Source: Lentisphaerae bacterium GWF2_49_21
Lineage (GTDB): Bacteria; Verrucomicrobiota; Lentisphaeria; Victivallales; GWF2-50-93
NCBI GenBank assembly: GCA_001804805.1
Contig: MHBH01000032.1
Location: 1 to 64,000 of the forward strand
Direction of reading: 5' to 3'
Length of the DNA: 64,000 bases
The notes beneath the pieces are model-generated. The model was given only the letters and a program-made list of their open reading frames with translations. It had not been told where the DNA came from and searched no databases. Both the position numbers and the translations under genes were made by a program. How positions within the stretch are numbered: the stretch's first letter is position 1; every line of letters starts with the position of its first letter. This document shows, piece by piece, positions 1 through 64,000 of the stretch.

Positions 1-1
1 G

Positions 2-211
2 AAGGCGACTGACGAGTGGCAGGAGGTCGTGCTCGAGGATTTCGAGAAGATCCCGAAGCCCTGGGGCGGCGCGAAGGACGGCAAATGGCATCCGCCGGCC
101 AACCAGCTCTGGATCATGCTCAGCGCCGCGCACAACATGAGGAACAGGAAGACGGACGACACTATATATGTGGATAAAGTGAGCTATGTGAAGAGAATCG
201 AAAAGAAATAA
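2..211 (+). CDS. C-terminal end of a carbohydrate-binding protein (5' end outside window)
   Basis: The reading frame is open from base 2, so this is the last 69 residues of a gene that starts before the window. A GTG at 29 is internal, because the residues before it (DEWQEVVLEDFEK) continue an alignment to residues near 130-150 of the secreted glycosidase at 26133-29060 (EDWQVVKMEDFEK). The shared block, ending in a WGG...LW...DTIYVDKVSYV pattern, is the last strands of a beta-sandwich carbohydrate-binding module of the CBM11/CIA30 kind. The stop lies 9 bases before the start of the next hydrolase, so the two genes are probably one operon. Whether the missing part carries a catalytic domain cannot be seen. 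Confidence 0.75.
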   Translation, partial: KATDEWQEVVLEDFEKIPKPWGGAKDGKWHPPANQLWIMLSAAHNMRNRKTDDTIYVDKVSYVKRIEKK

Positions 212-220
212 GGAAAGATA

Positions 221-1648
221 ATGGATAAGCTGAAGATGGCAAAGGGACTCGGGGTCTGTACCCATTTTGAAACTCGGGATAAGGGGTGGAAAGTCGAAAA
301 ACTTCTTCCCATGATTATAAAGCTAGGAGCAGTTGCAGTCCGTTCGGAGATCCACTGGGAGAAGACAGAGACGAAGAAAGGATATTATAAGATTCCAAAG
401 GTCTATCAGGACTGGGTTGACAGGGTGTCTGATTCCGGACTTGGCATCATCCTCATACTCGACTATGGGAACCCTCTCTACAATAATCCGCTCGATCCGG
501 CGGGATTTGCGAAATTCGCAGGATACATGGCCAGGATCCTGAAGAGTAAGAACATTGTTGCCTATGAGATCTGGAACGAGCCGACCAATTTCTTTTTCTA
601 CAGGCAGTACGGCGGCAACTGGAGCGGACGGGAGCCCTCGCTCTGGCGCGAGAAGTTCTGCGAGCTCCTCGGAATGTCGGCCGACGCCATACGCAATGCC
701 GATCCCGATGCGGAGATAATCACCAATCCCGGAGAACCGCAGTTCTTCCACATGGCGAACCATCATCCTGAATCATTCAGGAATGTCGATGGAGTGAGCC
801 ACCATCCTTATACGGTCAGGTTTCCGCCGGAGACAGTCCCCTTCGGTGGTGGCTATATAAGTGCTCAGGACGGGATTGCATGTGCGGACGACGAGCATGG
901 ATATGTTTCGCTCTTCGAGATGACCAGGAGGCATTCACTCCTGGCGCTGAAGAAGGAGCTTGGGCTGTATGCCACGGAATTTGGATTCAGCACCTATAAC
1001 CACAACTTCAAGCCAGGCTGGTTCTGCGGATACACGGAGGCCGCCCAGGCCTCATACCTTTGCAGGGCGATCATACTTTCATTCGCGGCTGGAGTGAAGA
1101 CCCCATGCGTATATGATTTCATGAATGATGGCATCGACCCTGAGGATGCGGAGAGCAATTTTGGAATCATCAGGAATGATCAGGAAGGCTACAGGCCAAA
1201 GCCCGCCTACCATGCGCTGAAGAACCTGATCCATGCGCTTGGGACAGACTGGACATATCTTGCCGACGCTCCGGCGGAGCTTTCAGTGCAGGTAAACGGC
1301 CTTCCGGCCACGCTCTACTGGCAGAAGCAGGCGGAGGAGCATTTCCTGAAGATTACAAAGCCCCAGTCATTCTGGTTCGGAAAAAGGGATGAGTTCCTGT
1401 GCTTCGTCTGGAAAGGCGGTAGGATGAATGCTGAATACAATGCACCTGTCGGAAAGATAATATGGGAGCATGCCCCGGCAAATCTCAAGGCGCTTTCAGT
1501 CGAAGATGTGGTGACAGGAGAAAAACTGGCGCTCAATTTGGAAGCGCCCAGACGTAACGGCCAGTATGGAATGAGGAAGATTGTGAAAGACATACCAGTA
1601 GGAAATAATCCTATATTGGTCAGGTGGCGGATAATGCCTTCGGCCTGA
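221..1648 (+). CDS. Clan GH-A glycoside hydrolase (GH39/GH5-like), probably cytosolic
   Basis: A 475-residue hydrolase with a (beta/alpha)8-barrel signature. Glu120 in the IWNEP motif fits the acid/base catalyst and Glu253 in ATEFGFS fits the nucleophile, as in retaining clan GH-A enzymes. The sequence starts directly with barrel-like sequence (MDKLKMAKGLGVCTHFE) and has no signal peptide, so it probably acts on imported oligosaccharides. The residues after about 360 form a smaller beta-rich domain. A Shine-Dalgarno AAGGAAAG precedes the ATG. It lies 9 bases after a carbohydrate-binding gene. The barrel resembles that of the secreted glycosidase at 26133-29060 without the flanking modules. 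The exact GH family and substrate are not clear from sequence alone. Confidence 0.8.
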   Translation: MDKLKMAKGLGVCTHFETRDKGWKVEKLLPMIIKLGAVAVRSEIHWEKTETKKGYYKIPKVYQDWVDRVSDSGLGIILILDYGNPLYNNPLDPAGFAKFAGYMARILKSKNIVAYEIWNEPTNFFFYRQYGGNWSGREPSLWREKFCELLGMSADAIRNADPDAEIITNPGEPQFFHMANHHPESFRNVDGVSHHPYTVRFPPETVPFGGGYISAQDGIACADDEHGYVSLFEMTRRHSLLALKKELGLYATEFGFSTYNHNFKPGWFCGYTEAAQASYLCRAIILSFAAGVKTPCVYDFMNDGIDPEDAESNFGIIRNDQEGYRPKPAYHALKNLIHALGTDWTYLADAPAELSVQVNGLPATLYWQKQAEEHFLKITKPQSFWFGKRDEFLCFVWKGGRMNAEYNAPVGKIIWEHAPANLKALSVEDVVTGEKLALNLEAPRRNGQYGMRKIVKDIPVGNNPILVRWRIMPSA

Positions 1649-1943
1649 CAGTCCCCCATAAGAGGAACCTGCATTATTTAGGCTCGTTTTCATTTTGAGT
1701 GGGTAAGCAAAATAATTGAATGTCCAATATTCAACACGGAATGTCCAATGTCCAAGGGAATTATCGCATTTTTACCTTTTAGCCGTGTCTATGCTTTTGA
1801 ATAATATTGAGCTCAGAACTTCAACCTTTACAAGACAGAATCAATTTTCTCCGCCCGTTGAATGAGTTCCTCTTTTCTTACCTTCATCGGTTGGATATTC
1901 ATGTCTTTCTAATCGAGTTGCCACTCGATCTGAGAAATAGCCT
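1649..1943. other. Intergenic gap with short word-like repeats
   Basis: About 295 bases between convergent genes. It holds several copies of the word AATGTCCAA (about 1719-1755), of the same degenerate kind seen at several other gene borders in this window. No gene or convincing terminator was seen. Confidence 0.5.
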
Positions 1944-2660
1944 TTATTTATCAAGCCCTAGCTGTTTGACGATGGTCGGAATGACGATCTTCTCGTATCC
2001 GGGACCGCCGGGATGGAGCCCGTCCGGAACCAATTTCAGGAAATCCTTCTCATCCTTTTTGAGCACCTTCTCCCATTCCGGCATGTGGTCGATCAGGATA
2101 TAGCCCTTATCCTTGGCGAAATCCCTGTGCATCTGCTGGTAGCTCTTCATGTCCTTGCGGTCAGCTGCGGATTTTCCGATCACGGGATTCATGATCTGGA
2201 TGATGATCTCGCAGTCGGGATTAGCTTCCTTTATCTTCTTGGTGATTTCAGTGATGTTTGATTTTGCCTTGTCCACCGAGATCTTAAAACGACCGACACA
2301 GTCGTTGACGCTGAATTCGATGAAGACTACGTCCGGTTTGAGCTTTATGACTTTCTCCTGCACGTTCTGCAGGCCCCAGCCGGAGTGCTGTCCGCTTCCG
2401 CCGCTGTTCGTGACAGTCGCAAGTCCCGGATAGTTCTTGTTCAAGTAATCCTGCAGTTGCTTCACCCAGGCGCCCCCCTGCGTGAGGCTTGTCCCATAGA
2501 CGACTATGTTCTGCTTCTTGCCGGCCTTGAGATTTTCAGCGAATACGCTTTTTGTCTTTTCAGCCTTCTTGTCGGCGTTGGCGCTGTTCACAGACATAGT
2601 TGATGACATGTAAACTGCCGCCATCGCAAAAAGCGTATAAATGAATTGAGTCGATTTCAT
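1944..2660 (-). CDS. Secreted SGNH/GDSL-family hydrolase
   Basis: 238 residues with an N-terminal signal peptide (MKSTQFIYTLFAMAAVYM...). The SGNH blocks are in order: block I GTSLTQGG with the nucleophilic Ser, a Gly-rich block II (SGGSGQHSGWG), block III FSVND with the oxyanion Asn, and block V DGLHPGG with the catalytic Asp and His. Members hydrolyse esters, often removing acetyl groups from polysaccharides, and the neighbours here are sugar-related genes. The Shine-Dalgarno AAAGGAT sits 6 bases before the ATG. It is the last gene of a minus-strand group with two FAD oxidoreductases and a 2-hydroxyacid dehydrogenase, although an inverted REP pair separates it from them. Carbohydrate esterase is an inference. 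Confidence 0.85.
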   Translation of the reverse strand: MKSTQFIYTLFAMAAVYMSSTMSVNSANADKKAEKTKSVFAENLKAGKKQNIVVYGTSLTQGGAWVKQLQDYLNKNYPGLATVTNSGGSGQHSGWGLQNVQEKVIKLKPDVVFIEFSVNDCVGRFKISVDKAKSNITEITKKIKEANPDCEIIIQIMNPVIGKSAADRKDMKSYQQMHRDFAKDKGYILIDHMPEWEKVLKKDEKDFLKLVPDGLHPGGPGYEKIVIPTIVKQLGLDK

Positions 2661-2701
2661 TATATTATCCTTTCATAATATATTTTTTTCTTCAAAAAAA
2701 T

Positions 2702-2781
2702 ATGCACAGCTCTTGCGAGCTTGACTACGAACGAATTTCAAATTGCTTTTGTTTGTAATTAATGCCGTAAGGCATGTTCTT
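2702..2781. repeat. Inverted pair of REP elements (R1 family)
   Basis: Two half-elements face each other. The left one (2702-2732) has stem AGCTC/GAGCT with loop TTGC, then TTGACTACGAAC. The right one (2751-2781) has GTTTGTAATTA, stem ATGCC/GGCAT with loop GTAA, then GTTCTT. They share architecture but not stem sequence with the R1 copies around the RAYT gene at 7968-8564. The right copy overlaps the TAA stop of the FAD oxidoreductase that ends at 2780. Confidence 0.8.
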
Positions 2782-4018
2782 ATTTATCTTTAAATAATGC
2801 CTTTTTGAGCTTCTTCCCGTCGACTTCCGCGACTCCGATCTTTCCTTTCACGGCTTCAGCCGCGGCGAGTCCTGCGGCTTCCCCTACAGAGGCTACTACC
2901 GGCATCACGCGCAGCGAGGAATGCGCCTCGTGCGTCGCGCTGATCGCCCTGCATGCCATCAGAAGGTTCCAGCTGCCTGTCGGAACTATGCACCGGTACG
3001 GGATTTCATAAAACGCACCTTCAACGTCCTTGAGCACTGTACCTGTGCCTGAAGGATTGTGTATGTCGATGGGATAGGAACTCCTTGCTATGCCGTCGTC
3101 AAAGGTCTTCGCCTTGACCACGTCCTCGGCTGTAAGGACGTAGTCCCCGATGACGCGCCTTGTTTCGCGCACGCCGATTTGAGAGGCAGTCTTCATCAGG
3201 AACGCATCCCTGCAGAGCGGGGATTTCTCCTTGAAGATGTTGAAGAGCTCCCACACCTGCTTGCGGGCGGTTATCTCGGCTTCACCAAGCCCTGTTGAAG
3301 TTGTTCCGTCCTTTGCGATGACACGTGTCGTGTTGAAATGCACGACGTCCGGACGGAGCGTCCTGAAGATCAGTACGTCCTCGCGCGGATCGCTTATCGT
3401 GCCGTTCGCCTTGCCTTCCTTGAATATGGCGTTGAGTTCCTGCCAGAGCGCCTTCCAGTCGTCAGCCTTGACTCCACCGAGTCGGAAACAGAGCGTCATC
3501 GGCTGGCATGCACCATCTTCCTTCCTGCCCTTTTCCGTCTTGAAACCTGCGAATTCCGCAAGGTCGCCATCGCCGGTGCCATCAATGAACATCTTTGCTT
3601 CAAATTCCCTTTCCCCATCCTTGCAGGCGACATATATCCTTGAAACTGTCCCTTTGCTGCATTCGGCTCCGGTGACGAGCGAGTGATAGAGTATATCTAC
3701 CTTTGATTCAAGGAGGAGCTTGTCCAAGAGCAGCTTCAGGATCTCGTCATCGAAGATAAGTCCGCCTTTCTCCAGCGCATTGTTCTCCGAAAGGGATTTG
3801 AGGATCCCCATAAATACGGGAGTTGGAAGACAATGGTTCTGATCCTTCTTTGAACGGTATGGCATGAAGGGATTTACAAGTCCGGCAGTCGCCATTCCCC
3901 CTGCGAAACCATAACGCTCAATCATCAGTACCGACATCCCGTTCCTGGCGGCTGACACTGCAGCTGAAATTCCGCCGGGCCCTCCGCCTGCGACAATCAC
4001 ATCATAGACTTTATTCAT
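2780..4018 (-). CDS. FAD-dependent oxidoreductase (PF12831-type)
   Basis: 412 residues. The N-terminus is a Rossmann FAD-binding fold (VIVAGGGPGGISAAVSAARNG, then the acidic end of the second strand in MIER) followed by the GFAGGMATAGLVNPF segment typical of this family. A GDGDLAEFAGF segment near residue 150 and GVRETRRVIGDYVL near 290 are also characteristic. Such proteins often have unknown substrates and occur in sugar-catabolic gene groups of PVC bacteria. A good Shine-Dalgarno (AAAGGAAA) precedes the ATG. A homologue lies directly upstream (4097-5443), separated by a two-hairpin GGAG/CTCC element. The stop codon TAA is part of an R1 REP element. Confidence 0.85.
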   Translation of the reverse strand: MNKVYDVIVAGGGPGGISAAVSAARNGMSVLMIERYGFAGGMATAGLVNPFMPYRSKKDQNHCLPTPVFMGILKSLSENNALEKGGLIFDDEILKLLLDKLLLESKVDILYHSLVTGAECSKGTVSRIYVACKDGEREFEAKMFIDGTGDGDLAEFAGFKTEKGRKEDGACQPMTLCFRLGGVKADDWKALWQELNAIFKEGKANGTISDPREDVLIFRTLRPDVVHFNTTRVIAKDGTTSTGLGEAEITARKQVWELFNIFKEKSPLCRDAFLMKTASQIGVRETRRVIGDYVLTAEDVVKAKTFDDGIARSSYPIDIHNPSGTGTVLKDVEGAFYEIPYRCIVPTGSWNLLMACRAISATHEAHSSLRVMPVVASVGEAAGLAAAEAVKGKIGVAEVDGKKLKKALFKDK

Positions 4019-4038
4019 TAGAGTTTCCTTTTATTAAT

Positions 4039-4092
4039 GGAGCGCCGGCATCTTGCCGGCAATAATTAGTGCCAGCGAGACGCTGGCGCTCC
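4039..4092. repeat. Two-hairpin palindromic element with GGAG...CTCC ends
   Basis: Outer arms GGAGCGCC (4039-4046) and GGCGCTCC (4085-4092) enclose hairpin GCCGGCA-tct-TGCCGGC and hairpin GCCAGCG-aga-CGCTGGC, so it can fold as a three-way junction. A second copy is at 6628-6688. It lies between two co-directional FAD oxidoreductase genes. A T-rich run follows on the plus strand. Confidence 0.85.
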
Positions 4093-4096
4093 TTTT

Positions 4097-5443
4097 TTAT
4101 TTCTTGAAGTTAGGTAAAAACGCTCCAATCTTCACTAATTTGCCCTGCAGTTCCCTTATATCAACCTGCCTTGTCTGCAATCCCTTGTCGGCTGCAATCG
4201 CCGCGGCCATCCCTGCGGCCTGTCCTGTGATGAAGCATCCGGGCATAACCCTTATCGAACCCTGGATGTAACGGTCACAGCTTATGGAGCGCCCGACAAC
4301 GAAGACGTTCTTGAGTTTTTTAGGTATCAGGGATCTGTATGGGATTCCATAGTTCTCGCCGCGCGCGTAGCGAAGCTTCTTGAATATCTCTTCAAATTTC
4401 TTGAATGACCTGGCGTTTGGTCTTGGGGGATGCAGGTCGACAGGATAGGAGAATCGGCCTATTTCATCGGCGAATGATGCGCGCCTCTTGAAATCCTCGA
4501 GGTTCAACACGTAGTCACCCATGATTCTTCTTGTCTCTCGTACTCCAAGCAATGCACCTGTACCAAGCAGCTGCATCTTTTCATAACCTTTGAGATATTT
4601 CTTATAGAACTTTTCATATTCCTTCACAAGCTGCCTCCCCCAGAGCAGGGCTTTTGTGAGGGACTTCTCGTCAGTTCCGTCGACCCCGAAGGTGTGTCCG
4701 ACGTTGCCCCAGGCTGAATGGAGTCCGACAGGAAGCATTCCCGGCAGATGCGGGTCAGGTACCGTGAACACCTTGTCCTTGATCGCTGCTGGCACATAGT
4801 CACTCTGCTGCCATACGCCACAGTTCGATTTCATCGCCTTCTTCCAGTCGATGTCGCACCAAAGGCTGCACAAGGTGCCCGGCTGCATGAATCCATTCTC
4901 ATCGCCTTTCTTGAATGGAGCGCCTGAACGTGCGCAGAGATCTGCATCGCCGGTGGCGTCAATGTAGATTTTTGCCTTGACCGCGAATATCCCGCTCTTG
5001 GCGGAGCATATGGCGCTTTCAACTTTTCCGTCCTTCACGTTGGTTTCCATGAAGTTCGTCTGGAATGAAAAATCCATTTTTGATTTTTCCGCAAGATTGT
5101 CATATACCCGCTTCAGTATTTCTCCATTGAAAGTCAATGTGTTGTACGGATCCTTCCTGCTCATGAACGGAGAGGTTCCGCCCTCATCCCATAATCCTTC
5201 ATATACGTCGGTCGCGAATCCCGATGACGTTACATTGACACCGTCCGTCGGCGAGCAGAACAGGGGAAGTCCTGCAGATGTTCCCATTCCGCCGAAGCAT
5301 GCAGTGCCTTCTGCAAGGAAAACTTTTGCGCCTTGTCTTGCCGCGACGACCGCAGCGGCGATTCCCGAAGGACCTCCGCCTGCGACAAACACATCAACAT
5401 TATATTTTACCGGAATATTCCTCGAAAAACTTATCTTGTTCAT
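4097..5443 (-). CDS. FAD-dependent oxidoreductase (PF12831-type)
   Basis: 448 residues, a paralogue of the next gene downstream. It has the dinucleotide fold VFVAGGGPSGIAAAVVAARQG, then CFGGMGTSAGLP, a second FAD-contact GDADLCARSGAPF and the family signature GVRETRRIMGDYVL. The C-terminal block SIRVMPGCFITGQAAGMAAA closes the FAD site. No signal peptide is present, so it is cytosolic. The Shine-Dalgarno AGGAGA sits just before the ATG. The substrate is unknown. Adjacency to a second copy and to a 2-hydroxyacid dehydrogenase suggests oxidation of sugar-derived acids or alcohols, which is an inference from context only. Confidence 0.85.
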   Translation of the reverse strand: MNKISFSRNIPVKYNVDVFVAGGGPSGIAAAVVAARQGAKVFLAEGTACFGGMGTSAGLPLFCSPTDGVNVTSSGFATDVYEGLWDEGGTSPFMSRKDPYNTLTFNGEILKRVYDNLAEKSKMDFSFQTNFMETNVKDGKVESAICSAKSGIFAVKAKIYIDATGDADLCARSGAPFKKGDENGFMQPGTLCSLWCDIDWKKAMKSNCGVWQQSDYVPAAIKDKVFTVPDPHLPGMLPVGLHSAWGNVGHTFGVDGTDEKSLTKALLWGRQLVKEYEKFYKKYLKGYEKMQLLGTGALLGVRETRRIMGDYVLNLEDFKRRASFADEIGRFSYPVDLHPPRPNARSFKKFEEIFKKLRYARGENYGIPYRSLIPKKLKNVFVVGRSISCDRYIQGSIRVMPGCFITGQAAGMAAAIAADKGLQTRQVDIRELQGKLVKIGAFLPNFKK

Positions 5444-5531
5444 TATTCAAGTCTCCTGTTTGTTCCTGTATCAAGTGTAATTATAAATCTCATTGATTCA
5501 TACTCATCCATCCAATCATCCAACAATCCAT

Positions 5532-6527
5532 TCATCCTCCAGGCTGAGAGTACTGCATGTTCCTGATCCCCTTGCCTGCAAAATAATCCTTCAGTGTTTC
5601 TATCGCCTCTCGTCCGCATCTCAGCAACATCGTGCTGTTGAAGCCTGCGATATGAGGAGTGATGACGACGTTCTCCATCGATCTGAACGGATGATCGAGC
5701 GGAAGCGGTTCCTTCTCAAAGACATCAAGGAACGCAGTGAAGCGATTCTTCTTGAGTTCGGCGATAAGAGCTTTCTCGTCATACAAGGCGGCCCTGGCTG
5801 AGTTTATGAAAACCGCACCATCCTTTATAAGCGCGAACTCCTTGGCGCCAAGCATGCCCTTTGTTTCCGGTGTAACAGGCAGGTGCAGCGAAATGACGTC
5901 CGCAGTCTTCATCTGATCATCCAATGTCACAAGCTCTACGCCCAGCTTGTCGGCACGTTCCTTTGTATAGTATTTGTCATAGGCGATCACTTTTGCGCCC
6001 ATGGTCTTGAAATATTTTGCGCAATACCAGCCGATGCGGCCGAGCCCAGCAATTCCAACCGTGCTTCCACTGAGCATTCCGACTTCGAGTCTCGGTTCAC
6101 CCCAGGGGGATTTGTTTTTCAGGGCCTTGTCAAACATCTGGATACGGCGTATGCCCATCAGGGCTGCGGTAAGCGTCCATTCGGCTACGGCCACAGTATT
6201 TGCATTTGATCCTTCAGTTACAGTGACACCTGCTTCTTTTGCCGCTACGGTGAGTTGTTCGCACCAGTGGGCGATGCTGATGAGCTTTACTGTCCCGACC
6301 GACTTCAAGACATCACCGGTGATCTCATGCGAGCCTCCGCCTCCAAGGGAGAGTATTGCGGAACAGCCGCGCATCCTTTCGACAAGTTCGGCTGGGGACA
6401 TAGGAGTTTCCCTGGTTCCGTCTGACACCACTTCAACAAATGAACCCAGCAGGGCTTCACTTGCTTTATCCATATAGAGATTGTACCAGCTTCCCATCCG
6501 GTGGACATATACTTTTGGCTTTGACAT
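5532..6527 (-). CDS. D-2-hydroxyacid dehydrogenase (phosphoglycerate dehydrogenase-like)
   Basis: 331 residues. The NAD-binding motif is GIAGLGRIGWYCAKYFKTMG with an acidic residue ending the next strand (AYDKYY). The catalytic residues of the family are in place: Arg in NSARAALYDEKAL, Glu in DVFEKEPLP, and His in ITPHIAGF. It reduces or oxidises a 2-keto/2-hydroxy acid with NAD(H). The length is that of the short two-domain enzymes, without the C-terminal ACT domain of SerA, so serine biosynthesis is less likely than sugar-acid metabolism. Shine-Dalgarno AAGGAG. It is first in a minus-strand group with two FAD oxidoreductases and is divergent from a PocR/AraC regulator. Confidence 0.85.
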   Translation of the reverse strand: MSKPKVYVHRMGSWYNLYMDKASEALLGSFVEVVSDGTRETPMSPAELVERMRGCSAILSLGGGGSHEITGDVLKSVGTVKLISIAHWCEQLTVAAKEAGVTVTEGSNANTVAVAEWTLTAALMGIRRIQMFDKALKNKSPWGEPRLEVGMLSGSTVGIAGLGRIGWYCAKYFKTMGAKVIAYDKYYTKERADKLGVELVTLDDQMKTADVISLHLPVTPETKGMLGAKEFALIKDGAVFINSARAALYDEKALIAELKKNRFTAFLDVFEKEPLPLDHPFRSMENVVITPHIAGFNSTMLLRCGREAIETLKDYFAGKGIRNMQYSQPGG

Positions 6528-6627
6528 ATGGTGCTGCTCCTTCTTGTTTGGGAAAATAATTTATATTCCAAAACTGAATATGCTATGGAAAATTATGCTG
6601 TTATGGTGTAAATATGCATTAATTAAC

Positions 6628-6688
6628 GGAGCGCCGGCATCTTGCCGGCAACTTTTATCTGTAATTGCCGACGGGACGCCGGCGCTCC
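6628..6688. repeat. Two-hairpin palindromic element with GGAG...CTCC ends
   Basis: Arms GGAGCGCC (6628-6635) and GGCGCTCC (6681-6688) enclose hairpin GCCGGCA-tct-TGCCGGC and a second imperfect hairpin (GCCGACG-gga-CGCCGGC). It is the same family as 4039-4092. It lies in the divergent promoter region, 10 bases before the AraC regulator start at 6699. Confidence 0.85.
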
Positions 6689-6698
6689 ACAGGAAAAT

Positions 6699-7568
6699 AT
6701 GAACGACATCATAAAAGAATTTACCGGGCTTGCTCAGACGTACGGACGGCTTTTCCGCTGTTCCGTATGCTTCCACGACTACAGCGGCGATATCTTCAAG
6801 GCCGCCGACATTTCACTCTACACCCACATGAATCCATTCTGCCAGAATGTAAAGGAAAACAAATATTGTGACAGGAGATGCCAGGAGTTCGACTCGAATA
6901 TTATCAGGCACTTTTTTTCCTGCGGAAAAAAGGAAATCATCAAAGTATGCCATGCTGGCGCATTGGAATTCGTCGTGCCGGTATTTTCGGACAACAAACT
7001 ATGTGGTGCCGTATTTCTCGGACCTTTCAGGCCTGCGAAATCCGGCAGAATGAATGGAATAATTGTCCAAGGGGAGGGGGAGGAAATTTCAGATGAAGCT
7101 AAAAGGATTTTCATGACGTTGCCGGAAATCAAAAGCTCCGATCTGGATGACATGCTGATGATGACACGCCTTCTTGCTGAAAAGCTTGGTAGGACGATAA
7201 CTTCGTTCAACCGCGATTACATCCTGGGACAGGGCTATGCCGACAAGATCCCGTATTTCATAAACCGCGAGTTCAAGAACGGAATATCGATTGCGAATCT
7301 CGCAGAGTTCCTGTCACTGAGCGTGTCCCGGACAAGCCGCCTTGTGAAGTTGCATACCGGAAAGAGTTTTCCTGAACTTCTTGCCGAAAGGCGTGTTGAA
7401 CATGCCAGGTTCCTTCTGGAGAATTCCTTCCTGAACATGGAACTGGTCTCAAATCAGTGCGGCTTCTCCGATCCCGCCTACTTCTTCCGGACATTCAAGA
7501 AATTCCAGAAATGCACCCCGGCGGAATACAGGAAGAAGGGGAAGGGGAAATCTAAAGCGAGCGTGTGA
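6699..7568 (+). CDS. AraC-family regulator with PocR sensor domain
   Basis: 289 residues from the ATG at 6699, which has AGGAAA just upstream. An earlier in-frame start at 6642 would lie inside a palindromic repeat and is rejected. Residues about 5-130 form a PocR-type ligand-binding domain with its row of conserved cysteines (FRCSVCF, PFCQNVKENKYCDRRCQ, SCGKK, KVCHAG). Residues about 185-285 are a double helix-turn-helix of the AraC type (ISIANLAEFLSLSVSRTSRLVK and NQCGFSDPAYFFRTFKKF). PocR domains bind small hydrocarbon or polyol-type ligands. It is divergent from the dehydrogenase/oxidoreductase genes and probably controls them. Confidence 0.85.
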   Translation: MNDIIKEFTGLAQTYGRLFRCSVCFHDYSGDIFKAADISLYTHMNPFCQNVKENKYCDRRCQEFDSNIIRHFFSCGKKEIIKVCHAGALEFVVPVFSDNKLCGAVFLGPFRPAKSGRMNGIIVQGEGEEISDEAKRIFMTLPEIKSSDLDDMLMMTRLLAEKLGRTITSFNRDYILGQGYADKIPYFINREFKNGISIANLAEFLSLSVSRTSRLVKLHTGKSFPELLAERRVEHARFLLENSFLNMELVSNQCGFSDPAYFFRTFKKFQKCTPAEYRKKGKGKSKASV

Positions 7569-7642
7569 GGGGCAATGCATAATTCTCGATTTGTCATTCA
7601 CGTCGAATGATCTCGTCAAAGGATAGAATGGTCGGATGGATT

Positions 7643-7674
7643 AAGAACGCGCAAACATGCGCTACTACGAGCGA
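7643..7674 (-). repeat. REP element, R1 family
   Basis: Read on the minus strand it has GTAGTA followed by hairpin GCGCA-tgtt-TGCGC and GTTCTT. The GTAG tetranucleotide 5' of a hairpin is the hallmark of REP sequences used by REP-associated tyrosine transposases. It is one of four well-kept copies around the RAYT gene. Confidence 0.85.
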
Positions 7675-7751
7675 AGTGCGTTATCTCGACATTAAAGGGC
7701 CAATGTTTATATTATGGTTTATTTGCAGCCTTGGATTGATTTATTGAACTT

Positions 7752-7785
7752 AAGAATGTGCGAACACGGGATACTACGAGGGAGA
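7752..7785 (-). repeat. Degenerate REP element, R1 family
   Basis: It keeps AAGAA at one end, the AACA loop and TACTACGAG at the other, but the stem bases no longer pair well. Same orientation as 7643-7674. Confidence 0.6.
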
Positions 7786-7884
7786 TGTTTTTTCTTTTGT
7801 TTTACGCATTCTTTTCGCAACAACCTTTTTTCCAAGTGACGCTGTTCAGGGGGAAGGCATTCTGAATATTCACAATATGGCAGT

Positions 7885-7916
7885 TCGTTTGTAGTAGCGC
7901 ATGTTTGCGCGTTCTT
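7885..7916 (+). repeat. REP element, R1 family
   Basis: GTAGTA, hairpin GCGCA-tgtt-TGCGC, GTTCTT on the plus strand, inverted relative to 7643-7674. It ends about 50 bases before the RAYT start codon. Confidence 0.85.
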
Positions 7917-7967
7917 TGTCTTGTTGTATTTCCTTTCTTGCATTATCTTAGTCTCCAAAAACTCATC

Positions 7968-8564
7968 ATGTACAATTACAGGAAAATGACCGAAGAACAG
8001 CAGAAGGATGTACTTCGGTCTAGGCGCATTAATAAACTGCCGCTTCATGAGCCCTTCCATAAACTGGATGAACCTGCCAAACTTTATCTGATAACTGCAG
8101 CAAATTACGAGCATAAGGCTGTAATGAACTCGGAAGGCCGGCGAATTTATCTTGTAGGCATGCTGACGGACTTGTTAAACAAAGATGGATCATGCCTGCA
8201 TTCATGGTGTGTCCTCCCCAACCACTATCACGTCTTGGTAAAGGCCGAACTCCTTAATGTCAAGAAGGCTATTTCAAAGGTCCACTGGAAGACCTCCCAT
8301 CAATGGAACATTGAGGATTCAACTCCGGGGCGAAATGTATGGTTCAGGTTTTCCGACAGGGCGATCCGGAACGAACCTCATTTCTGGGCGACTGTCAATT
8401 ATATACATTCAAATCCAGTGAAGCACGGTTATGTAAAGAAAGCTGACAGTTGGGCGACGTCTTCATTTAAGGATTATCTTGAGAGATATGGCAGGAACAG
8501 GCTGGTGGCCATTTGGAGAGATTATCCGGTCAGGAATATCGGAAAAGATTGGGATGAAGAGTAA
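7968..8564 (+). CDS. REP-associated tyrosine transposase (RAYT, Y1_Tnp family)
   Basis: 198 residues from the ATG at 7968. The HUH motif is in HSWCVLPNHYHVLV (His-hydrophobic-His) and the family block FSDRAIRNEPHFWATVNYIHSNPVKHGY follows, with the Tyr of VNYIHSNP a candidate nucleophile. RAYTs are single-copy domesticated relatives of IS200/IS605 transposases that cut single-stranded REP hairpins. Four good R1 elements flank the gene, two on each side in inverted pairs (7643, 7885, 8563, 8734). The last two bases of the stop codon and what follows belong to the REP element TAAGAAC, so the repeat supplies the stop. No clear Shine-Dalgarno is visible, which suggests low expression. Confidence 0.9.
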   Translation: MYNYRKMTEEQQKDVLRSRRINKLPLHEPFHKLDEPAKLYLITAANYEHKAVMNSEGRRIYLVGMLTDLLNKDGSCLHSWCVLPNHYHVLVKAELLNVKKAISKVHWKTSHQWNIEDSTPGRNVWFRFSDRAIRNEPHFWATVNYIHSNPVKHGYVKKADSWATSSFKDYLERYGRNRLVAIWRDYPVRNIGKDWDEE

Positions 8565-8594
8565 GAACGCGCAAACATGCGCTACTACGAGCGA
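8563..8594 (-). repeat. REP element, R1 family, overlapping the RAYT stop codon
   Basis: On the minus strand it reads GTAGTA, hairpin GCGCA-tgtt-TGCGC, GTTCTT(A). The last bases form the TAA stop (8562-8564) of the RAYT gene on the plus strand. Confidence 0.9.
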
Positions 8595-8733
8595 AAATCC
8601 TATTTCTCTATGTCATCGGTTGCGTTTTGTTTTTATACGATATCGGAAGTTTACATATCCTAAGAATTAAATTATGCTTGCGTGAAAAGCCATGAAATAA
8701 ACAATAAATATTTTATAATCATGAAAGAATAAC

Positions 8734-8765
8734 TCGCTCGTAGTAGCGCATGTTTGCGCGTTCTT
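8734..8765 (+). repeat. REP element, R1 family
   Basis: GTAGTA, hairpin GCGCA-tgtt-TGCGC, GTTCTT. It is the inverted partner of 8563-8594, about 140 bases away. Confidence 0.85.
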
Positions 8766-8780
8766 CTCCGAGTTTAATAT

Positions 8781-8818
8781 AAAAATCCCTGGAAGGTGAA
8801 AACCATCCAGGGATTTTG
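8781..8818 (-). terminator. Rho-independent terminator of the Gfo/Idh gene
   Basis: An 11-bp stem (8782-8792 with 8807-8817; AAAATCCCTGG) with an inner GGT/ACC pair closing a GAAA loop. On the minus strand it ends in a run of five T. It lies about 21 bases after the stop of the gene ending at 8839. Confidence 0.8.
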
Positions 8819-8842
8819 AACGGGCTGGAAAGCCCGTCCTAC
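8819..8842 (-). repeat. REP element, R2 family, overlapping a stop codon
   Basis: On the minus strand GTAG is followed by hairpin GGGCT-ttcc-AGCCC flanked by GAC and G. The TAG in GTAG is the stop codon of the gene ending at 8839. Confidence 0.85.
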
Positions 8843-9882
8843 TTGATCTTCACCGGGCAACCCTCTGCGGCGCTCTTGTAGAGGGCGTCGAGGATTTCCA
8901 TGACGATCAGGCCTTCTTCTCCGGTCGCTATATTCGGTGTTCCATTGACTATGCTGTCGATGAAATGATACATCGCGTTCTTCGCCTGCGGCACGGGAGG
9001 ATGCAGTTTCATGTCATACTGGCAGCCGTCCTTCTCCATGTAGAACTCGCATTCGAAGTTATAGCCTTCGTTCAGGTTGTACTGGTGGAGTCCGGCCTTT
9101 GTCCCAAGGAGCTGGGTGTGCATGAACTCCCTGTCCTTGATGTTGCCGGCCCATGACGCTTCCAGAGACAGTGCCGCGCCGTTCTTGAACTTGATGAAGC
9201 CTGCGGCCATGTCTTCGACGTCGAAGGTCTTCTTCTCAGCCTTTGCACGTTCCGTCGCGATATGGTTGAAGGTGTTGCCCATTACCCAGACAGGCTTCGG
9301 ATAGTCCATCAGCCAGAGCGCGAGGTCTAGTCTATGCACTCCGAGGTCGATGAGAGGTCCGCCGCCCGCGAGGGCCTTCTGGCCGAACCATCCGCCGAAC
9401 CCCGGCATCCCGCGTCTCCTGAGCCATTGCGTCCTGGCGTAATAGATGTCACCGAGTATGCCTTTCTCGACCTGCTGCTTCATCGCGTATGACTGCTCTG
9501 TGAACCTGAAGCTGAAATTTATCATCAGCCTCTTCCTGGCCTTCTTCGAGGCAGCAAGCATGTCACGGGCTTCCTGTGCATTCATCGCCATCGGCTTTTC
9601 GCAGAGCACATGGCATCCAGCCTTGAATGCTGCAAGCGTGAGGGGCCTGTGGAACTTGTTCGGTGTCGCGATGCTCACGACATCTAGCTTCTCCTTCGCC
9701 AGCATTTCCTCGGCGGAAGTGTAGAGGCTGGGAATGTTAAATTCCTTTTTGCCCCTTTCTTCAAGCCGTTTCGGATCCGTGTCTGCGACTGCGACAACTT
9801 CCGCCTGGTCATGGGTACGGTACCCCTTGATATGTCCGGAACCCATCCCGAGCCCGATAACTCCAATACGTAATTTTTTCAT
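8839..9882 (-). CDS. Gfo/Idh/MocA-family NAD(P)-dependent oxidoreductase
   Basis: 347 residues from the ATG at 9882. The N-terminus LRIGVIGLGMGSGHIKGY is the nucleotide-binding turn and CEKPMAMN is the EKP signature with the catalytic Lys. The C-terminal sheet domain follows (residues about 130-345). These enzymes oxidise or reduce sugars and inositols. The start was chosen because AAGGA sits 9 bases before it and the fold begins there. A possible start at 9912 overlapping the upstream stop would add ten residues. The ribosome-binding site lies in the loop of a small AT-rich hairpin (9888-9909). It follows the ThuA gene in one operon. The stop codon TAG is part of an R2 REP element and a terminator follows. 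Confidence 0.9.
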   Translation of the reverse strand: MKKLRIGVIGLGMGSGHIKGYRTHDQAEVVAVADTDPKRLEERGKKEFNIPSLYTSAEEMLAKEKLDVVSIATPNKFHRPLTLAAFKAGCHVLCEKPMAMNAQEARDMLAASKKARKRLMINFSFRFTEQSYAMKQQVEKGILGDIYYARTQWLRRRGMPGFGGWFGQKALAGGGPLIDLGVHRLDLALWLMDYPKPVWVMGNTFNHIATERAKAEKKTFDVEDMAAGFIKFKNGAALSLEASWAGNIKDREFMHTQLLGTKAGLHQYNLNEGYNFECEFYMEKDGCQYDMKLHPPVPQAKNAMYHFIDSIVNGTPNIATGEEGLIVMEILDALYKSAAEGCPVKIK

Positions 9883-9887
9883 ATATA

Positions 9888-9909
9888 AAATTTTTCCTTG
9901 TAAAAATTT
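9888..9909 (-). promoter_or_regulatory. AT-rich hairpin presenting the ribosome-binding site in its loop
   Basis: AAATTTTT (9888-9895) pairs with AAAAATTT (9902-9909). On the minus strand the loop is ACAAGG, so the AAGGA Shine-Dalgarno of the gene starting at 9882 is exposed in the loop and first stem base. It may tune translation between the two operon genes. Confidence 0.45.
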
Positions 9910-9911
9910 CA

Positions 9912-10685
9912 TCAGCTCTGCACAATTCCGGCCTTGCCGAAATCAACGTTCTTCGGAGGAATTGTCTCGAGCGGTATCTTTGCGTTCGGACAGCTGTCCT
10001 TGATGAAGGATCTCGGGGCGCCCCACTTCGCGGCGTTGCAGAGGACCTTTATGATCTGGGGATTGTGGTAGATCGGATAGGTCTCGTGTCCGGGACGGAA
10101 GTAGAAGACCTTGCCGTGTCCGCGGTTGAATGTGACACCGCTCCTGAATACTTCGCCGCCCTCGAACCAGGATATGAAGATGATGTCGTCCGGTGTCGGG
10201 ATGTCGAAACGTTCGCCGTACATTTCAGTGTTTGGCAGCTCGATAAAGTCGCCGATGCCTTCAGTGATGGGATGGTTGGGAGCGATGTTCCAGAGTCTTT
10301 CCTTCTCGGCTGCTTCGCGCCATTTGAGCGAGCAGTTCGTGCCCATGAGGGTCTTGAAGATCTTTGAGAAGTGTCCGGAGTGGAGGATGACGATGCCCAT
10401 GCCTTCGAGGACGCGTTTCTGGACTTTTTTCACGATATCGTCCCTGACATCGCCGTGGGCGACGTGGCCCCACCAGAACATGACGTCGGTGTTGTTCAAT
10501 ACTTCGTCGGTGAGACCGTGCTCGGGTTCGTCGAGGGTGGCTGTCTTCACATCGAATCCGCCGGCCTTCTTGAGGGCGTCGGCTATTACAACATGCATTC
10601 CATTGGGATAAATCTTTTTGACAGCTTCATTCTTCTTTTCATGCCTGAACTCATTCCATACCGTCACTCTGATCTTTGCGCTCAT
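9912..10685 (-). CDS. ThuA-domain protein (trehalose-utilization type)
   Basis: 257 residues matching the ThuA-like glutamine-amidotransferase fold: [25 protein letters not shown] at the start, [31 protein letters not shown], and the end [21 protein letters not shown]...NAAKW. ThuA proteins are found with Gfo/Idh oxidoreductases in sugar catabolism, often linked to 3-keto-disaccharide metabolism, but their exact reaction is not settled. Shine-Dalgarno AAGGACA. It is first gene of a two-gene operon with the Gfo/Idh enzyme and is divergent from an AraC regulator at 10837. Confidence 0.85.
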
Positions 10686-10733
10686 TTTGGTGTCCTTCTG
10701 TTAAAATTGTGTTCAAAATGCCTGTTTTATCAA

Positions 10734-10752
10734 GCCATAATTGTTTTATGGC
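10734..10752. promoter_or_regulatory. Candidate operator in the divergent promoter region
   Basis: A perfect inverted repeat, GCCATAA (10734-10740) and TTATGGC (10746-10752) around five bases, about midway between the ThuA operon and its divergent AraC regulator. Operator function is an inference. Confidence 0.4.
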
Positions 10753-10836
10753 GTGTCATTGATTTACATTGCATGGGATGTAAATTCAAATAATTATAAT
10801 GGGACTAAACCTTAAAAACATGGATAAAACATAGAT

Positions 10837-11727
10837 ATGCCGTCTTTTGAATTCAAAGACAGTTCCGTTAAGATGCCGGATACCGCCGAGGAATTCATTG
10901 GGAAGCTGCTTTACAGGCTCAGGAGCGGCGAGGAAGTCCTGAAGATTCCGAAAAGGGAGGGCGGCGACAGGATCTCCAAGGGGATGTTCTACCATCTCGA
11001 GCCTGAAATGTTCATACAGATTTCAGGATACACGGAGTTTACATGTCCGAAGGATTCGTTCACCTTGATGCCGGGCGAGGTCTGCATTATCCCGGCGAAG
11101 GTCGGGCATCATGAGGAGGCAAGGCCATTCAGTGGATTTTCTTTCTACAACCTGGTCGTCATGATACGCGGAGTCCACACCATGATGCATATTGCGAATT
11201 CCGCAAAGGGGCGTCCTCATACCTTCAAATATATTTCCTATGAGACTGCCATCAATACTGGAAGGCTCAAGACATACATCGAGGACCTCTGTGAATTAGC
11301 CGACGATACCGAGGAAGGCGTCAAATCCGATCTTGCCGTGTCTCTCATGCAGGCGATACTGAACCTTCTGCTGGTCATAATAAGGAAAAAGGAGAAGGTG
11401 GGTGATGCCGGTAAGGTTGTTGAGTGCAAGACCCTGATCGCCGGATCGCTGGGCAACCCGACACTGAACGTCAAGAAACTGGCCGCGAGAATGAAGTGTT
11501 CTCCGGACTATCTCTCGCACAGGTTTCACCATGAGACCGGCACGAAGATTACTGAATACATAAACAGCCAGCGGACAGAAATGGCGAAAGGGCTTCTCGA
11601 ATCGAGCGATCTCAGCTTGAAGGAGATCGCCTGGGCGTGCGGATATTCCGATCCGGGATATTTCACGAGGGTGTTCACCCGCAGGATGCAGGTCTCGCCG
11701 AGGGCATACAGGAAACGGCTCTCCTGA
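10837..11727 (+). CDS. AraC-family transcriptional regulator (cupin-type sensor)
   Basis: 296 residues. Residues about 1-130 look like the cupin-like ligand domain of AraC proteins (FTLMPGEVCIIPAKVGHHE). The last 100 residues hold the two helix-turn-helix units: LNVKKLAARMKCSPDYLSHRFHHETG and LSLKEIAWACGYSDPGYFTRVF, ending in the family motif SPRAYRKR. It is divergent from the ThuA and Gfo/Idh genes and probably controls them through the shared 150-base spacer. The ribosome-binding site is weak. A second ATG at 10873 is a possible alternative start. Confidence 0.85.
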   Translation: MPSFEFKDSSVKMPDTAEEFIGKLLYRLRSGEEVLKIPKREGGDRISKGMFYHLEPEMFIQISGYTEFTCPKDSFTLMPGEVCIIPAKVGHHEEARPFSGFSFYNLVVMIRGVHTMMHIANSAKGRPHTFKYISYETAINTGRLKTYIEDLCELADDTEEGVKSDLAVSLMQAILNLLLVIIRKKEKVGDAGKVVECKTLIAGSLGNPTLNVKKLAARMKCSPDYLSHRFHHETGTKITEYINSQRTEMAKGLLESSDLSLKEIAWACGYSDPGYFTRVFTRRMQVSPRAYRKRLS

Positions 11728-11732
11728 TGGGA

Positions 11733-12554
11733 TCAGTACTGGATCATTTTTACGTTTGAAGCAGTGTCGAATAGCCCGTCGGAGTTGAGCGGTTCGACAT
11801 GTCCGTCGAAGAAGGATACATTTGCTATCCGCCTGTGCGTCATGTGTATGCCTCCACCGCCGCCGCCGAGATTCTCTATCAATGTCGTCGGAGAGAAACG
11901 CGCATAGCAATGTTCGAGATAGACGTCGCGGTACGATATGCTGTCCGCAAGCAGTATTATCCCTGCAGGCTTGTCCACAAGCTTGAGATTGTGGAATGAC
12001 CACCAGGCGGCACCGTTTATGATTTCGTGCTTGAACCGGAATCCCTTGGTCGCATAGTCGGTGTCGGATCGAGCCTGGTATATCGCATAGCTCTTCCATC
12101 CGCTGTAGCTTTCCGCGTCATTGGCGTAATATTTGTTTGCAGGACATCCATATACGGCTTTCTTAGTGAGATAATCCCCTCCGGTTGACATGGTGCCGTT
12201 GAGGAATCTGTTCCAGTAGTAGTCCGGCGGACTGTCCCACCTGTGCACTGATACCAGATCGTTGAAGTCGGTGGAGTACAGGAAAAGCGATGTGGTCACC
12301 TGCTTCTGGTTGCTCATGCACAATGCGGACTTTGCCATGTCCTTTGCCCCCTTGAGCGCCGGAAGAAGCATTGCCGCAAGGATGGCGATGATGGCTATCA
12401 CCACGAGCAGTTCAATCAGCGTAAAGCTGCTTGAACTTGCTCTCGTCTTCGCCTGAATCCGGAACGGATTCCTGGCTACGCCGGGCACGGCCACCAACAG
12501 CTCTATCAGCGTAAACGCTCTTTTGCACATGCGGTGATGTAGTAGTATGAACAT
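11733..12554 (-). CDS. Pseudopilin-like protein, H-X9-DG type, with duplicated FTLIELLV motif
   Basis: 273 residues. The prepilin-type helix is [24 protein letters not shown], preceded by a complete extra FTLIELLV copy about 30 residues earlier. Between them is a VPGVAR...AKTRASSSS insert whose DNA can form a hairpin. The C-terminal THRRIANVSFFDGHVEPL is the H-X9-DG motif of this PVC-specific group (TIGR04294-like). Such proteins are made with a leader cut before Phe and are held in the inner membrane or exported by a type II-like system. Their role is unknown. An internal start at 12530 ([12 protein letters not shown]) is equally possible, and neither has a clear Shine-Dalgarno. It is divergent from an AraC regulator. 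Confidence 0.8.
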   Translation of the reverse strand: MFILLHHRMCKRAFTLIELLVAVPGVARNPFRIQAKTRASSSSFTLIELLVVIAIIAILAAMLLPALKGAKDMAKSALCMSNQKQVTTSLFLYSTDFNDLVSVHRWDSPPDYYWNRFLNGTMSTGGDYLTKKAVYGCPANKYYANDAESYSGWKSYAIYQARSDTDYATKGFRFKHEIINGAAWWSFHNLKLVDKPAGIILLADSISYRDVYLEHCYARFSPTTLIENLGGGGGGIHMTHRRIANVSFFDGHVEPLNSDGLFDTASNVKMIQY

Positions 12555-12656
12555 ACGTATGTGACTTTAAATATCCCCTTTCCTGTGGTATTATATCCTA
12601 TGTCGTGATTCAAAGCAATAAACCTTATGTGATATCAATATGCGGAATGTGAGAAT

Positions 12657-13523
12657 ATGAGAAGATGGCAGGTCAGGTTCCAGATATACAAGCCGATGGC
12701 GTCCATGCCGGCCCCGAGCGAGATCGTGGAGGAAGTTCAGTCGGGCCTGTCTTACCGTCTTGACGGTGCTCGCAGGAAGGATGCGAACTGCCAGCTTTGC
12801 TACACGCTTTCAGGCGAAGGCGCATTCCGTCATTGCTCAGAAACGTATCGTCTGCTTCCGGGTACGATGTTCATCACCCGCAACAACGACCCGAAAAATT
12901 CATATTATTTTCCGCAGGCCTGCCGGCAGCCTTGGATATTCATTTGGTTTAGCTTCTGGGGAGAAGCTTCTGGCAGGATGATCGACGACATTGTTGAAGG
13001 CTACGGTCATGTCTTCAGCGTCCCCCGCGAACTTGCTGCAATAAGGAAGATCGTATCGTACCAGAAGTATTCCAACAGCGTCCGGGTACTGAGCCCGCTT
13101 GCCGGAGCAAAGCTTGTCGTCGACTCCTTGAACGATATCGTGGAATATCTCGACAACCGGCATGCGGCATCCCCGCAGGGCGAGATGATCAAGAATATCC
13201 AGGAGTATGTCATGAAAAATATTGAACGTGACATTTCAGTGTGCAAGATGTCCTCGGAACTCGGGATATCACGTGAACATCTCTCGAGGACTTTCAAGGC
13301 CCATCTTGGAATCCCCCTGCATGACTATGTGACAATGGAGAAGATGAAGCTGGCCTGCCAGCTGCTTCTCGAGACCAGGATGCCATGCAAGGAGATATCG
13401 GGAAAGGTCGGTTACGGCAATACGATCGGTTTCAACAGGGCCTTCAAATCCCTCCTGAATATGACCCCGTCCGAACTCAGGCTTTCCGGCTTCATGCCCG
13501 ACTTCAACATCGACAGCCGCTGA
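12657..13523 (+). CDS. AraC-family transcriptional regulator
   Basis: 288 residues. The N-terminal 150 residues resemble the arabinose-binding beta-barrel domain (CYTLSGEGAFRHCSETYRLLPGTMFITRNND). The C-terminal DNA-binding domain has ISVCKMSSELGISREHLSRTFKAHLG and CKEISGKVGYGNTIGFNRAFK, ending MTPSELR. It lies 87 bases upstream of the GH94 phosphorylase gene on the same strand, so it probably regulates that gene, and it is divergent from the pseudopilin ending at 11733. Confidence 0.85.
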   Translation: MRRWQVRFQIYKPMASMPAPSEIVEEVQSGLSYRLDGARRKDANCQLCYTLSGEGAFRHCSETYRLLPGTMFITRNNDPKNSYYFPQACRQPWIFIWFSFWGEASGRMIDDIVEGYGHVFSVPRELAAIRKIVSYQKYSNSVRVLSPLAGAKLVVDSLNDIVEYLDNRHAASPQGEMIKNIQEYVMKNIERDISVCKMSSELGISREHLSRTFKAHLGIPLHDYVTMEKMKLACQLLLETRMPCKEISGKVGYGNTIGFNRAFKSLLNMTPSELRLSGFMPDFNIDSR

Positions 13524-13610
13524 TTTATGTCTATAATTCTTGATTATTAGCCTCAGGGAACTATTTTCTGTCTTCTCGGGAAATAACAATAGTTTCAGAA
13601 AGGCTATATC

Positions 13611-15989
13611 ATGGACAAGTACGGCAGGTTCGATGACAAAAGGCGCGAGTATGTGATCAGCGAGCACTTCACTCCGCTCCCTTGGATTAACTTCCTCACG
13701 AACGACAATTTCACCGCGATCATAAGCCAGGCGGGCGGCGGCTGCGCCTTCTACCGCGAGGCATCCACCGGACGTCTTACCAAGTACAATCAGACGCGTG
13801 CGATTCCGGTCGACCGTCCGGGATATTACCTTTATCTCCGTGAATCCGACGGGAGAATATGGTCTCCGACATTCGAGCCTGTCCGCACAAAGCTGTCAGG
13901 ATGGAAGTGCAGACACGGCCTCGGTTATACTACTTATCATGCACAGCACCGCAAGCTTGCTGCCGAACTTACATATTTTGTCCCGCGCGGAGATGATGCC
14001 CTGCTGTGGAATGTAAAACTCACCAACAAGCGCGATACTGCCGTCGACCTGACGAGTTTCGCATTCATCGAATTCAGTTTCCTGCTCGCGATACGCGAAC
14101 CCCAGTACTGGCAGTGGTGCAGATTCTATACGGGCACCACCTTTGACAAATCACTGGACGCTGTCAAATATGACTACCACGTCTATGAAGATCAGCCCAA
14201 GCTGAAGATCTATTTCTCAAGCAGTCTGCCTGTTTCGGGCTTTGACTGCGACCGCAACAGCTTCATTGGAAGAGGCGGGACTCTTGACATGCCGGCCGCG
14301 GTGCGTGAAGGCAAACTCGCATGCAAGGAACTGCCCGGCGGCGGATTCCCGATCGCTGCGCTTGAAAACAAGATCCATCTTGAGCCAGGTCAGACGATTG
14401 AATACACCTTGAACCTCTGCTGCAGCCTGTCATGGGAGAAGAGCGCCAGTATCGTGAAAAAGTTCAAGGACAATGCGGTTGTCCAGGCTGAGCTTGAGAA
14501 GGTGAAGAGCTACTGGGCGAAATATCTGGACGTCTATCAGTCCGATCTTCCCGACGAGGATTTCCAGCGCATGGTAAACATCTGGAATCCCTACAACTGC
14601 AGCATCGCGTTCAACCGCAAGAAGAGCATGACGGGAATGACAACCGGCATGGAGAAGGGCGGGGTGCAGAGCAGGGATTCATCTCAGGATTCAATGAGCC
14701 TGATCTCGCTGAGGACCGATCTTGCGAAGGAACGCATGGAGCTTATCTATAAATACCAGATGCCAAGCGGCGAATACTACAGCAGTTTTGATCCCGATCA
14801 CGGGAAACCCTCTGATTTCTATGCGGTGCGCAGCGACAACGGCCTCTGGCCTGTCTATACGACTTATCTGTATGTTTCCGAAACCGGAGACTTCTCATTC
14901 CTTGAAAAGAAAATTCCGTACTGGCAGGGACAGGAGGTCAGCGTCCTCGAACACATGGTGCAGGGATTGAAGCACATTGCAAGCAGGCGCGGCAAGAACA
15001 ATCTCCCGCTGATCATCGAGATCGATTGGAACGACAATCTCTACATCTTCCATGAGGACGGCAAGGAGGAATCCGTAATGCTTGCCCAGCAGCTTGTGTA
15101 TGCCTGCCGTCAGCTGAAGGAAATGGCTGAGAAACTCGGAGCTGTCGAGATCGTCAGATGGTGCGACGGGCTCATTGAAGAAATGACACGCAACCTCAAC
15201 AGTGCTGGAGTCTGGGACGGCGAATGGTACAAACGCTACATCTATTCCACGAACAAGCCGGCGCTTGGTTCGAAGGACAGGCGGCAGGGCAAGATTTTCA
15301 TAAACACCCAGAGCTGGGCTGTCATCAGTGAAACTGCGGTTCCGCCTTCACGTGCGGTGGCATGCATGGATCAGGCGCACAAGCTTTGCGGCACGAAGTT
15401 CGGACTCAAGCTTTGTTCGCCGGCATTCACCGGAATTCCCGAACCTGAGGATCCGCTCTACAACAACGGTCCGGGCATCCGCGAGAACGGTGGCGTTTTC
15501 AATCATGCGCATACCTGGGCGGTGATGGCGGAAACCATGCTCCGTCGCGGAGACAAGGCATATGAGCTATACCGCCAGGTGCTGCCGAATGTCTCGAGCC
15601 GTGAACGCGGCGAAGACATCTATGTGAACGAGCCCTACGCTTTTTCATCGACGTCGATTGTTGATCCGGATCCGCGCGAGGGAGAGGGCGACATGGCATG
15701 GTTCAGCGGCACAGTGACATGGATGTATCTTGTGGGCACGCAGTACATACTCGGAGTCCGTCCGGTCCTCAAAGGGCTGATGATAGATCCTTGCATTCCT
15801 TCCGCATGGGGCAAGTTCACTGTGAAGAGGAAATACCGTGGAGTCGTCTATACTATAAAGGTAAGGAATCCGGATCATGTCTCGACAGGCGTGAAATCGA
15901 TCAAGCTCGATGGCGTCAGGATTCAGGGCAATGTTCTACCTGAGCTCGGAGACAAGAAAGAAGCCACTGTGGAAGTTGTGATGGGGTAG
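13611..15989 (+). CDS. GH94 glycoside phosphorylase (cellobiose/chitobiose phosphorylase family)
   Basis: 792 residues, the usual length for single-unit GH94 enzymes. It shows the family's order of domains: an N-terminal beta-sandwich (WINFLTNDNFTAIISQAGGGCAFY), then an alpha/alpha barrel with IEIDWNDNLYIFHEDGKEESVMLA, where Asp472 of DWND lies at the catalytic-acid position, ENGGVFNHAHTWAVMAETML, and GTVTWMYLVGTQYILGVRPVLKGLMIDPCIP near the end. These enzymes split beta-linked disaccharides with phosphate to give sugar 1-phosphate, saving ATP. There is no signal peptide, so it is cytosolic. Shine-Dalgarno AGAAAGG. Disaccharide specificity cannot be told from the sequence by eye. Confidence 0.9.
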   Translation: MDKYGRFDDKRREYVISEHFTPLPWINFLTNDNFTAIISQAGGGCAFYREASTGRLTKYNQTRAIPVDRPGYYLYLRESDGRIWSPTFEPVRTKLSGWKCRHGLGYTTYHAQHRKLAAELTYFVPRGDDALLWNVKLTNKRDTAVDLTSFAFIEFSFLLAIREPQYWQWCRFYTGTTFDKSLDAVKYDYHVYEDQPKLKIYFSSSLPVSGFDCDRNSFIGRGGTLDMPAAVREGKLACKELPGGGFPIAALENKIHLEPGQTIEYTLNLCCSLSWEKSASIVKKFKDNAVVQAELEKVKSYWAKYLDVYQSDLPDEDFQRMVNIWNPYNCSIAFNRKKSMTGMTTGMEKGGVQSRDSSQDSMSLISLRTDLAKERMELIYKYQMPSGEYYSSFDPDHGKPSDFYAVRSDNGLWPVYTTYLYVSETGDFSFLEKKIPYWQGQEVSVLEHMVQGLKHIASRRGKNNLPLIIEIDWNDNLYIFHEDGKEESVMLAQQLVYACRQLKEMAEKLGAVEIVRWCDGLIEEMTRNLNSAGVWDGEWYKRYIYSTNKPALGSKDRRQGKIFINTQSWAVISETAVPPSRAVACMDQAHKLCGTKFGLKLCSPAFTGIPEPEDPLYNNGPGIRENGGVFNHAHTWAVMAETMLRRGDKAYELYRQVLPNVSSRERGEDIYVNEPYAFSSTSIVDPDPREGEGDMAWFSGTVTWMYLVGTQYILGVRPVLKGLMIDPCIPSAWGKFTVKRKYRGVVYTIKVRNPDHVSTGVKSIKLDGVRIQGNVLPELGDKKEATVEVVMG

Positions 15990-16028
15990 GGAGAGCTTAC
16001 CGGTTTATATTTCAATGTGTTTTCGAAT

Positions 16029-16148
16029 GAAGACAAGCTAAAGTCGAAGATCCCGGCCCAGGATGGCGTCGGTACCTGGACTCCAACATTTGATTGACAT
16101 ATGACGGTGAAATTGGAAGTGTTCGTTGGAGTACAAACTTTAGTTTGC
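16029..16148. repeat. Degenerate halves of a GTTGGAGTAC-ended palindromic element
   Basis: 16125-16148 is GTTGGAGTAC plus a CAAAC-ttta-GTTTG hairpin, the same as one arm of the intact element at 58542-58609. 16029-16087 looks like the opposite arm (GACAAGCTAAAGT ... GACTCCAAC), so the halves are in outward order. This fills the spacer before the PAS gene. Confidence 0.6.
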
Positions 16149-16236
16149 GTATTTGGATTTTATCCTCTACAGAAACTTTGAACATCGAATGAAACAAATG
16201 ACAGCAATGAAACTAATGCAACCAGGAGAGAATACA

Positions 16237-16641
16237 ATGATCGACAGGATGAATGAAAATGTGATCAAGGCGATCATCGAGACAATGCCGGTGGAGATAA
16301 CGGTCATTGACGAGAACGACGAGGTAATCGGCTGGAACAAGCATGAGGAGCGTCTTTTCAAGCGCCCTATGACGTCCATGGGGCTCAACTTCAGGCAATG
16401 CCATCCGCAGGAGACTCTTGACAGGGTTGAAAGGATCGTGAATGAGATGAAGTCGGGGAAGCGCGAGAAGGCTACCTTCTGGATAGATCTTCCTCTCGGT
16501 CCGAACAAGGAACTGCACAAGATCCTCATCGAATTCTTCGCGTTGCGCGACGACAGCGGAAAGTATATCGGCTGCATGGAGTTCACGCGCGATGTCCAGG
16601 AGATACGTGATCTCCAGGGCCAGAAACGCCTTTTGGATTGA
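16237..16641 (+). CDS. Stand-alone PAS-domain protein (PAS_10/DUF438-associated type)
   Basis: 134 residues from the ATG at 16237, which follows AGGAGAG by 9 bases. Longer starts lie in repeat DNA. The sequence is one PAS domain: MPVEITVIDENDEVIGWNKHEERLFKRP, then FRQCHPQETLDRVERIVNEMKSGK, then KILIEFFALRDDSGKYIGCMEFTRDVQEIRDLQGQKRLLD. It closely resembles the PAS domain that ends DUF438/hemerythrin-HHE proteins, but the other domains are missing. It may be a small redox, haem or signal sensor. No partner kinase or regulator is adjacent. A stem-loop overlapping the stop follows. Confidence 0.75.
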   Translation: MIDRMNENVIKAIIETMPVEITVIDENDEVIGWNKHEERLFKRPMTSMGLNFRQCHPQETLDRVERIVNEMKSGKREKATFWIDLPLGPNKELHKILIEFFALRDDSGKYIGCMEFTRDVQEIRDLQGQKRLLD

Positions 16642-16661
16642 GCCTTGTAAAAAACAGGCTC
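16640..16661 (+). terminator. Possible stem-loop after the PAS gene
   Basis: GAGCCT (16640-16645) pairs with AGGCTC (16656-16661) around an A-rich loop, between convergent genes. There is no strong T-run, so termination is uncertain. Confidence 0.35.
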
Positions 16662-16713
16662 CGTTATTTGGATTTCAAATATATCCTGGCAATTCGTCCA
16701 TATCCACAGGCTG

Positions 16714-19700
16714 TTATTTCCGCAATGAATATGCCACGCGGACTACGCCCTGGACTTCTGTGGCTGTGACGGCGACTGTGCCTTCGTTCTTTTTTACAAG
16801 CCACTTCACTTCGCTCTGATCGGAAGCGACATTCACAATCTTTTCGCTTGCTGGAGCGCCGAAGGTCTTCTTGAAATTCCCGATCAGATCCGCAAAAGCA
16901 GGAGCCTGCGTAAATGTAACAACGATCTGGCTCATGCGGTCCTGAGTGAAGATAACCTCGATGTCTGACGGCATGTTGAGAAGAAGCGTCGCTTCATTTA
17001 TCGTTATTGTCTTGTCGGGTTTGTCCGCCATGTCTTCCGGACTTATTGAAGTCTTTATGGTCGTTCCGTCGCGGAGCGTGCGATGGGCGCGGTGGTAGTT
17101 GTCACCCCAGCTCAGTGCGGGCAGGGGATTGAATATTCCGGAAAGCTTCTGATCCGTAGTCTCTGTTTCCTTGATAGTTCCTGTGCTTACGGTGGCGTTT
17201 ACGCCCGGGCTTGGATCAACAGCCACTTCCATGTTCTTCCCGCGCTCTGAAAACTCCAGCAATCCCATCCAGAGAGTCTGTTCGGAGCGGCGCAATGTAT
17301 TCCCTTTCAGGGAACTTTCCTCGGTCTGCCGCATGGCAAAATCATAGCCTGTGAATTTGCCGTTGATTTCAACGGGGAAGGAAAGCGTATAACTTACCTT
17401 GTCGACTATGACAGGTGCATTTCCAGCTTTCTTTACCGCTTTTGCCTGTTCAAGCGGGCCGCCGGGCGTGGAATAGTCATACTCGAAACCTGTGTTCTTG
17501 CAGTCCAATACCGCACTCACATATGCCTTTTTGCAGGCGTCCGCTCCGAGAAGCGGTTTGCCGTCGGCGCTTATCAGGGCAAATGAAATGAACGGAGTGT
17601 TGAAGCCACTTATGGTGATGCCGTCCTTGAATGTGAATGAAGGAACTGTTTTCCCAGTATAGACCTTTACAGCCGGTGAATCGATTATAAGCCTTCCGTT
17701 CTGCCAGTCCCACAGTGCATTCTTGCCGGTGGCGACAGCTTCCTTGACAGGTTCGCCGGGCTGCGGTTCCTTTCCATCGACGAGTACCCCGCAGTCCTTT
17801 TCCGGTTCAAGCTTGATGCGGGTTCCTCTAGAGAAGGTGTTGTAGCTCATGTCCTTTCCGCCGATCCCGTTGAATGTGTCGAATGAGAATATTCCTTGTT
17901 TGCCTACGGTGTATGTAACGGGATTTGGTGCTGTTTCGACTGCTCCGCTGAGGAAGATGCGGCCTGCCATTGCGATCGCCGAGGTCATTACCTGGTCGTT
18001 TTCCAGATGGACGCCGGTCCAGAAATGCGAACTGGTAGGAGGAGCTACGGTTCCTGCCAGCAGCTGTTCATCCGAATTGTCGCCGAACCATGAGCCATGG
18101 AAGACGACAATGTCGAAATCCTGCCAGCTTGTAAATACTGAAAGCATATAGGGGTATTCAGCACGGTACGGGCTGGGGCGTGAACGCTGATTCTCATATA
18201 TTACCGAGAGCTTGTCTGCGAGCCTGTGGCTGTCGAGGACGTACATCCCCGGCGGATTTGTCAGCATCGAAGGCGTCGACCAGAAATACATGCTGACGGT
18301 GCTGGTGTCACCGAGCCAGTTCGTGTAGAGCCACGGAATGCTTGGCCGGTACTGCGAGTCGAAGGAGAAGGGGACCACGTTCACGCCAACGCCCTTGGGG
18401 GCCAGCGAACGGCAGAATTTCATATAGTCCTGGTTGTGCGAGTCTATCTGTTCATATATGAATTTTGTGAAATCGCTCTGGCGCTCCTTCGGATATTTTG
18501 AGTGCGATGCGAGGACAGGCTCGAGCTTTATTGATTTGCCCGAGAGGCTTTCACCCTGATCGAGCTTTTTCCAGGCAGCCTTGACTCCATCATCGTCCTT
18601 GTATCGTTTCTCAAGCCATGCGTTCCATTGATTCTGCACTGAATTCCTGAAGAATTCCGGCCATTTGTCGAAGCCTTTCTCAATCCAGTTCTTTGCAAGT
18701 CCGGCCTCATTGTTGATCTCGATTAGGGCGATGATCTCATCCTCGGCGTAACGTTTGCCCGTATAAGGATTGAGATGAGTGAGGACATTTTCTGCATGGC
18801 GGAGACGCGCCCTCCAGAAACGTTCGTCCACATATCCATAATGGTCATAGCTGCCCTTTATCTCCTTTGCCGCCTTCTTCCACTCCGGCCAGTCTGCGCC
18901 TCCGGCAAGCCAGGAATCATCGGACAGCATGTCGGCGATCGGAATCTGTCCGGTGCCGGATCCGACAGTGGTGGCGAGCATCACGAATATGCCGTTTTCG
19001 CGGTAGTCGGCCATCATCCTGTCATAGCGGTCCAGTGCGGATCCGTCGCCTTTCACATACTCCATGGCCTTTCCTGCTTTCGCCGATTCCGGAGTGTAGA
19101 AGCTTCCCTGGAACCATACGCGCATGCAGTTGAATCCGAGACGCCGGACGCGTTCGCCAGTGCCGTCCTTCACCATTCCCCATAGTTTCAGTCTCTTGTC
19201 ACCGTAGTATAATTTTCCGTCCTTCATCGTGGCATAGACACCGTCCCGGGGCTTGATCTCGTGATCGAAAAGGAGGGTCTTCGGATAGGATTTCACATTG
19301 GCAGTGCCCTTGACGCCTTTGGCAATGGCAGGAAGGATTTTCTTTCCTTCTGCAGGTGTGATGACAAAGAGCAGGGCGCATTCTCCATTATCCTTTGACA
19401 AGGAATCTCCCATGGCCGTTTCCATCCCAGTGGCAGCAACCTTGACGTTTTTGCCTTTGCCAGTATCCAGTTTTGTGCTAAAAACAGGCTTCGCCTCGAC
19501 ATCGGCACCAATCTCCAGGTTTCCACCCGGTTTGAGAATCTTATATATGGAAAGCTGTGAATCCTTCAGGCTTTCCGAGGCTTCGCTTATTGTTCCGATG
19601 AGCCATGTGATCTTATGATCCTTGTTGCCGGAAAGCAGCTTCGCCGTACCTTCCATGGAATATGTCCCGGCTTTTTTCGCAGTGAATACAAGACATGGAG

Positions 19701-20388
19701 CCCATCCGCTCTTGTCCTTGTCGTTCCTGCCGTTGTGATGCAGGGTGAGATTGCTGCCGTCGCTTTTGGCGCTGACAGAGCTCTCCTTGAAGCCGAATCC
19801 GCCTTTGTCGCTTTTCAGCATTGGTGTTGAATTAGGAAGATCGGGGAAATCCTTGTAGTCGCCCATTCCGGCAAGCGACATATCTCCGATTGGACCGGAT
19901 ATTTTCGCATCGGTCGAGAAATCGGGTGCCATTTTTCCGGAACCGTCGTCTGCAGAGACCGCTAGTCCGGTGAAGACGGCGCCTCCGTTCCAGTGCCAAT
20001 CCTTTTTGTAGGCTGTGATGAGAAGGCTTTCTCCGGCTGAGAGACTGATTCCCTTGAGCGCCGGGATTTTTGCGAAATCCGCAGTTTCGTTGTTGAGGTT
20101 TTCGCCGGAGGCGATCACATTAAATCCCCTGGGAAGTCCGACAACATTCAATTCGAAGTCCAGTGATTTAACATCGTCAGGCTTCACTACGATCCTTTTC
20201 AGGAGCGCTACGTTTAGGTCCTTCCTGGCCTTGAAGATCCCTTTCGAATCCCTTGTGAAGCGGATCTCGCTGGAATCCTTCAGGACCGGATTGAGCTCGA
20301 TTTTTACTGGATCCTCAGAAAATGATTGGAGGCCCATTACGCCGACCATGCAGACAACAAATGACTTTATAATCCCATTTTTTTTCAT
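16714..20388 (-). CDS. Very large secreted glycoside hydrolase, clan GH-A-like
   Basis: 1224 residues with a signal peptide (MKKNGIIKSFVVCMVGVMGLQSF). Residues about 30-370 are beta-rich and probably carbohydrate-binding. A barrel runs from about 390 (YYGDKRLKLWGMV...LGFNCMRVWFQGSFY) with Glu561 in IEINNEAG as the likely acid/base. A later Glu in YRAEYPYMLSVFTSWQ is a candidate nucleophile. The last 400 residues are again beta-rich. Shine-Dalgarno AAAGGATT. It is the last gene of an operon with a LacI regulator and two near-identical pseudopilins (20419-22969), the mirror image of the GntR operon at 23200-29880. The GH family is not identified with confidence. Confidence 0.75.
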   Translation of the reverse strand: MKKNGIIKSFVVCMVGVMGLQSFSEDPVKIELNPVLKDSSEIRFTRDSKGIFKARKDLNVALLKRIVVKPDDVKSLDFELNVVGLPRGFNVIASGENLNNETADFAKIPALKGISLSAGESLLITAYKKDWHWNGGAVFTGLAVSADDGSGKMAPDFSTDAKISGPIGDMSLAGMGDYKDFPDLPNSTPMLKSDKGGFGFKESSVSAKSDGSNLTLHHNGRNDKDKSGWAPCLVFTAKKAGTYSMEGTAKLLSGNKDHKITWLIGTISEASESLKDSQLSIYKILKPGGNLEIGADVEAKPVFSTKLDTGKGKNVKVAATGMETAMGDSLSKDNGECALLFVITPAEGKKILPAIAKGVKGTANVKSYPKTLLFDHEIKPRDGVYATMKDGKLYYGDKRLKLWGMVKDGTGERVRRLGFNCMRVWFQGSFYTPESAKAGKAMEYVKGDGSALDRYDRMMADYRENGIFVMLATTVGSGTGQIPIADMLSDDSWLAGGADWPEWKKAAKEIKGSYDHYGYVDERFWRARLRHAENVLTHLNPYTGKRYAEDEIIALIEINNEAGLAKNWIEKGFDKWPEFFRNSVQNQWNAWLEKRYKDDDGVKAAWKKLDQGESLSGKSIKLEPVLASHSKYPKERQSDFTKFIYEQIDSHNQDYMKFCRSLAPKGVGVNVVPFSFDSQYRPSIPWLYTNWLGDTSTVSMYFWSTPSMLTNPPGMYVLDSHRLADKLSVIYENQRSRPSPYRAEYPYMLSVFTSWQDFDIVVFHGSWFGDNSDEQLLAGTVAPPTSSHFWTGVHLENDQVMTSAIAMAGRIFLSGAVETAPNPVTYTVGKQGIFSFDTFNGIGGKDMSYNTFSRGTRIKLEPEKDCGVLVDGKEPQPGEPVKEAVATGKNALWDWQNGRLIIDSPAVKVYTGKTVPSFTFKDGITISGFNTPFISFALISADGKPLLGADACKKAYVSAVLDCKNTGFEYDYSTPGGPLEQAKAVKKAGNAPVIVDKVSYTLSFPVEINGKFTGYDFAMRQTEESSLKGNTLRRSEQTLWMGLLEFSERGKNMEVAVDPSPGVNATVSTGTIKETETTDQKLSGIFNPLPALSWGDNYHRAHRTLRDGTTIKTSISPEDMADKPDKTITINEATLLLNMPSDIEVIFTQDRMSQIVVTFTQAPAFADLIGNFKKTFGAPASEKIVNVASDQSEVKWLVKKNEGTVAVTATEVQGVVRVAYSLRK

Positions 20389-20418
20389 TTATGAATCCTT
20401 TGTTCAATTATATATTGC

Positions 20419-21153
20419 CTATTCATCGCTCTTGCCGAAAATGATCCCTTCCCCTGTCTTGTACAGTGTCTTGTTGAAAAGCTGCTTGTAGAATGTGACA
20501 TGTCCATCCGCGAAGCTTACGTTCTGTCCTTTCAGATGGCGGAAGTCGCTTCCGACGATCCCTCCCGGTACCGTGCCTGCTCCATTGTAGTCGAAGTCGC
20601 GTGTTGAAACGCAATATGGATAACCCCAGTAGTTGCTGTCGTGCTGCAGCAGGGTGCGTTCGGGATGGCGGATGTTGTTGGAAAAAGTAAATCCCACGTC
20701 CCATCCTGCAACCAGAGCCTGCTTGAATCCGCTGAACCCGTGCATGTGATATGACGTGTAATGTCCATGTGTTGTTTCCGGAGCGCTCTTCGTATGCTTA
20801 GGACAGCGCATAATAGTATTAAGCCCGTTCGGCACCTCAGGATGCTGCAGGCCGACCATCGGCGCCACGAAGTCAGCCCAGAACGGATAACCCTGCCCGG
20901 CTCCGTTGTCATGTCCCGTAGGAAGCAGGCCGTTATAGTCCACGGAATACGACTGGATTCCTATACCAAGCTGCTTCAGGTTGCTCTGGCACACCGATGT
21001 CCATGCGACCTCCCTCGCATTTTTAAGGGCCGGGAGGAGCATGGCGGCGAGAATTGCGATGATCGCAATGACGATCAGAAGCTCAATCAGCGTGAAAAAT
21101 TCCGGAGATATTTTCCGCACGATGATCTTTTTCCCTGATTTTTGGATTATCAC
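20419..21153 (-). CDS. Pseudopilin-like protein, H-X9-DG type
   Basis: 244 residues from a GTG start with AGGAGAA six bases upstream. A short basic leader is followed by [25 protein letters not shown]. The C-terminal half is strongly conserved with the next gene upstream, including [33 protein letters not shown] and the H-X9-DG motif [15 protein letters not shown]. The pair is clearly a tandem duplication. It lies between that paralogue and the 1224-residue secreted glycosidase, all on the minus strand with gaps near 30 bases, so co-transcription is likely. Confidence 0.85.
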
Positions 21154-21180
21154 AATGATTCTCCTGTCATTGATTTATGC

Positions 21181-21939
21181 TCATTCATCGCTCTTGCTGA
21201 ATATAAAGCCTTCTGATGTCTTATACAGGTTCCTGTTGAAAAGCTGTTTGCAGAACTTCACATGTCCGTCTGCAAAACTTACATTCTGTCCTTTGAGATG
21301 GCGGAAATCGCTGCCGACGATTCCACCTGGAACAGTTCCTCCGCCATTGTAGTCGAAGTCACGTGTGGATACGCAGTAAGGATAGCCGAAATAACTCGAG
21401 TCGTGCTGGAGAACTGTCCGTTCAGGATATCTCATATTGCTTGAATACACAAAACCTACGTCCCAGCCTGCGACCAGCTCCTGCTTGAATCCGCTGAAGC
21501 CATGCATGTGGTATGACATATAATGCCCATGAGTCGTGGGATTGGGTTCCTTGGTATGCTTCGGGCAGCGGAATACCGTATTGAGTCCTGCCGGAGATTC
21601 AGGATGATTAAGCCCGACCATGGGGGCCACGAAATCAGCCCACCATGGATAACCCTGGCCTGCGCCGTTGTCATGCCCGGTCGGCAGCAGTCCATTGTAA
21701 TCCAAGGCATAGGACTGCACTCCTATCCCGAGCTGCTTGAGGTTGCTCTGGCAGACAGCTGTCCATGCCATCTCCTTGGCCTGTCGCAGTGCGGGAAGGA
21801 GCAGGGCTGCGAGGATTGCGATGATCGCAATTACAACTAACAGCTCGATAAGGGTAAATGATGCATGAAACTTGAAACTTGATACTGGATGATTGGATCC
21901 TGTATCCTGCATCTGATATCTGGCATCATTTGTTTTCAT
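21181..21939 (-). CDS. Pseudopilin-like protein, H-X9-DG type, repeat-derived leader
   Basis: 252 residues, a close paralogue of the next gene. The helix [24 protein letters not shown] starts at residue 28. The preceding leader ([19 protein letters not shown]...) is encoded by DNA made of short repeated words (CAGGATACAGGATCC, CAAGTTTCAAGTTTC) like those between genes elsewhere in this window. H-X9-DG motif [15 protein letters not shown]. The Shine-Dalgarno GGAGG lies inside the last codons of the LacI gene and the LacI stop TAA is one base before this ATG, so translation is coupled. Confidence 0.85.
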
Positions 21940-21940
21940 T

Positions 21941-22969
21941 TTAATCCTCCAGGCAGTTCAATATTAACTTGAATGGAAGCGGGATTGCCGGAAAAGTTCT
22001 TCCTGGCTTTTCAATCTTGGCGACCAGCATGTCAACTGCCTTTCTTCCCATCTCCCTTTCCGGAATTACCGCGCAGGGCATTGGATGCAGTGACGCGGCA
22101 TTGAGCTCGGATGCGAATGTCGCAGTCACCAGTTCGCCGGGGACTTTTATTCCGAGCTGCTGGCAGATGCGTTCAACCTGTATCCATGAATCCCCGTATG
22201 TGATAATTGCTGTCGGCCTGTCTTTCCCTTTGAGCATGTCTCTTATCCTGTCGGCAGCCTGTAATGTGGTCGAGATGCCCTCGTCGGAAAGAAAGCGTGG
22301 AGACAGGCCGGATTCACCCATGGCCTTTTCGTATCCCGCCCTGCGATGACGCTTGCTGTAGTGCTGCTGATTTAAGTTCAATGAGTGGAACCATTTGAAA
22401 TCAATATATGCTATCTTCCTATGCTTCCTTGAGAGCAACGCCCTTGTCAGATTTGCAGAGCCGTTGAAGTCGTCGGGCCGGACAGTGTCACGGGCCCTTT
22501 CGATATTGATCCATACTTTTGGAAGCTTGCTCCTTTCGAGAATGGACTTCAGGGAATCCGGCATCATTGAGTGATAGTTGATTATAAGCCCGTCACATGA
22601 CAAAGTCCTGAAGAAATTAGGGACATGTTCCGGATCCCCCAGCTTTAACTCATCTATCCTGGAGCTGAGCAGATTCATATCATGTTCTTCTATGCCGTCC
22701 TGGATGCCGTCGAAGAGATCCTGGTTGATATTGCTTGAGAATTTGGTCTTGCCCAGTATCAAACCTATGTTGCTGAAACGGCCCGTACGGATTGCCGTCG
22801 CGGCGGTATTGGGCCTGTAGTTCAGTTTCTCTGCAAGTTTCCGGATCCTGGCGCCCCTGTTGATGAATGTCGGTCGGGTATCCTTGATGCCGTTTGAAAG
22901 TATCCTGTGGACTGTCTGCGGGGACACTCCGACATCTTCGGCTATCTTCTCTATGACGGACCAGGACAT
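21941..22969 (-). CDS. LacI-family transcriptional regulator
   Basis: 342 residues. Residues 5-55 are the LacI helix-turn-helix ([22 protein letters not shown]) with an atypical longer linker, then [25 protein letters not shown] leads into the periplasmic-binding-protein-like sensor domain (residues about 65-340). A TAGGAGG site precedes the ATG. A promoter with TTGACA is seen upstream, and its -10 region overlaps an inverted repeat, which suggests self-repression. It heads the operon with two pseudopilins and the 1224-residue glycosidase and probably responds to a breakdown product of that enzyme's substrate. Confidence 0.9.
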
Positions 22970-23002
22970 GCAGGCCTCCTAGGGCGCAATTACATATGAC
23001 AA

Positions 23003-23038
23003 CGTTATTAAATGTAACGCGACGATCTAGCATGTCAA
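23003..23038 (-). promoter_or_regulatory. Promoter and candidate operator of the LacI operon
   Basis: On the minus strand TTGACA (23033-23038) is followed after 16 bases by TACATT (23011-23016). An inverted repeat CGTTA ... TAACG (23003-23019) covers the -10 hexamer. Confidence 0.55.
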
Positions 23039-23134
23039 TACCCATCCAGAAAAATATTCAATATTTCAGTCTCCTTCACCTCCGATGGGGATTGACTACT
23101 TTGCGGAATATTCTGAAAAATAGTTTAAGCCAGC

Positions 23135-23163
23135 TTGACACGCGCCTTGTTTCCGTGTATAAT
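23135..23163 (+). promoter_or_regulatory. Consensus sigma-70 promoter of the GntR operon
   Basis: A perfect TTGACA (23135-23140) and perfect TATAAT (23158-23163) with a 17-base spacer, 36 bases before the GntR start codon. A promoter this strong makes sense if it is normally held off by a repressor. Confidence 0.85.
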
Positions 23164-23199
23164 GGAAGGCATTGGAAGAACAATGGCAGGTAATATGGT

Positions 23200-24342
23200 A
23201 TGATACAAGAAATTTCCAACTACGAGCTTCCGGTGTATCAGAAGGTGAAGCATTTCATTGTCCAGGAGATCTCCTCCGGACGTCTCCCCGCCGGTTCATT
23301 CCTCCCTTCGGAACGCAATATCTGCGAAATGCTCTCAGTCAGCAGGGACTCTGCAAAAAGGGCTTTTCAGGAGCTTGAGAGCGAGGGATACATAGTCTGC
23401 AGCAGGAACAGAAGGCCGGTCGTCGGCAAAATAGCCTCGACAGCATTCAGTCCGAACAGCAGCACGGTCGCCATAATATCGAGAATTCCCTTCTCCACCA
23501 TCCTTGACCAGGAATACAACCAGCTTGCAAACGTCTTCCTCCACGTCATGAAGACACTTGACGAGAACAGTCTGAACTCCGCATTCTTCAGTCCCGGTCA
23601 TTTCCATATGAACACGGAGCGGAAGATACAGGATATAATATCGGCCAACTATGGTGCGATCATTTATTATACAGGTGGCGGATATACTGATGACAGGTAC
23701 ATTTCCGCGCTTGAGAAGAGCGATTCCCCGTGCGTTGTCATTGAAGGCTACCTTGAACATAATGATTCAAATATAAACACGGTCGACATCGATGATTTCC
23801 ACGGTGCATATACCGCCACAAAATATCTGATCGACAATGGACACCGCAACCTGGCGCACATCACGTTCAGGAGCGACAGGAAATGGGTCGCTGACAGGAA
23901 GGCCGGATTCAGGAGGGCCGTTGAGGATGCTGGAATAAAATTTAATCCGGAATGCATCCACACTGTGGTGGAATTCGAATCCGGATATCATGCGAAATTC
24001 ACGTCCCTGCCTGATTCCTTCATGAAGCAGGCGCCCACTGCAGTATTTGCCGCGACCGACGTGCTTGCCGAATCATTCAACAAGATAATAAGGAGACAAG
24101 ACAAGTCCATCCCCGGCGATTTCTCGGTTGTCGGATTCGACAACATTCCGGTTGATACCGATGTCCCGCTCACGACCGTGTCGCACATGACGCGCGAGAT
24201 CGGTGAGAAGGTTTCCGAACTCCTCCTGAAGAAGATGAACCGTTCAAACGGTGATCATGTACATAAGGAAGTGATAAAGCCCAAGCTGATAGTGAGAAAC
24301 TCCGTAAGAGATATACGGAAAGATGGAGGACGGGGAAAATGA
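23200..24342 (+). CDS. GntR-family regulator with LacI-type sensor domain
   Basis: 380 residues. Residues about 8-75 form a GntR winged helix ([53 protein letters not shown]). The remainder is a periplasmic-binding-protein-like domain of the LacI/GalR kind ([57 protein letters not shown]). It heads a plus-strand operon with two pseudopilins, a secreted GH-A glycosidase and a CBM9 protein. Its stop overlaps the next start (ATGA). A consensus sigma-70 promoter lies 36 bases upstream. Confidence 0.9.
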
Positions 24343-25175
24343 ACGTCCAACATCCAACTTCGAACATCCAACTTCCAATGAAGATGAACTCGTGGAAATT
24401 TAAAATTGGAAATCTAAAACTGGGCAAAGGCGATACAGGATGCAGGAATCTGTCGTCTGTCGCCTGTCGTCTGTCATCGGCATTTACTCTCATCGAGCTC
24501 CTGGTTGTCATCGCCATCATCGCGATCCTCGCGGCGCTTCTGCTGCCGGCGCTCCAGCAGGCGAAGGAGATGGCGATCAAGATCCAGTGTGCGAACAACA
24601 TGAAGCAGATCGGGCTTGCAATGCACAATTACCTGACTGACTGGAATGGCTATCTGCCACCGCCGACCGCAAACACAAATGCAGGTGCACCGTCATGGCG
24701 GAGACAGCTCGATCCGGATGACCTCAAGACTCCGCTCCTTTACAGGTGCCCGGGGCAGAAGGGATTTGTCGGAGATGCATGGAATACCGTGCCGGCCACG
24801 ATCTATGGAATGAACATGATGATCCTTCACGTGGAAACGCATGCGGATGTCAGCACCGGCGGAAATCCGCTGGATTTTTGTACGCCGAAGCCGTTCTACA
24901 AGATAAGGGATCCGAGCAAGTGCGGTCTGGTCTTCGAGACCAGGGCCTCAGAGCAAAGAGGCAGCAGTTCGATCATCTGCTGCAAGAGCTCGACCTTCCA
25001 GATCAGCCGTCTCGGAGATTTCACCCGCCATCTGAAAAAGTCAAACCTTGTCTATGCCGACGCCCATGCCGACACGAAAACAGGAAGCAGCAAAAACAAC
25101 TACGATGACTATATCCATCCCGAAGAGGGATTCTACCACCTGTGGGAAGGCAGCGAGACCTGCGTGAATCCGTAA
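24339..25175 (+). CDS. Pseudopilin-like protein with repeat-derived leader
   Basis: 278 residues. The start ATG overlaps the GntR stop, with GGAGG nine bases upstream. The leader ([16 protein letters not shown]...) is unusually long, about 48 residues, and is encoded by short repeated words (CCAACATCCAACTTC, CTGTCGTCTGTCGCCTGTCG). The helix [24 protein letters not shown] follows. The C-terminal motif is [14 protein letters not shown], an H-X9-DA variant of H-X9-DG. Because the prepilin peptidase would remove everything before Phe, the odd leader need not affect the mature protein. The stop TAA is the first base triplet of an AT-rich palindrome. Confidence 0.85.
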
Positions 25176-25198
25176 TTTTCCCGGACGGGGAAATTATA
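25173..25198. repeat. AT-rich palindrome at first pilin-pilin junction
   Basis: TAATTTTCCC and GGGGAAATTA around loop GGAC, with one G-T wobble. It includes the stop codon of the gene ending at 25175. Related to 26089-26115, 29042-29069 and 30208-30236. Confidence 0.75.
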
Positions 25199-25219
25199 AC
25201 AAGATTGAAGGGGGAAGTT

Positions 25220-26089
25220 TTGAAAAAAATCGGGAATCGGAAATCGCCGACAGGAAATAACTTCACAATTATCGAGTTGCTCGCTGTGCCAGCCGTAGCC
25301 CGAAGGGCGAAGGCAAGCTCAATGTCGTTTACGATCATCGAGCTGTTGGTCGTTATTGCGATCATCGCAATCCTCATCGCCTTGCTGCTGCCGGCGCTGA
25401 GCATGGCGAAGGAGACGGCCTATCTTGTGAACTGCCAGAGCAATCTCAAGCAGATTGGGGCGATGATAGGAACTTATACCGGTGACTGGGATATGGTACT
25501 GCCTCCGCCAGCCGCCCATCCGGATCATGCCAACGGCATGAGCACCAGATGGCCTTACGCCTTGTGCGGCTACAAGTCCGGGGAAGGGGCCACAGCGTTC
25601 GCCGCAAAACCTTTTGACGGGAACCATATTATCTTCAAGTGTCCCGGCAAGAGGGGCAGGACCGACAACTGGCTTAATGCAAACAAGGGAAAACCGGCAC
25701 AGTGGTACGGGATGAACCTTTCAATCGCACCGCGCCTTCTTCCGGTCACCTGCACCTGCCCGACGTGTAATGGCGATGGTCCGACAACAGCCGCTACAAT
25801 GGAGACCAATCCCCACACTTATACATGCAAAAATGTGACTTACCTGACCTTCCCTTCAGCCATGGCTCTTCTTCTTGAGACAAAGGAATCCATGCAGTAT
25901 GCCGGTGCACTGCTGATTGCCGCAGGATTCGCATGCCAGCAGAACCAGGATTTTCAAAGACATGTCAACGGAAGCTGTATATTGTTCCTTGACGGACACA
26001 TCGAGAAGCGGAACATAGGCAATATTCCGTTTTCAGTGAGTGATATCGAGTCGAAGAAATTCTGGCGCGGCCGTGATGATGACAATTGA
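25220..26089 (+). CDS. Pseudopilin-like protein, H-X9-DG type, with duplicated FTIIELL motif
   Basis: 289 residues from a TTG start preceded by AAGGGGGA. A GTG at 25142 would overlap the previous gene and has no such site. Residues about 15-22 (FTIIELLA) are repeated 22 residues later in [24 protein letters not shown], with [14 protein letters not shown] between. The DNA of the insert forms GCC-gta-GCCC-gaa-GGGC-gaa-GGC. H-X9-DG motif [14 protein letters not shown]. Both FTIIELL copies share the unusual Ile, which suggests local duplication. Cysteine-rich stretch [11 protein letters not shown] near residue 175. Next gene: secreted glycosidase. Confidence 0.85.
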
Positions 26090-26115
26090 TAAATTTTCCG
26101 GATGGAAAATTTATA
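26089..26115. repeat. AT-rich palindrome between pseudopilin and glycosidase genes
   Basis: ATAAATTTTCC and GGAAAATTTAT, 11 perfect pairs around loop GGAT, directly after the TGA stop and before the Shine-Dalgarno of the next gene. Confidence 0.85.
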
Positions 26116-26132
26116 ATAAAAAGGAGAACGTG

Positions 26133-29060
26133 ATGAGAAAGGTCTTTTTGCTGTTTACTGTATTGCTTGCCTGCACTGTGATTTCCTTGGCGGAGGATGA
26201 AAAGGTCTCGATAGGCGATTTTGAAAAGGACCAGCAGGGCTGGGAATATAACGGCGGCTGGGAGTTCAAGGGGGCTGAAGGGGCGGTCTCCATTGACAAG
26301 GAAAATAAGAAGTCAGGGACTGCCTCCCTGAAAATCCATGGTGACTTTACTAAGGGCGGATCATATGTTGCGGCCGTGAAAAAGTTCAAGGCCGATATGA
26401 AATCCCTTTCATTCAATATAAAGACCTCGAAGCTGAATGGATTTGACATGCGGCTGAAGGACAAGTCCGGACAGATCTTCCAGTACCCGATGAAGCTTGA
26501 GGCGAACGAGGACTGGCAGGTGGTGAAGATGGAGGACTTCGAGAAGGCCGGAGGTTCCTGGGGTGGCAAGAATGACAAGAAGTTCCATATGCCCGCAACT
26601 GAATTGTGGGTGATGAACGGCAAGCAGCATATAACCGACGGACAGAAGACTGCCGACATCTGGCTCGACGATGTCGAGGTTGTCAGGGAGAAGGAAATCA
26701 TTGTCCCGCCGAGGCCGATACCTTCCGGCGTGCGAATTCCGCAGGATAGCATTTTTGGGTTCAGCGGACACATGATACATACCGATCTTGTCTACGGCCC
26801 GGACAGGTTTTCCCCGTATTGGAGGCTTGATTATACTCTTCCATTCCTGCTTGAAGGTGGTTTTGGCTGCATGAGGGAGACGCTGTACCAGGGGTTCTTC
26901 ACTGATGAAGGTGAGAAGAAGAACGAGAACAAGGAAAAGAACAGGAAACTGGTTGAACAGTATCTCGAGATGTATTCCAAGGCCGGGATAAGCGTCCTGC
27001 TCTGCCCGATGTTCACCAAGTCAGGTCGTCCCTCTTTCGATGATTATTTCAGCTGGCTTGCGGAACTGCCCGCGAAATATTCTGCGGTGAAGGGATTTGA
27101 GATGCACAACGAGCCGAACCTCAAGCATTTCTGGGGATGGTCGGTTGAAGATTATGCCGAATCCTGCAAGGCCGGAACGAAAATCCTGAAGGGGAAGAAT
27201 CCAAATGTTCCAGTTGTCATCGGTTCGATCTCCCATTTGTGGTGGGGGCCTGGCATCAAGTTCCTCCAGAAGGCGATCAAGGCAGGAGCGCTTGAAGGGG
27301 CGGACGGTATCAGCACTCATCCGTACCGCAAGGATTTTGCTCCCGAGGGAGGCGACATGCACTGCGACAGGTTCGATCCGAACGGGCTTGAGACTGAGAT
27401 GATGGACTTCTGGGCCATGATCCAGAAATACAACAAGGACAACAGGGATCTCAGCCTTTACTTCACGGAATTCGGTTATTCGTCCGGAAATGGAAGCGGC
27501 GCTTTTGCTCCGGAACAGGCGCAGGGGATCAGCAGCATTGATCTCCAGGCGGATTACCTGTCACGTATCATACTCGTCTTTTTCGATGCGCGCCTCAAGG
27601 GGATTCCGCTCAATGGGCTCTACTGGTACGACCTGAAGTGCGATGGGAAGGATCCCGGGGATCTCGAACCTAATTTCGGGCTGATTGATTATAACACCTC
27701 GTCTGCCAGGCCCGGATTCAAGGCGTATTCGGAAATCGCGAAGACCTTCGGTCAAGTCTCCAGTTTCGCCAAGGTTCCAGCTAATGCCGCCTTTGACAGG
27801 AACGACAATGCGGTAAAGCGGTTCTGCTGGAAAAAGCTTTCAGACGGTTCGCTGTATTTTGCGTTCTGGCGTCTCGACCAGCTCCAGAAGGAGAAAAAGG
27901 ATTTTACGGCAAACCTGGAATTGGCGTTGCCTGAAGGATTTGATGTTTCATCCGTAGAACTGCAGGACCTTGGAGATTTCTCGCTGAAGCCTGTGAAATA
28001 TGAGCTTGCCGGCGGCAGGCTCAAGCTGCCCCTCAATGTCAAGATACGTGCATCATGGCTTGTTATAAAACCTAAGCAGCCGGAAACGGTGAAGGTTTCA
28101 GGCCCTTGGCTGCACGTCCTGCCTGCCGTATTCAAGACTGAAGGTGGTTCATTGATAAAGCTCGAGGGGAAACGGGAGATAAAGTCAGGCAACCAGCCGG
28201 AAATAACTGTTTCAATCGACAATTCAAAATCCGACAAGGCGCTCGATATCATGTTTGTCGGTGGTGGAATCTCAAAGGTGATGAAGGCGGACGCCGGAAG
28301 GAGTTCGACTGAAACAGTCAAGCTTCCTAAAATTAGCGCCGTCCAGGAACTTGCACTTTGCGACTACTATCTTAAGCTGGGAAACGAGATCATCGGACGT
28401 GGCGATATTGCATTCCTCGTGCAGGGCGGAGTCAAGGAGGTTGTGGAAGATGTGAAGGCCGCTGCAGTATGTGTCAGGATCAGTCCGAAGATAGATGGAA
28501 GCCTGGATGACTGGGCTGGCAAAAAGCCGATCTTCTTCCCCAAGGATGGTGTAAAGATAAAGGACTACAAGGGCGAGAAGGACATGAGCGGGAAATTCTA
28601 TATAGGCTATGACAAGGAGAATTTTTATTTTGCCGCGGAAATGGTGGACGACGAGTTCAGCCAGAAGGAGTCGGGCTCGAAGATATGGAGCGGTGATTCA
28701 ATACAGATGTCTCTTGCGCCAAGGCTCAAGAATGAGATGCCGGACTGGTACGAGTTCGGACTTGCGCTTACGGCAAAAGGTCCTGAAGCCTGGTGCTGGG
28801 TCTCTCCTGACAACAGCAAGGAGGAAAAACCTTTGAACTGCAAGATCGCCATTAGGAATGAAAATGGCAGGCTGACTTATGAATGCGCGATCCCATGGAG
28901 CGAGCTCAAGGAGGTTTCACCGGCTTCGAAATATTTCCTATTCTCGGTCATGCACAATGAAAACGACGGCAACGTGAGAAGAGGATGGATAGAGTGGGCA
29001 TCAGGGATCGGTGCCGACAAGAATCCGGCGCTGTTCAATACAATAAATTTTCAGGACTGA
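26133..29060 (+). CDS. Secreted multidomain GH-A glycoside hydrolase with carbohydrate-binding modules
   Basis: 975 residues from the ATG at 26133 (AAGGAGAA upstream). Order: signal peptide (MRKVFLLFTVLLACTVISLA), a CBM11/CIA30-like beta-sandwich (about 20-190, EKDQQGWEYNGGWEF ... DDVEVV), a GH39/GH5-like barrel (about 205-560) with Glu327 in MHNEPN as acid/base and Glu446 in FTEFGYSS as nucleophile, beta-rich linkers, and a C-terminal CBM9-like domain (about 800-970, PKIDGSLDDWAG ... WSGDSIQMSL). It degrades a plant- or mucin-type polysaccharide outside the cytoplasm. The first gene fragment in the window is related to its N-terminal module. Its last codons and stop lie within an AT-rich palindrome. 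Confidence 0.85.
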   Translation: MRKVFLLFTVLLACTVISLAEDEKVSIGDFEKDQQGWEYNGGWEFKGAEGAVSIDKENKKSGTASLKIHGDFTKGGSYVAAVKKFKADMKSLSFNIKTSKLNGFDMRLKDKSGQIFQYPMKLEANEDWQVVKMEDFEKAGGSWGGKNDKKFHMPATELWVMNGKQHITDGQKTADIWLDDVEVVREKEIIVPPRPIPSGVRIPQDSIFGFSGHMIHTDLVYGPDRFSPYWRLDYTLPFLLEGGFGCMRETLYQGFFTDEGEKKNENKEKNRKLVEQYLEMYSKAGISVLLCPMFTKSGRPSFDDYFSWLAELPAKYSAVKGFEMHNEPNLKHFWGWSVEDYAESCKAGTKILKGKNPNVPVVIGSISHLWWGPGIKFLQKAIKAGALEGADGISTHPYRKDFAPEGGDMHCDRFDPNGLETEMMDFWAMIQKYNKDNRDLSLYFTEFGYSSGNGSGAFAPEQAQGISSIDLQADYLSRIILVFFDARLKGIPLNGLYWYDLKCDGKDPGDLEPNFGLIDYNTSSARPGFKAYSEIAKTFGQVSSFAKVPANAAFDRNDNAVKRFCWKKLSDGSLYFAFWRLDQLQKEKKDFTANLELALPEGFDVSSVELQDLGDFSLKPVKYELAGGRLKLPLNVKIRASWLVIKPKQPETVKVSGPWLHVLPAVFKTEGGSLIKLEGKREIKSGNQPEITVSIDNSKSDKALDIMFVGGGISKVMKADAGRSSTETVKLPKISAVQELALCDYYLKLGNEIIGRGDIAFLVQGGVKEVVEDVKAAAVCVRISPKIDGSLDDWAGKKPIFFPKDGVKIKDYKGEKDMSGKFYIGYDKENFYFAAEMVDDEFSQKESGSKIWSGDSIQMSLAPRLKNEMPDWYEFGLALTAKGPEAWCWVSPDNSKEEKPLNCKIAIRNENGRLTYECAIPWSELKEVSPASKYFLFSVMHNENDGNVRRGWIEWASGIGADKNPALFNTINFQD

Positions 29061-29069
29061 AAATTTATT
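29042..29069. repeat. AT-rich palindrome overlapping the glycosidase stop codon
   Basis: AATAAATTTTCA and TGAAAATTTATT, 12 pairs around loop GGAC. It encodes the last residues and TGA stop of the glycosidase. Confidence 0.85.
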
Positions 29070-29097
29070 CTTAAATCAACAATTGAGGAGTATTTCC

Positions 29098-29880
29098 ATG
29101 AGAAAGGCTTTGTCATTATTGTCGGTGGTGCTTGTCCTGTCCGGATTTGCAGCCGTTGAGGAAAAGAAGGATGCCGATCTTCCGTCGCTGGATGTCCCAA
29201 AGGCTGAAGCTGCACCGGAGATCGACGGGAAGCTCGATGATCCGGCCTGGGCCACGGCGGTCGTAATAAACGGCCTTCTTCCGAGCAGGGGCGGGAAGTA
29301 TCAGGAGAAGATTGACAAGGTGCCGACGACGATCAGGCTTCTGTGGGACGAAAATTATCTCTATGTCGCCTATGAATGCACCGATGCCGATATCGTGGCG
29401 ACCATGGCGGAGCGCGACAGCAAGCTCTACATGGAGGATGTCTGCGAGGTCTTCATCGATCCAATGGGCGATGGACGGCAGTATTTCGAAGTCCAGGTCA
29501 GTCCGAACAATGTGATTTTCGATATCAACCATTTTTGTACAGGTGAACCGCAGTATACAGAGACAAAACGCTTCACCCCCGAGTTCGGAAAGAAGGAACA
29601 TTGGGCTTTCCCTGAATGGAACATGGAAGGCCTGAAGACGGCAACGGTCAGGACTGAAAAGGGATGGAACTGCGAGATCGCCTTTCCTGCAAAGCTCCTC
29701 ATGAAGAGGAGAGGCCTTGACAAGATTGTGCCTTGCGAACTTCGCGCCAACTTCATGAGGTATGACTGGCAGCCCGGAAAGAATGACAAGCGTGATATGA
29801 TTCATATGAACTGGGCGCCTGTCCAGCATGGCTGTCCGCACATATCGCCGGCGGCGATGGGGATTTTGAATTTGAAGTAG
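29098..29880 (+). CDS. Secreted CBM9-like carbohydrate-binding protein
   Basis: 260 residues from the ATG at 29098 (GAGGAG seven bases upstream). After a signal peptide (MRKALSLLSVVLVLSGFAAV) comes one CBM9-type beta-sandwich: APEIDGKLDDPAWATA, RLLWDENYLYVAYECTDADIV, EDVCEVFIDPMGDGRQYFEVQVSPNNVIFD, GWNCEIAFPAKLL. The same fold ends the preceding glycosidase. It is the last gene of the GntR operon and may hold polysaccharide at the cell surface. The TAG stop is the GTAG of an R2 REP element. Confidence 0.85.
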   Translation: MRKALSLLSVVLVLSGFAAVEEKKDADLPSLDVPKAEAAPEIDGKLDDPAWATAVVINGLLPSRGGKYQEKIDKVPTTIRLLWDENYLYVAYECTDADIVATMAERDSKLYMEDVCEVFIDPMGDGRQYFEVQVSPNNVIFDINHFCTGEPQYTETKRFTPEFGKKEHWAFPEWNMEGLKTATVRTEKGWNCEIAFPAKLLMKRRGLDKIVPCELRANFMRYDWQPGKNDKRDMIHMNWAPVQHGCPHISPAAMGILNLK

Positions 29881-29901
29881 GACAGGCTTTCCAGCCTGTT
29901 C
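29877..29901 (+). repeat. REP element, R2 family, overlapping a stop codon
   Basis: GTAG then a stem CAGGCT/AGCCTG with loop TTCC. The TAG is the stop of the CBM9 gene. The stem differs from the common GGGCT/AGCCC by a paired change. Confidence 0.85.
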
Positions 29902-29932
29902 AATCTTATGTTGGCTTGAGCTGTTTCCAGAA

Positions 29933-30047
29933 GAACGGGCTGGAAAGCCCGCCCTACAGAACAGACGGGCTGGAAAGCCCGCCCTACAGAACAGACGGGC
30001 TGGAAAGCCCGCCCTACAGAACAGACGGGCTGGAAAGCCCGTCTTAC
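29933..30047 (-). repeat. Tandem array of four R2 REP elements, 30-bp period
   Basis: Units start at 29935, 29965, 29995 and 30025. Each has hairpin GGGCT-ggaa-AGCCC and CTAC or TTAC (GTAG or GTAA on the minus strand). The last unit provides the TAA stop of the minus-strand gene ending at 30044. The array lies between convergent genes. Confidence 0.9.
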
Positions 30048-30442
30048 TTCTTCTTGAATTTATCGCAGTCGTCCATCGGTCCGATATCCTTCTTGTGGAG
30101 TTCGCAGCGGTTCAGGAACGGGTGTGACACGAAGTGCATGCAGTCGCGGCAGAAATGCCTTTCGTCCTCGCTGGATTCTATCTTCGGCCCTTCCTGTCTT
30201 TTTTCAGATAATAAATTTTCCAGTTTGGAAAATTTATTGCTGATGTCGGCGGATTTGGACTTCTCCTCCACCTCAAGATCTGCGATCTTCGCGGAACAGC
30301 ACGAGCAGGCGAGTATGTCGCCAACCTTGGTCCAGCCGTCCATCAGCGTCTTCTTGACCAGGAAGCAGTCCTTCCCGCAGTGCGGACATTTCATCTGTTG
30401 TCCGGGCTTCATGATAAAATTTTCTTCAAATGGATTCTCCAT
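30044..30442 (-). CDS. Small zinc-ribbon protein of unknown function
   Basis: 132 residues. Residues about 17-60 have two CxxC pairs, MKCPHCGKDCFLV and LACSCCSAK, typical of a zinc ribbon. A third Cys group, HFCRDCMHFVSHPFLNRCELH, is near residue 95 with Cys again at DDCDKF. I do not recognise a family. An AT-rich palindrome is embedded in frame (30208-30236, encoding NKFSKLENLLS). The start region can form a hairpin (ATGGA-gaa-TCCAT) within longer AT-rich arms (30414-30422 and 30451-30459), and the stop comes from an R2 REP array, so repeats mark this gene at start, middle and end. Confidence 0.7.
   Translation of the reverse strand: MENPFEENFIMKPGQQMKCPHCGKDCFLVKKTLMDGWTKVGDILACSCCSAKIADLEVEEKSKSADISNKFSKLENLLSEKRQEGPKIESSEDERHFCRDCMHFVSHPFLNRCELHKKDIGPMDDCDKFKKK
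30208..30236. repeat. AT-rich palindrome inside a coding region
   Basis: AATAAATTTTCCA and TGGAAAATTTATT, 13 perfect pairs around GTT. It is read in frame by the gene 30044-30442. It belongs to the family seen at the junctions of the GntR operon. Confidence 0.85.
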
Positions 30443-30693
30443 TTTTCAGTAAATTTTATAACTTATTGATTTCATTGAGAAAATCCAATGTCAATGGAAA
30501 ATAAATCCTAGGATATTTCCAGATTTTCTTCTTGATGTAGAGAGCTGAAAAGTATCGGAATGCCTTTCATCTCCCCTAGCCGGGAAACAGGCGGAATGTC
30601 TTGATTATTCATTGCAGGAGGCTTACCTTATAAAATTTGTTATTGGTACTCTATCATGATTCATTGAACCAGCGACTATTGCAAGGGGGTAGC

Positions 30694-33246
30694 ATGCCAC
30701 ATACTGTCAATGGGATAGGCACCGGGTACTTTGGTAGCAGGAACAGGATTGACTTTCAAGGCGTCTGCGAATTCTGTGAAAATGAAGTGAAGCTTTCCTC
30801 GTATGACACGACATTATACTTCGTTGTCTTCTTTATTATTCCGCTGATACCCCTCAAAAAGCTTCGGATTCTGCTTAAATGTCCACACTGCGGAAGACAC
30901 AGGGCTCTTTCCCTGAGAGATTGGGAGGATGGCAGAAGGGAGGCTCTGGAGAAGATCAGGAAGGAGATTGAGTCAGACAGATTCAGCGAAGATGATGCCT
31001 TCTCCTGCATATCAACACTAATAGAATACCAGGCGGTTGACAGCCTGACAAGCATGTCGCCTGGACTGCATGAGCTGTTCAAGGAAAATCCTGATGTGCT
31101 TGCTTTACTTGCCCGCGGCCATGCATATTTCGGACAGAACCAGGAGGCTGAAAAGCTTTTCCGGGAATCCCTAGAGCTGAAGGAAGTTGATGGCGTCAAG
31201 GAAAGCCTTGCTGTAGTCCTGATGAGGCTTGGGCGCCCAGAAGAGGCCGAGAAATATCTGCAGCATGTTTTCGATCAGGAGATATCTGACCGCATAGGCT
31301 GCCTGTACCAGCTTGCAAGAGCCTATCAGGCGCAGGGGAAACATGGTGAAACTCTGGATGTCTTGGACAAATGCGTGTCGATAATGCCATCTCTTGCTGA
31401 AGACACATATATAAAAAGGCTCAGGACTATTTCAGAAAAGAACAGGAACACTGCCAAACCGGTCAAGGCCTACACCACCCAGGCAGGTTGCGCCAGCAGT
31501 GTAAAAAGCAGGGACATTGGCGGGCTCATCGCCAAACTGGCCGGGCTGATCATACTCCTTTTAATACTTGCCATATATCTTCTTGCCTGCTTCGCTGATG
31601 GTACAAACAAGGATGTGGTACTGGTAAATGGGATCAACAAGGACTATTCATTCCTGTTGAACAAGAAGGAATACAAGCTGAGCGCACTTGGACACAGGCG
31701 GATACAGCTTCCAGAGGGAAGGGTTGACCTGGAGCCTGTTGGCTCATCCCCCTGTGCAACAGCTACCTTTGAGATCTCAGTTCCATTCTTCATACGTCCA
31801 TTTGTGAAGAGGACATTTGTCATAAATCCGGACGGTGTCTGCGTCATACTCAAGGAGAAGGGGTATTATGCGAAGAACGCTGACAAAGTCCCCCAGACCG
31901 AATATTCCTTTTATGCGGGAAATCAGTTTCAGGTCTTCAAGGGGATAGATTATCCTTTCAAAGACTTTCCGGAAAAATTGACAGTCTCATCGAAGGAAAC
32001 TGCTGTATCACGTACTGGGATCTCCAGCTTGTCAAAATACCTCTTTGGCCCTGGCTCAGGATACTACTGGGAAACCATGGAGAAGGATCTGGGGGCGGCG
32101 AAGATGCAGGAACTTGCCTCGAAAATGATCCGCATTGTACCGGAATCGGAAGGATGCCTTGATTATCTATATGCGGAATCCTCACCTGAACAGTTCACCA
32201 ATGCGGTTTCGCAGCTGACTGTACAGCTTCCGGCAATCATACCGCTGCACAGGCTATACCAGGAGTCGATGAAGAAACTTGGTAAAAAGGCGGAGCTCCT
32301 GGATAAGTATGGGAAACTGCATCAGGAAAATCCATCCGACAACTCCATAACATATCTGTATGCCAGGATACTTGATGAGACCAGGGCGTCAGACGAACTC
32401 TTCCTGAAGTCGGTGCAGGGCGAAAATCCATGTCCATATTCCTATTTCGCCTTGGCCTATCGCGGGATGGCGCGTGCCGATTTCCATAATGCCGCTGAAA
32501 TGATGGCGAATGCGATCCGTCTTGATCCCGGCAACGAAGGATTCAGGGTGCAGCGCTTGAATGCGCTGCTGGCCGCACAGGAATACGACACCCTGTTCAA
32601 GGAAATATCGGGCGAATCGAAGGATCTGGCGAATCTCTTCTCCTTCGAGACATTGTGCGAGATGAGTGTTTACGTTTCCAAGTCGGAACCGGACAAGGCG
32701 AAGGCCGCATATGAAAAGCGTCTCGAGAAAATGCCCAAGGACGATACTTCCGGAAAATATTTCTCAGCCCAGCTCGCTTATATGAAAGGCGACAAGGCTG
32801 CTTTCAGCGAATATTTCAGGGCGGAAAAAAGTCCGGTTTATAAGTTCATGGCTGAGTTTACGGCCGGAAACCTAGATGAGGCCGTCAAGTCCATGGGAGA
32901 CGACAGTTCAGAAGGGCTTCTGTTCAACAACCTCCTGATGTATCTGGAATATCTGCGCCGTGGAGACAAGACCAGGTCGGAAACATTCAAGAAGGAGGCT
33001 GTCCGGATATTGTCTTACGGTGATGCCGATGAACGCCTGATGGCTGAATACATTGAAGGCAGGAAGAAGGTCGAGATGGAAAAGGTTCATAATGCCGTGC
33101 TGGATGTAACAGCCAAGGTTCCGCTCATGCTCGCGCTTGCTGAATCAGCACCTGAGAAGTCTGCGGAACTCCGCAAGTTCGCCGGCCGCCTGAACTACGG
33201 TCGCCTCTTTCCGTCCCTCTACATAAGGGAATTGATCGGAAAATGA
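30694..33246 (+). CDS. Membrane-anchored zinc-ribbon and TPR protein
   Basis: 850 residues from the ATG at 30694 (AAGGGGG just upstream). Residues about 20-75 are a zinc ribbon with CEFCENEV and KCPHCGRH separated by a hydrophobic hairpin (YFVVFFIIPLIPL). TPR-like helices run from about 110 to 250 (LLARGHAYFGQNQEAEKLFRESLEL). One clear transmembrane segment (LAGLIILLLILAIYLLACF) is near 295. The rest, probably outside, has a small beta domain then more TPR-like helices. The stop overlaps the start of the M48 protease gene (ATGA), so the two are made together. I do not know its function. It may select or present substrates for the protease. Confidence 0.75.
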   Translation: MPHTVNGIGTGYFGSRNRIDFQGVCEFCENEVKLSSYDTTLYFVVFFIIPLIPLKKLRILLKCPHCGRHRALSLRDWEDGRREALEKIRKEIESDRFSEDDAFSCISTLIEYQAVDSLTSMSPGLHELFKENPDVLALLARGHAYFGQNQEAEKLFRESLELKEVDGVKESLAVVLMRLGRPEEAEKYLQHVFDQEISDRIGCLYQLARAYQAQGKHGETLDVLDKCVSIMPSLAEDTYIKRLRTISEKNRNTAKPVKAYTTQAGCASSVKSRDIGGLIAKLAGLIILLLILAIYLLACFADGTNKDVVLVNGINKDYSFLLNKKEYKLSALGHRRIQLPEGRVDLEPVGSSPCATATFEISVPFFIRPFVKRTFVINPDGVCVILKEKGYYAKNADKVPQTEYSFYAGNQFQVFKGIDYPFKDFPEKLTVSSKETAVSRTGISSLSKYLFGPGSGYYWETMEKDLGAAKMQELASKMIRIVPESEGCLDYLYAESSPEQFTNAVSQLTVQLPAIIPLHRLYQESMKKLGKKAELLDKYGKLHQENPSDNSITYLYARILDETRASDELFLKSVQGENPCPYSYFALAYRGMARADFHNAAEMMANAIRLDPGNEGFRVQRLNALLAAQEYDTLFKEISGESKDLANLFSFETLCEMSVYVSKSEPDKAKAAYEKRLEKMPKDDTSGKYFSAQLAYMKGDKAAFSEYFRAEKSPVYKFMAEFTAGNLDEAVKSMGDDSSEGLLFNNLLMYLEYLRRGDKTRSETFKKEAVRILSYGDADERLMAEYIEGRKKVEMEKVHNAVLDVTAKVPLMLALAESAPEKSAELRKFAGRLNYGRLFPSLYIRELIGK

Positions 33247-35207
33247 CTGATGCACATTTTATGAGGCTGGTACTGGAAGTTGAAAAGTATGCTGCCGGAC
33301 ATCCCCGCAGGTACAAGCTCAAGACCATACTGCTAGTAATCTTCGGATTCGCCATGCCGATGGCGATTGTCCTGCTGATCGCATGCGGCATGGTGGCATT
33401 GCCTTTCATCATGCTGAAACTGGACTGCGGGGCGAACAGCGACGGTATGATACTTCTACTGCTCCTTTCCGAATTTGCGTTGGGATGCATCACTTTCATC
33501 GTGTTCAAGTCGGCATGGGGAGGCCTTGGGAATCCCGGCGGATATGAGCTTTCTCCTGCCGAGGCACCAAGACTCTTTGAACTTGTTGAGGAAATTAGCA
33601 GGAAGATGGTCACGGCGAAGATAAGCAGCATTCGGCTCAATGCGGATATGAACGCAGCTGTCCTCCAAAGGCCCCGATTTGCCATTCCGTTCTTCTTCCG
33701 GAACCACCTGCTTCTCGGGCTTCCTCTCCTCAACGCTCTCCCCAAAGCCGAAATGGAGGCTTTGCTGGCCCATGAATTCGCTCATATATCAGGAAGCCAC
33801 GGGATATTCAGCGCATGGATCTACAGGACAAGGAAAACCTGGCAGGAACTGTATTCTGTAGGAGCAATGGACAAAAGGCGATTAGACCTCTTCTGGCACA
33901 TCCTCATGCGGTGGTATGTCCCGTTCTGTGCCGCTTACACATATGTGCTGGGACGCTCATGGGAACTGGAGGCGGACTCGAGAGCCGCAAGAATGGCAGG
34001 CAATGAAAAGATGGCCTCGTGCCTGATCGACATCGAACTAAAGACAAAGGTCTCTGCGCATGACTTCTGGCCTGCCATCTATGACAGGGTGGTGGATGAG
34101 GAGATTCCGCCAAAGGATGTATTCATGATGCTGAATTCATTCCATAAATCAGAAAGCAAATTTCAGGGCACTGAGGTTCTGCTGGGGCATCTGCTGAAGG
34201 CAAGGACAGGGATCAATGATTCTCACCCCTGCCTGGGCGACCGGCTTGCCGCCATAGGACAGGACATGAAGAACCCGGAAGTCCGTAGAAATCTTGTCGC
34301 AGGTTTCATGAGATCCCTTCCTTTGGAGTCTGCTGCCGAATTCTATCTTGAGAAGCGCAATTCACACTATACCTCGATATTCAGCAAAAACTGGAAAGCT
34401 TCAATAATCGGATACTGGAGGCAGCGCCATGGGGCTGCCGAAGCCGCAAAGAAGAGGATTGCCGAACTGCTGAGGAAAATGGAAAAGGAGACTCTTTCAA
34501 AATTTGAAGACACCGAACTGTTCAAATGCCGTCTCACTGTTTCAGGATCTCCAGACTCCAGGCTCGCTCTCGCAAGGAAACAGCTCGAACTGCATCCGGA
34601 AAGCGCGGAAGCTCATTATTTCCTCGGAGTCGAACTCCTGTCCAGGGATGATGACTCAGGCATCGATGAACTCGGTAAGGCCATGCAGATGCATTCAGAC
34701 TATGCCCTGTGCTCATTCGAGGAAATACAGGGATATCTGTTGAAAAACGGCAGGGACGATGATCTTGCTCCCTATAGGGAAAAGGTGAAGGCCTTCTGCG
34801 ATGAGGCGAAAAAGGCCGATGCTGAAAGACAGAAACTGTCGAGACGCGATTCGTTTATCCCGCATGACCTGCCTCCGGAGAAGGTCACTAAAATATGCGA
34901 CGTGATAAGTCATCTAAGACGTATCACCAGGGCATATCTTGTGAGGAAACAGGTAAGTCATCTCGCGGACAGACCATGCTATGTCCTTGCTCTTGAGCTG
35001 AGGAAGAATATTTTCGAGGACGAGCTGAACAATGATTTTCTTCAGAAGGAGTTGACGCGCTGCCTTTCATATCTCGCCCCTGTGACCGTGGTGCTGCTGC
35101 CACGTTGGTCATGGTCAATGGGGAAAAGATTTTCGAAGATCAGGGAGTCACTGGTATATTCCAGGAATTCACCAGTTTCACAAGATGCCAGGGAATTAAG
35201 CGCATAA
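33243..35207 (+). CDS. M48-family zinc metalloprotease with C-terminal TPR-like region
   Basis: 654 residues. Two hydrophobic segments near residues 30-60 and 75-95 anchor it in the membrane. The zinc site is HEFAH (His177, Glu178, His181) with the third ligand Glu241 in ELEADSRAARMAG, as in HtpX/Ste24-type M48 peptidases. Asp245 fits the conserved Asp of that motif. After about 400 the sequence is alpha-helical with a TPR-like block (SRLALARKQLELHPESAEAHYFLGVELL). The longer C-terminal half is unlike HtpX, so a housekeeping HtpX role is not assumed. The start codon overlaps the upstream TPR gene. Confidence 0.85.
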   Translation: MTDAHFMRLVLEVEKYAAGHPRRYKLKTILLVIFGFAMPMAIVLLIACGMVALPFIMLKLDCGANSDGMILLLLLSEFALGCITFIVFKSAWGGLGNPGGYELSPAEAPRLFELVEEISRKMVTAKISSIRLNADMNAAVLQRPRFAIPFFFRNHLLLGLPLLNALPKAEMEALLAHEFAHISGSHGIFSAWIYRTRKTWQELYSVGAMDKRRLDLFWHILMRWYVPFCAAYTYVLGRSWELEADSRAARMAGNEKMASCLIDIELKTKVSAHDFWPAIYDRVVDEEIPPKDVFMMLNSFHKSESKFQGTEVLLGHLLKARTGINDSHPCLGDRLAAIGQDMKNPEVRRNLVAGFMRSLPLESAAEFYLEKRNSHYTSIFSKNWKASIIGYWRQRHGAAEAAKKRIAELLRKMEKETLSKFEDTELFKCRLTVSGSPDSRLALARKQLELHPESAEAHYFLGVELLSRDDDSGIDELGKAMQMHSDYALCSFEEIQGYLLKNGRDDDLAPYREKVKAFCDEAKKADAERQKLSRRDSFIPHDLPPEKVTKICDVISHLRRITRAYLVRKQVSHLADRPCYVLALELRKNIFEDELNNDFLQKELTRCLSYLAPVTVVLLPRWSWSMGKRFSKIRESLVYSRNSPVSQDARELSA

Positions 35208-35216
35208 GTTGAGGGT

Positions 35217-36629
35217 TTAAAAAAAGAGATCTCGTTCGTTGGAATCCTTGATCTTGCCGAGGCGTTCCAGGAGTTTTTTCTTCTGCGGGCTGTCCTTTAT
35301 CTTCTGCAGTTCCTTGGTGATCAGCTTTTCGCCGACCTTCTTGGTTTCAGGACCCGCATAGTCCACAAGATATTCTTCGAGTGTAAGAAGTGCGTTCGGT
35401 GTGCAGAATTTCTCAATGAATCCCGGGATCGCGTATTCCATGAAGATCTGTCCGGTCCTTCCCGAGCGGTAGCACGACGTGCAGAAGCTGGGCACATATC
35501 CGTTGTCCATGAGATCCCGGAGGATCTCCTCCATCGGCCTTACGTCGCCTATCTGGAACTGCTCCTTGTTGAGCTCCTGCTTCTCGTCCTTCTTTGTGTA
35601 TCCTGCAAGTTCTATCCTTGTCCCTGCATCAATCTGCGAAACGCCGAATGCCATGACTTCACGTCTGATTTCCATAGTTTCCCGTGCTGTAAGAATCATT
35701 CCGGTGTAAGGGACGGAAAGCCGGAGGATTGCGACAAGGCGTTTGAAATCATGGTCGCTGACAAAATATTTTTCGTCAAGCGCGACTCCGTGTGCAGGAC
35801 GTACACGCGGGAAACTTATAGTATGAGGACCGACTCCATAGGTCTTCTGGAGATGATGTGAATGTGTGACGAGACCAAGCACCTCGAATTTCCAGTCGTA
35901 AAGACCGAAGAGCGCGCCGATTCCCATGTCGTCGCATCCGGATTCGAATGCGCGGCTGAGTCCGTCAAGACGCCAGAGATAATCGCCCTTATGTGTCTGA
36001 GGCGGATGCATCTTCGCATAAGTCTCGTGATGGTATGTCTCCTGAAAAATCTGGTAGGTTCCTATACCTGAATCCTTGACCTTCCTGTAGCCTTCATGGT
36101 CCATTGGTGCAGCATTTATGTTTACCCGGCGGATCTCTCCATGGTCCTTCTTGATCGAATAGACGGTCCTGACAGTGTCCGCGATGAAGTCCGGAGTGTA
36201 GTTCGGATGTTCCCCGAAGACAAGAATCAGTCGTTTATGGCCTTTGCCCTCAAGCGCCTCGATCTGGGCGACGAGTTCATCCTTGTTGAGGGTTTTCCTG
36301 ACAGTGGTCCTGAGGCTGTTGCGGAATGCGCAGTATACGCAGTCGTTCACGCAGTAGTTGCCGATGTAGAGAGGCGCGAAGATGACGATGCGGTTGCCGT
36401 AGACGTCCTTCTTCAGCTGGCGTGCGGCATTGAAGATCTCCTCGACGAGATCAGGAGATTCGGCAGAAAGCAGGACAGCAGTCTCTTCAACCTCGAGAGG
36501 CTTCTTCTCCATGCTCTTGGCGATGATCTCGCGGACTCGGACCTTGTCTTCCTTTATGCTCCTGGCAAGCTTGTCAAGCTTTGCGTCGTCTATGAAGTCA
36601 ACGCCGTGTTTTGATAATTTATTTTCCAT
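35217..36629 (-). CDS. hydG: [FeFe]-hydrogenase maturase HydG
   Basis: 470 residues. The radical SAM motif is CVNDCVYC (CX3CX2C). The C-terminal FCTSCYRSGRTGQIFMEYAIPGFIEKFCTPNALLTLEEYL carries the cysteines for the second, auxiliary cluster that distinguish HydG from the related ThiH. HydG makes the CO and cyanide ligands of the H-cluster from tyrosine. The gene is the last of the hydrogenase locus and is separated from hydA by the second RAYT gene. Its ATG lies two bases from an R2 REP element, so the REP loop GGAAAG is the only Shine-Dalgarno-like sequence. HydE and HydF are not in the window. Confidence 0.93.
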   Translation of the reverse strand: MENKLSKHGVDFIDDAKLDKLARSIKEDKVRVREIIAKSMEKKPLEVEETAVLLSAESPDLVEEIFNAARQLKKDVYGNRIVIFAPLYIGNYCVNDCVYCAFRNSLRTTVRKTLNKDELVAQIEALEGKGHKRLILVFGEHPNYTPDFIADTVRTVYSIKKDHGEIRRVNINAAPMDHEGYRKVKDSGIGTYQIFQETYHHETYAKMHPPQTHKGDYLWRLDGLSRAFESGCDDMGIGALFGLYDWKFEVLGLVTHSHHLQKTYGVGPHTISFPRVRPAHGVALDEKYFVSDHDFKRLVAILRLSVPYTGMILTARETMEIRREVMAFGVSQIDAGTRIELAGYTKKDEKQELNKEQFQIGDVRPMEEILRDLMDNGYVPSFCTSCYRSGRTGQIFMEYAIPGFIEKFCTPNALLTLEEYLVDYAGPETKKVGEKLITKELQKIKDSPQKKKLLERLGKIKDSNERDLFF

Positions 36630-36630
36630 A

Positions 36631-36690
36631 GTAAGGCGGGCTTTCCAGCCCGTTTCTCCTCTTTAGTAAGACGGGCTTTCTAGCCCGTTT
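36631..36690 (+). repeat. Two R2 REP elements before hydG
   Basis: 36631-36655 (GTAAGGC, hairpin GGGCT-ttcc-AGCCC) and 36666-36690 (GTAAGAC, same stem with loop TTCT). The first abuts the hydG start codon. Confidence 0.85.
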
Positions 36691-36721
36691 ATTCTTGTAG
36701 TTTAATTTAAAGAAATACAAT

Positions 36722-36745
36722 AACAGGCTGGAAAGCCCGCCTTAC
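36722..36745 (-). repeat. REP element, R2 family, supplying the RAYT-2 stop codon
   Basis: On the minus strand GTAA, then GGCGGGCT-ttcc-AGCCTG. The TAA is the stop of the RAYT at 36742-37344. Confidence 0.85.
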
Positions 36746-37344
36746 TTTATAATCATCCATGGCCAATCTGAAGATTTTCCCGCGAGTCTGGCTTTTACAG
36801 GATTATCAATTATATACTTCTTAATCCTCTCTTCTTCAAATGGAGTTCTGCACCAATGGTCGAATGTTTCAGGGGCCCAGAATGCACCTTTTCTCGACAG
36901 AATTATGTTAGCCTCCCTCGCGGTGTAACCTTTGAAAATGCTGAAGACCTTATTGAAGGATTTGGTGGCTTGTTCTCCAGCGGTCAGTATATGCAAGTGG
37001 TTTGGCATAACAACAGCAGACAAGATTTTCCAGGTGTAATTCGTTTCTATCCAGAGAAGAGAGTCAATGATTAGTTTCGCGACTTTGGGATCCTGTAAGA
37101 ACAAATTATCCTTTGAGTTGTCAAGTATCGAGTCAAGATGGCAAATATAAGTTTCCAAAAAATTATTGCTTGCTCCAGGCTTATTTGATTCCTCCTTTAA
37201 TTTCAGGGTTTTGTTCTTCAGCTCTTCAAGCTCTTGCCTGGGAATTGAATTCTTTAGCCGAATTGTAAGGAAAAAGGAACGTCCCCTGACTGTCCAATGT
37301 GGAAGCTTGCGCCTATAGAAGGAAATAGTCTCTGGATATTCCAT
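36742..37344 (-). CDS. REP-associated tyrosine transposase (RAYT, Y1_Tnp family), second type
   Basis: 200 residues. The HUH motif is in SAVVMPNHLHILTAG (His-Leu-His) and the C-terminal RIKKYIIDNPVKARLAGKSSDWPW is the family's nucleophile-helix region, with Tyr in KKYIIDNP the likely catalytic residue. It is clearly different from the RAYT at 7968-8564. R2 REP elements flank it at both ends (36631-36745 and 37349-37478), and its TAA stop is part of one. The start ATG is five bases from the upstream REP and has no Shine-Dalgarno. It sits between hydA and hydG, on the same strand, so it may be co-transcribed with the hydrogenase genes. Confidence 0.9.
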   Translation of the reverse strand: MEYPETISFYRRKLPHWTVRGRSFFLTIRLKNSIPRQELEELKNKTLKLKEESNKPGASNNFLETYICHLDSILDNSKDNLFLQDPKVAKLIIDSLLWIETNYTWKILSAVVMPNHLHILTAGEQATKSFNKVFSIFKGYTAREANIILSRKGAFWAPETFDHWCRTPFEEERIKKYIIDNPVKARLAGKSSDWPWMIIK

Positions 37345-37348
37345 TTGA

Positions 37349-37373
37349 GTAGGACGGTCTTTCCAGACCGTTC
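37349..37373 (+). repeat. REP element, R2 family, covariant stem
   Basis: GTAGGAC then stem GGTCT/AGACC with loop TTCC. The G-C pair of the common stem is replaced by T-A at both arms, a compensatory change. Lies just upstream of the RAYT-2 start. Confidence 0.85.
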
Positions 37374-37398
37374 ACTTTTTTTTATAGTTATAAAAATA

Positions 37399-37478
37399 GA
37401 CGGGCTGGAAAGCCCGCCTTACTACTGACGGGCTGGAAAGCCCGCCTTACTACTGACGGGCTGGAAAGCCCGCCTTAC
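37399..37478 (-). repeat. Tandem array of three R2 REP elements, 28-bp period
   Basis: Units begin at 37399, 37427 and 37455. Each is GACGGGCT-ggaa-AGCCCGCCTTAC. The last provides the TAA stop of hydA. Confidence 0.9.
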
Positions 37479-39247
37479 TTCGCCTTCGAGTGATAATGAG
37501 TATGCAGGAGCTCATGGGACTTGTGACCGAGCGGCTTTTCCAAAAACTCCTTGTAGATCTGCGTGATCGCAGGATTGTCGTGCGACTTGCGCATCGGACG
37601 GCCTTCGTCTTCCTTGTAGATGGCCTTCATCCTGGCCTTGCGGACTTCATTGGTCGTAAGCCGGGGCTGTCCGCCACCGCCGATACATCCGCCGGGGCAG
37701 CACATGACTTCGATGAAATGCCAGCCGTGCTTGTTGCCGGCCGCGACAAGATCACATGCTTCTTTTGCATTTGAAAGACCGTGTGCAACTGCGACTTTCG
37801 CAGTTACGCCTTCAAGGAACTTCCAGTCGGGCTTGCAGTCAGTCAATGTCACAGAAGCCTCCTTCAGTCCTTTCAGTCCCTGGACAGGCTTCACATGAAG
37901 CTTGTTCATCGGTATTTCCCGTCCAGTGACAACTTCATAGACTGTCCTGAGCGCAGCTTCCATGACGCCTCCGGTGTTGGCGAATATGTCCGCAGCCCCG
38001 GTCGAGAGGCCCATGGGAGCATCCTGCTCGCCATTCTCGAGATTTACGAAGTCGATTCCCGCCTCGGTGATCATACGTCCGAGTTCGCGTGTCGTGAGGA
38101 CATAGTCGACATCCTTGAAGCCGGATGAATTCATCTCCTCGCGGTCGCACTCGAACTTCTTCGCCGTGCAAGGCATGATTGAAACAACAACTATCTTGGA
38201 AGGATCAATCTTTTCCTTCTGGGCGAAATAGGTCTTGGCAAGGGCTCCGAACATCTGCTGCGGTGATTTGCAGGTCGAAAGGTTCGGCAGAAGGTTCGGA
38301 TGGAAATATTCCATGTAGTTAATCCATCCCGGAGAACAGCTCGTGAACATCGGCAGGGAGACGTTGCCCTTTTCTACAAGAGCAGTCTTGAGACGCGTAA
38401 GAAGCTCGGAGCCCTCTTCCATGATCGTAAGGTCGGCGGTGAAGTTGGTGTCGAAGACCTTCTTGAAGCCAAGACGTCTAAGCGCGGTGACCATTTTTCC
38501 GGTCACAAGAGTTCCCGGCTTCAGGCCGAAACATTCGCCGAGGGCGGCGCGGATGGCCGGAGCCGTCTGGACAACCACGTACTTGTCGGGATTGTCAAGT
38601 TCCTTCCAAACATCCTTGATTGCATCCTTCTCGAAGATTGCGCCGACCGGACATACGGCGGAACACTGTCCGCACTGAACGCAGATCGCGTCACAGAGGT
38701 TTTCTCCGGAACCTGCGCCGATGACGGTGTCGAATCCGCGGAGCCTCGGGGCGAGGGAGCCTACACCCTGTATATCCTGGCAGACGCCAATGCATCGACG
38801 GCAGAGAACGCATTTGTTCATGTCGCGTACAAGGGCAGGTGTGGAATTGTCGATAGGCAGTTCCTCTTTTTCATAGGGGAAACGGACTTCGGATATGCCC
38901 ATGCTCTTGGAGAGGGTCTGAAGTTCGCAGTCATTGTTCCTCTTGCATGCATTGCAGTCCCATGGATGGTTTGCAAGCATGAGTTCGACGGAAAGCCTCC
39001 TTGCGTCGCGTGCAAGCTTGGTGTTCGTACTTACGACCATTCCTTCGGCGACTTTTGTCACGCATGAAGGCTGGAGAGTCCTTGCGCCTTTGATTTCCAC
39101 AAGGCATACGCGGCAGGAACCGGGGCTTGAAACTCCGTCGAGATGGCAAAGTGTTGGAATCTTGATTCCGGCTTTTGCTGCTGCATCAAGGACCGTAGTC
39201 CCTTCATCCACCGACACCGGAACGGTGTTCACTGTCAGATTTATCAT
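37475..39247 (-). CDS. hydA: NAD-linked [FeFe]-hydrogenase catalytic subunit (HydA/HndD)
   Basis: 590 residues, the length of HndD-type enzymes. Order: N-terminal [2Fe-2S] domain (SSPGSCRVCLVEI), His-Cys [4Fe-4S] site (HPWDCNACKRNNDC), two ferredoxin-type clusters (CVLCRRCIGVC, CVQCGQCSAVCPVGA), the H-cluster domain with L1 TSCSPGW, L2 MPCTAKKFE and L3 EVMCCPGGCIGGGGQP, then the small-subunit-like tail. It makes or uses H2 with electrons from NADH and ferredoxin. Shine-Dalgarno AAGGAG. It works with the HydB (40186-41829) and HydC (41831-42295) subunits upstream. The stop codon is supplied by an R2 REP array. Confidence 0.95.
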   Translation of the reverse strand: MINLTVNTVPVSVDEGTTVLDAAAKAGIKIPTLCHLDGVSSPGSCRVCLVEIKGARTLQPSCVTKVAEGMVVSTNTKLARDARRLSVELMLANHPWDCNACKRNNDCELQTLSKSMGISEVRFPYEKEELPIDNSTPALVRDMNKCVLCRRCIGVCQDIQGVGSLAPRLRGFDTVIGAGSGENLCDAICVQCGQCSAVCPVGAIFEKDAIKDVWKELDNPDKYVVVQTAPAIRAALGECFGLKPGTLVTGKMVTALRRLGFKKVFDTNFTADLTIMEEGSELLTRLKTALVEKGNVSLPMFTSCSPGWINYMEYFHPNLLPNLSTCKSPQQMFGALAKTYFAQKEKIDPSKIVVVSIMPCTAKKFECDREEMNSSGFKDVDYVLTTRELGRMITEAGIDFVNLENGEQDAPMGLSTGAADIFANTGGVMEAALRTVYEVVTGREIPMNKLHVKPVQGLKGLKEASVTLTDCKPDWKFLEGVTAKVAVAHGLSNAKEACDLVAAGNKHGWHFIEVMCCPGGCIGGGGQPRLTTNEVRKARMKAIYKEDEGRPMRKSHDNPAITQIYKEFLEKPLGHKSHELLHTHYHSKAK

Positions 39248-39313
39248 TTAAAACTCCTTGTTTTTTGTATTGGATGAATGGATGGTTGGATGTCTGGATG
39301 AATGGGTAAAGAA

Positions 39314-39757
39314 CTAATCCGAATAGGATGAATTGCTTTCCCTTATCATCAAGCGGTCATTCCAATCTCCTTCATAACTTTTCTTTTCTAGTGATTCAAT
39401 CAAGTTTAACAAACCATTCTCAAGTTTATATGCCAGTCCATCTATTTCATTGAATTCCTCAGTTGTCAGCTGACCGGCCGCATGATATGCATGTAGTCCG
39501 GAAACTGATTCTCCCATTGAGCCTTTGGCTATATTCAGAAAATTCAAATATTCTTTAATTGAGCGTCTGCAATATCCCTCGGCAATATTTCTGTGAATCG
39601 AGTCGCTGGAAGCAATTGCCTGGGAAGAGACCCGTTTCAGTTCAAAAGGGAATTTTCCGAAAATTTTACATGTCTGGACATAATATTCTATTGCATCAAT
39701 CCAGACTCTCAGCTTCCTATATCCTCTATTTATATTTTTTCTTTGCTCAAATTCCAT
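39314..39757 (-). CDS. Four-helix bundle protein (23S rRNA-IVS type)
   Basis: 147 residues from the ATG at 39757. The start at 39790 would overlap the upstream gene. The pattern YRKLRVWIDAIEYYVQTCKIFGKFPFELK ... QAIASSDSIHRNIAEGYCRRS..EYLNFLNIAKGSMGES matches the four-helix bundle family (TIGR02436), whose members are found inside 23S rRNA intervening sequences and dispersed in genomes. The function is unknown. It lies between hydB and hydA, so it looks like an insertion into the hydrogenase operon. Word-like repeats (GGATGAATGGATGG...) follow it at 39266-39305. Confidence 0.8.
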   Translation of the reverse strand: MEFEQRKNINRGYRKLRVWIDAIEYYVQTCKIFGKFPFELKRVSSQAIASSDSIHRNIAEGYCRRSIKEYLNFLNIAKGSMGESVSGLHAYHAAGQLTTEEFNEIDGLAYKLENGLLNLIESLEKKSYEGDWNDRLMIRESNSSYSD

Positions 39758-39779
39758 TTGTTTTACCCATCGATAGCGA

Positions 39780-40124
39780 TCAGGAATCACGCGGAGCGGA
39801 ATTACCTGAAGCTGGCTTGTTGGGATTTGTTTCTGGCAAATCCTTAATTTTATTTGCTAAGGCAATAATTAATTTATCTCTTGGTGATTTGAATATAAGT
39901 GTATAGCAGAGAGAGAAGAGGAACAGGATAGCTATAAGTGAAATAAAATCTTCGGTAAGAAGTCCTTTGCCATTCGGCAATTCATAAATATAGCCATGCT
40001 TACTTAAATAATATAGTTGCAGTAATATTGCTAATATGCCTAAGACAAGCAAGGTTATCCTTTTTGCCGATGACATAGGCTTAATCTCTGCCAACCACTT
40101 TTCTTCATCTTTTGATAGATTCAT
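39780..40124 (-). CDS. Small membrane protein, two transmembrane segments
   Basis: 114 residues from the ATG at 40124, which has AAGGAGAA seven bases upstream. An earlier in-frame start at 40178 would lie in word-like repeat DNA (CCATCCATTC...) and is rejected. Transmembrane segments are ITLLVLGILAILLQLYYL and LISLIAILFLFSLCYTLIF. The C-terminus is charged. No family recognised. With the four-helix gene it lies between hydB and hydA. Whether it has anything to do with the hydrogenase is not known. Confidence 0.6.
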   Translation of the reverse strand: MNLSKDEEKWLAEIKPMSSAKRITLLVLGILAILLQLYYLSKHGYIYELPNGKGLLTEDFISLIAILFLFSLCYTLIFKSPRDKLIIALANKIKDLPETNPNKPASGNSAPRDS

Positions 40125-40185
40125 AAATATTTTCTCCTTATCCCAACCCTCCACCCATCCATTCATCCATCCATCCATTCTTCAC

Positions 40186-41829
40186 TCACACCGGCGCCAG
40201 CGTAATCAGGTCGCGCTGGGTGTGCCTTATCGTCGGCTTCACTGCCTTGCTGTCAATTCCCTGTTTGATCTCTTCCTTGAAATACCGCAGTGCCGACATT
40301 ATCGGTTCGGCAGGGGACTGGCCGAGCGGACAGAACGCCGATGACTTGAGGATCATTGAAATCTCCTCCATGCCGTCGATGTCGTCCTCGTAGCCCTTCT
40401 TTTCCTTGAGCCGCTGCGTGATGTCCTTGATTATCTTCAGTCCGTTCCTGCAGGGATTGCAGTTTCCGCAGGATTCATGCACGAAGAACTTCATGCACGA
40501 ATACAGGAAATCCTTTATGTCCACGGAATCATTCACGATGAGGATCGCGCCCGAACCGAGTACGTGTCCGTTCTTCTGCATCGCGTCGTAGTCGAGAGGC
40601 ACGTCGAGCATCTCTTCGCCGAGGATGTCGCCGGCAGTCCCGCCGAGCTGGGCGAAATGGAATTTTCCGCTCTTCATTCCGCCGCCGTAACCGTAGATGA
40701 CTTCACGGAGCGTGACACCAGTCGGAACCTCGATGAGTCCAGGACGGTTGATGTGTCCGAGGACGGTATAGACCTTTGTTCCTGGAGTTCCAGCGGTTCC
40801 GAATTTCTTGAACCAGTCGGCCCCGTTCCTGATGATCGGAGGAACGTTGGCGAGTGTCTCTACATTATTCACGTTCGTCGGTTTGCCGCGGAATCCGCAC
40901 TGCGCCGGGAACGGAGGCTTGAGGCGGGGGAGCCCGCGCTTGCCTTCCATTGATTCAATGAGGGCCGTCTCTTCGCCGCATACATAGGCTCCGGCGCCGA
41001 TCTTTATCTCAATGTCGAAGCTGAACGTGCTCCCAAATATCTTCTTGCCGAGGAATCCGTATTCCCTGGCGTCGCTTATCGCCTTCTGCAGGCGCTGGAT
41101 GGAAAGCTTGTATTCGCCGCGGATGTAGATGAATCCCTTGTTTCCGCCGATCGCATAACCGCAGATGGTCATGCCTTCAATCACCTTGTGGGGATCACCT
41201 TCCATGATGAGACGGTCCTTGAATGTCCCGGGCTCGCCTTCATCGGCGTTGCATATCACATATTTCTCCTTGGACTTCACAGGCGCGCAGAAACTCCATT
41301 TGAGTCCGGTAGGGAATCCTGCTCCACCACGGCCTCTGAGTCCGGAATCCTTCATGACCTTGATTACTTCCTCAGGCTTCAATTCTGTGACAGTCTTGCC
41401 AAGTGCGAAATATCCGTCCCTGGCGATATACTCCTTGATATTCTCCGGATCGATGACGCCGCAGTTGTCGAGAACTATCCTTCCGAGTTCCTGAAGTTTT
41501 CTCGAGTCGGTTTCGCCAGCCTTTGGGAGTACCGGCTTTTCACCGGCAAGGATGAATTTCTTGCACTGGCGGCCTTTTACAAAATGTTCTTCGACGATTT
41601 CTGCGACATTCGCAACTGTTATGTTGGCATATACGACGTTGTCAGGCTGGACGGCCACGAGGACTCCGGCGTCTGTCGGGCCGAATGCGGCGGTCTCGAC
41701 GACGGTGATTTCATCGCTGAGTCCGCGCTTGCCTATTTCCGCGGAAATAGCGTTCTTGACTTCGCGTGCTCCGGCGGTGACGGTATTGGTGTCAATCGGA
41801 ACGAGCACATATGTTCTTGGTTTCGCCAT
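40186..41829 (-). CDS. hydB: Hydrogenase flavoprotein subunit (HydB/HndC, NuoF-like), degenerate N-terminal cluster site
   Basis: 547 residues. The NuoF-like core is clear: NAD/FMN site GLRGRGGAGFPTGLKW, CNADEGEPGTFKDR, GAYVCGEETALIESMEG, SLBB region, and [4Fe-4S] site ESCGNCNPCRNG ... SAFCPLGQS. It accepts electrons from NADH through FMN. The first 100 residues have the thioredoxin-like [2Fe-2S] fold (VVETAAFGPTDAGVLVAVQPDNVVY) but where relatives have TGCFGLC it reads TAAFGPT, and no Cys is present before about residue 90. The C-terminal ferredoxin extension of many HndC proteins is also absent. The start follows the hydC stop by one base. Neighbours hydC and hydA. Confidence 0.92.
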   Translation of the reverse strand: MAKPRTYVLVPIDTNTVTAGAREVKNAISAEIGKRGLSDEITVVETAAFGPTDAGVLVAVQPDNVVYANITVANVAEIVEEHFVKGRQCKKFILAGEKPVLPKAGETDSRKLQELGRIVLDNCGVIDPENIKEYIARDGYFALGKTVTELKPEEVIKVMKDSGLRGRGGAGFPTGLKWSFCAPVKSKEKYVICNADEGEPGTFKDRLIMEGDPHKVIEGMTICGYAIGGNKGFIYIRGEYKLSIQRLQKAISDAREYGFLGKKIFGSTFSFDIEIKIGAGAYVCGEETALIESMEGKRGLPRLKPPFPAQCGFRGKPTNVNNVETLANVPPIIRNGADWFKKFGTAGTPGTKVYTVLGHINRPGLIEVPTGVTLREVIYGYGGGMKSGKFHFAQLGGTAGDILGEEMLDVPLDYDAMQKNGHVLGSGAILIVNDSVDIKDFLYSCMKFFVHESCGNCNPCRNGLKIIKDITQRLKEKKGYEDDIDGMEEISMILKSSAFCPLGQSPAEPIMSALRYFKEEIKQGIDSKAVKPTIRHTQRDLITLAPV

Positions 41830-41830
41830 T

Positions 41831-42295
41831 TTAATTGCCCCCCGATTTGCTGATGGAATCGATTATTTCAGAGACTTTCTTAGCGTTGAGGTTCCCGTAG
41901 ACTTCATCGTCGATCATCATGGCTGGCGCGACACCGCAGGTGCCGAGGCAGCTTGAAGGTTCAAGGGTGAATTTCTTGTCCGGAGTTGTTTCGCCGAGTT
42001 TGACCCCGAGTTTTTTCTGGAGGGCGTCGAGGATGTTCTCCGAACCCATTATGTAGCATGGCGGGCTTTCGCAGAGACGGATGATATGCCTGCCGCGCGG
42101 CTTTGTGCTGAACATTGTATAGAAGGAAAGAGTCCCGGTGATGTCGGCCACGGTGATGTCCATTATCTTTGCAAGTTCCTCGATTGCATCCCTGTGGATC
42201 GAATTGTCTCCGGACGAATCCTGGATGTCGTGCAGGATCTGCAGCAGGTTCTCCCTGTTGTTTCCGCGCCTGTCAACTATTTCAGAGACCGTCAT
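41831..42295 (-). CDS. hydC: Hydrogenase [2Fe-2S] subunit (HydC/HndA, NuoE-like)
   Basis: 154 residues from the ATG at 42295, nine bases after GGAG. ATG at 42301 or 42361 are alternatives. The helical N-terminal half (NLLQILHDIQDSSGDNSIHRDAIEELAKIMDITVADITGTLSFYTMF) leads to the thioredoxin-like domain with the [2Fe-2S] ligands CESPPC and CLGTC. This is the NuoE-type partner of HydB. The site is complete here, in contrast to the cysteine-free domain of HydB. It is the first gene of the hydrogenase operon. Confidence 0.9.
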   Translation of the reverse strand: MTVSEIVDRRGNNRENLLQILHDIQDSSGDNSIHRDAIEELAKIMDITVADITGTLSFYTMFSTKPRGRHIIRLCESPPCYIMGSENILDALQKKLGVKLGETTPDKKFTLEPSSCLGTCGVAPAMMIDDEVYGNLNAKKVSEIIDSISKSGGN

Positions 42296-42381
42296 TGTCA
42301 TGTTCTCCAGTATGTGATTTTTAGAGACTCGCAATTTATAAGGTATTGTTAAATTTTTCAATTCTTAATTGAATAAAAGAA

Positions 42382-42422
42382 CCTAAATCCGTCGCCACCC
42401 TAAAGGGCGTCGCAGATTTAGG
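42382..42422. repeat. Palindromic element upstream of hydC
   Basis: Arms CCTAAATC (42382-42389) and GATTTAGG (42415-42422) enclose an inner CCC-taaa-GGG hairpin. It is in the leader region of the hydrogenase operon. Confidence 0.6.
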
Positions 42423-42479
42423 TGTAAATAAGGAATAATATCTAAGGAGTGACTGAAAAGAGCCGTCTGGGGGATGGTT

Positions 42480-42686
42480 CTATTTATCTTTGGGCTGGGT
42501 TCCTTCAATTTTTCGCTTCAGTTCGGTCAGGACAGTTCCTGTGTCTGCGGATGTTTTGAACTCAGTTGGTTTCTCGTCGCCAGCTGCCGCCGTGCAAATC
42601 ACCAGCTTGTCTCCTTCAAGTCTGTAAATCCCACGGATCACAGGCGAGCCCTGTCCTGAGCCTGTCGAAGGACGCCTGTTCCACAT
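42480..42686 (-). pseudogene. Remnant of a TIGR03067-domain gene, 5' part lost in a repeat
   Basis: The end of this frame (GIYRLEGDKLVICTAAAGDEKPTEFKTSADTGTVLTELKR) matches the C-terminal pattern of TIGR03067 proteins of Planctomycetes and relatives. Only about 48 residues remain. Upstream the frame runs into a palindrome (42641-42678) and no start or Shine-Dalgarno fits. It is best read as a degraded gene end. Confidence 0.55.
42641..42678. repeat. Palindrome with the widespread CTGAGCCTGTCGAAGG word
   Basis: Outer arms CAGGC (42641-42645) and GCCTG (42674-42678), inner stem GTCCT/AGGAC around GAGCCTGTCGA. I recognise this word as common in intergenic DNA of unrelated bacteria. It interrupts the gene remnant. 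Confidence 0.6.
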
Positions 42687-42783
42687 TCTTCGGGCAAATT
42701 AATACGCAAGCTTGTACTCCAACAATATATTTCGAGTTTCCAGTATCAAGTATCCAGTTTCGAGTTACAAGCCTTACGAGTAT

Positions 42784-42801
42784 GTTGGGCTTTAGCCCGA
42801 C
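42784..42801. repeat. Short hairpin GTTGGGC-ttta-GCCCGAC
   Basis: A 7-bp stem with one G-T type mismatch removed by symmetry of GGGC/GCCC, in the gap after the gene remnant. It resembles R2 hairpins but lacks GTAG. Confidence 0.45.
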
Positions 42802-42825
42802 ATTTTTAATAATATTAATAATGCT

Positions 42826-42883
42826 GGGACAGGCTTCCGACTTCGCCCAGGGGCTATGCCGGACACGGAAAGCCCGTCCCTAC
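42826..42883 (-). repeat. Expanded R2 REP element overlapping a stop codon
   Basis: On the minus strand GTAGGGACGGGCTTTCCG pairs with the other arm CGGAAGCCTGTCCC, with an extra GCCC/GGGC hairpin in the loop where normal R2 elements have four bases. The TAG is the stop of the gene ending at 42880. Confidence 0.65.
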
Positions 42884-44094
42884 TTCTTGAAATCAGCTTT
42901 CACTTCGTCCCTGAACTTGAAGTCTGTCAGGAAACGGTAGCCGACCTGGGCGATTGCCTTTGCGGCGTTCAGCATTGAATTCAGTGCTATCTGGCTTTTT
43001 GCGGCCTCTGCGAACTTCGCAGAATGGAGAGGGATGCTCTCCTTCGGTGAGATGCCGAAATATACGTGGGTGCCGGGAATGATTTGGGAGACGTCGCCGA
43101 AGTCGCTTGACGCCCTTCCGCTCTTTTCAGAAGTTCCAGGTTCCATTCCGAGTTCCTTTGCGATCTTGAAATATTCCTCGTTGAGCGGTTTGTTGACTTT
43201 TCCGGCCTTGTAGCCTTCCTCGCCATACTTGACTTCGCATGGAGTGCCGGCCATGAGGGCGGCGCCCTGGGCAATGTCCCTGAACCGTTTTTCCATTTCC
43301 TCAAGTATCGTGTCATTTTCCGCCCTGAGATAGAAACTGCAGGCGGCGTGGTCCGGAACTATGTTCGGAGCGGCTCCTCCGGATGTGACAATGCCGTGGA
43401 TCCTGCTGGTCTCCGGCAGGTGCTGACGCCAGGCGTTTATTCCCTGGAAGAAAAGCATCACTGCATCGAGGGCGTTCCTGCCTTTTTCAGGGGCGGTGGA
43501 GGCGTGCGAGGATCTGCCCTTGTATGAAACATCCAATCTTATGACCGAAAGAAATCCGCGCCAGATGAGCGTGCGCGAGGAGGGATGCGCCATTATTGCA
43601 GCGTCGATTCCGGTGAACGCCTTTCTTCTTACAAGATGGACCTTGCCGCCTTTGCCTTCTTCTGCGGGAGTTCCCATGATGATGACTGAGCCGGGAATCT
43701 TTTCTTTCTGGATCGTGTCGGCAAGAGCTTTTGCGGCGCCGATGGAGGCTGCGCAGATGAGATTGTGTCCGCAGGCATGTCCGAGCTGGGGGAGGGCGTC
43801 GTATTCCGCGAGGAAGCAGAAGGCGGGCTTGCCTTTACCGGCTTTTGCGAGATACGCAGTTGGAAGCTGTGCGAAAGGCGACTGGACGTCAAAGCCCATC
43901 TTTGTGAGCATATCGACCTGCCACTTGCAGGCTTTGACTTCCTCCATGCCCTGTTCAGGATTCGCATGGATGTCGAGTGAAAGCTTTTTCAGCAAAGCGG
44001 CGTTCTTGTCGATACTATTTGAAATGATTGATTTAATGGTAAATCCCTCCTGATACGAAGTTTTGAATGAGTTGCGGCAGATACTGTAGTTCAA
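42880..44094 (-). CDS. M20-family amidohydrolase (aminobenzoyl-glutamate utilization-like), possible ATT start
   Basis: Up to 404 residues. Family motifs: SLDIHANPEQGMEEVKAC, FLAEYDALPQLGHACGHNLICAAS (metal-binding HACGHN), GTPAEEGKGGKVHLV (catalytic Glu pair) and SSDFGDVSQIIPGTHVYFG. It removes an acyl or amino-acid group from an amide. The frame opens with TTG at 44094 without a ribosome-binding site, but a strong AGGAGGG lies seven bases before an ATT at 44037, where homologues usually begin. The true start may therefore be ATT (385 residues). The stop is in an expanded R2 element. No operon partners. Confidence 0.85.
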   Translation of the reverse strand: MNYSICRNSFKTSYQEGFTIKSIISNSIDKNAALLKKLSLDIHANPEQGMEEVKACKWQVDMLTKMGFDVQSPFAQLPTAYLAKAGKGKPAFCFLAEYDALPQLGHACGHNLICAASIGAAKALADTIQKEKIPGSVIIMGTPAEEGKGGKVHLVRRKAFTGIDAAIMAHPSSRTLIWRGFLSVIRLDVSYKGRSSHASTAPEKGRNALDAVMLFFQGINAWRQHLPETSRIHGIVTSGGAAPNIVPDHAACSFYLRAENDTILEEMEKRFRDIAQGAALMAGTPCEVKYGEEGYKAGKVNKPLNEEYFKIAKELGMEPGTSEKSGRASSDFGDVSQIIPGTHVYFGISPKESIPLHSAKFAEAAKSQIALNSMLNAAKAIAQVGYRFLTDFKFRDEVKADFKK

Positions 44095-44468
44095 GAGGGC
44101 TGAAAAATCAATATCAGTGCGGAGTCATAGTAAATTCCAAGCTCCAATATTTAAACTACAGGCAAACTAATTAAGAACACGTCTTGCGACGTTGACTACC
44201 AACGGATTCAATTCAAGGCATTTGGAATAGGTTCGTAGTTAAGCTCGCAAGAGCTGTTCTTTTCTAATTCGTTTCCTGCCTCACCCCCTTGTCACGACGC
44301 AGGTTTTGTGAAGACGGAAGGCATGATTGCGGTGGCAAGACATTTCAAGTGGATCAAAGGTAAAATTTTTAAAAAGCAGTCCAGTCTTCCTAATGAACTT
44401 GAAATAGTATGTCCATTTCATTATATTCCAATTCTGAATCATTAATATTACTTAAGGAGAGAAATGAT
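44095..44468. other. Intergenic region with an inverted REP pair
   Basis: A 374-base gap between divergent genes. It holds the R1-type pair at 44173-44260. The rest, including the promoter region of thioredoxin, shows no gene. Confidence 0.5.
44173..44260. repeat. Inverted pair of REP elements (R1 family) with covarying stems
   Basis: 44173-44203 has AAGAAC, stem ACGTC/GACGT, loop TTGC, then TTGACTACCAAC. 44230-44260 is its inverse with stem AGCTC/GAGCT and the same loop. Two paired substitutions keep both stems intact. Confidence 0.85.
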
Positions 44469-44789
44469 ATGGGTGCAGTAAAACATCTCAATTCCGATAA
44501 TTTCGACGCCGAAACCGCCAAAGGCGTGGTCCTTGTAGATTTCTGGGCGGAATGGTGCGGCCCCTGCAGGATGCTTGGTCCGGTTCTCGATGACGTGGCA
44601 AAGGAGATCGGCGAAGATGCGGTGATCGCAAAAGTCGATGTCGATGAGGCCCAGGCGGTGGCCATGAGGTTCGCTGTCAGGAGCATACCAGCCATATTCA
44701 TACTCAAGGACGGCAAGACTGTCCAGCAGTTTGTCGGAGTCCAGGGCAAACAGGTACTTGTCAACGCCGTCAGGGACGCCCTGAAATAA
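44469..44789 (+). CDS. trxA: Thioredoxin
   Basis: 106 residues from the ATG at 44469 (AAGGAGAG upstream). An earlier ATG at 44409 adds 20 residues without a site. The active site is FWAEWCGPCRML, with the cis-Pro in RSIPAIFILKDG. It reduces protein disulfides in the cytoplasm. The TAA stop shares a base with the ATG of the phosphatidylserine decarboxylase gene, so the two are coupled although functionally unrelated. Confidence 0.95.
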   Translation: MGAVKHLNSDNFDAETAKGVVLVDFWAEWCGPCRMLGPVLDDVAKEIGEDAVIAKVDVDEAQAVAMRFAVRSIPAIFILKDGKTVQQFVGVQGKQVLVNAVRDALK

Positions 44790-45490
44790 TGAAGCTTACG
44801 CACTACGGAATACGTGAGTGGCTTGGCGGAGGAATGATTTTCGTTGTTCTTCTCGCCGGCTCAATCCTTATTGCAGCCAGGATGGACTTTGCAGTAGGCG
44901 TTACCTGTTCGATAATTTGTGTCCTCGGATGGTTCTCGCTGGCGGCCTTTTTCCGGGATCCGGCCAGGAAAATTCCCGAAGCAGGGAACATCCTCATCTC
45001 TCCCGCTGACGGGTACGTCAAGGACATTGAGATAATCTCCAACAGCGATGAGAACAAGTATTTCGAAGGTAAGAATGCCATAAGGGTGGGCATCTTCCTC
45101 TCGGTTTTAGACGTGCATCTCAACAGGGCGCCATGCAGGATGACGGTCAAGGAGAAGATCTACAGGAAGGGAAAGTTCCATGATGCCCGCGACACCCTTG
45201 CTTCCACTGAGAACGAGGCTATGACGATCATATGCGATGCCGAAGCCGCAGGCAGGAGGTTTACGGTGCTGGTGCGCCAGATCTCCGGGGCGATCGCAAA
45301 GAGGATTGTCTGTCCGGTCGAACCCGGCGAGACCATCGATAAAGGCGGGCAGTACGGGATGATAAAGTTCGGTTCGAGGACTGAGCTCTTTTTTCCTGCC
45401 GGCCCGGACTTTGAACTGAAGGTGAATGTCGGGGACCGTGTTCTGGCAGGTGAAACTGTTATAACAGAAATCAAGGACAGGACAGAATAA
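44789..45490 (+). CDS. psd: Phosphatidylserine decarboxylase (archaeal-type, short form)
   Basis: 233 residues. Two transmembrane segments at the N-terminus (MIFVVLLAGSILIAARMDF, CSIICVLGWFSLAAFF) and PADGYVKDIEII, VFLSVLDVHLNRAPC are typical. The self-cleavage site is GMIKFGSRTELFFP, where the chain is cut at Gly-Ser to form the pyruvoyl cofactor. It decarboxylates phosphatidylserine to phosphatidylethanolamine in the inner membrane. The next gene, two bases on, encodes the phosphatidylserine synthase. Confidence 0.93.
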   Translation: MKLTHYGIREWLGGGMIFVVLLAGSILIAARMDFAVGVTCSIICVLGWFSLAAFFRDPARKIPEAGNILISPADGYVKDIEIISNSDENKYFEGKNAIRVGIFLSVLDVHLNRAPCRMTVKEKIYRKGKFHDARDTLASTENEAMTIICDAEAAGRRFTVLVRQISGAIAKRIVCPVEPGETIDKGGQYGMIKFGSRTELFFPAGPDFELKVNVGDRVLAGETVITEIKDRTE

Positions 45491-45492
45491 CG

Positions 45493-46329
45493 ATGAGAAG
45501 GAACTTCAAGGATCTCATAGCCCATAACAGATGGCTCAAGTTTGTCCCGACATTCCTGACGATCTGCAATTCACTCTGCGGATTTGCGGCGATACTGTAC
45601 ACTCTCCACGTATATGAAGGGATATTGTATCCGGAACCAGTGCTGCGGACTTGCGCATATATAATTCTTGCTGCGATGGTCTTTGACGCCCTCGACGGTT
45701 TCGCGGCCAGGATCTTCAATGCCGCCAGCATGCACGGTATGCAGATGGATTCGCTGGCGGACATGGTGACCTTCGGAGTTGCTCCGGCGGTGATCGTCGC
45801 GGTCATGGCGCATCACCTCAGGGACAATCTCAAGCCTATAGACTATTATGTGGTCTGGGGGCTCTGCGGGGTCTATATCGGATGTGCCGCATTGAGGCTC
45901 GCGACCTACAACATATATGCGATGTTCCCCGAAAAGAAGAAATACAAGCATGAAGGATTCAGCGGGCTTCCATCGCCTGGCGCCGCCGCCGGAATCTGCA
46001 GCCTCGTCATATACTACTGCATGAAGGAAGGCGAACTCAAGCAGATCCTTTCGATCCTACCCTTCTACGCCGGATTCCTCGGCCTCATGATGGTCAGCAC
46101 CGTGCGCTATACGCATATCGGCAAATGGATCCAATCGGTCCGAAGGAACAGGATAAGGCTGGTTATGCTGATTATATTCATTGCCGCCCTGATAATATGG
46201 AGGGAGTTTGCGGCCGTCGTCCTTATCAATTACTACATCCTGACCGGACCGATCATCGAAGTATTCATGCGGATAAAGGAGAAGCGGCAGAGGGATGCGC
46301 TTATGAAGGCGGAAATCGGAGGAGCGTAG
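45493..46329 (+). CDS. pssA: CDP-diacylglycerol-serine O-phosphatidyltransferase
   Basis: 278 residues, multi-pass membrane protein. The CDP-alcohol phosphotransferase signature is complete: DALDGFAARIFNAASMHGMQMDSLAD (DX2DGX2AR...GX3DX3D, shown in two parts in the chain near residues 58-85). It joins CDP-diacylglycerol and serine to phosphatidylserine, the substrate of Psd encoded just upstream. The order psd-pssA with nearly no gap is common in bacteria. A block of word-like repeats (46330-46446) follows. Confidence 0.93.
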   Translation: MRRNFKDLIAHNRWLKFVPTFLTICNSLCGFAAILYTLHVYEGILYPEPVLRTCAYIILAAMVFDALDGFAARIFNAASMHGMQMDSLADMVTFGVAPAVIVAVMAHHLRDNLKPIDYYVVWGLCGVYIGCAALRLATYNIYAMFPEKKKYKHEGFSGLPSPGAAAGICSLVIYYCMKEGELKQILSILPFYAGFLGLMMVSTVRYTHIGKWIQSVRRNRIRLVMLIIFIAALIIWREFAAVVLINYYILTGPIIEVFMRIKEKRQRDALMKAEIGGA

Positions 46330-46446
46330 GGGAAGTTCGGGAGTTCTAAAGTTCGAGAGTGCGGAAATTGAAAGAACCAAGCTTAAGACCTAACACCTAA
46401 AACCTAAAACAAGTTTCAAGCGTCAAGTATCAAGTATCGAATCTCT
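46330..46446. repeat. Word-like degenerate repeat block
   Basis: Built from words such as GTTCGGGAG, AAGTTCGAGAG, ACCTAAAAC and TCAAGTATCAAG. It resembles the block at 61634-61775 in word use. No coding potential. Confidence 0.55.
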
Positions 46447-46460
46447 AAACGGAGCTACCT

Positions 46461-47426
46461 ATGAAATACCTCATTACGGGCGGTGCAGGATTTATCGGAA
46501 GCCATCTTGCCGAATCACTTCTTAAGGACGGACATTCGGTGACGGTCATCGACGATTATTCCACAGGTTCGCCGGAAAATCTTGCGGCAGTCAGGACGAA
46601 TCCCCGGCTTGATGTCGTCGAGGGAGATATCCTTAATCTTCCCGAGCTCGAATACCTGATCACGAAATCCGACATGGTCTTCCATCTGGCGGCCGCCGTC
46701 GGTGTCGAACTTGTCGTCCATGATCCGGTGAGGACCATAGTTACCAACGTCCATGGCACGGAAAGAGTTCTTCGTGGCGCTGAGAGGAGCCACACGAAGG
46801 TGCTCATCGCCTCCACCAGCGAAGTTTACGGGAAGTCTGAAAAGGAAAAATTCAACGAGGACGACGATCTTCTTATCGGACCTTCGACCAATTGCCGATG
46901 GTCGTACGCCTGCAGCAAGCTGCTTGACGAATTCTTCGGGATGGCTTATTTCAGGGCCAAGAAAATGCCGATAATCATTGTAAGGCTTTTCAATACAGTC
47001 GGTCCCCGCCAGACCGGCCGATATGGGATGGTGCTTCCGCGCTTCGTCTCAAAGGCGCTGAAGAACGAATCGCTCCAGGTCTATGGTGACGGCGAACAGT
47101 CAAGATGCTTCTGCCATGTCAATGATACGGTCAGAGGCATCTGCGGGCTTGCTGGAAGCAGCAAGGCGGTAGGGAAAGTCTTCAATATCGGGAACACCGA
47201 GGAGATTTCAATTAACGCCCTGGCTGAAAGAGTCGTGAAAAGACTGAAAAGCAAATCCAGGATCGTGCATATCCCCTATGAGAAGGCGTATGAGTCCGGT
47301 TTTGAAGATATGATGAGGCGCCTCCCGGACATTTCAAAGATAGACAGAACGACAGGATGGAAGCCCGCCTACAACCTCAACCAGATAATCGATTCCGTCG
47401 CCGAGTACTTCAGGAAGAAGAAGTGA
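46461..47426 (+). CDS. NAD-dependent sugar-nucleotide epimerase/dehydratase (SDR family)
   Basis: 321 residues. The N-terminus GGAGFIGSHLAESLL is the NAD-binding glycine motif, DDYSTG follows the second strand, and the catalytic triad region is STSEVYG ... YACSKLLDEFF (YxxxK). C-terminal RPGDISKI-like sequence here is MRRLPDISKIDRTTGWKPAYNLNQII. This is an extended SDR acting on UDP- or GDP-sugars, near UDP-glucuronate decarboxylase and UDP-glucose 4-epimerase. The exact reaction is not determined. Shine-Dalgarno CGGAGC. Confidence 0.85.
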   Translation: MKYLITGGAGFIGSHLAESLLKDGHSVTVIDDYSTGSPENLAAVRTNPRLDVVEGDILNLPELEYLITKSDMVFHLAAAVGVELVVHDPVRTIVTNVHGTERVLRGAERSHTKVLIASTSEVYGKSEKEKFNEDDDLLIGPSTNCRWSYACSKLLDEFFGMAYFRAKKMPIIIVRLFNTVGPRQTGRYGMVLPRFVSKALKNESLQVYGDGEQSRCFCHVNDTVRGICGLAGSSKAVGKVFNIGNTEEISINALAERVVKRLKSKSRIVHIPYEKAYESGFEDMMRRLPDISKIDRTTGWKPAYNLNQIIDSVAEYFRKKK

Positions 47427-47438
47427 CGCGAATCACAT

Positions 47439-47541
47439 GGAGTGCGGTACCTTGGTGCCGCTTTTCTTCTGACAAGCTTGCTTGTCAGGAACACGCGGAG
47501 CAAGCTCCTCTAATAAAGGCTGAAGCGAGCTTCAGCACTCC
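47439..47541. repeat. Cloverleaf-like palindromic element with GGAG...CTCC ends
   Basis: Arms GGAGTGC (47439-47445) and GCACTCC (47535-47541) enclose four hairpins in a row: GCGG-ACC/GGT-CCGC, TGACAAGC/GCTTGTCA (47470-47487), GGAGC/GCTCC (47497-47508) and GCTGAAGC/GCTTCAGC (47519-47536). 103 bases long. A further ATTGC/GCAAT hairpin follows at 47546-47556. Confidence 0.9.
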
Positions 47542-47578
47542 AAGGATTGCTCCGCAATCGGAGAGAAGGATTAATTTC

Positions 47579-48160
47579 ATGAAAACTAGATGTCCATGGT
47601 GCGAGGGGGAGAAGATATACGTCGAATACCACGACAAGGAATGGGGTGTGCCGGTACATGACGATAAAGCTTTGTTTGAGAAATTGATACTCGATGGAGC
47701 GCAGGCAGGACTAAGCTGGTTGACCATCCTGAAGAAACGCGACGGCTACCGCAGGGCGTTCGAAGGGTTTGACGCTGAAAAGATCGCCAAGTATTCCAAA
47801 TCCGATATCAATCGTCTGCTTGCTGATCCCGGAATTGTTCGCAACCGGCTCAAGATCGAAGCTGCCATCAAAAATGCGCGAGGATATCTGGAGATAAGGG
47901 AGGAGTTCGGTTCCTTTGACAAGTTCATGTGGCGCTATGTCGATTATAAGCCAATACAGAATTCATTAAGAAGCCTTTCCGATATCAAGGCGACAAGCAG
48001 GGAGTCCGACATGATGAGCAAGGACCTGAAGAGGCGTGGCTTCAACTTTGTCGGCTCCACCATCTGCTACGCTTACATGCAGGCGGTCGGAATGGTCAAC
48101 GACCATCTCCTAAGCTGTTTCCGATACAAGGAAATAAGAAGGATGTCCCGCGTGGAATAA
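47579..48160 (+). CDS. tag: DNA-3-methyladenine glycosylase I
   Basis: 193 residues from the ATG at 47579 (AGAAGGA eight bases upstream). Longer in-frame starts run through the cloverleaf repeat and are rejected. It shows the Tag pattern: MKTRCPWCEG with the zinc-binding Cys, YHDKEWGVPVHDDKALFEKLILDGAQAGLSWLTILKKRDGYRRAF, and the C-terminal RGFNFVGSTICYAYMQAVGMVNDHLLSCF. It cuts 3-methyladenine from alkylated DNA in base-excision repair. Alone on its transcript as far as can be seen. Confidence 0.94.
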   Translation: MKTRCPWCEGEKIYVEYHDKEWGVPVHDDKALFEKLILDGAQAGLSWLTILKKRDGYRRAFEGFDAEKIAKYSKSDINRLLADPGIVRNRLKIEAAIKNARGYLEIREEFGSFDKFMWRYVDYKPIQNSLRSLSDIKATSRESDMMSKDLKRRGFNFVGSTICYAYMQAVGMVNDHLLSCFRYKEIRRMSRVE

Positions 48161-48219
48161 CTTATACTCTCCACCACCCCCGTGAACTCATGCAGTAAAA
48201 TCCCCGGCAGGAAATCTTG

Positions 48220-48258
48220 TTTCATACGCTTGACTTATACAAGTGTATGAAATATCTT
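48220..48258 (+). promoter_or_regulatory. Promoter with overlapping TetR operator
   Basis: Imperfect palindrome: arm TTTCATACGCTTG (48220-48232) and arm CAAGTGTATGAAA (48240-48252), 12 of 13 positions pairing around seven bases. A promoter TTGACT (48230-48235), 17 bases, TATCTT (48253-48258) overlaps it. A TetR protein is encoded 46 bases downstream. Confidence 0.7.
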
Positions 48259-48304
48259 GTGCGCGTGCCTGACGATTGGATTTATTAAGAAAAGGGGAAT
48301 GGTC

Positions 48305-48955
48305 ATGGGCGGAAGGAAAGGCAGGGATGTCGCCACGCGAGACAAGCTGATTTCTGCAGGGATGGAAGTCTTCGGCGAGTACGGATTTGATGGTGCGACG
48401 ACCAGGATGATTGCGTCCAGGGCTGGAGTCAATCTTGCCGCCATACCATATTACTTCGGAAGCAAGAAGGAGCTCTACAACGCCGTCGCAGGGAGGATCG
48501 TCCAGTATGCCCAGGAGGCGGTAAAACCACTTCTCGACCATGTGAACCGGGAGCTGGCCGACAAGAATCTTTCCCGCAGGAAGCTCTGTGATCTTCTCGT
48601 CGAGATACTTTCCCTATATGTGGATCTGGGGTTGTCCGGCGACGTCCGGATTGTCGATCTTTTCATACTGCGCGAACAGATCAGGCCGAGCGGAGCGTTT
48701 TCCATATTCTATGACAGGATGTCCAAGTACGAGCATTCGACATGCACCGAACTTGTTGCGAGGCTCGCAGGGATTCCCGCGGAATCCGACGAGGCGATCA
48801 TCAGGGCCCATTCGGTGCTTGGACAGGTCGCTGTGTTCTTCGCTATCAGGGAGACTGTTCTTAGGAGGCTCGGGAGGAAGGAATTCACGGAAAAGGATTT
48901 GACGGAGCTAAAGCGTATAATAAGGGAAAGCATCCAGACGCAGTTTGGGAAATGA
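48305..48955 (+). CDS. TetR-family transcriptional regulator (CerR-type C-terminus)
   Basis: 216 residues from the ATG at 48305 with GGGGA at the right distance. Residues about 10-60 are the TetR helix-turn-helix (TRDKLISAGMEVFGEYGFDGATTRMIASRAGVNLAAIPYYFGSKKELYNAVAGRI). The helical C-terminal domain binds an inducer, probably a substrate of the efflux pump encoded next. A palindrome overlapping its promoter (48220-48252) makes self-repression likely. Operon with the RND adaptor and pump genes. Confidence 0.9.
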   Translation: MGGRKGRDVATRDKLISAGMEVFGEYGFDGATTRMIASRAGVNLAAIPYYFGSKKELYNAVAGRIVQYAQEAVKPLLDHVNRELADKNLSRRKLCDLLVEILSLYVDLGLSGDVRIVDLFILREQIRPSGAFSIFYDRMSKYEHSTCTELVARLAGIPAESDEAIIRAHSVLGQVAVFFAIRETVLRRLGRKEFTEKDLTELKRIIRESIQTQFGK

Positions 48956-49002
48956 CGAAGACCGTGGACTGGATGTATGCCTAATATCAAGGAATAATTA
49001 TA

Positions 49003-50121
49003 ATGAATGAACAAGATGTGACAACACCTGTCAGGACGTCGAAGCTGTTCAAGGCATTGGCGATACTTTTCCTGCTGCTGCAGATCATGATAATAGCACT
49101 GATAATACATATGGGGTTTGGGAGCAGGAAAGGCAAGCCTGTAGGCGGTGAGGGCAGGAATCTTTCGGTTGAAGTCTTTGAGGTCAGGCCTGCAAGGGTG
49201 CAGGACGTTGTAGAGATACCCGCGAGGATCGAAGCCTGGAACTCCGTTGAGATATCCGCAGAGGTCGCGGGGATGGTTGTCGAACACGGCGCGAAGGAGG
49301 GCGACAAGGTTGAAAAAGGGAGGCTGCTGCTGAAGATAGATGACAGGACGTATGCCGCCAAGAAGATGAAGGCCGAGGCCGACATCCTGAAGGCCGAGGC
49401 GGATATGAAGAGGACTCAGAAGCTTTTCGAGGCGAAGAGCCTTTCAGAAAAGGATCTCGATGTCGCGAAGAGCGCAAGGGCGCTGGCTGAATCGGAGCTG
49501 ATAATCGCCAAGTCCGAACTTGAGGACTGCGAGATCCGCAGTCCCATCGGAGGATACTTGGACGATCTTTCGGCTGATGTGGGTGAATGCGTTGTACCGG
49601 GAAAACAGATTGCCGCGATATATGACGTAGACAAGGTGAAACTTGTGATCGGCGTGCCGGAAAAGGCGGTCAGGGCGGTAAAACCCGGACTAGAGATGGA
49701 TTTCATTGCGGACGACGGCAAGGTGCGTAAGGCCAAGGTCGTCTTTCTCGCAACCGCAGCGGAAAACGCGTCGCTGACATTCAAAGCCGAGTTGGAGGTG
49801 GACAACACCGACATGTATTTCCGTCCGGGCATGATAGTGAAGGTCAAGATAATCAGGAGGGTGATCGAGGATGCGCTGATGGTGCCGCTCAAGGCTATCA
49901 TTCCGAAGTATGGCTCCTACTACGTATATGTGGCCGGCAAGGACGACAAGGCTTCCCTCAAGGAGATCAAGATAGACTTCGTCACGGGGTTCAGCGCAGT
50001 TGTTTCCGCCGGGCTTTCTGCGGGAGACAGGATAGTCTGCGAGGGCCAGCATCTGATAAGGGAGAACGAACAGCTTCGGATATTGAACAGTCCGGCGGGG
50101 GCAGGCGATGCTGTTAAGTGA
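49003..50121 (+). CDS. RND efflux periplasmic adaptor subunit
   Basis: 372 residues. One N-terminal transmembrane segment (LFKALAILFLLLQIMIIALIIHMGF), then the lipoyl-like and hairpin domains (VEISAEVAGMVVEHGAKEGDKVEKGRLLLKIDDRTYAAKKMKAEADILKAEADMKRTQKLFEAKSLSEKDLDVAKSARALAESELIIAKSELEDCEIRSPIGGYLDDL shown by its repeated heptads), and the beta-barrel domain with FRPGMIVKVKI. It links the inner-membrane pump to an outer-membrane channel. No TolC-like gene is in the window. Its end overlaps the pump gene by 14 bases. Confidence 0.9.
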   Translation: MNEQDVTTPVRTSKLFKALAILFLLLQIMIIALIIHMGFGSRKGKPVGGEGRNLSVEVFEVRPARVQDVVEIPARIEAWNSVEISAEVAGMVVEHGAKEGDKVEKGRLLLKIDDRTYAAKKMKAEADILKAEADMKRTQKLFEAKSLSEKDLDVAKSARALAESELIIAKSELEDCEIRSPIGGYLDDLSADVGECVVPGKQIAAIYDVDKVKLVIGVPEKAVRAVKPGLEMDFIADDGKVRKAKVVFLATAAENASLTFKAELEVDNTDMYFRPGMIVKVKIIRRVIEDALMVPLKAIIPKYGSYYVYVAGKDDKASLKEIKIDFVTGFSAVVSAGLSAGDRIVCEGQHLIRENEQLRILNSPAGAGDAVK

Positions 50122-53100
50122 TTATTCCATACAAAAGAGGGTCTGCGTGTTCACGGCCCTGTTTTTTTCAGTGGTGACTGGAATCTACTGCTATACGACT
50201 CTGCCGCGGGAGGCCTTTCCGGACATTACGGTGCCGTATGTCTTCATCAGCACCAGCTATGAGGGCGTCTCTCCTGAGGAGATCGAAAATCTCATAACGA
50301 TCAAGCTCGAAAAGAAACTCAAGGGCCTGGACAACGTCAAGGAGATAAAGTCGACCTCCGTCGAGGGCTTCAGCAGCATCACAATAGAGTTCTATCCGAA
50401 CGAGGAGATCGACAGCGCGGTGCAGAAGGTCAAGGACAAGGTGGATCTTGCCAAGGGAGATCTGCCGGAGGATCTTGAGTCCGATCCAGTTGTCAGCGAG
50501 GTGAATCTCAGCACCGACATACCGATAATGGGCATCGCGTTCTCAGGAAATGAAAGTCTGCCGCTGCTCAAGAAGACCGTCGAGGACATTCAGGATCAAG
50601 TCGAGTCTGTTCCAGGAGTCCTTGAGGCCAAAATATTTGGAGACAGGGAGCGTGAGATACGTATCGAGGTCGATATTGAGAGGCTGAACGCATACAGGAT
50701 ACCGGCCAGGGAGCTCATCGAACTGATCCGGAGGGAGAATTCGAATGTCACAGGCGGTAATATAGAGATGGACGGGGGCAAGTTCCAGGTACGTGTGCCG
50801 GGGGAGTTCATCAAGCCGGAGGACATAAACGGGCTGATAGTCACCGTGCGCGACGGAAAGCCTATATATCTGACCGATCTCGCCAGGATAAGCGACATAT
50901 ACAAGGATCTGTCCAGCATATCCAGGATCAACGGCGGAAATTGCGTGAGCCTGATGATCCAGAAGCGCTCCGGAGCCAACATAATCAAGGTCACCAGCGA
51001 AGTGAAAAAAATACTTGAGGAGTGGAGCACGAAGTTTCCGGGAGGGATAAAATATACGATCACCTCGGATCTCTCCAAGGACACGCACAGCATGATCTAC
51101 GAGCTGGAGAACAATATCCTGAGTGGGCTCCTTCTCATCATACTGATACTGCCACTGACGATGGGATTGCGGAACAGCATCTTCGTGGCGGCCGCCATTC
51201 CGCTCTCCATGCTGATAGGCTTCATCGTGTTTTATGCGATGGGCAGGACCCTCAACATGGTGCTCCTCTTCAGTCTTATCCTGGCCTCCGGAATGCTTGT
51301 CGACAATGCGATAGTGATCGTAGAGAACATCTACAGGAACAGATGCAACGGCATGGACGCAATGCAGGCCAGCCGGATAGGTTCCGACGAGGTTGCGTGG
51401 CCTGTCATCACTTCGACGCTCACGACACTGGCCGCATTTCTCCCTCTGATGTTCTGGCCGGACACCACCGGTGAGTTCATGTTTTACATTCCATTGGGTG
51501 TAAGTGTCACGCTGTCCGCCTCGCTTCTTGTCGCGATAGTCTTCAATCCCGCCGTATGTTCCGTGTTCATAAAACCCCGCGAGCAGTGCATGGGCAAAAG
51601 CATCTTCTCTGGATGGAAAAGGTCCCTCGACAGACTGGGTGACTGGCTGATAGGCAAATATGAGGATGTACTTCGCGACTGCCTGCGTTATCCATTGCTG
51701 ATCGTCGGACTGGGCGGCCTTCTTCTTGTGTTCACACTCCTTCTTTATGCGGAGTTCCAGAAAGGTGTGGAGTTCTTCCCGGACGTGGATCCGCGCCGTG
51801 CCGACATAGTCGTCAGGTATCCTGAGGCGACCGAGATAAGGAAGACGAATGCTCTCGTCAAGAAGATAGAAGGCAGGCTGGCGAAATTCGAGGACATCCA
51901 GTATTACATCAGCACTGTCGGCAGTGCAGGGGGGCTTTTCATGGGCGGTGAATCAGGTACGCATCTCGCCACGGTATCAGTGGAATTCAAGGAGATGGAA
52001 AAGAGGAAATATCCCTCGCCGAGGGTGATCGATGCAATAAGGTCCGATCTCAACGGTTTCATGGACTTCAGGATCACCAGGGATTCCGGAGACGGAGCAA
52101 TACGGATAAAGGTGCCGATGGAAATGAAGGACGCAGGTGAATCCATCAGGATCCTGACAAGCTCCATGCTGAAGAAAGAGTCCATAGGTGCGGATGTCAT
52201 ACTCGAGGTTGCAGGACAGGGACAGAAAATTGAGCCTGTCATATCGGTGCCCGGCGGCATTAAGGATTCCGCGAAGATCGCGGCAATGCTGGAAACTGAG
52301 CGGACGGGATTCGCCGGAGCTGAAATAATAGTGAAGAAGGAGAAGGAGGGGCCGCAGGCCGACTCGCCGATCAGCATCGAGGTTTCGGGTGACAACTACC
52401 AGACCATCGCATTGCTCTCGGACCAGATCGTGAAAATGATGGAGGAAGTGCCGGGCATCGCGGATCTGCGCGACAACTACGACAACGCAAAGCCGGAATT
52501 GAAGTTCATTGTTGACAGGAACCGGGCGACGCTTCTCGGATTTGACACTGTCACCATATCCAATTTCATCAGGACGGCCATAAATGGGATGGAGGTGAGC
52601 AAGTTCCGGGAGGACGAGGATGAGTTTGACATCACCATCAGGCTCCCCGAGACACAAAGGACGGATACGTCCACGCTCCTGAATATGCTGATTCCGATCC
52701 CTGGTAAAAGCCCGGTTGCGCTCGCAAGCCTGGGGCAGTTCCAATACACCAGCGGATATGGCACCATACACAGGAGCAACATGAACAGGACGATCACGAT
52801 CGACGCAGACGTAAGGCCGGGCGCCGGAGTCGATAAAGTGCTTTCCGCTGTCAAGGCCCGGATGTCCGGAATGCCCATGCCGCAGGATTGCACGATACTC
52901 TTCCGCGGAGAGAACGAGAAACGCGACGAGGCGGCGGATTTCCTCTTCAAGGCCTTCTGGATAGCCATATTCCTCATCGCGATCATCCTGGTCGCACAGT
53001 TCAACTCCCTATTCGTCCCGGGCATAATCCTGACATCCGTGCTACTTTCGTTCATCGGAGTCTTTTCCAGCCTTCTGATCCATGAGATGAAGTTCAGCGT

Positions 53101-53509
53101 GATCATGACGGGCATCGGGATAATCAGCCTCGCTGGCGTCGTCGTGAACAATGCCATAGTCCTGATCGACTGCATAATTCTCCAGAGGGGGAGGGGAATG
53201 TCCTTGTATGAGGCCACGGTGACCGCAGGAAAGTTCCGCATGCGTCCAGTGCTGCTGACCGCGATCACGACCGTGTTTGGCCTTATCCCAATGGCGGTTG
53301 GGTGGAGCATCGACTTTCACAGGTTCCCTCCTGCATTCACGTCCGGCGAGGAATCCAGCCAGTGGTGGAGGCTTATGGCGCTGGTGGTCATCTATGGCCT
53401 TTCAGTGGCTACTGTCCTGACTCTCGTATTTGTGCCCTGCCTCTATTTCCAGCTCGAGAAATACTGGGAGAAGTTCCTGGCACGTTTTAAATTTTCCGGT
53501 AATAAGTAA
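50108..53509 (+). CDS. RND efflux pump permease (AcrB/MdtC-like)
   Basis: 1133 residues with the usual twelve-helix layout: an N-terminal helix, a large periplasmic loop, six helices (LSGLLLIILILPLTMGLRNS ... MLVDNAIVIVENIYRN), a second loop and the last six helices (AFWIAIFLIAIILVAQFNSL, GIISLAGVVVNNAIVLIDCI). The GxxxVxNAIVxxE/D motif of proton relay helix 4 and its counterpart in helix 10 are both seen. It exports drugs or hydrophobic compounds using the proton gradient. TetR, adaptor and pump form one operon. Confidence 0.92.
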   Translation: MLLSDYSIQKRVCVFTALFFSVVTGIYCYTTLPREAFPDITVPYVFISTSYEGVSPEEIENLITIKLEKKLKGLDNVKEIKSTSVEGFSSITIEFYPNEEIDSAVQKVKDKVDLAKGDLPEDLESDPVVSEVNLSTDIPIMGIAFSGNESLPLLKKTVEDIQDQVESVPGVLEAKIFGDREREIRIEVDIERLNAYRIPARELIELIRRENSNVTGGNIEMDGGKFQVRVPGEFIKPEDINGLIVTVRDGKPIYLTDLARISDIYKDLSSISRINGGNCVSLMIQKRSGANIIKVTSEVKKILEEWSTKFPGGIKYTITSDLSKDTHSMIYELENNILSGLLLIILILPLTMGLRNSIFVAAAIPLSMLIGFIVFYAMGRTLNMVLLFSLILASGMLVDNAIVIVENIYRNRCNGMDAMQASRIGSDEVAWPVITSTLTTLAAFLPLMFWPDTTGEFMFYIPLGVSVTLSASLLVAIVFNPAVCSVFIKPREQCMGKSIFSGWKRSLDRLGDWLIGKYEDVLRDCLRYPLLIVGLGGLLLVFTLLLYAEFQKGVEFFPDVDPRRADIVVRYPEATEIRKTNALVKKIEGRLAKFEDIQYYISTVGSAGGLFMGGESGTHLATVSVEFKEMEKRKYPSPRVIDAIRSDLNGFMDFRITRDSGDGAIRIKVPMEMKDAGESIRILTSSMLKKESIGADVILEVAGQGQKIEPVISVPGGIKDSAKIAAMLETERTGFAGAEIIVKKEKEGPQADSPISIEVSGDNYQTIALLSDQIVKMMEEVPGIADLRDNYDNAKPELKFIVDRNRATLLGFDTVTISNFIRTAINGMEVSKFREDEDEFDITIRLPETQRTDTSTLLNMLIPIPGKSPVALASLGQFQYTSGYGTIHRSNMNRTITIDADVRPGAGVDKVLSAVKARMSGMPMPQDCTILFRGENEKRDEAADFLFKAFWIAIFLIAIILVAQFNSLFVPGIILTSVLLSFIGVFSSLLIHEMKFSVIMTGIGIISLAGVVVNNAIVLIDCIILQRGRGMSLYEATVTAGKFRMRPVLLTAITTVFGLIPMAVGWSIDFHRFPPAFTSGEESSQWWRLMALVVIYGLSVATVLTLVFVPCLYFQLEKYWEKFLARFKFSGNK

Positions 53510-53611
53510 CTTGTTTGCCGTTATTTACGTATATAGGTTATCGCACAAAGGCGCTAAGCCACAGAGACAATTCTAATTAAGTACAGCCCCTGTGAGGTTT
53601 GAAGGCGAATT

Positions 53612-53685
53612 GTTCGTAGTTAATCCGCCTCAGGTGGATGTCTCTTGCTTTCTGTGATACAGCCAATAATGGCTTGACTACGAAC
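53612..53685. repeat. Inverted pair of REP elements (R1 family)
   Basis: 53612-53646 has GTTCGTAGTTAA, an imperfect stem ATCCGC/GTGGAT, then GTCTCTT. 53655-53685 has stem AGCCA/TGGCT with loop ATAA, then TTGACTACGAAC. In a gap of 240 bases after the RND operon. Confidence 0.75.
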
Positions 53686-53749
53686 GGGTGGAAACATGTG
53701 CCGGAGAATTCATGTTATTAACGCTGTATATTTGTAATCGGATATTTTT

Positions 53750-54334
53750 ATGAAAGTTGGCAATAAATTCACGCTTATCGAACTGTTGGCCGTGCCAGGC
53801 GTAGCTCGGAGAGCGAAGCGCTCAAGCAGGTTTACCCTGATTGAGCTTCTGGTCGTAATTGCGATCATCGCGATTCTCGCCGGGCTTATGTTCCCTATGC
53901 TCGGAAAGGCGAGGGACAAGGCGAAGAAGACCTCCTGCATAAACAGTCTCCGCCAGCTCGGAATCGCCGTCAACGCATATGCCGGAAACAATGCCGACTT
54001 TCTCCCGATGGCGGTGCGCATCGGAACTGTTCCCGAAGATCCGATGGCTGTGAACAACATGGTCGAAGTACAGTCGAAGAGGGCCTTCGAGTGCCCTGCG
54101 GACATTGAAAAAAAATATGACGGCATGACTTTCTTTGAGAAATATGGCAGCAGCTACGAGTGGAACGCGTGGCTGAGCGGAAGGAAGATAGACAAGTCCG
54201 AGATCGGCATCCAGAACCTCCAGATATCCGTCCCCATGATGGGCGACGCCAACAACTATCATGGTAAGTTCGGCAGGAACTACATGTATTCCGATGGCAG
54301 CGTCAAGGAATCACTGGAGGTGCTCATTGAGTGA
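53750..54334 (+). CDS. Pseudopilin-like protein with duplicated FTLIELL motif
   Basis: 194 residues. FTLIELLA at residue 6 is repeated 21 residues later in [24 protein letters not shown], with [13 protein letters not shown] between. The insert DNA pairs GCTC-gga-GAGC. The end has H-X10-DG ([15 protein letters not shown]), a slightly changed H-X9-DG motif. The Shine-Dalgarno GGATA is weak. The last codons carry GGAGGTG and the stop overlaps the TTG start of an ABC-transporter ATPase gene, so this pseudopilin is translationally coupled to an exporter, unlike the glycosidase-linked ones. Confidence 0.85.
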
Positions 54335-55271
54335 GCTTGCGATAAAAGCCAGGGGCGTCAAAAAATACTACGGGCGTTTTGCCGCTCTCAAGGGCATCGA
54401 CCTCGATGTCAAGGCCGGAGTGGTCTATGGATTCCTCGGTCCCAATGGCGCGGGCAAGACAACCCTGATAAAGATCCTCCTCGGCCTTTCCATTCCGAAT
54501 GATGGCGAGGTCGAAATTTTCGGGAAGGATCTTTTTCTTGAGAGGAACGAGATACTCAAAACCGTCGGGGCTGTTGTCGAATCACCTGCCTTTTTCGAAT
54601 ACATGACCGCCTACGAGAACCTCTACAACCTAACCAGGCTCTCCGGCTGGATCAGCAAGGAAAAGATAGAGGAAACACTCAAGCTTGTAGGCCTGGACGA
54701 TGTAGGGAAAAAGAAAGTCGGCGCATTTTCCTATGGAATGAAGCAAAGGCTTGGGATCGCGAACGCGCTCCTGCCCGAGAACAGGCTGATCTTCCTGGAC
54801 GAGCCGACGAACGGACTCGATCCCCACGGAATCATGGGGGTCAGGCAACTCATCAAAAGACTCTGCAGGGATTCCGGCATAACTGTCTTCATCTCAAGCC
54901 ACCTCCTCGCCGAGATCGAGCAGGTCTGCGACTATGTCACGATAATCGACAAGGGGGAGAAGGTCTGCGAAGACAAGGTTTCCGAACTTGTCGAGAAGCA
55001 GTCCAGGATCGAGTTCAAGACTCCTGACTCCGCAAAGGCCGCTGAATTTCTCAAGACTGCAGATGTCGAGGTCATCGAGGAGAGGAAGCACCATGACTCC
55101 TCAGTTTTCATCTTGAAGGGGCATGAGACCGAGATCCCGGAACTTGCCAGGAAGCTTGTTGCTTCCGGAATAAGCATTTTAAAGATCGCAAGACATAAGG
55201 ATACATTGGAGGACGTCTTTGTCGAAATTACTGGAAAAACTAAGACAGATTCTGTTTCTGACAGATTTTGA
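54327..55271 (+). CDS. ABC transporter ATP-binding protein
   Basis: 314 residues from a TTG start, six bases after a strong GGAGGTG. A longer frame from 54261 lies wholly in the pilin gene. It has Walker [10 protein letters not shown], signature [16 protein letters not shown] and Walker [17 protein letters not shown], as in exporters of the CcmA/NatA group, followed by an accessory C-terminal domain of about 90 residues. It powers the permease encoded next, whose start is 52 bases inside this gene. Confidence 0.93.
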
Positions 55272-56100
55272 GCTTAAGAAGTTGTTCAGGCAGAAGCAGG
55301 GATACGCAGGACTGATTGTGATCGTCCTGCTTGTCACGCTCTGTGCTGTCGGCGTCTATCTGAGGGTATATCATCCTCCGCATCACCCTCATGTCCCTAA
55401 TAAGTTCTTAGGACAGATGCTGAAGGATCTCGTGAACGGTGTTTCTTTTTCTCTTACGGTTCTTCTTCCAGGGATCTACATCCTGCTGCCGATGATAATC
55501 GGTATTTTTGCGGCCGGTTCGTTTGCCTCTGAATTCCAGAACGGACAGGTGCGCACCGTTTCGCTTCGTTCTGTCCCGAGATTAAGCATTGTACTGGCAA
55601 AGTTCATTTCACTGTCGTTCTATTCATATGTCCTGCTTGCGGTGATGCTGGTGATAAGCTATGCAAGCGGCGCCTTCATATTCGGTCCTACAGGAGACAT
55701 ACTGGTCTTCGGCCCGGCATTCCTTGGCAAGGAATCAGGCATCTACATAATGGACGGCAGCATCGCGTACCAGCGGCTCATGTTGGCGTACTTCTTTGCG
55801 GGCTACGCGCTGATATCCGTTGTCGCGATGTTCCTGATGTTCTCGGCAATATTCAAGAAGATGACCATGGCGGTGGTTATCCCGATGGGGATTTATTTCA
55901 CCAGCTATATAATCGGCGCCCTGCCGTTCATGGAGAACATCCAGCGCTTCCTTCCGACCCGCTACATCATGATCTGGAAATATACCCTGGCCCAGGACAT
56001 CATGTGGGAAGCGATGCTGACCGACGGAATATTCCTAGGGCTCTACACGGTATCGTACCTGATAATAGCCGCAGTGATAATGAATACTTCCGATCTGTAG
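55219..56100 (+). CDS. ABC transporter permease (ABC-2 type)
   Basis: 293 residues from a TTG start, five bases after GGAGGA, overlapping the ATPase gene by 53 bases. Six hydrophobic segments are seen (GLIVIVLLVTLCAVGVYLRV, LPGIYILLPMIIGIFAAGSF, FYSYVLLAVMLVISYA, AYFFAGYALISVVAMFLMF, MAVVIPMGIYFTSYIIGAL, FLGLYTVSYLIIAAVIM), with the FASEFQNGQVRTVSLR loop typical of ABC-2 permeases. Substrate unknown. Use of TTG in two successive, overlapping genes suggests output tuned relative to the pseudopilin. Confidence 0.88.
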   Translation: MSKLLEKLRQILFLTDFELKKLFRQKQGYAGLIVIVLLVTLCAVGVYLRVYHPPHHPHVPNKFLGQMLKDLVNGVSFSLTVLLPGIYILLPMIIGIFAAGSFASEFQNGQVRTVSLRSVPRLSIVLAKFISLSFYSYVLLAVMLVISYASGAFIFGPTGDILVFGPAFLGKESGIYIMDGSIAYQRLMLAYFFAGYALISVVAMFLMFSAIFKKMTMAVVIPMGIYFTSYIIGALPFMENIQRFLPTRYIMIWKYTLAQDIMWEAMLTDGIFLGLYTVSYLIIAAVIMNTSDL

Positions 56101-56302
56101 CCATCCGTCTCCGTTCTCAACTGGAGAACTACGCCGCGACATGCAGACTTGCACAGACAAGATTGATGGACATATATTTCTAGAAAGCATGGAATTATAT
56201 TTTATATGTCTGGGAGAGTCTCTGAAAGTCCGTGGCTATGAATGAAATCGAATGGGGATTTGAACTCGCTGATTTCCATATTAGATTACTCCCCTTCAAA
56301 AT

Positions 56303-56379
56303 GGGCACTTAGTTCAGTTGGTTAGAACGCTACATTCACATTGTAGAGGTCGCTGGTTCGAGTCCAGTAGTGCCCACCA
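56303..56379 (+). tRNA. tRNA-Val (anticodon CAC)
   Basis: 77 bases with CCA encoded. Acceptor GGGCACT/AGTGCCC, D stem GTTC/GAAC, anticodon stem CTACA/TGTAG with loop TTCACAT, T arm GCTGG-TTCGAGT-CCAGT. The anticodon CAC reads GTG codons. A CCATGC...GCATGG stem-loop follows directly (56377-56410). It lies beside a truncated excisionase-like gene. Confidence 0.95.
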
Positions 56380-56391
56380 TGCTTCGCCTAG

Positions 56392-56544
56392 GAGGCTGCG
56401 CATGGCGTGGCCCACAGATGGATGGTCTCAAAGAAGATGCCTGGACACAAGGTAGGCCGTCATCGGAGGTTCAAACGCAGCGAGATTGACAAATGGATTC
56501 GCTCTGGCGGAGCTGGAGAAAATAAAGAAGGAAATTCGGAGTGA
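56392..56544 (+). pseudogene. 3' part of an excisionase-type helix-turn-helix gene
   Basis: The frame is open from 56392 after an in-frame TAG and ends in TGA at 56544. It encodes RWMVSKKMPGHKVGRHRRFKRSEIDKWIRSGGA, shown here in two 20-residue halves by their pattern: the second half of the HTH_17/excisionase fold. The N-terminal helices are missing, and the DNA upstream is tRNA plus a stem-loop. An ATG at 56422 could allow a short product. The TGA overlaps the GTG start of the AlbA_2 gene (GTGA). Confidence 0.65.
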
Positions 56545-57899
56545 CTGAATCCAATCGCATAGAATACAAGCGTGAGCTGACTGACTCTCTGGAAAAGGAA
56601 GCCGTCGCATTCCTGAACTACCGTGACGGTGGAGTCATATATCTTGGAATTGACGGCAAAGCTGGAGATGTATACGGCATACAGGATGTTGATTCAGTCC
56701 AGCTCCAGATAAAAGACCGCCTGAAAAACAACATATCCCCTTCCTGCCTTGGCCTGTTTGATGTCATACACGAGGTCAAGGACGGGAAAGACACGATAAA
56801 AATCATTCTGGCAAGCGGTTCTGAAAAACCTTACTATCTCAAAAAGCATGGCATGTCGGAAAAAGGCTGCTTCATCCGTGTCGGAAGCGCTTCCGAGCCT
56901 ATGAGCATCAAGATGATTGAGGACATGTTTGCCAGACGAATACGCAACTCCATTGGCAGGATGAAGTCTCCACGTCAAGAGCTGGCCTTTGAACAATTGA
57001 AAATCTACTATCAGGAAGCAAAATTATCCCTGAACGACAAATTTGCTGCCAATTTGGAACTGATGACCGAGGAAGGTGCCTACAACTATGTGGCCTATCT
57101 TCTCGCCGACCAGAACGGCAATTCCGTCCAAGTGGCCAAATATGCCGGAAACGACCGCATTGATTTGCTCGACAGCAAGGAATATGGTTTCTGCTGTCTG
57201 GTCAAGACCTGCAAGTCTGTTCTCGACCGTCTGGAAGGTGTGGAAAACCGAGTCGTCAACAAAATCACTCCTGGAAAACGTATCAGCCGTCCATACTGGA
57301 ATCCCGTTGCCCTCCGTGAGGCTGTCATCAATGCCATTATCCACAATGACTACAGCTCAGAGCTGGTTCCGAAATTCGAGGTTTTCTCGGACCGGTTTGA
57401 GATTACATCGGCGGGAGCCATCCATACCGGGCAGGAACAGGAAGATTTCTTTGCGGGATACTCGAATCCACGTAACAAAGCCCTGATGCGGGTTTTCAAG
57501 GATTTGGAGCTGGTTGAATATCTCGGTTCTGGAATGCCACGCATACTCAAGGCCTATCCACGCACGGCCTACACCTTTTCCTCCCATTTCATCCGGACTG
57601 CATTCCCGATTTCAAAAGAGGCACGAGCATTGGAAAAGGAGGTGGCTGGAGAACAAGCTACGGGAAAGACTACGGGAAAGGGGTCGAGGGAAACTGTGGA
57701 GAAAACTGTGGAGAAAACTGTGGAGAAAATCCTTGCACTGCTTCATGCCAATCCGCGTATCACACAAAAGGAGCTTGCCTCTGAAACAGGACTTAGCCGA
57801 AGGGGAATTGAGTGGAACTTAAGAGTGCTTAAAGGGGCCGGACGAATCCGCCGCATAGGGCCCGACAAGGGTGGCCACTGGGAGGTTTTGGAAAAATGA
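56541..57899 (+). CDS. AlbA_2 (Schlafen-like) domain transcriptional regulator
   Basis: 452 residues from a GTG start overlapping the previous stop. Residues about 5-125 are an AlbA_2 domain (ESNRIEYKRELTDSLEKEAVAFLNYRDGGVIYLGIDGKAGDVYGI). A central region has the RecG-like/HATPase_c_4 pattern (RPYWNPVALREAVINAIIHNDYSSELVPKFEVFSDRFEITSAG...LGSGMPRILKAY). The C-terminus is a winged helix (ITQKELASETGLSRRGIEWNLRVLKGAGRIRRIG). Before it the peptide TVEK occurs four times, from a 12-bp tandem repeat (about 57691-57730). These proteins are common on mobile or defence-linked DNA. The place next to a tRNA fits that. Confidence 0.85.
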   Translation: MTESNRIEYKRELTDSLEKEAVAFLNYRDGGVIYLGIDGKAGDVYGIQDVDSVQLQIKDRLKNNISPSCLGLFDVIHEVKDGKDTIKIILASGSEKPYYLKKHGMSEKGCFIRVGSASEPMSIKMIEDMFARRIRNSIGRMKSPRQELAFEQLKIYYQEAKLSLNDKFAANLELMTEEGAYNYVAYLLADQNGNSVQVAKYAGNDRIDLLDSKEYGFCCLVKTCKSVLDRLEGVENRVVNKITPGKRISRPYWNPVALREAVINAIIHNDYSSELVPKFEVFSDRFEITSAGAIHTGQEQEDFFAGYSNPRNKALMRVFKDLELVEYLGSGMPRILKAYPRTAYTFSSHFIRTAFPISKEARALEKEVAGEQATGKTTGKGSRETVEKTVEKTVEKILALLHANPRITQKELASETGLSRRGIEWNLRVLKGAGRIRRIGPDKGGHWEVLEK

Positions 57900-57936
57900 A
57901 TATTGAAAAAAACAGATGTGAAAGAATTGCAAGCTC

Positions 57937-58284
57937 ATGAGCCTGAAAGATTCCGACATAGCTGAAATCATAAGGAAGGTAAACGGAATTGACCTTGAAC
58001 TGCCGGATCCTTTGCCGGATGAACCACCCTTGACACACGAGCAGTTCGAAGAAATCCAGAAGCTTTCCGACAACATCCTTCCCGATGAGAAAGTCCTTGA
58101 ACTCGGTAAATGGCAGGCCGCCCATGTGATCTTCAAGCTCAAGGAGGTCGAACTGAAAATCAAGCTTGCCGAAGACGATCAGGAGGAGGAAGACAGATTA
58201 TATACAATCAAGCTGATCATCCTGTTCTCGGGATTCCTCTTCCTCGCGCTTTATGGTTTCATATTCTTCATCAGGAACAGATAG
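57937..58284 (+). CDS. Small tail-anchored membrane protein of unknown function
   Basis: 115 residues. The start ATG overlaps the stop of a tiny frame of 14 codons (57896-57940, MNIEKNRCERIASS) that itself overlaps the AlbA_2 stop, so the three frames are chained by ATGA overlaps. The chain is acidic and helical (LTHEQFEEIQKLSDNILPDEKVLEL ... DDQEEEDRLY) and ends in one transmembrane segment (IILFSGFLFLALYGFIFFI). No family recognised. Operon with the AlbA_2 gene. Confidence 0.6.
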   Translation: MSLKDSDIAEIIRKVNGIDLELPDPLPDEPPLTHEQFEEIQKLSDNILPDEKVLELGKWQAAHVIFKLKEVELKIKLAEDDQEEEDRLYTIKLIILFSGFLFLALYGFIFFIRNR

Positions 58285-58343
58285 CCGCTGCGCGAAACAC
58301 ACACAACTTACTAATAGTTGCATAATCGTATCGACACTTCAAA

Positions 58344-58446
58344 GGAGGGCGGGTTTTCCAACCCGCCAAGGCGGACCTGCCTTCGCATGGAAGCTACGAC
58401 AAGGCACGCTGGAAAGTTTACCACGCTTAGGCGTGGTCCGCCCTCC
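58344..58446. repeat. Cloverleaf-like palindromic element with GGAG...CTCC ends
   Basis: Arms GGAGGGCGG (58344-58352) and CCGCCCTCC (58438-58446) enclose hairpins GGCGGGTT/AACCCGCC, TGCCTT/AAGGCA with an inner CTTC/GAAG type stem, and CCACGC/GCGTGG. It is 103 bases, the same length as 47439-47541 but different in sequence. Confidence 0.85.
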
Positions 58447-58541
58447 GTTAATTTATGTCCATTCTATTACAGGACTATTAGTAAGTTCTGAACTCCTGCA
58501 AGATTTCCATGCAGCGCACCGTCTCCTGGTAAAAGGCCTAT

Positions 58542-58609
58542 GTTGGAGTACAAGCTTTAGCTTGCCTAATTCTTAAAATGCCAAGACAAACTAAAGTTTG
58601 TACTCCAAC
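58542..58609. repeat. Two-hairpin palindromic element with GTTGGAG...CTCCAAC ends
   Basis: Arms GTTGGAGTAC (58542-58551) and GTACTCCAAC (58600-58609) enclose CAAGC-ttta-GCTTG and CAAAC-taaa-GTTTG. Halves of it are at 16029-16148. Confidence 0.9.
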
Positions 58610-58674
58610 GAAGGCAATCAAGTCAATGAAGAAACAGCTTGAATTTTCCATTCGCAGGATGAAAAAGCGCCTGC

Positions 58675-60570
58675 CTATTTGAAAGACTCATAGGATGCGT
58701 CGGACGGCATGCGCCAGTCGCCACGGGGGGAAAGGCTGATAGAGCCGACTTTCGGGCCGTCGGGTATGCAGCTTCTCTTGAACTGCTGTGAGAAGAAACG
58801 CCTGATGAAAGTCTTCAGGCATTCCGAAATCTTCGCAGCGGTATATTTCCCCTTGAATGCGAGATTCGCAAGATGCAGGATCTTTTCTGGGGAGGCGCCA
58901 TACTTCACTGTGTGGAAGAGGAAGAAGTCATGGAGCTCGTAAGGACCGATTATCTCCTCGGTCTTCTGCGTGATCTTACCGTCGCCCTTGTGCGGGAGGA
59001 GTTCGGGTGTGACAGGAGTGTCTATGATGTCGTGCAGGACTTTTTTCAGTTCTGCTCCGGAATTCTCAGCGACCCAGGAGATCAGATAGCGTATCAGTGT
59101 CTTGGGAACACCGCAGTTGACGGCGTACATCGACATATGGTCGCCGCTGTATGTTGACCAGCCGAGTGCAATTTCTGAAAGGTCTCCGGTTCCTACGACT
59201 ATCCCCTTTTCCTTGTTCGCGATATCCATCAGGATCTGTGTCCGTTCGCGGGCCTGTACATTTTCATAGGTTACATCATGGACCTTTGGATTGTGTCCGA
59301 TCTCCTTGAAATGATCCTTGCATGCGGCCTTGATGTCGATCTCCCGGAGTTCGGTTCCTGAGAGCTGGCATAATTTGACGGCGTTCTTGTATGTTCTTCC
59401 GGTAGTGCCAAAGCCTGGCATCGTTATGGCAATGATGTCATTGCTCTTTTTCCCGATGAGCTTCATCGCCTGCATTGACACGAGCAGGGCGAGTGTCGAA
59501 TCGAGGCCACCGGAAATCCCAATCACGGCCTTGCTTGATTTCGTATGTCCGAGCCGTTTTGCCAGTCCCGCAGACTGTATGCTGAATATCTCGCGGCATC
59601 TCTCATCGCGGAGGGCGGGATTGGACGGAACGAACGGGTGCGGATCGATCTTTCTCCGTATCGAAGCAATCTTCGGGGGCCTGTCCATCTTTACGAACAC
59701 GTATTTCTCCGGAATCTCGTTGTCGGAGAATGAGCTTGCTGAAAACCTGGAGTATGCAATGCGCTCGCAGTCGATGTCCGCAAGAAGAAGTCCGCCTTTC
59801 CTGCGGAATCTTTCGTTTTCAGCGATCATAATGCCGTTTTCAGCGATCATGGAATGTCCGCTGAAGACGAGGTCGGTGGTGGATTCCCAGACGCCTGCGG
59901 AACTGTAGACATATGCTGAAAGGCATCGTGCGCTCTGCTGTTTGACAAGGTCGCGCCTGTAGTCGGCCTTTGCAACGAGCTCGTTGCTGGCGGAGAGGTT
60001 TGCTATCACTGTCGCTCCGGCGATCGCGTGGTAGGAGCTTGGAGGTATCACATTCCAGAGGTCCTCGCATATCTCCACGGCCAGCTTGAAATTTTCGTCG
60101 CATTCGAAGACGAGGTTCCTGCCGAACGGGACATCGCTGTTTCCGAGCCTGACAATTTCGCTCTTGAACTTCTTGCCGGAAGTGAACCAGCGTTTCTCGT
60201 AGAATTCCCTGTAGTTTGGATTATAGGTCTTCGGAACGATACCCTTTATTTTACCTTTCTGGATCACGAACGCGCAGTTGTATAGCCGGCTCTTGTGCAG
60301 GAACGGTGCGCCGACGACTATCACGATGTCCATCTTTTTTGCGAAGTTCGCAAGTTCAAGGACGGCGGACAATGCGTTCCTGATAAGGCGTGACTGCTGG
60401 AACAGGTCGGCGCAGGTGTATGATGTCATGCAGAGTTCAGGGAATACGGCGAGGGCGGCGGAGTTCCTTCCAGCCTCGCGGACAAGTTCCTTTATCCTGG
60501 CCAGATTGAATGCAATATCCGCAACCCTTGTTTCGGGCACTGCGGCAGCGACTCTGTAGAATCCGTACAT
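58675..60570 (-). CDS. nadE: Glutamine-dependent NAD+ synthetase
   Basis: 631 residues. Residues about 1-280 are a nitrilase-type glutaminase domain (catalytic Glu in VFPELCMTSY, Lys in GIVPKTYNPNYREFYE, Cys in VEICEDLW). The rest is the synthetase domain with the ATP loop GISGGLDSTLALLV and GTGDLSEIALGWSTYSGDHMSMYAVN. It makes NAD from nicotinic acid adenine dinucleotide with ammonia tunnelled from glutamine. Shine-Dalgarno GAGGAT. Divergent from ispH with a 124-base spacer. Confidence 0.95.
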   Translation of the reverse strand: MYGFYRVAAAVPETRVADIAFNLARIKELVREAGRNSAALAVFPELCMTSYTCADLFQQSRLIRNALSAVLELANFAKKMDIVIVVGAPFLHKSRLYNCAFVIQKGKIKGIVPKTYNPNYREFYEKRWFTSGKKFKSEIVRLGNSDVPFGRNLVFECDENFKLAVEICEDLWNVIPPSSYHAIAGATVIANLSASNELVAKADYRRDLVKQQSARCLSAYVYSSAGVWESTTDLVFSGHSMIAENGIMIAENERFRRKGGLLLADIDCERIAYSRFSASSFSDNEIPEKYVFVKMDRPPKIASIRRKIDPHPFVPSNPALRDERCREIFSIQSAGLAKRLGHTKSSKAVIGISGGLDSTLALLVSMQAMKLIGKKSNDIIAITMPGFGTTGRTYKNAVKLCQLSGTELREIDIKAACKDHFKEIGHNPKVHDVTYENVQARERTQILMDIANKEKGIVVGTGDLSEIALGWSTYSGDHMSMYAVNCGVPKTLIRYLISWVAENSGAELKKVLHDIIDTPVTPELLPHKGDGKITQKTEEIIGPYELHDFFLFHTVKYGASPEKILHLANLAFKGKYTAAKISECLKTFIRRFFSQQFKRSCIPDGPKVGSISLSPRGDWRMPSDASYESFK

Positions 60571-60694
60571 TTTGAAAATCCTCGCTATTATCCCTTTTAA
60601 TAACAGGAATATACATTAAATTTCCGAAGAGTACAAGATATTCCAACGCAGAGTAGCAATATGTGCTTGCATGAGGATTGCAGGGGGTATGCAG

Positions 60695-61633
60695 ATGAAG
60701 CATAAGGGCGGAAAAAAAATAATCATTGCTGTGCCGCACGGATTCTGTGCCGGAGTGAGAAGGGCGCTTGAGACGGTTGAGAAGGCACTTGAGCTATATG
60801 GCAAACCTGTTTATGTGAGACATGAGATCGTCCACAATAAATATGTTGTTGACAGCCTGCGCGAGAAAGGCGTTGTCTTTCTTGAATCCTCATCCAAGCT
60901 TCCGAAAAAGGCCCATCTTGTCTTCAGCGCCCACGGAGTTCCCCCGGAAGTTGAGGATGATGTTGCTAGAAAAGGTTATGACATCATAGACGCAACATGC
61001 CCTCTAGTCAAGAAAATCCATCTGCAGGCCGTCAGCTACAGCTCCAAGGGATATACAATTATAATTGTCGGGCATAAGAAGCATCCGGAAGTTGTCGGTA
61101 CTGCGGGACAGGTTGACGAGTGCCATATCGTGGAGTCGCTCAAGGATGTAGAAAAGCTGCCCGAAATTAAGAACAAACGGATTGCGTGTCTGACGCAGAC
61201 AACTCTCAGCGCCGATGACACCCGCGAGATAATCTGCGCGATAAAGAAAAGGTTCAGAGGGCGCAAGATAGCCGTCCTCAACGATATCTGCTATGCCACC
61301 CAGAACCGGCAGAACGCAGTCAAGGCTCTTGCGAAAAAATGCGATGCGGTTTTCATAATTGGTTCGGAGAACAGTTCGAACGCCAACCGTCTGCGCGAAG
61401 TCGCCGAGAAGACCGGAGCGAAGGCATATCTTATCAGCGGAGAGAAGGGGGCTCCACCTAACACCCTGAGAGGCCTTAAGAAGATCGGGATTTCCGCCGG
61501 GGCGTCGACTCCCGAGATCCTGATTTCCAAATTCATCTCATTTCTCAATAAAAAGGGCTGGCATGACATCGAGACGATAGGCAGCGAGGAGAAGAAGATC
61601 GTCTTCAGGCTGCCGGAGAGATTTGAGAATTAG
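60695..61633 (+). CDS. ispH: 4-hydroxy-3-methylbut-2-enyl diphosphate reductase
   Basis: 312 residues from the ATG at 60695. ATG at 60689 or 60671 are alternatives. The three Cys that hold the iron-sulfur cluster are in HGFCAGVRRALE, DATCPLVKKIH and NDICYATQNRQNAV. Further motifs HEIVHNKYVVDSLREKGVVF and SENSSNANRLREVAE. It is the last enzyme of the non-mevalonate pathway, giving IPP and DMAPP. Word-like repeats with partial inverted symmetry follow the stop. Confidence 0.95.
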   Translation: MKHKGGKKIIIAVPHGFCAGVRRALETVEKALELYGKPVYVRHEIVHNKYVVDSLREKGVVFLESSSKLPKKAHLVFSAHGVPPEVEDDVARKGYDIIDATCPLVKKIHLQAVSYSSKGYTIIIVGHKKHPEVVGTAGQVDECHIVESLKDVEKLPEIKNKRIACLTQTTLSADDTREIICAIKKRFRGRKIAVLNDICYATQNRQNAVKALAKKCDAVFIIGSENSSNANRLREVAEKTGAKAYLISGEKGAPPNTLRGLKKIGISAGASTPEILISKFISFLNKKGWHDIETIGSEEKKIVFRLPERFEN

Positions 61634-61775
61634 AAGACAGAGTTCGGAAGTGCGAAAGTTCGAAAGTGCGAGAGTTTTAGGATTAGGCTTAAAACAAATT
61701 TCAAGTTTCTACTTTCCAGTTTCCTTTTTCAACTTTCGAACTTCCGCATTCCCGAACTTTCGAACTATCTTCTTC
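61634..61775. repeat. Word-like degenerate repeat block with inverted symmetry
   Basis: The left half (GTTCGGAAGTGCGAAAGTTC...) is the approximate reverse complement of the right half (...CCCGAACTTTCGAAC), so it may fold back. Same vocabulary as 46330-46446. It fills the gap between convergent genes. Confidence 0.6.
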
Positions 61776-63494
61776 TCACCACGTGAACTTCGAGCGGTAT
61801 TCTTCGGCTAGTGTCTTTTTTATTTCCTTTAGCTTGTCCTTCTTCGAGAAGTCGAAGGTGGCGTAGTCGTAGGGATTCATGTTCTCGTCGGTGATGTATC
61901 TGATGCCTGTCTTGAATTCTGCCGACGTGATATCGAAGTCGGGACGGTAAATTGATGGATCGCGGATGCCGGCGATTCCCATGAACGTATGGGCGATGTT
62001 GTCGTGCGATATGGGCTGGTCTTTTCTTCCGACTAGCCTTTCAGCCGCTTGCTGGTGTGCGGCAATGAATGCATCATTGAGATAGAAGATGAACGGGATG
62101 TCGAGTTCGAATTTTGTCAGGGCCTTGGTACCGTGCCCATAGTTGCCGTCCTTCCAGTCGTTCAAATTCTCCCCGTGGTCGGAGACGTAGAGAAGGCATC
62201 CGGGTTTTTTGCTGTATAGGATCAGGCTGGTGACACGTTTGATCACATAGTCCGAATAGCGGATGCTGTTGTCATAGTTGTCCACCAGCTTGTCCTTGCC
62301 GTCTTCGAAGTGCCTGAATGATTTCGGGTACTGGTCGGAATACTGTATGTGGCTTCCCATAAGATGGAGTATGATGAACTTCCTGCCATGAGTGTTACGG
62401 ATGTAATCGGCGAGTACTGGGACAAGCTCTTCGTCGAACGCCCTTTTGGTGATCGTGGTCAGATAAATGACTTTTTCAGCCTCGTCCAGGAAAGTCGAGA
62501 GCATGTTATGGATTGTGTATTTCGGGCGCGTCGTCAGGTAGAGCGTATGGAATCCGCTTCCGTTGAATATCTTCGAGAGGCCCGGTTTCGTGTGGATGGA
62601 GTTGAGCTCCTCTGGAACTGATAGTGGCGAATAAATTGACATTGCCGAAGCCTTGGTGAAGGCGGCGGTGCTGATGGCGTCGCTGTACTGTATGACATTC
62701 TTCGGCCATGCCTTGAGCGTTTCTTCAAGTTCCGGAGCTGTCTTGCGCTGGTATCCATAGGAGGACAATGAAATCCTTCTTGCAGCCTCGCCTATGACCA
62801 GGATATAGGTTTCATCCGGAGGGGTTTTCGGAAGGAATTCCTCCGGGCATTTATACGGAGTCCTGGTATAATCCGCGATCGTGATGTTCTCGTCGATGTA
62901 CATGAAATTATTGTAGAAGAGGCAGATTGGATAGGTCTGGCGGATTCGCCAGTTGGTTGATGCAAAGAGGAGTGCCGACAGTATGAGGAAGGGCACAAGG
63001 TATTTTCTCCGGACGAAAGTATGGCCGTGGAGGAATGGCAGGGGCTTGTCGCTGGTGATGAGCCATAGGACGAAGAGAAGGGCGGCGATGCCTCCGGCGA
63101 TCAGCGGGATGCTGTACGGCGAAGAGAGGAATCCGAGCATCTCGCGGTGGTTCGTCTCGTACATGGCGGTGAGCGTCTGGTAGCCAAGCGGCTTGCCGAT
63201 CGCCAGCTGGTATGCAATGCCGGAAATCCCCAATGCAATGAAGGGGATCAGGTATTTCCGGTTGACATGGTAGAACACCAGGAGTCCGAAACAGAGGCAG
63301 TAGAATGCCATGAAGGTGAAGAGGCAGGAATACGTGAAATAATGGATGAACCGGCCGATTCCGGGAAGGAATATGCAGAGGGTCGCCAGTGCATACTTGA
63401 CAAGTTCCCACTTCTTGAATTCGTGCTTCTTGTCGAGGTATATGCGGATTTTCCAGAGGGGGCTTATGTTGCCATGAGTATTTTCTGAATGCAT
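61776..63494 (-). CDS. Phosphoethanolamine transferase-like membrane protein (EptA/sulfatase fold)
   Basis: 572 residues from the ATG at 63494 (AGGAA six bases upstream). Five transmembrane segments in the first 190 residues are followed by a periplasmic sulfatase-fold domain: metal and nucleophile region ILVIGEAARRISLSSYGYQ and STAAFTKASAMSIYSPLS with a Thr in the expected place, LHLMGSHIQY, and SDHGENL...YGHGTKAL. EptA-type enzymes move phosphoethanolamine from phosphatidylethanolamine to lipid A or other glycans. The phosphatidylethanolamine synthesis genes are at 44789-46329. Follows a TPR gene whose TGA lies just before this start. Confidence 0.85.
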   Translation of the reverse strand: MHSENTHGNISPLWKIRIYLDKKHEFKKWELVKYALATLCIFLPGIGRFIHYFTYSCLFTFMAFYCLCFGLLVFYHVNRKYLIPFIALGISGIAYQLAIGKPLGYQTLTAMYETNHREMLGFLSSPYSIPLIAGGIAALLFVLWLITSDKPLPFLHGHTFVRRKYLVPFLILSALLFASTNWRIRQTYPICLFYNNFMYIDENITIADYTRTPYKCPEEFLPKTPPDETYILVIGEAARRISLSSYGYQRKTAPELEETLKAWPKNVIQYSDAISTAAFTKASAMSIYSPLSVPEELNSIHTKPGLSKIFNGSGFHTLYLTTRPKYTIHNMLSTFLDEAEKVIYLTTITKRAFDEELVPVLADYIRNTHGRKFIILHLMGSHIQYSDQYPKSFRHFEDGKDKLVDNYDNSIRYSDYVIKRVTSLILYSKKPGCLLYVSDHGENLNDWKDGNYGHGTKALTKFELDIPFIFYLNDAFIAAHQQAAERLVGRKDQPISHDNIAHTFMGIAGIRDPSIYRPDFDITSAEFKTGIRYITDENMNPYDYATFDFSKKDKLKEIKKTLAEEYRSKFTW

Positions 63495-63496
63495 CT

Positions 63497-64000
63497 TCAA
63501 TTCCTGTTGGGCCGCCTGTTGGCGTCAATTATCTTCAGGAGCTCCTTTGCTCCGCGGTGGTTTGCGTTTATCGCGAGGGCCTTCCTGAGGAGTTTTTCCG
63601 CCCTGGTTTCTTCTCCGTCTGCGAGATTCGCAACCGCGAGGTTGACTATCAGGTCGGGATTTCCGGGCTCGAGGCTGTGGGCCCTGGAGAAATATTTCAC
63701 GGCTTCGGAATATTTCCCCTTCTGCATCTGGAAGAGCCCCATGTTGTTCAAGGCCTTCCTGTGGGCGGGATTCAGCTTGAGGCAGTCCCAGTAATGACGT
63801 TCGGCGAGGATTGCATTGCCTTTGAATTTTGAGAGGAAGAATGCGTAGTTGTAATGGATGTCGGCATTTTCGTTGTCGACGGCAAGCGCTTTCACGAAGT
63901 ATGCGTTCGCCTTTCCGAAATCGTTCTTTTCGGAATAAATGACGGCGAGGTTCATGAGGCCGTAGGGATCTGAATCTTCACAGTTGACCGCCTTCAGGTA
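63497..64000 (-). CDS. TPR protein (5' end outside window)
   Basis: The frame stays open to base 64000, so only the last 167 residues are visible. An ATG at 63955 is internal, because TPR sequence continues before it. At least four tetratricopeptide repeats are seen (NDFGKANAYFVKALAVDNENADIHYNYAFFLSK; GLFQMQKGKYSEAVKYFSRAHSLEPGNPDLIVNLAVANL), shown by their A-Y-F and A-L-P spacing. TPRs hold proteins together. It is in an operon with the phosphoethanolamine transferase-like gene. Confidence 0.85.
   Translation of the reverse strand, partial: YLKAVNCEDSDPYGLMNLAVIYSEKNDFGKANAYFVKALAVDNENADIHYNYAFFLSKFKGNAILAERHYWDCLKLNPAHRKALNNMGLFQMQKGKYSEAVKYFSRAHSLEPGNPDLIVNLAVANLADGEETRAEKLLRKALAINANHRGAKELLKIIDANRRPNRN

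Follow-up and report, generated by a model that had tools for sequence, protein, structure and literature searches.

In an uncultured Victivallales (Lentisphaerota) bacterium, stop codons lie in the foot of a short palindromic repeat, R2, far more often than chance would allow. Fifteen of 47 independent copies of R2 (family A) in 1.66 Mb of DNA had the foot at −4 to 0 of a stop codon on the same strand, against 1.25 expected (P ~ 1e-13), which upholds the original prediction that chance overlap is unlikely. Judging from orthologous genes of the same genus, the stop is ancestral, and so in most cases is the terminal Lys; the repeats appear to overlay native gene ends and to change the protein by at most one residue wherever the comparison is readable.

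The window is a 64,000-nt stretch of DNA (C32:1-64000) from a genome of 5.9 Mb in 91 contigs (G000), for which the hydrogenase gene points to Lentisphaerae MAGs as close relatives. The census sample consisted of 20-kb stretches around each place of R2 and of a second repeat, R1, merged with the window to give 1.66 Mb (28% of the genome). It takes in all R2 and R1 copies found genome-wide at up to three mismatches, and other repeat families were counted within this sample only. Gene calls came from a purpose-written, hexamer-trained script, which missed one of the genes expected in the window, the atypical R2 transposase gene, and recovered the others. A foot at offset −4 is a GTAR whose TAR is the stop codon, and enrichment was assessed from −4 to 0 of same-strand stops. 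For the orthologue search, joined C-terminal pieces were compared with three genomes of the same genus (G001, G002, and G003), and the DNA behind the stops was then compared; relative G001 was sampled over 0.8 Mb. An Rfam scan of the 64-kb window at gathering score matched one tRNA and nothing else, leaving R2 and the palindromes unmatched.

Sequence features place R2 among the REP families, with GTAG/GTAA as its tag and a predicted RAYT (Y1 HUH transposase) gene of its own in the window. The consensus, GTARGRCGGGCTTTCCAGCCC, carries GTAG or GTAA (GTAR) at its foot and has the form of GTAG-tagged REPs, a palindrome of 20–40 nt with an unpaired GTAG-like tetranucleotide at one foot (GTARGRCGGGCTTTCCAGCCCG). 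Copies occur at 97 places genome-wide at up to three mismatches, GGAG-footed cousins included, and are mainly extragenic (1 of 47 independent copies lies within a gene). They form inverted pairs (BIME/REPIN) and tandem arrays, and they border the cognate RAYT gene on both sides, as in a REPtron; the stop TAA of this gene is itself the R2 foot at 36745. The genome holds about 20 Y1_Tnp genes. The window is unusually dense in R2 and carries the transposase genes of both R2 and R1, and its two REPtrons, of unrelated REP families (7894-8585 and 36631-37478), lie less than 30 kb apart. The GGAG-footed cousins (GGAGGGCGGACTTTCCAGTCCGCC, GGAGCGCGGGTTTTCCAACCCGCG; for example window 58344-58364) are found at 46 places, frequently as inverted pairs. 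The repeats at or near gene ends in the window are as follows:

2755..2783, minus strand: palindrome of another family, AAGAACATGCCTTACGGCATTAATTAC, adjoining the TAA of gene 2780-4018(-).
7894..8585, plus strand: R1 REPtron, with inverted R1 copies at 7894-7916(-) and 8563-8585(+) on either side of a Y1 transposase-like gene (7905-8564).
8822..8842, minus strand: R2 copy with its GTAG foot at 8842-8839; this TAG closes gene 8839-9912(-), which encodes a Gfo/Idh/MocA oxidoreductase.
29877..29897, plus strand: R2 copy, CAGGCTTTCCAGCCTG variant; its TAG is the stop of a CBM9-like gene ending at 29880(+).
29937..30047, minus strand: four R2 units in tandem, repeating every 30 nt; gene 30044-30442(-) has its TAA in the foot of the final unit (30047).
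36631..36745, mixed strands: three R2 copies (36631+, 36666+, 36725-) located 3′ of the R2 transposase gene.
36742..37344, minus strand: R2 RAYT-type Y1 transposase gene (Pfam Y1_Tnp 26.3 bits, cut-off 23; HUH motif NHLH in the translation).
37349..37478, both strands: R2 copy at 37349(+) and tandem copies at 37402, 37430, and 37458 (-) with a 28-nt period; foot at 37478.
42820..42883, minus strand: another GTAG-tagged, longer palindrome of the GTAGGGACGGGCTTTCCGTGTCC...GGACGG family; an M20 peptidase-like gene, 42880-44094(-), ends on its TAG.

The TAG or TAA of R2 is thus the stop codon of five window genes, which end at 8839 (TAG), 29880 (TAG), 30044 (TAA), 36742 (TAA), and 37475 (TAA), each after an AAG codon. 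The one at 37475 belongs to an iron-hydrogenase gene, 37475-39247(-), whose TAA is the R2 foot at 37478. The array at 29937..30047 and the copy at 29877 together occupy the entire gap between two convergent stops. The original prediction had listed six R2-borne stops; the sixth, at 42880, reads AAG-TAG on the GTAG foot of a different and longer cousin family of R2 (GTAGGGACGGGC...), and the predicted Lys codon AAG is present at all six ends. The assignment of two further stops to R1 did not hold. The TAA at 8564 lies at the non-GTAG end of R1 (TAAGAAC) and closes the R1-flanked Y1 transposase (RAYT) gene itself, which scored 22.2 bits for Y1_Tnp (just below the cut-off of 23) and 23.2 bits with its neighbours. 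An R1 copy at 2780 was rejected; the AAGAACATGCCTTACGGCATTAATTAC palindrome there has just the AAGAAC end in common with R1. R1 is found at 52 places genome-wide, and 1 of 54 copies was at a stop in the sample that holds all R1 copies at up to three mismatches.

The proposed measurement of repeat-to-stop distances, run on the 1.66 Mb, gave an excess for the GTAR-tagged families and none for R1. The foot faced the 3′ end of a gene in 23 of the 47 R2 copies; 11 feet were at −4, one at −1, and three at 0, with others at 1, 5, and 9 and a few far away. Across the eight GTAR-tagged families in the sample, 32 copies at −4 supply the stop and a further eight are at 0. A GGAG-tagged family (46 copies in the sample) and a GTAGGTC composite (9 copies in the sample) had none at stops. 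The majority of R2 copies lie away from stops, a situation that had been expected to point to a sampling effect, yet the excess at stops is far above chance and limited to GTAR-tagged families. Reading frame was strongly biased too, with 32 feet in frame as the stop and 4 in another register within the last 80 nt of the gene (p = 7e-12). At one of these four (C61 181678, L056), the gene continues across the R2 copy out of register and so acquires a repeat-encoded C-terminus, ...VRQAFQPVIN, before its stop.

The bases in front of the foot explain the Lys codon. AA stands directly 5′ of GTAR in 97 of 125 copies away from stops (78%; background 10.5%), and TTAA makes up the four bases before GTAR in 26 of the non-stop copies (background 0.7%). 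Units inside tandem arrays have no such AA (0 of 8), and AA is therefore a property of the insertion site and not of the repeat unit. Because AA and the G of GTAR together read AAG, this preference produces AAG before the stop, and 28% of the proteins in the sample end in Lys anyway; terminal Lys is no signal in itself, as the AA preference and these Lys-ending proteins account for it.

The AA preference predicts only about 5% of copies at −4, and a further cause is therefore required. Random insertion at AA was rejected as a sufficient cause; it predicts about 5% at −4 and 77% beyond +10, while 11/27 and 4/27 were observed. The same figures weigh against pure filtering, whereby repeats would insert at random AA sites of a compact genome in which harmless space is limited to the short interval from a stop to the ribosome-binding site that follows. 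REPIN pairs do reach from a stop to the ribosome-binding region of the next gene, or from stop to stop in convergent pairs, and many fill the stop-to-ribosome-binding space exactly, with 14–23 nt left to the next start. However, the excess on the stop persisted where gaps measured 150 nt or more (17 of 107 GTAR feet against 0.9 expected, P = 2e-17), and we consider filtering by itself unlikely. The suggestion that insertion targets gene ends was borne out in part: the AA site preference, which holds away from genes as well, and the in-frame register speak for it, but AA alone leaves the share at −4 far too low.

Comparison with relatives bears on whether the repeats create gene ends. The iron-hydrogenase gene (hydA) ends in AAG-TAA with R2 in G000, in AAA-TAA in G001 and G002, and in AAG-TAA in G003, at the same residue and without a REP in the relatives. 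The gene ending at 30044 closes with AAA-TAA or AAA-TGA in two relatives, and the proteins of C26_99976, C66_31248, and C88_33741 end no more than one residue apart from those of close relatives. A ribulokinase-like gene (C9_48010) has the end AAGTAG in all four species, and the repeats behind it are R2, GTAGGTACGG, and, in two species, GTAGGGACGGGC, of which one copy is truncated. G001 shares the REPs at the stops of 8839, 29880, and C40_25158, and its orthologue of the gene ending at 42880 has another palindrome at the same AAGTAG. Orthologue ends that are REP-free or differently occupied are mostly AAATAA or AAGTAR, at the same residue or one away.

The comparison with REP-free orthologues thus revealed no shortening of proteins, since wherever close relatives could be read, their ends lay at most one residue away. 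That insertions survive by creating a stop, as had been proposed, fails for hydA, the gene at 30044, C26_99976, C88_33741, C66_31248, and C9_48010. An in-frame TAR is a codon in use, as would be expected if REP insertions made new, earlier stops and shortened proteins, but this origin is refuted for the cases compared and extremely improbable in general. Instead, the orthologues indicate that REPs arrive at or within a codon of native stops and that REP families turn over at one stop. We infer the insertion point from such ends, because the intergenic DNA is too diverged between species for base-level alignment of empty sites. Retention stood at 4 of 11 for REPs at stops and 2 of 13 for REPs elsewhere, which gives stop REPs no clear advantage.

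When IS200/IS605 elements insert, a tetranucleotide is kept and the element enters behind it. By the same logic, GTAR could be a pre-existing target in the stop context, with the hairpin alone inserted behind it. AAGTAR is found without a REP in relatives at hydA (G003), C4_14230, and C36_7091, and in G000 at C17_147180, and AAGTAG is constant under different REPs at C9_48010. However, empty orthologous ends carry AAGTAR in some cases only, and many read AAATAA, CCATAA, or TGA. In addition, internal units of tandem arrays have GTAR without AA, and the GTAG of known REPs is a guide within the element (PMC8266576). A pre-existing GTAR target is, on this evidence, quite unlikely.

The explanation that we regard as fairly probable is that R2 joins at the AA of native gene ends, that in-frame copies are kept, and that the stop hairpin is tolerated or favored at particular genes. 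On insertion, the GTAR foot would be joined to an AA lying 5′ of it; the preference for AA is observed, and joining would be mediated by the RAYT. Native ends, mostly Lys (AAA/AAG) followed by TAA or TAG, would offer an AA junction at a harmless place. There, the AA of the last Lys codon and GTAR would give AAG-TAR, so that the stop becomes part of the first bases of the repeat and the protein end moves by one residue at most. In the alternative register, a native TAA or TGA would stand directly against the repeat. Copies with TAR in frame would be kept, and the rarity of other frames (32 versus 4) suggests purifying selection against them. The palindrome turnover described below suggests that the hairpin at the stop may be tolerated or favored at particular genes. 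By analogy with E. coli REPs no more than 15 nt from a stop, the effect would probably be post-transcriptional, with ribosomes slowed at termination and the mRNA 3′ end shielded; an effect on termination or mRNA decay would be the most likely consequence of the stop REPs here.

Different palindromes at orthologous stops give some support to the earlier suggestion that a hairpin after the stop is useful, for instance in protecting mRNA ends. Where a G000 stop has a REP and the orthologue has none, a palindrome of the AT-rich class described below was found in 5 of 25 cases, versus 3 of 114 for palindrome-free stops (p = 0.005), in a scripted test whose comparisons across three relatives are not fully independent and which has a few label errors (for example, C66_31248 in G003 and G000 C32 25176 were both scored as REP with none evident). 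A tally by hand had suggested a stronger contrast, and the figures given are those of the script. Palindrome presence at orthologous stops is also common to species (p = 3e-7). These observations favor selection for a stop hairpin besides the insertion preference, without being proof.

A second class of palindromes at stops is unrelated to REPs. In the G000 and G001 samples, perfect hairpins with 8 bp or more accumulate at stops. An AT-rich palindrome marks 69 gene ends out of 1170 in G000 and 28 out of 565 in G001. They start mainly at −4, with TAA inside the stem (ATAAATTT...AAATTTAT), or at −1 (TGA-TAAATTT). The palindrome scan of the window includes the following:

25172..25204, plus strand: AT-rich palindrome with the stop TAA of the gene ending at 25175(+) in its 5′ arm.
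26089..26114, plus strand: AT-rich palindrome ATAAATTTTCCGGATGGAAAATTTAT, which overlaps the stop of the gene ending at 26089(+) by a single base, the first of the palindrome and the last of the codon.

A GGA-type loop is frequent in this class. A further palindrome at window 29043-29068 covers the end of gene 26076-29060, which crosses the 5′ arm and stops at a TGA in mid-palindrome. In two tandem pairs with gaps of 24–25 nt (C17 153751, L016; C88 31071, L082), the palindrome extends from the stop to the next start codon, and its loop can hold GGA/GGGGG-like ribosome-binding letters. The AT-rich stop palindromes do not have the G+C-rich stem and U-tract of intrinsic terminators (U-tract in 6 of 69), and separate classical terminators follow them at C10 16849 and C82 23138. 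The exact outer pattern occurs 13 times in G000 and is absent from 59 further genomes of the class; within this 60-genome class sample, the AT-rich class is genus-restricted. Among orthologous AT palindromes, the loop varies and a stem carries a compensatory change (ATAAATTCCGC/GCGGAATTTAT versus ATAAATTCTGC/GCAGAATTTAT). This change, in G001, is at C4 27803/27820 (L004), where the ends of the palindrome are the stops of two convergent genes. One palindrome holds both convergent stops in four pairs of the sample (C4 27803/27820, C17 16718/16738, C61 149212/149233, and C66 25468/25487). A search for stop-embedding palindromes in Lentisphaerae found none in the literature available.

Both classes could be read as kept at stops for a hairpin function, such as termination kinetics, mRNA 3′-end protection, or insulation of the next gene, with REPs and AT palindromes interchangeable. 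The palindromes of another type at orthologous stops, the conservation of AT palindromes across species with a compensatory stem change, and the four convergent pairs argue for this function. On the other hand, most genes have no palindrome, many REP stops are bare in relatives, and palindrome-prone ends may be merely permissive insertion sites; we hold such a function to be possible rather than probable. A stop codon in a palindrome foot would then be common in the genus, and we propose only tentatively that a selected "stop-codon hairpin", supplied by GTAR REPs or AT palindromes interchangeably, acts in termination or mRNA 3′-end handling.

Insertion at native ends with retention of in-frame copies can be compared with known systems. 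The GTAG-tagged REPs and RAYTs (Nunvar 2010, PMC2817692; PMC3733652) resemble R2 in the GTAG foot, the palindrome of 20–40 nt, and about 100 copies, as well as in inverted pairs, tandem arrays, and a Y1 transposase gene bordered by copies. That GTAG REP termini often supply TAG stops to flanking ORFs was published in 2013 (Di Nocera, PMC3733652). Compared with the REPs of that study, which does not name the phylum Lentisphaerota, GTAA is here as usable as GTAG and TAA stops are also provided, several families have the AA flank, and orthologues point to native ends. In E. coli, REPs that lie 15 nt or less from a stop cause ribosomes to stall, according to work cited as ref. 17 in PMC12306157. 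In both cases a hairpin follows right behind the stop, but in R2 the stop codon is part of the repeat, at a distance of 0 nt. Palindromes are likewise enriched at gene 3′ ends among E. coli inverted repeats (PMC6060812), but these are for the most part intrinsic terminators and have their centers some 25 bp past the stop, whereas here the foot is on the stop. IS200/IS605 single-strand transposons share with R2 a Y1 HUH transposase and a hairpin whose stem has a guide-like tetranucleotide on its 5′ side, although R2 is a short, non-autonomous repeat. As far as the literature shows, the orthologue test, the use of GTAA beside GTAG, and the stop-embedding AT palindromes are new.

The R2 family therefore represents a quantified, orthologue-controlled case of REPs that reach stop codons, in which native ends would be overlaid and not created. 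The stop-embedding AT palindromes merit a separate study. If palindrome turnover reflects selection, orthologous stops with different palindromes may be used to distinguish a harmless site from a useful hairpin.

Follow-up and report, generated by a model that had tools for sequence, protein, structure and literature searches.

Candidate mobile cassettes that carry the prepilin motif: palindromic in-frame inserts at the FTLIELL codons of pilin genes in a Lentisphaerae bacterium

The window analyzed here, a stretch of 64,000 nucleotides comprising bases 1-64000 of contig C32 in a 5.9-Mb genome of 91 contigs, contains three pilin genes in which the FTLIELL motif is doubled around an intervening insert, each where an initial annotation of the DNA had placed it. 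The doubling reported for the focal gene is present, with 42 bp between the copies at 53768-53788 and 53831-53851, and the same layout occurs in the two further pilins that the annotation named, at 25262-25348 (+) and 12515-12405 (-). The stems described there, GCTC/GAGC, GCCC/GGGC and GAATCCG/CGGATTC, all lie within a GTA...GAA frame. The features discussed below are as follows.

53750-54334 (+): focal pilin gene
53768-53788 (+): upstream FTLIELL of the focal pilin, read as the original copy from the ordinary pilin codon usage of upstream copies
53789-53830 (+): in-frame insert of the focal pilin, 42 bp, 14 residues
53801-53818 (+): hairpin 1 of the focal pilin, GTA-GCTC-gga-GAGC-GAAG
53820-53846 (+): hairpin 2 of the focal pilin, GCTCAAGCAGG-TTTA-CCCTGATTGAGC, with the downstream FTLIEL codons as its 3' arm (DNA fold and family covariation)
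53831-53851 (+): downstream FTLIELL of the focal pilin, read as element-borne from the type information per codon
53858-53874 (+): near-palindrome ATTGCGATCATCGC(A/G)AT over the IAIIAI codons, also written ATTGCGATCATCGCAAT, kept in pilins with and without an insert
about 25220-26089 (+): second window pilin gene, both motif copies FTIIELL (25142-26089 in the orthologue comparison)
25262-25282 (+): upstream FTIIELL of the second pilin
25283-25327 (+): insert of the second pilin, type A1, 45 bp, 15 residues
25292-25314 (+): hairpin 1 of the second pilin
25316-25344 (+): hairpin 2 of the second pilin, including the downstream FTIIEL codons (DNA fold)
25328-25348 (+): downstream FTIIELL of the second pilin
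11733-12554 (-): third window pilin gene
12515-12495 (-): upstream FTLIELL of the third pilin
12494-12426 (-): insert of the third pilin, 69 bp, VAVPGVARNPFRIQAKTRASSSS
12447-12479 (-): hairpin 1 of the third pilin
12442-12405 (-): hairpin 2 of the third pilin, including the downstream FTLIELL codons (DNA fold)
12425-12405 (-): downstream FTLIELL of the third pilin
36808-37083 (-): Y1_Tnp match, one of 20 in the genome
8088-8324 (+): Y1_Tnp match, the other of the two in the window
58381-58397 (-): copy of the dispersed generic GTAGC/ATAGC..GCGAA repeat, outer stem of at least 6 pairs
42841-42857 (-): second copy of the same dispersed repeat family, outer stem of at least 6 pairs

Window pilins P0001 and P0003 match TIGR02532 and PF07963 above cut-off (NCBIfam, Pfam), and these matches are placed on the downstream copy of the motif. 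P0002 has NCBIfam matches below cut-off that also fall on the downstream copy, and no match in the Pfam search. No Rfam family reached its gathering score over the insert sites of the window. A tRNA gene is also present in the window at 56303-56376 (+). The IAIIAI near-palindrome lies 3-6 bases beyond the insertion point. It is exact in 48 of 117 pilins typed as insert-less. Of these 117, 98 have GCG at the first Ala and 90 have GCA at the second, compared with frequencies of 0.21 for GCG and 0.27 for GCA among the mature-part Ala codons.

The family was compared over 148 distinct pilin N-termini from four genomes of one genus (G000, G001, G002 and G003), a sample biased by the fetching of loci mostly for their inserts. 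Eighty inserts were typed into six sequence types (A1, 12; A2, 8; B, 20; C, 7; E, 16; F, 17), with nine rows of unclear type, some of them genuine inserts, excluded from the counts. The units are mostly about 63-84 bp in length and in frame. Thus, the single palindromic element initially proposed is indeed palindromic and in frame, but is replaced by at least six element types. Protein searches returned at least 150 pilin matches in G000, at least 150 in G001, 59 in G003 and 42 in G002. On the contigs read whole or nearly whole (C32 and C5:1-200000), two motifs are found in 5 of 14 pilins. Wider sampling found an upstream motif in 55/90 pilins of G000 and 22/27 of G003, both biased samples, and in 13/89 of G001 and 0/7 of G002, some of these copies being degenerate or untyped.

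The two copies of the motif behave differently with respect to element type. Among inserts of types B, E and F (n=53), the type information per codon in the downstream copy is 0.24-0.78 bits over the stretch between Thr and the first Val, both included, and 0.26 bits at the second Val (p 0.0045); later codons are not above null. In type B, for example, the last Leu is CTC in 20/20 and the first Val is GTG in 19/20, after which all four Val codons are found. Five of the seven upstream-copy codons in the same set carry no type information above null, the exceptions being weak signals, uncorrected, at Thr (p 0.005) and at the last Leu (p 0.018), and the codon spread of this copy resembles that of pilins without an insert. 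Since the downstream codons follow type and the upstream copy is mostly ordinary, it is the downstream copy that the element carries, which bears out the earlier proposal that the motif is restored behind the insert. The boundaries are not perfectly sharp, given the weak type signal at Thr and the last Leu of the first copy and at the second Val. Judged from these codon patterns, the simplest reading would be a unit consisting of the insert plus FTLIELL(V), bounded near V|V, that follows the motif already present in the target. The insert starts after ELL in A2, C and most A1, and after ELLV in B, E, most F and three A1.

A simple target-site duplication, in which the two copies would be equal at insertion, was considered and rejected, as the downstream copy is type-specific and the upstream copy mostly is not; the repeated FTLIELL differs in DNA between its two copies. 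The FTLIELL DNA of empty sites in 16 filled/empty pairs resembles the two copies about equally, with 15.1/21 for the first and 15.3/21 for the second. The second window pilin has FTIIELL in both copies, which the simple model does not predict. Departures from FTLIELL are found in 18 of 80 first copies, one of 80 second copies and two of 59 insert-less-typed pilins, but this apparent decay of the first copy is partly built in and deserves little weight, because the search pattern required a near-perfect motif for second copies and insert-less pilins.

A serious rival to insertion is short-homology recombination between paralogous pilins, in which inserts spread by gene conversion or template switching and have no mobility of their own. 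A strand would invade via a 16-residue stretch, copy the insert and re-anneal at the 21-bp FTLIELL. The homology for this could come from the at least 150 pilin matches in each of G000 and G001, the FTLIELL on either side of the insert is the short homology required, and the weak dependence on type shown by two codons of the first copy and by the second Val would be in keeping with such events. Against it, over a single codon the type information drops from 0.78 to 0.26 bits, and it then falls to null although the codons vary, and the leaders, judged by eye, seem not to travel with type. On balance we consider this explanation rather unlikely; further evidence bearing on it appears below.

A second structure is absent from the initial annotation: the 3' end of the insert is complementary to the downstream FTLIEL codons, forming what we call hairpin 2. 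Folded as single-strand DNA, the whole units of the three window pilins give z = -2.45, -1.97 and -7.42; the focal unit alone thus provides a modest signal, and the case rests on family comparison. Hairpin 2 scores are 9.9-13.9 by type compared with 5.7-6.8 in shuffles. The region 5' of the first copy scores 6.18 versus 6.07 shuffled (n=80), and insert-less-typed pilins score 6.05 versus 6.06 shuffled (n=59), the latter group including a few degenerate inserts, such as L011:2563, that raise its score. Swapping arms between members of the same type reduced the mean score in all types, from 10.5 to 7.5 in A1 and merely from 13.9 to 13.1 in E.

Base-pair covariation, which the initial annotation had proposed as a test, is present in hairpin 2 of types F, B and the A2-like units. 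These are the sets covered by the counts, on gapless alignments. In type F (17 sequences, 10 pairs) 83.5% of cells are paired with a covariation score of 0.192, although the helix is weak at its inner end, where pair 10 is unpaired in 12/17. The corresponding values are 95.5% and 0.206 in type B (14 distinct sequences, 11 pairs), drawn from the 15 of 20 units with a 60-base insert, and 97.2% and 0.283 in the A2-like set (13 distinct sequences, 11 pairs), which combines the 8 type-A2 units of the genus with 12 from distant genomes. None of 500 shuffles matched the score in any of the three sets, and slid structures pair 19-44% of cells, although relatedness alone may surpass all shuffles where there is no structure and helices drawn from the same sequences tend to outdo slid ones. 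Pairs changed on both sides were equalled by 41 (F), 63 (B) and 8 (A2-like) of 500 shuffles, and further pair types by 230, 303 and 482, respectively. The covarying hairpin is left without explanation by recombination between paralogues. It would also suit hairpins kept for a role in pilin mRNA, in translation or stability, and not for mobility, as hairpin 2 is a covarying structure within a coding region. Orthologues up to 95% identical that have no insert, and insert-less-typed pilins that on average have no comparable pairing, speak against such a role, which we regard as highly improbable.

Hairpin 1, the structure on which the initial annotation was based, is variable, and its pieces are not restricted to pilins. 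The pattern GTAGC-N(3-14)-GCGAAG has three matches in the window versus 0.27 expected, a number reached in 1 of 100 shuffles; two of the three are pilin inserts and the third is a copy of the generic repeat. Of 47 inserts of types A1, A2, B and C, 41 (37 distinct) fitted the pattern of a stem-swap test, in which the inner stems scored 3.80 with their own halves, 2.70 with swapped halves and 2.49 when shuffled. As own halves outscore swapped and shuffled ones, the stems do differ yet remain paired, as had been noted from three examples, with weaker covariation than in hairpin 2. The key hairpin is the FTLIEL-containing hairpin 2, which is stronger than hairpin 1.

Pieces of hairpin 1 were searched for outside pilin genes. 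The A pattern GTGCCNGSCGTAGC lies within pilins in 13/14 matches in G000, 3/3 in G001 (one of them frame-broken, L205), 2/3 in G003 and 0/5 in G002. In an 818-kb sample of G000 that is rich in pilins, the F piece TTCGACAAGCTCAG lies within pilins in 5/10 matches, GTGCCAGCCGTAGC in 7/8 and GTGCCCGCCATAGC in 5/5. Outside pilins, TTCGACAAGCTCAG occurs as a dispersed repeat at L258, L275, L276, L279, L287 and L043/L044. The 818 kb contain 31 copies of the generic GTAGC..GCGAA repeat, which shares the GTA/GAA loop, compared with 0 in one codon-shuffled copy; at least 4 of the 31 lie within pilin elements (L256, L262, L271, L272). This repeat is also nested in frame inside pilin elements at L314, L334, L247, L243, L262 and L022, between GA and A/C of the internal loop, as deduced by comparing L314 with L296, L334 with plain type E, and L247 with L231. 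At L218 a generic repeat is likewise nested, after CTA. Given that hairpin-1 pieces and the generic repeat are dispersed outside pilins, hairpin 1 appears to have been taken from such repeats, and the pilin-specific part would be hairpin 2 together with the motif.

These repeats bring into view a more specific version of the insertion model, in which RAYT/TnpA-REP (HUH Y1) transposases would mobilize the elements as REP-type hairpins. The genome has 20 Y1_Tnp matches, 18 of them above the family cut-off, GTAG stands at the stem foot of hairpin 1 in types A and C, the generic repeat is abundant, and a TTCGACAAGCTCAG piece lies near one neighboring Y1 pair (L043/L044). However, types E and F have no 5' GTAG, the GTAGC repeat is found in the flank of one of the 20 Y1 loci (flanks of up to about 1.5 kb), and the flanks share one 12-mer, at 3/20 loci. 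With so little support in these flanks, REPs driven by the genome's own Y1 transposases were set aside as a candidate, and we think mobilization by such enzymes improbable. No mobilizing transposase or recombinase could be linked to the pilin units in the flanks of the 20 Y1 loci.

Orthologues were defined by reciprocal best matching of the mature part, which yielded 31 pairs; 28 of these link G000 with G001. Empty sites, whose absence would have told against a mobile element, exist: among the 28 pairs, 14 are filled in G000 and empty in G001, 3 are empty/filled (one untyped), 3 are filled on both sides (one untyped on one side) and 8 are empty on both, the G000 side being biased toward filled. 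Type B is present in L265 and no insert in L357 at 95% identity, and type E is present in L323 and none in L387 at 89% identity. At the site where the window gene at 25142-26089 carries type A1, its orthologue in G001 (86%) carries type F. The leaders 5' of FTLIELL have 4-19 of 36 bases in common in 16 filled/empty pairs; orthologous leaders are thus not homologous and the region is often replaced, a point in favor of recombination between paralogues. By eye, some leaders of insert-less pilins seem to be built from other dispersed repeats (window positions 24483 and 42143, in minus-strand count; L269, L274, L285).

Units also stand in tandem. Mixed types occur at L009 (E then A), L011 (A then B), L250 (F then C) and L261 (C then F), and L397 holds an exact 81-bp unit twice in succession. 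This last locus belongs to another genus and is, by its sequence, probably the orthologue of the focal gene, with 90 of 160 residues matching downstream.

Scans of all four genomes with the long cores of types E (27 bases) and F (26 bases), allowing up to 2 mismatches, placed all 17 E matches in pilin leaders, in the same frame and on the same strand, and 14 of 15 F matches in pilin leaders; the other (L452) lies behind FTLIELL, runs into a stop and is read as a truncated pilin. Neither core was found in G002 at this threshold. Confinement of two long cores to pilin settings is also what recombination between paralogues predicts. As to the earlier suggestion of looking for the same hairpin elsewhere than in pilin genes, hairpin-1 pieces are found elsewhere but the E and F cores are not. 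Insert-bearing copies damaged after the insert, with the frame broken or the gene truncated, are seen at L205 and L452.

Discrete unit boundaries, a type-specific downstream copy, covariation, empty sites and tandem arrays are what we observe, together with different elements at one orthologous site and two long cores in pilins alone. The explanation of these data toward which we lean is that the inserts are miniature palindromic cassettes, non-autonomous, each entering pilin and pseudopilin genes as a discrete unit at the end of the FTLIELL(V) codons. Our leaning is unchanged by the hairpin-1 pieces outside pilins, because the argument rests on hairpin 2 and the long cores. The mobile palindromic element at the FTLIELL codons first proposed is strengthened by the empty sites, the type-specific restored motif and the base-pair covariation, but self-mobilization finds no linked enzyme. 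Each unit would consist of a variable hairpin 1 and a hairpin 2 whose 3' arm copies FTLIEL. After insertion, the target's own FTLIELL would remain upstream and join the leader, and the unit's copy would join VVIAIIAIL downstream to make a new processing and transmembrane motif. In type IV pilins, prepilin peptidase removes the leader, and extra residues at the place of the insert would for that reason be tolerated. The enlarged leader would presumably be removed in the same way, and an insert should cost little because the leader is cut off. Movement may proceed via a folded single strand recognized by an enzyme.

The closest known kinds of element are the Rickettsia palindromic elements (RPE) and REPs. 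RPE are described as short palindromic repeats of several families, about 150 bp in length, many in frame within protein-coding genes and located in unrelated metabolic genes (PMC10969869). The pilin inserts are like RPE in being palindromic and in frame inside protein-coding genes. Unlike RPE, which occur in many unrelated genes, the two long cores scanned fall in pilins (E 17/17, F 14/15), and the inserts occupy one codon position and repeat the target motif in one arm of a hairpin. A hallmark of REPs is GTAG at the stem foot of a hairpin of 20-40 bp (PMC3733652, PMC6006769), and the former source describes REPs as mostly extragenic, with those in genes entering varied unrelated proteins. 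At this position hairpin 1 has GTAG in A and C and ATAG in most B, and lacks it 5' in E and F. Unlike the GTAG REP/RAYT system, the generic repeat is at 1/20 Y1 loci and the pilin unit has a second, motif-carrying hairpin. Miniature elements derived from IS200/IS605 have hairpins near both ends and insert at a fixed short sequence (PMC6006769). The two hairpins and fixed insertion site of the pilin unit may be comparable, but the pilin unit carries a whole motif of 7-8 codons, and no autonomous parent was found.

Some integrative elements supply the tRNA gene they enter with a new 3' end, and integron cassettes form arrays. The pilin unit resembles the former in carrying the displaced piece of its target and the latter in that several units may stand in tandem, but it differs from both in being mostly under 100 bp and translated. 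Among the titles listed in a literature search whose scope lay outside subscription journals, none described such pilin inserts. It appears to us an even question whether these units constitute a mobile cassette of a new class, restricted to a single family of protein-coding genes, with a terminal hairpin made from target-motif codons, that hands over a fresh copy of the motif, leaves the old copy to the leader, stacks in tandem, takes hairpin 1 from dispersed repeats and is present in two or more classes of the phylum.

If this reading is correct, the units would be selfish DNA adapted to one protein signal, with the prepilin leader as a safe harbor and the signal's own codons forming one structural end of the element. 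As each of two genomes has at least 150 pilin matches, and sites occur both filled and empty, insertion, stacking and loss would become countable. For many pilins of this group the annotated N-terminus would be element-derived, which should serve as a warning in its interpretation.

The distribution of the units was surveyed with a pattern of two intact FTLIELL motifs 36-66 bases apart, for which a reversed control gave no match. The pattern is present in at least 11 of 137 genomes of the order and at least 11 of 387 of the phylum, in overlapping sets, and these counts are a lower bound because the first copy was restricted to TTC. A 17-base pattern run over named genomes was discarded, since the matches listed were mostly chance-like and in unrelated organisms. 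Beyond the order, A-like units are found in G368 and G419, of the same class, and in G308, of another class. Families f3 and f4 of the order possess a different motif-carrying unit, VKGSHLCCDRE...AHGQGKA and variants of it (L402-L405, L407). In 5 of 6 loci this unit ends in GGGTAAAGC-NN-GCTTTACCC, where TTTACCC again represents the FTL codons. L406 carries yet another insert.
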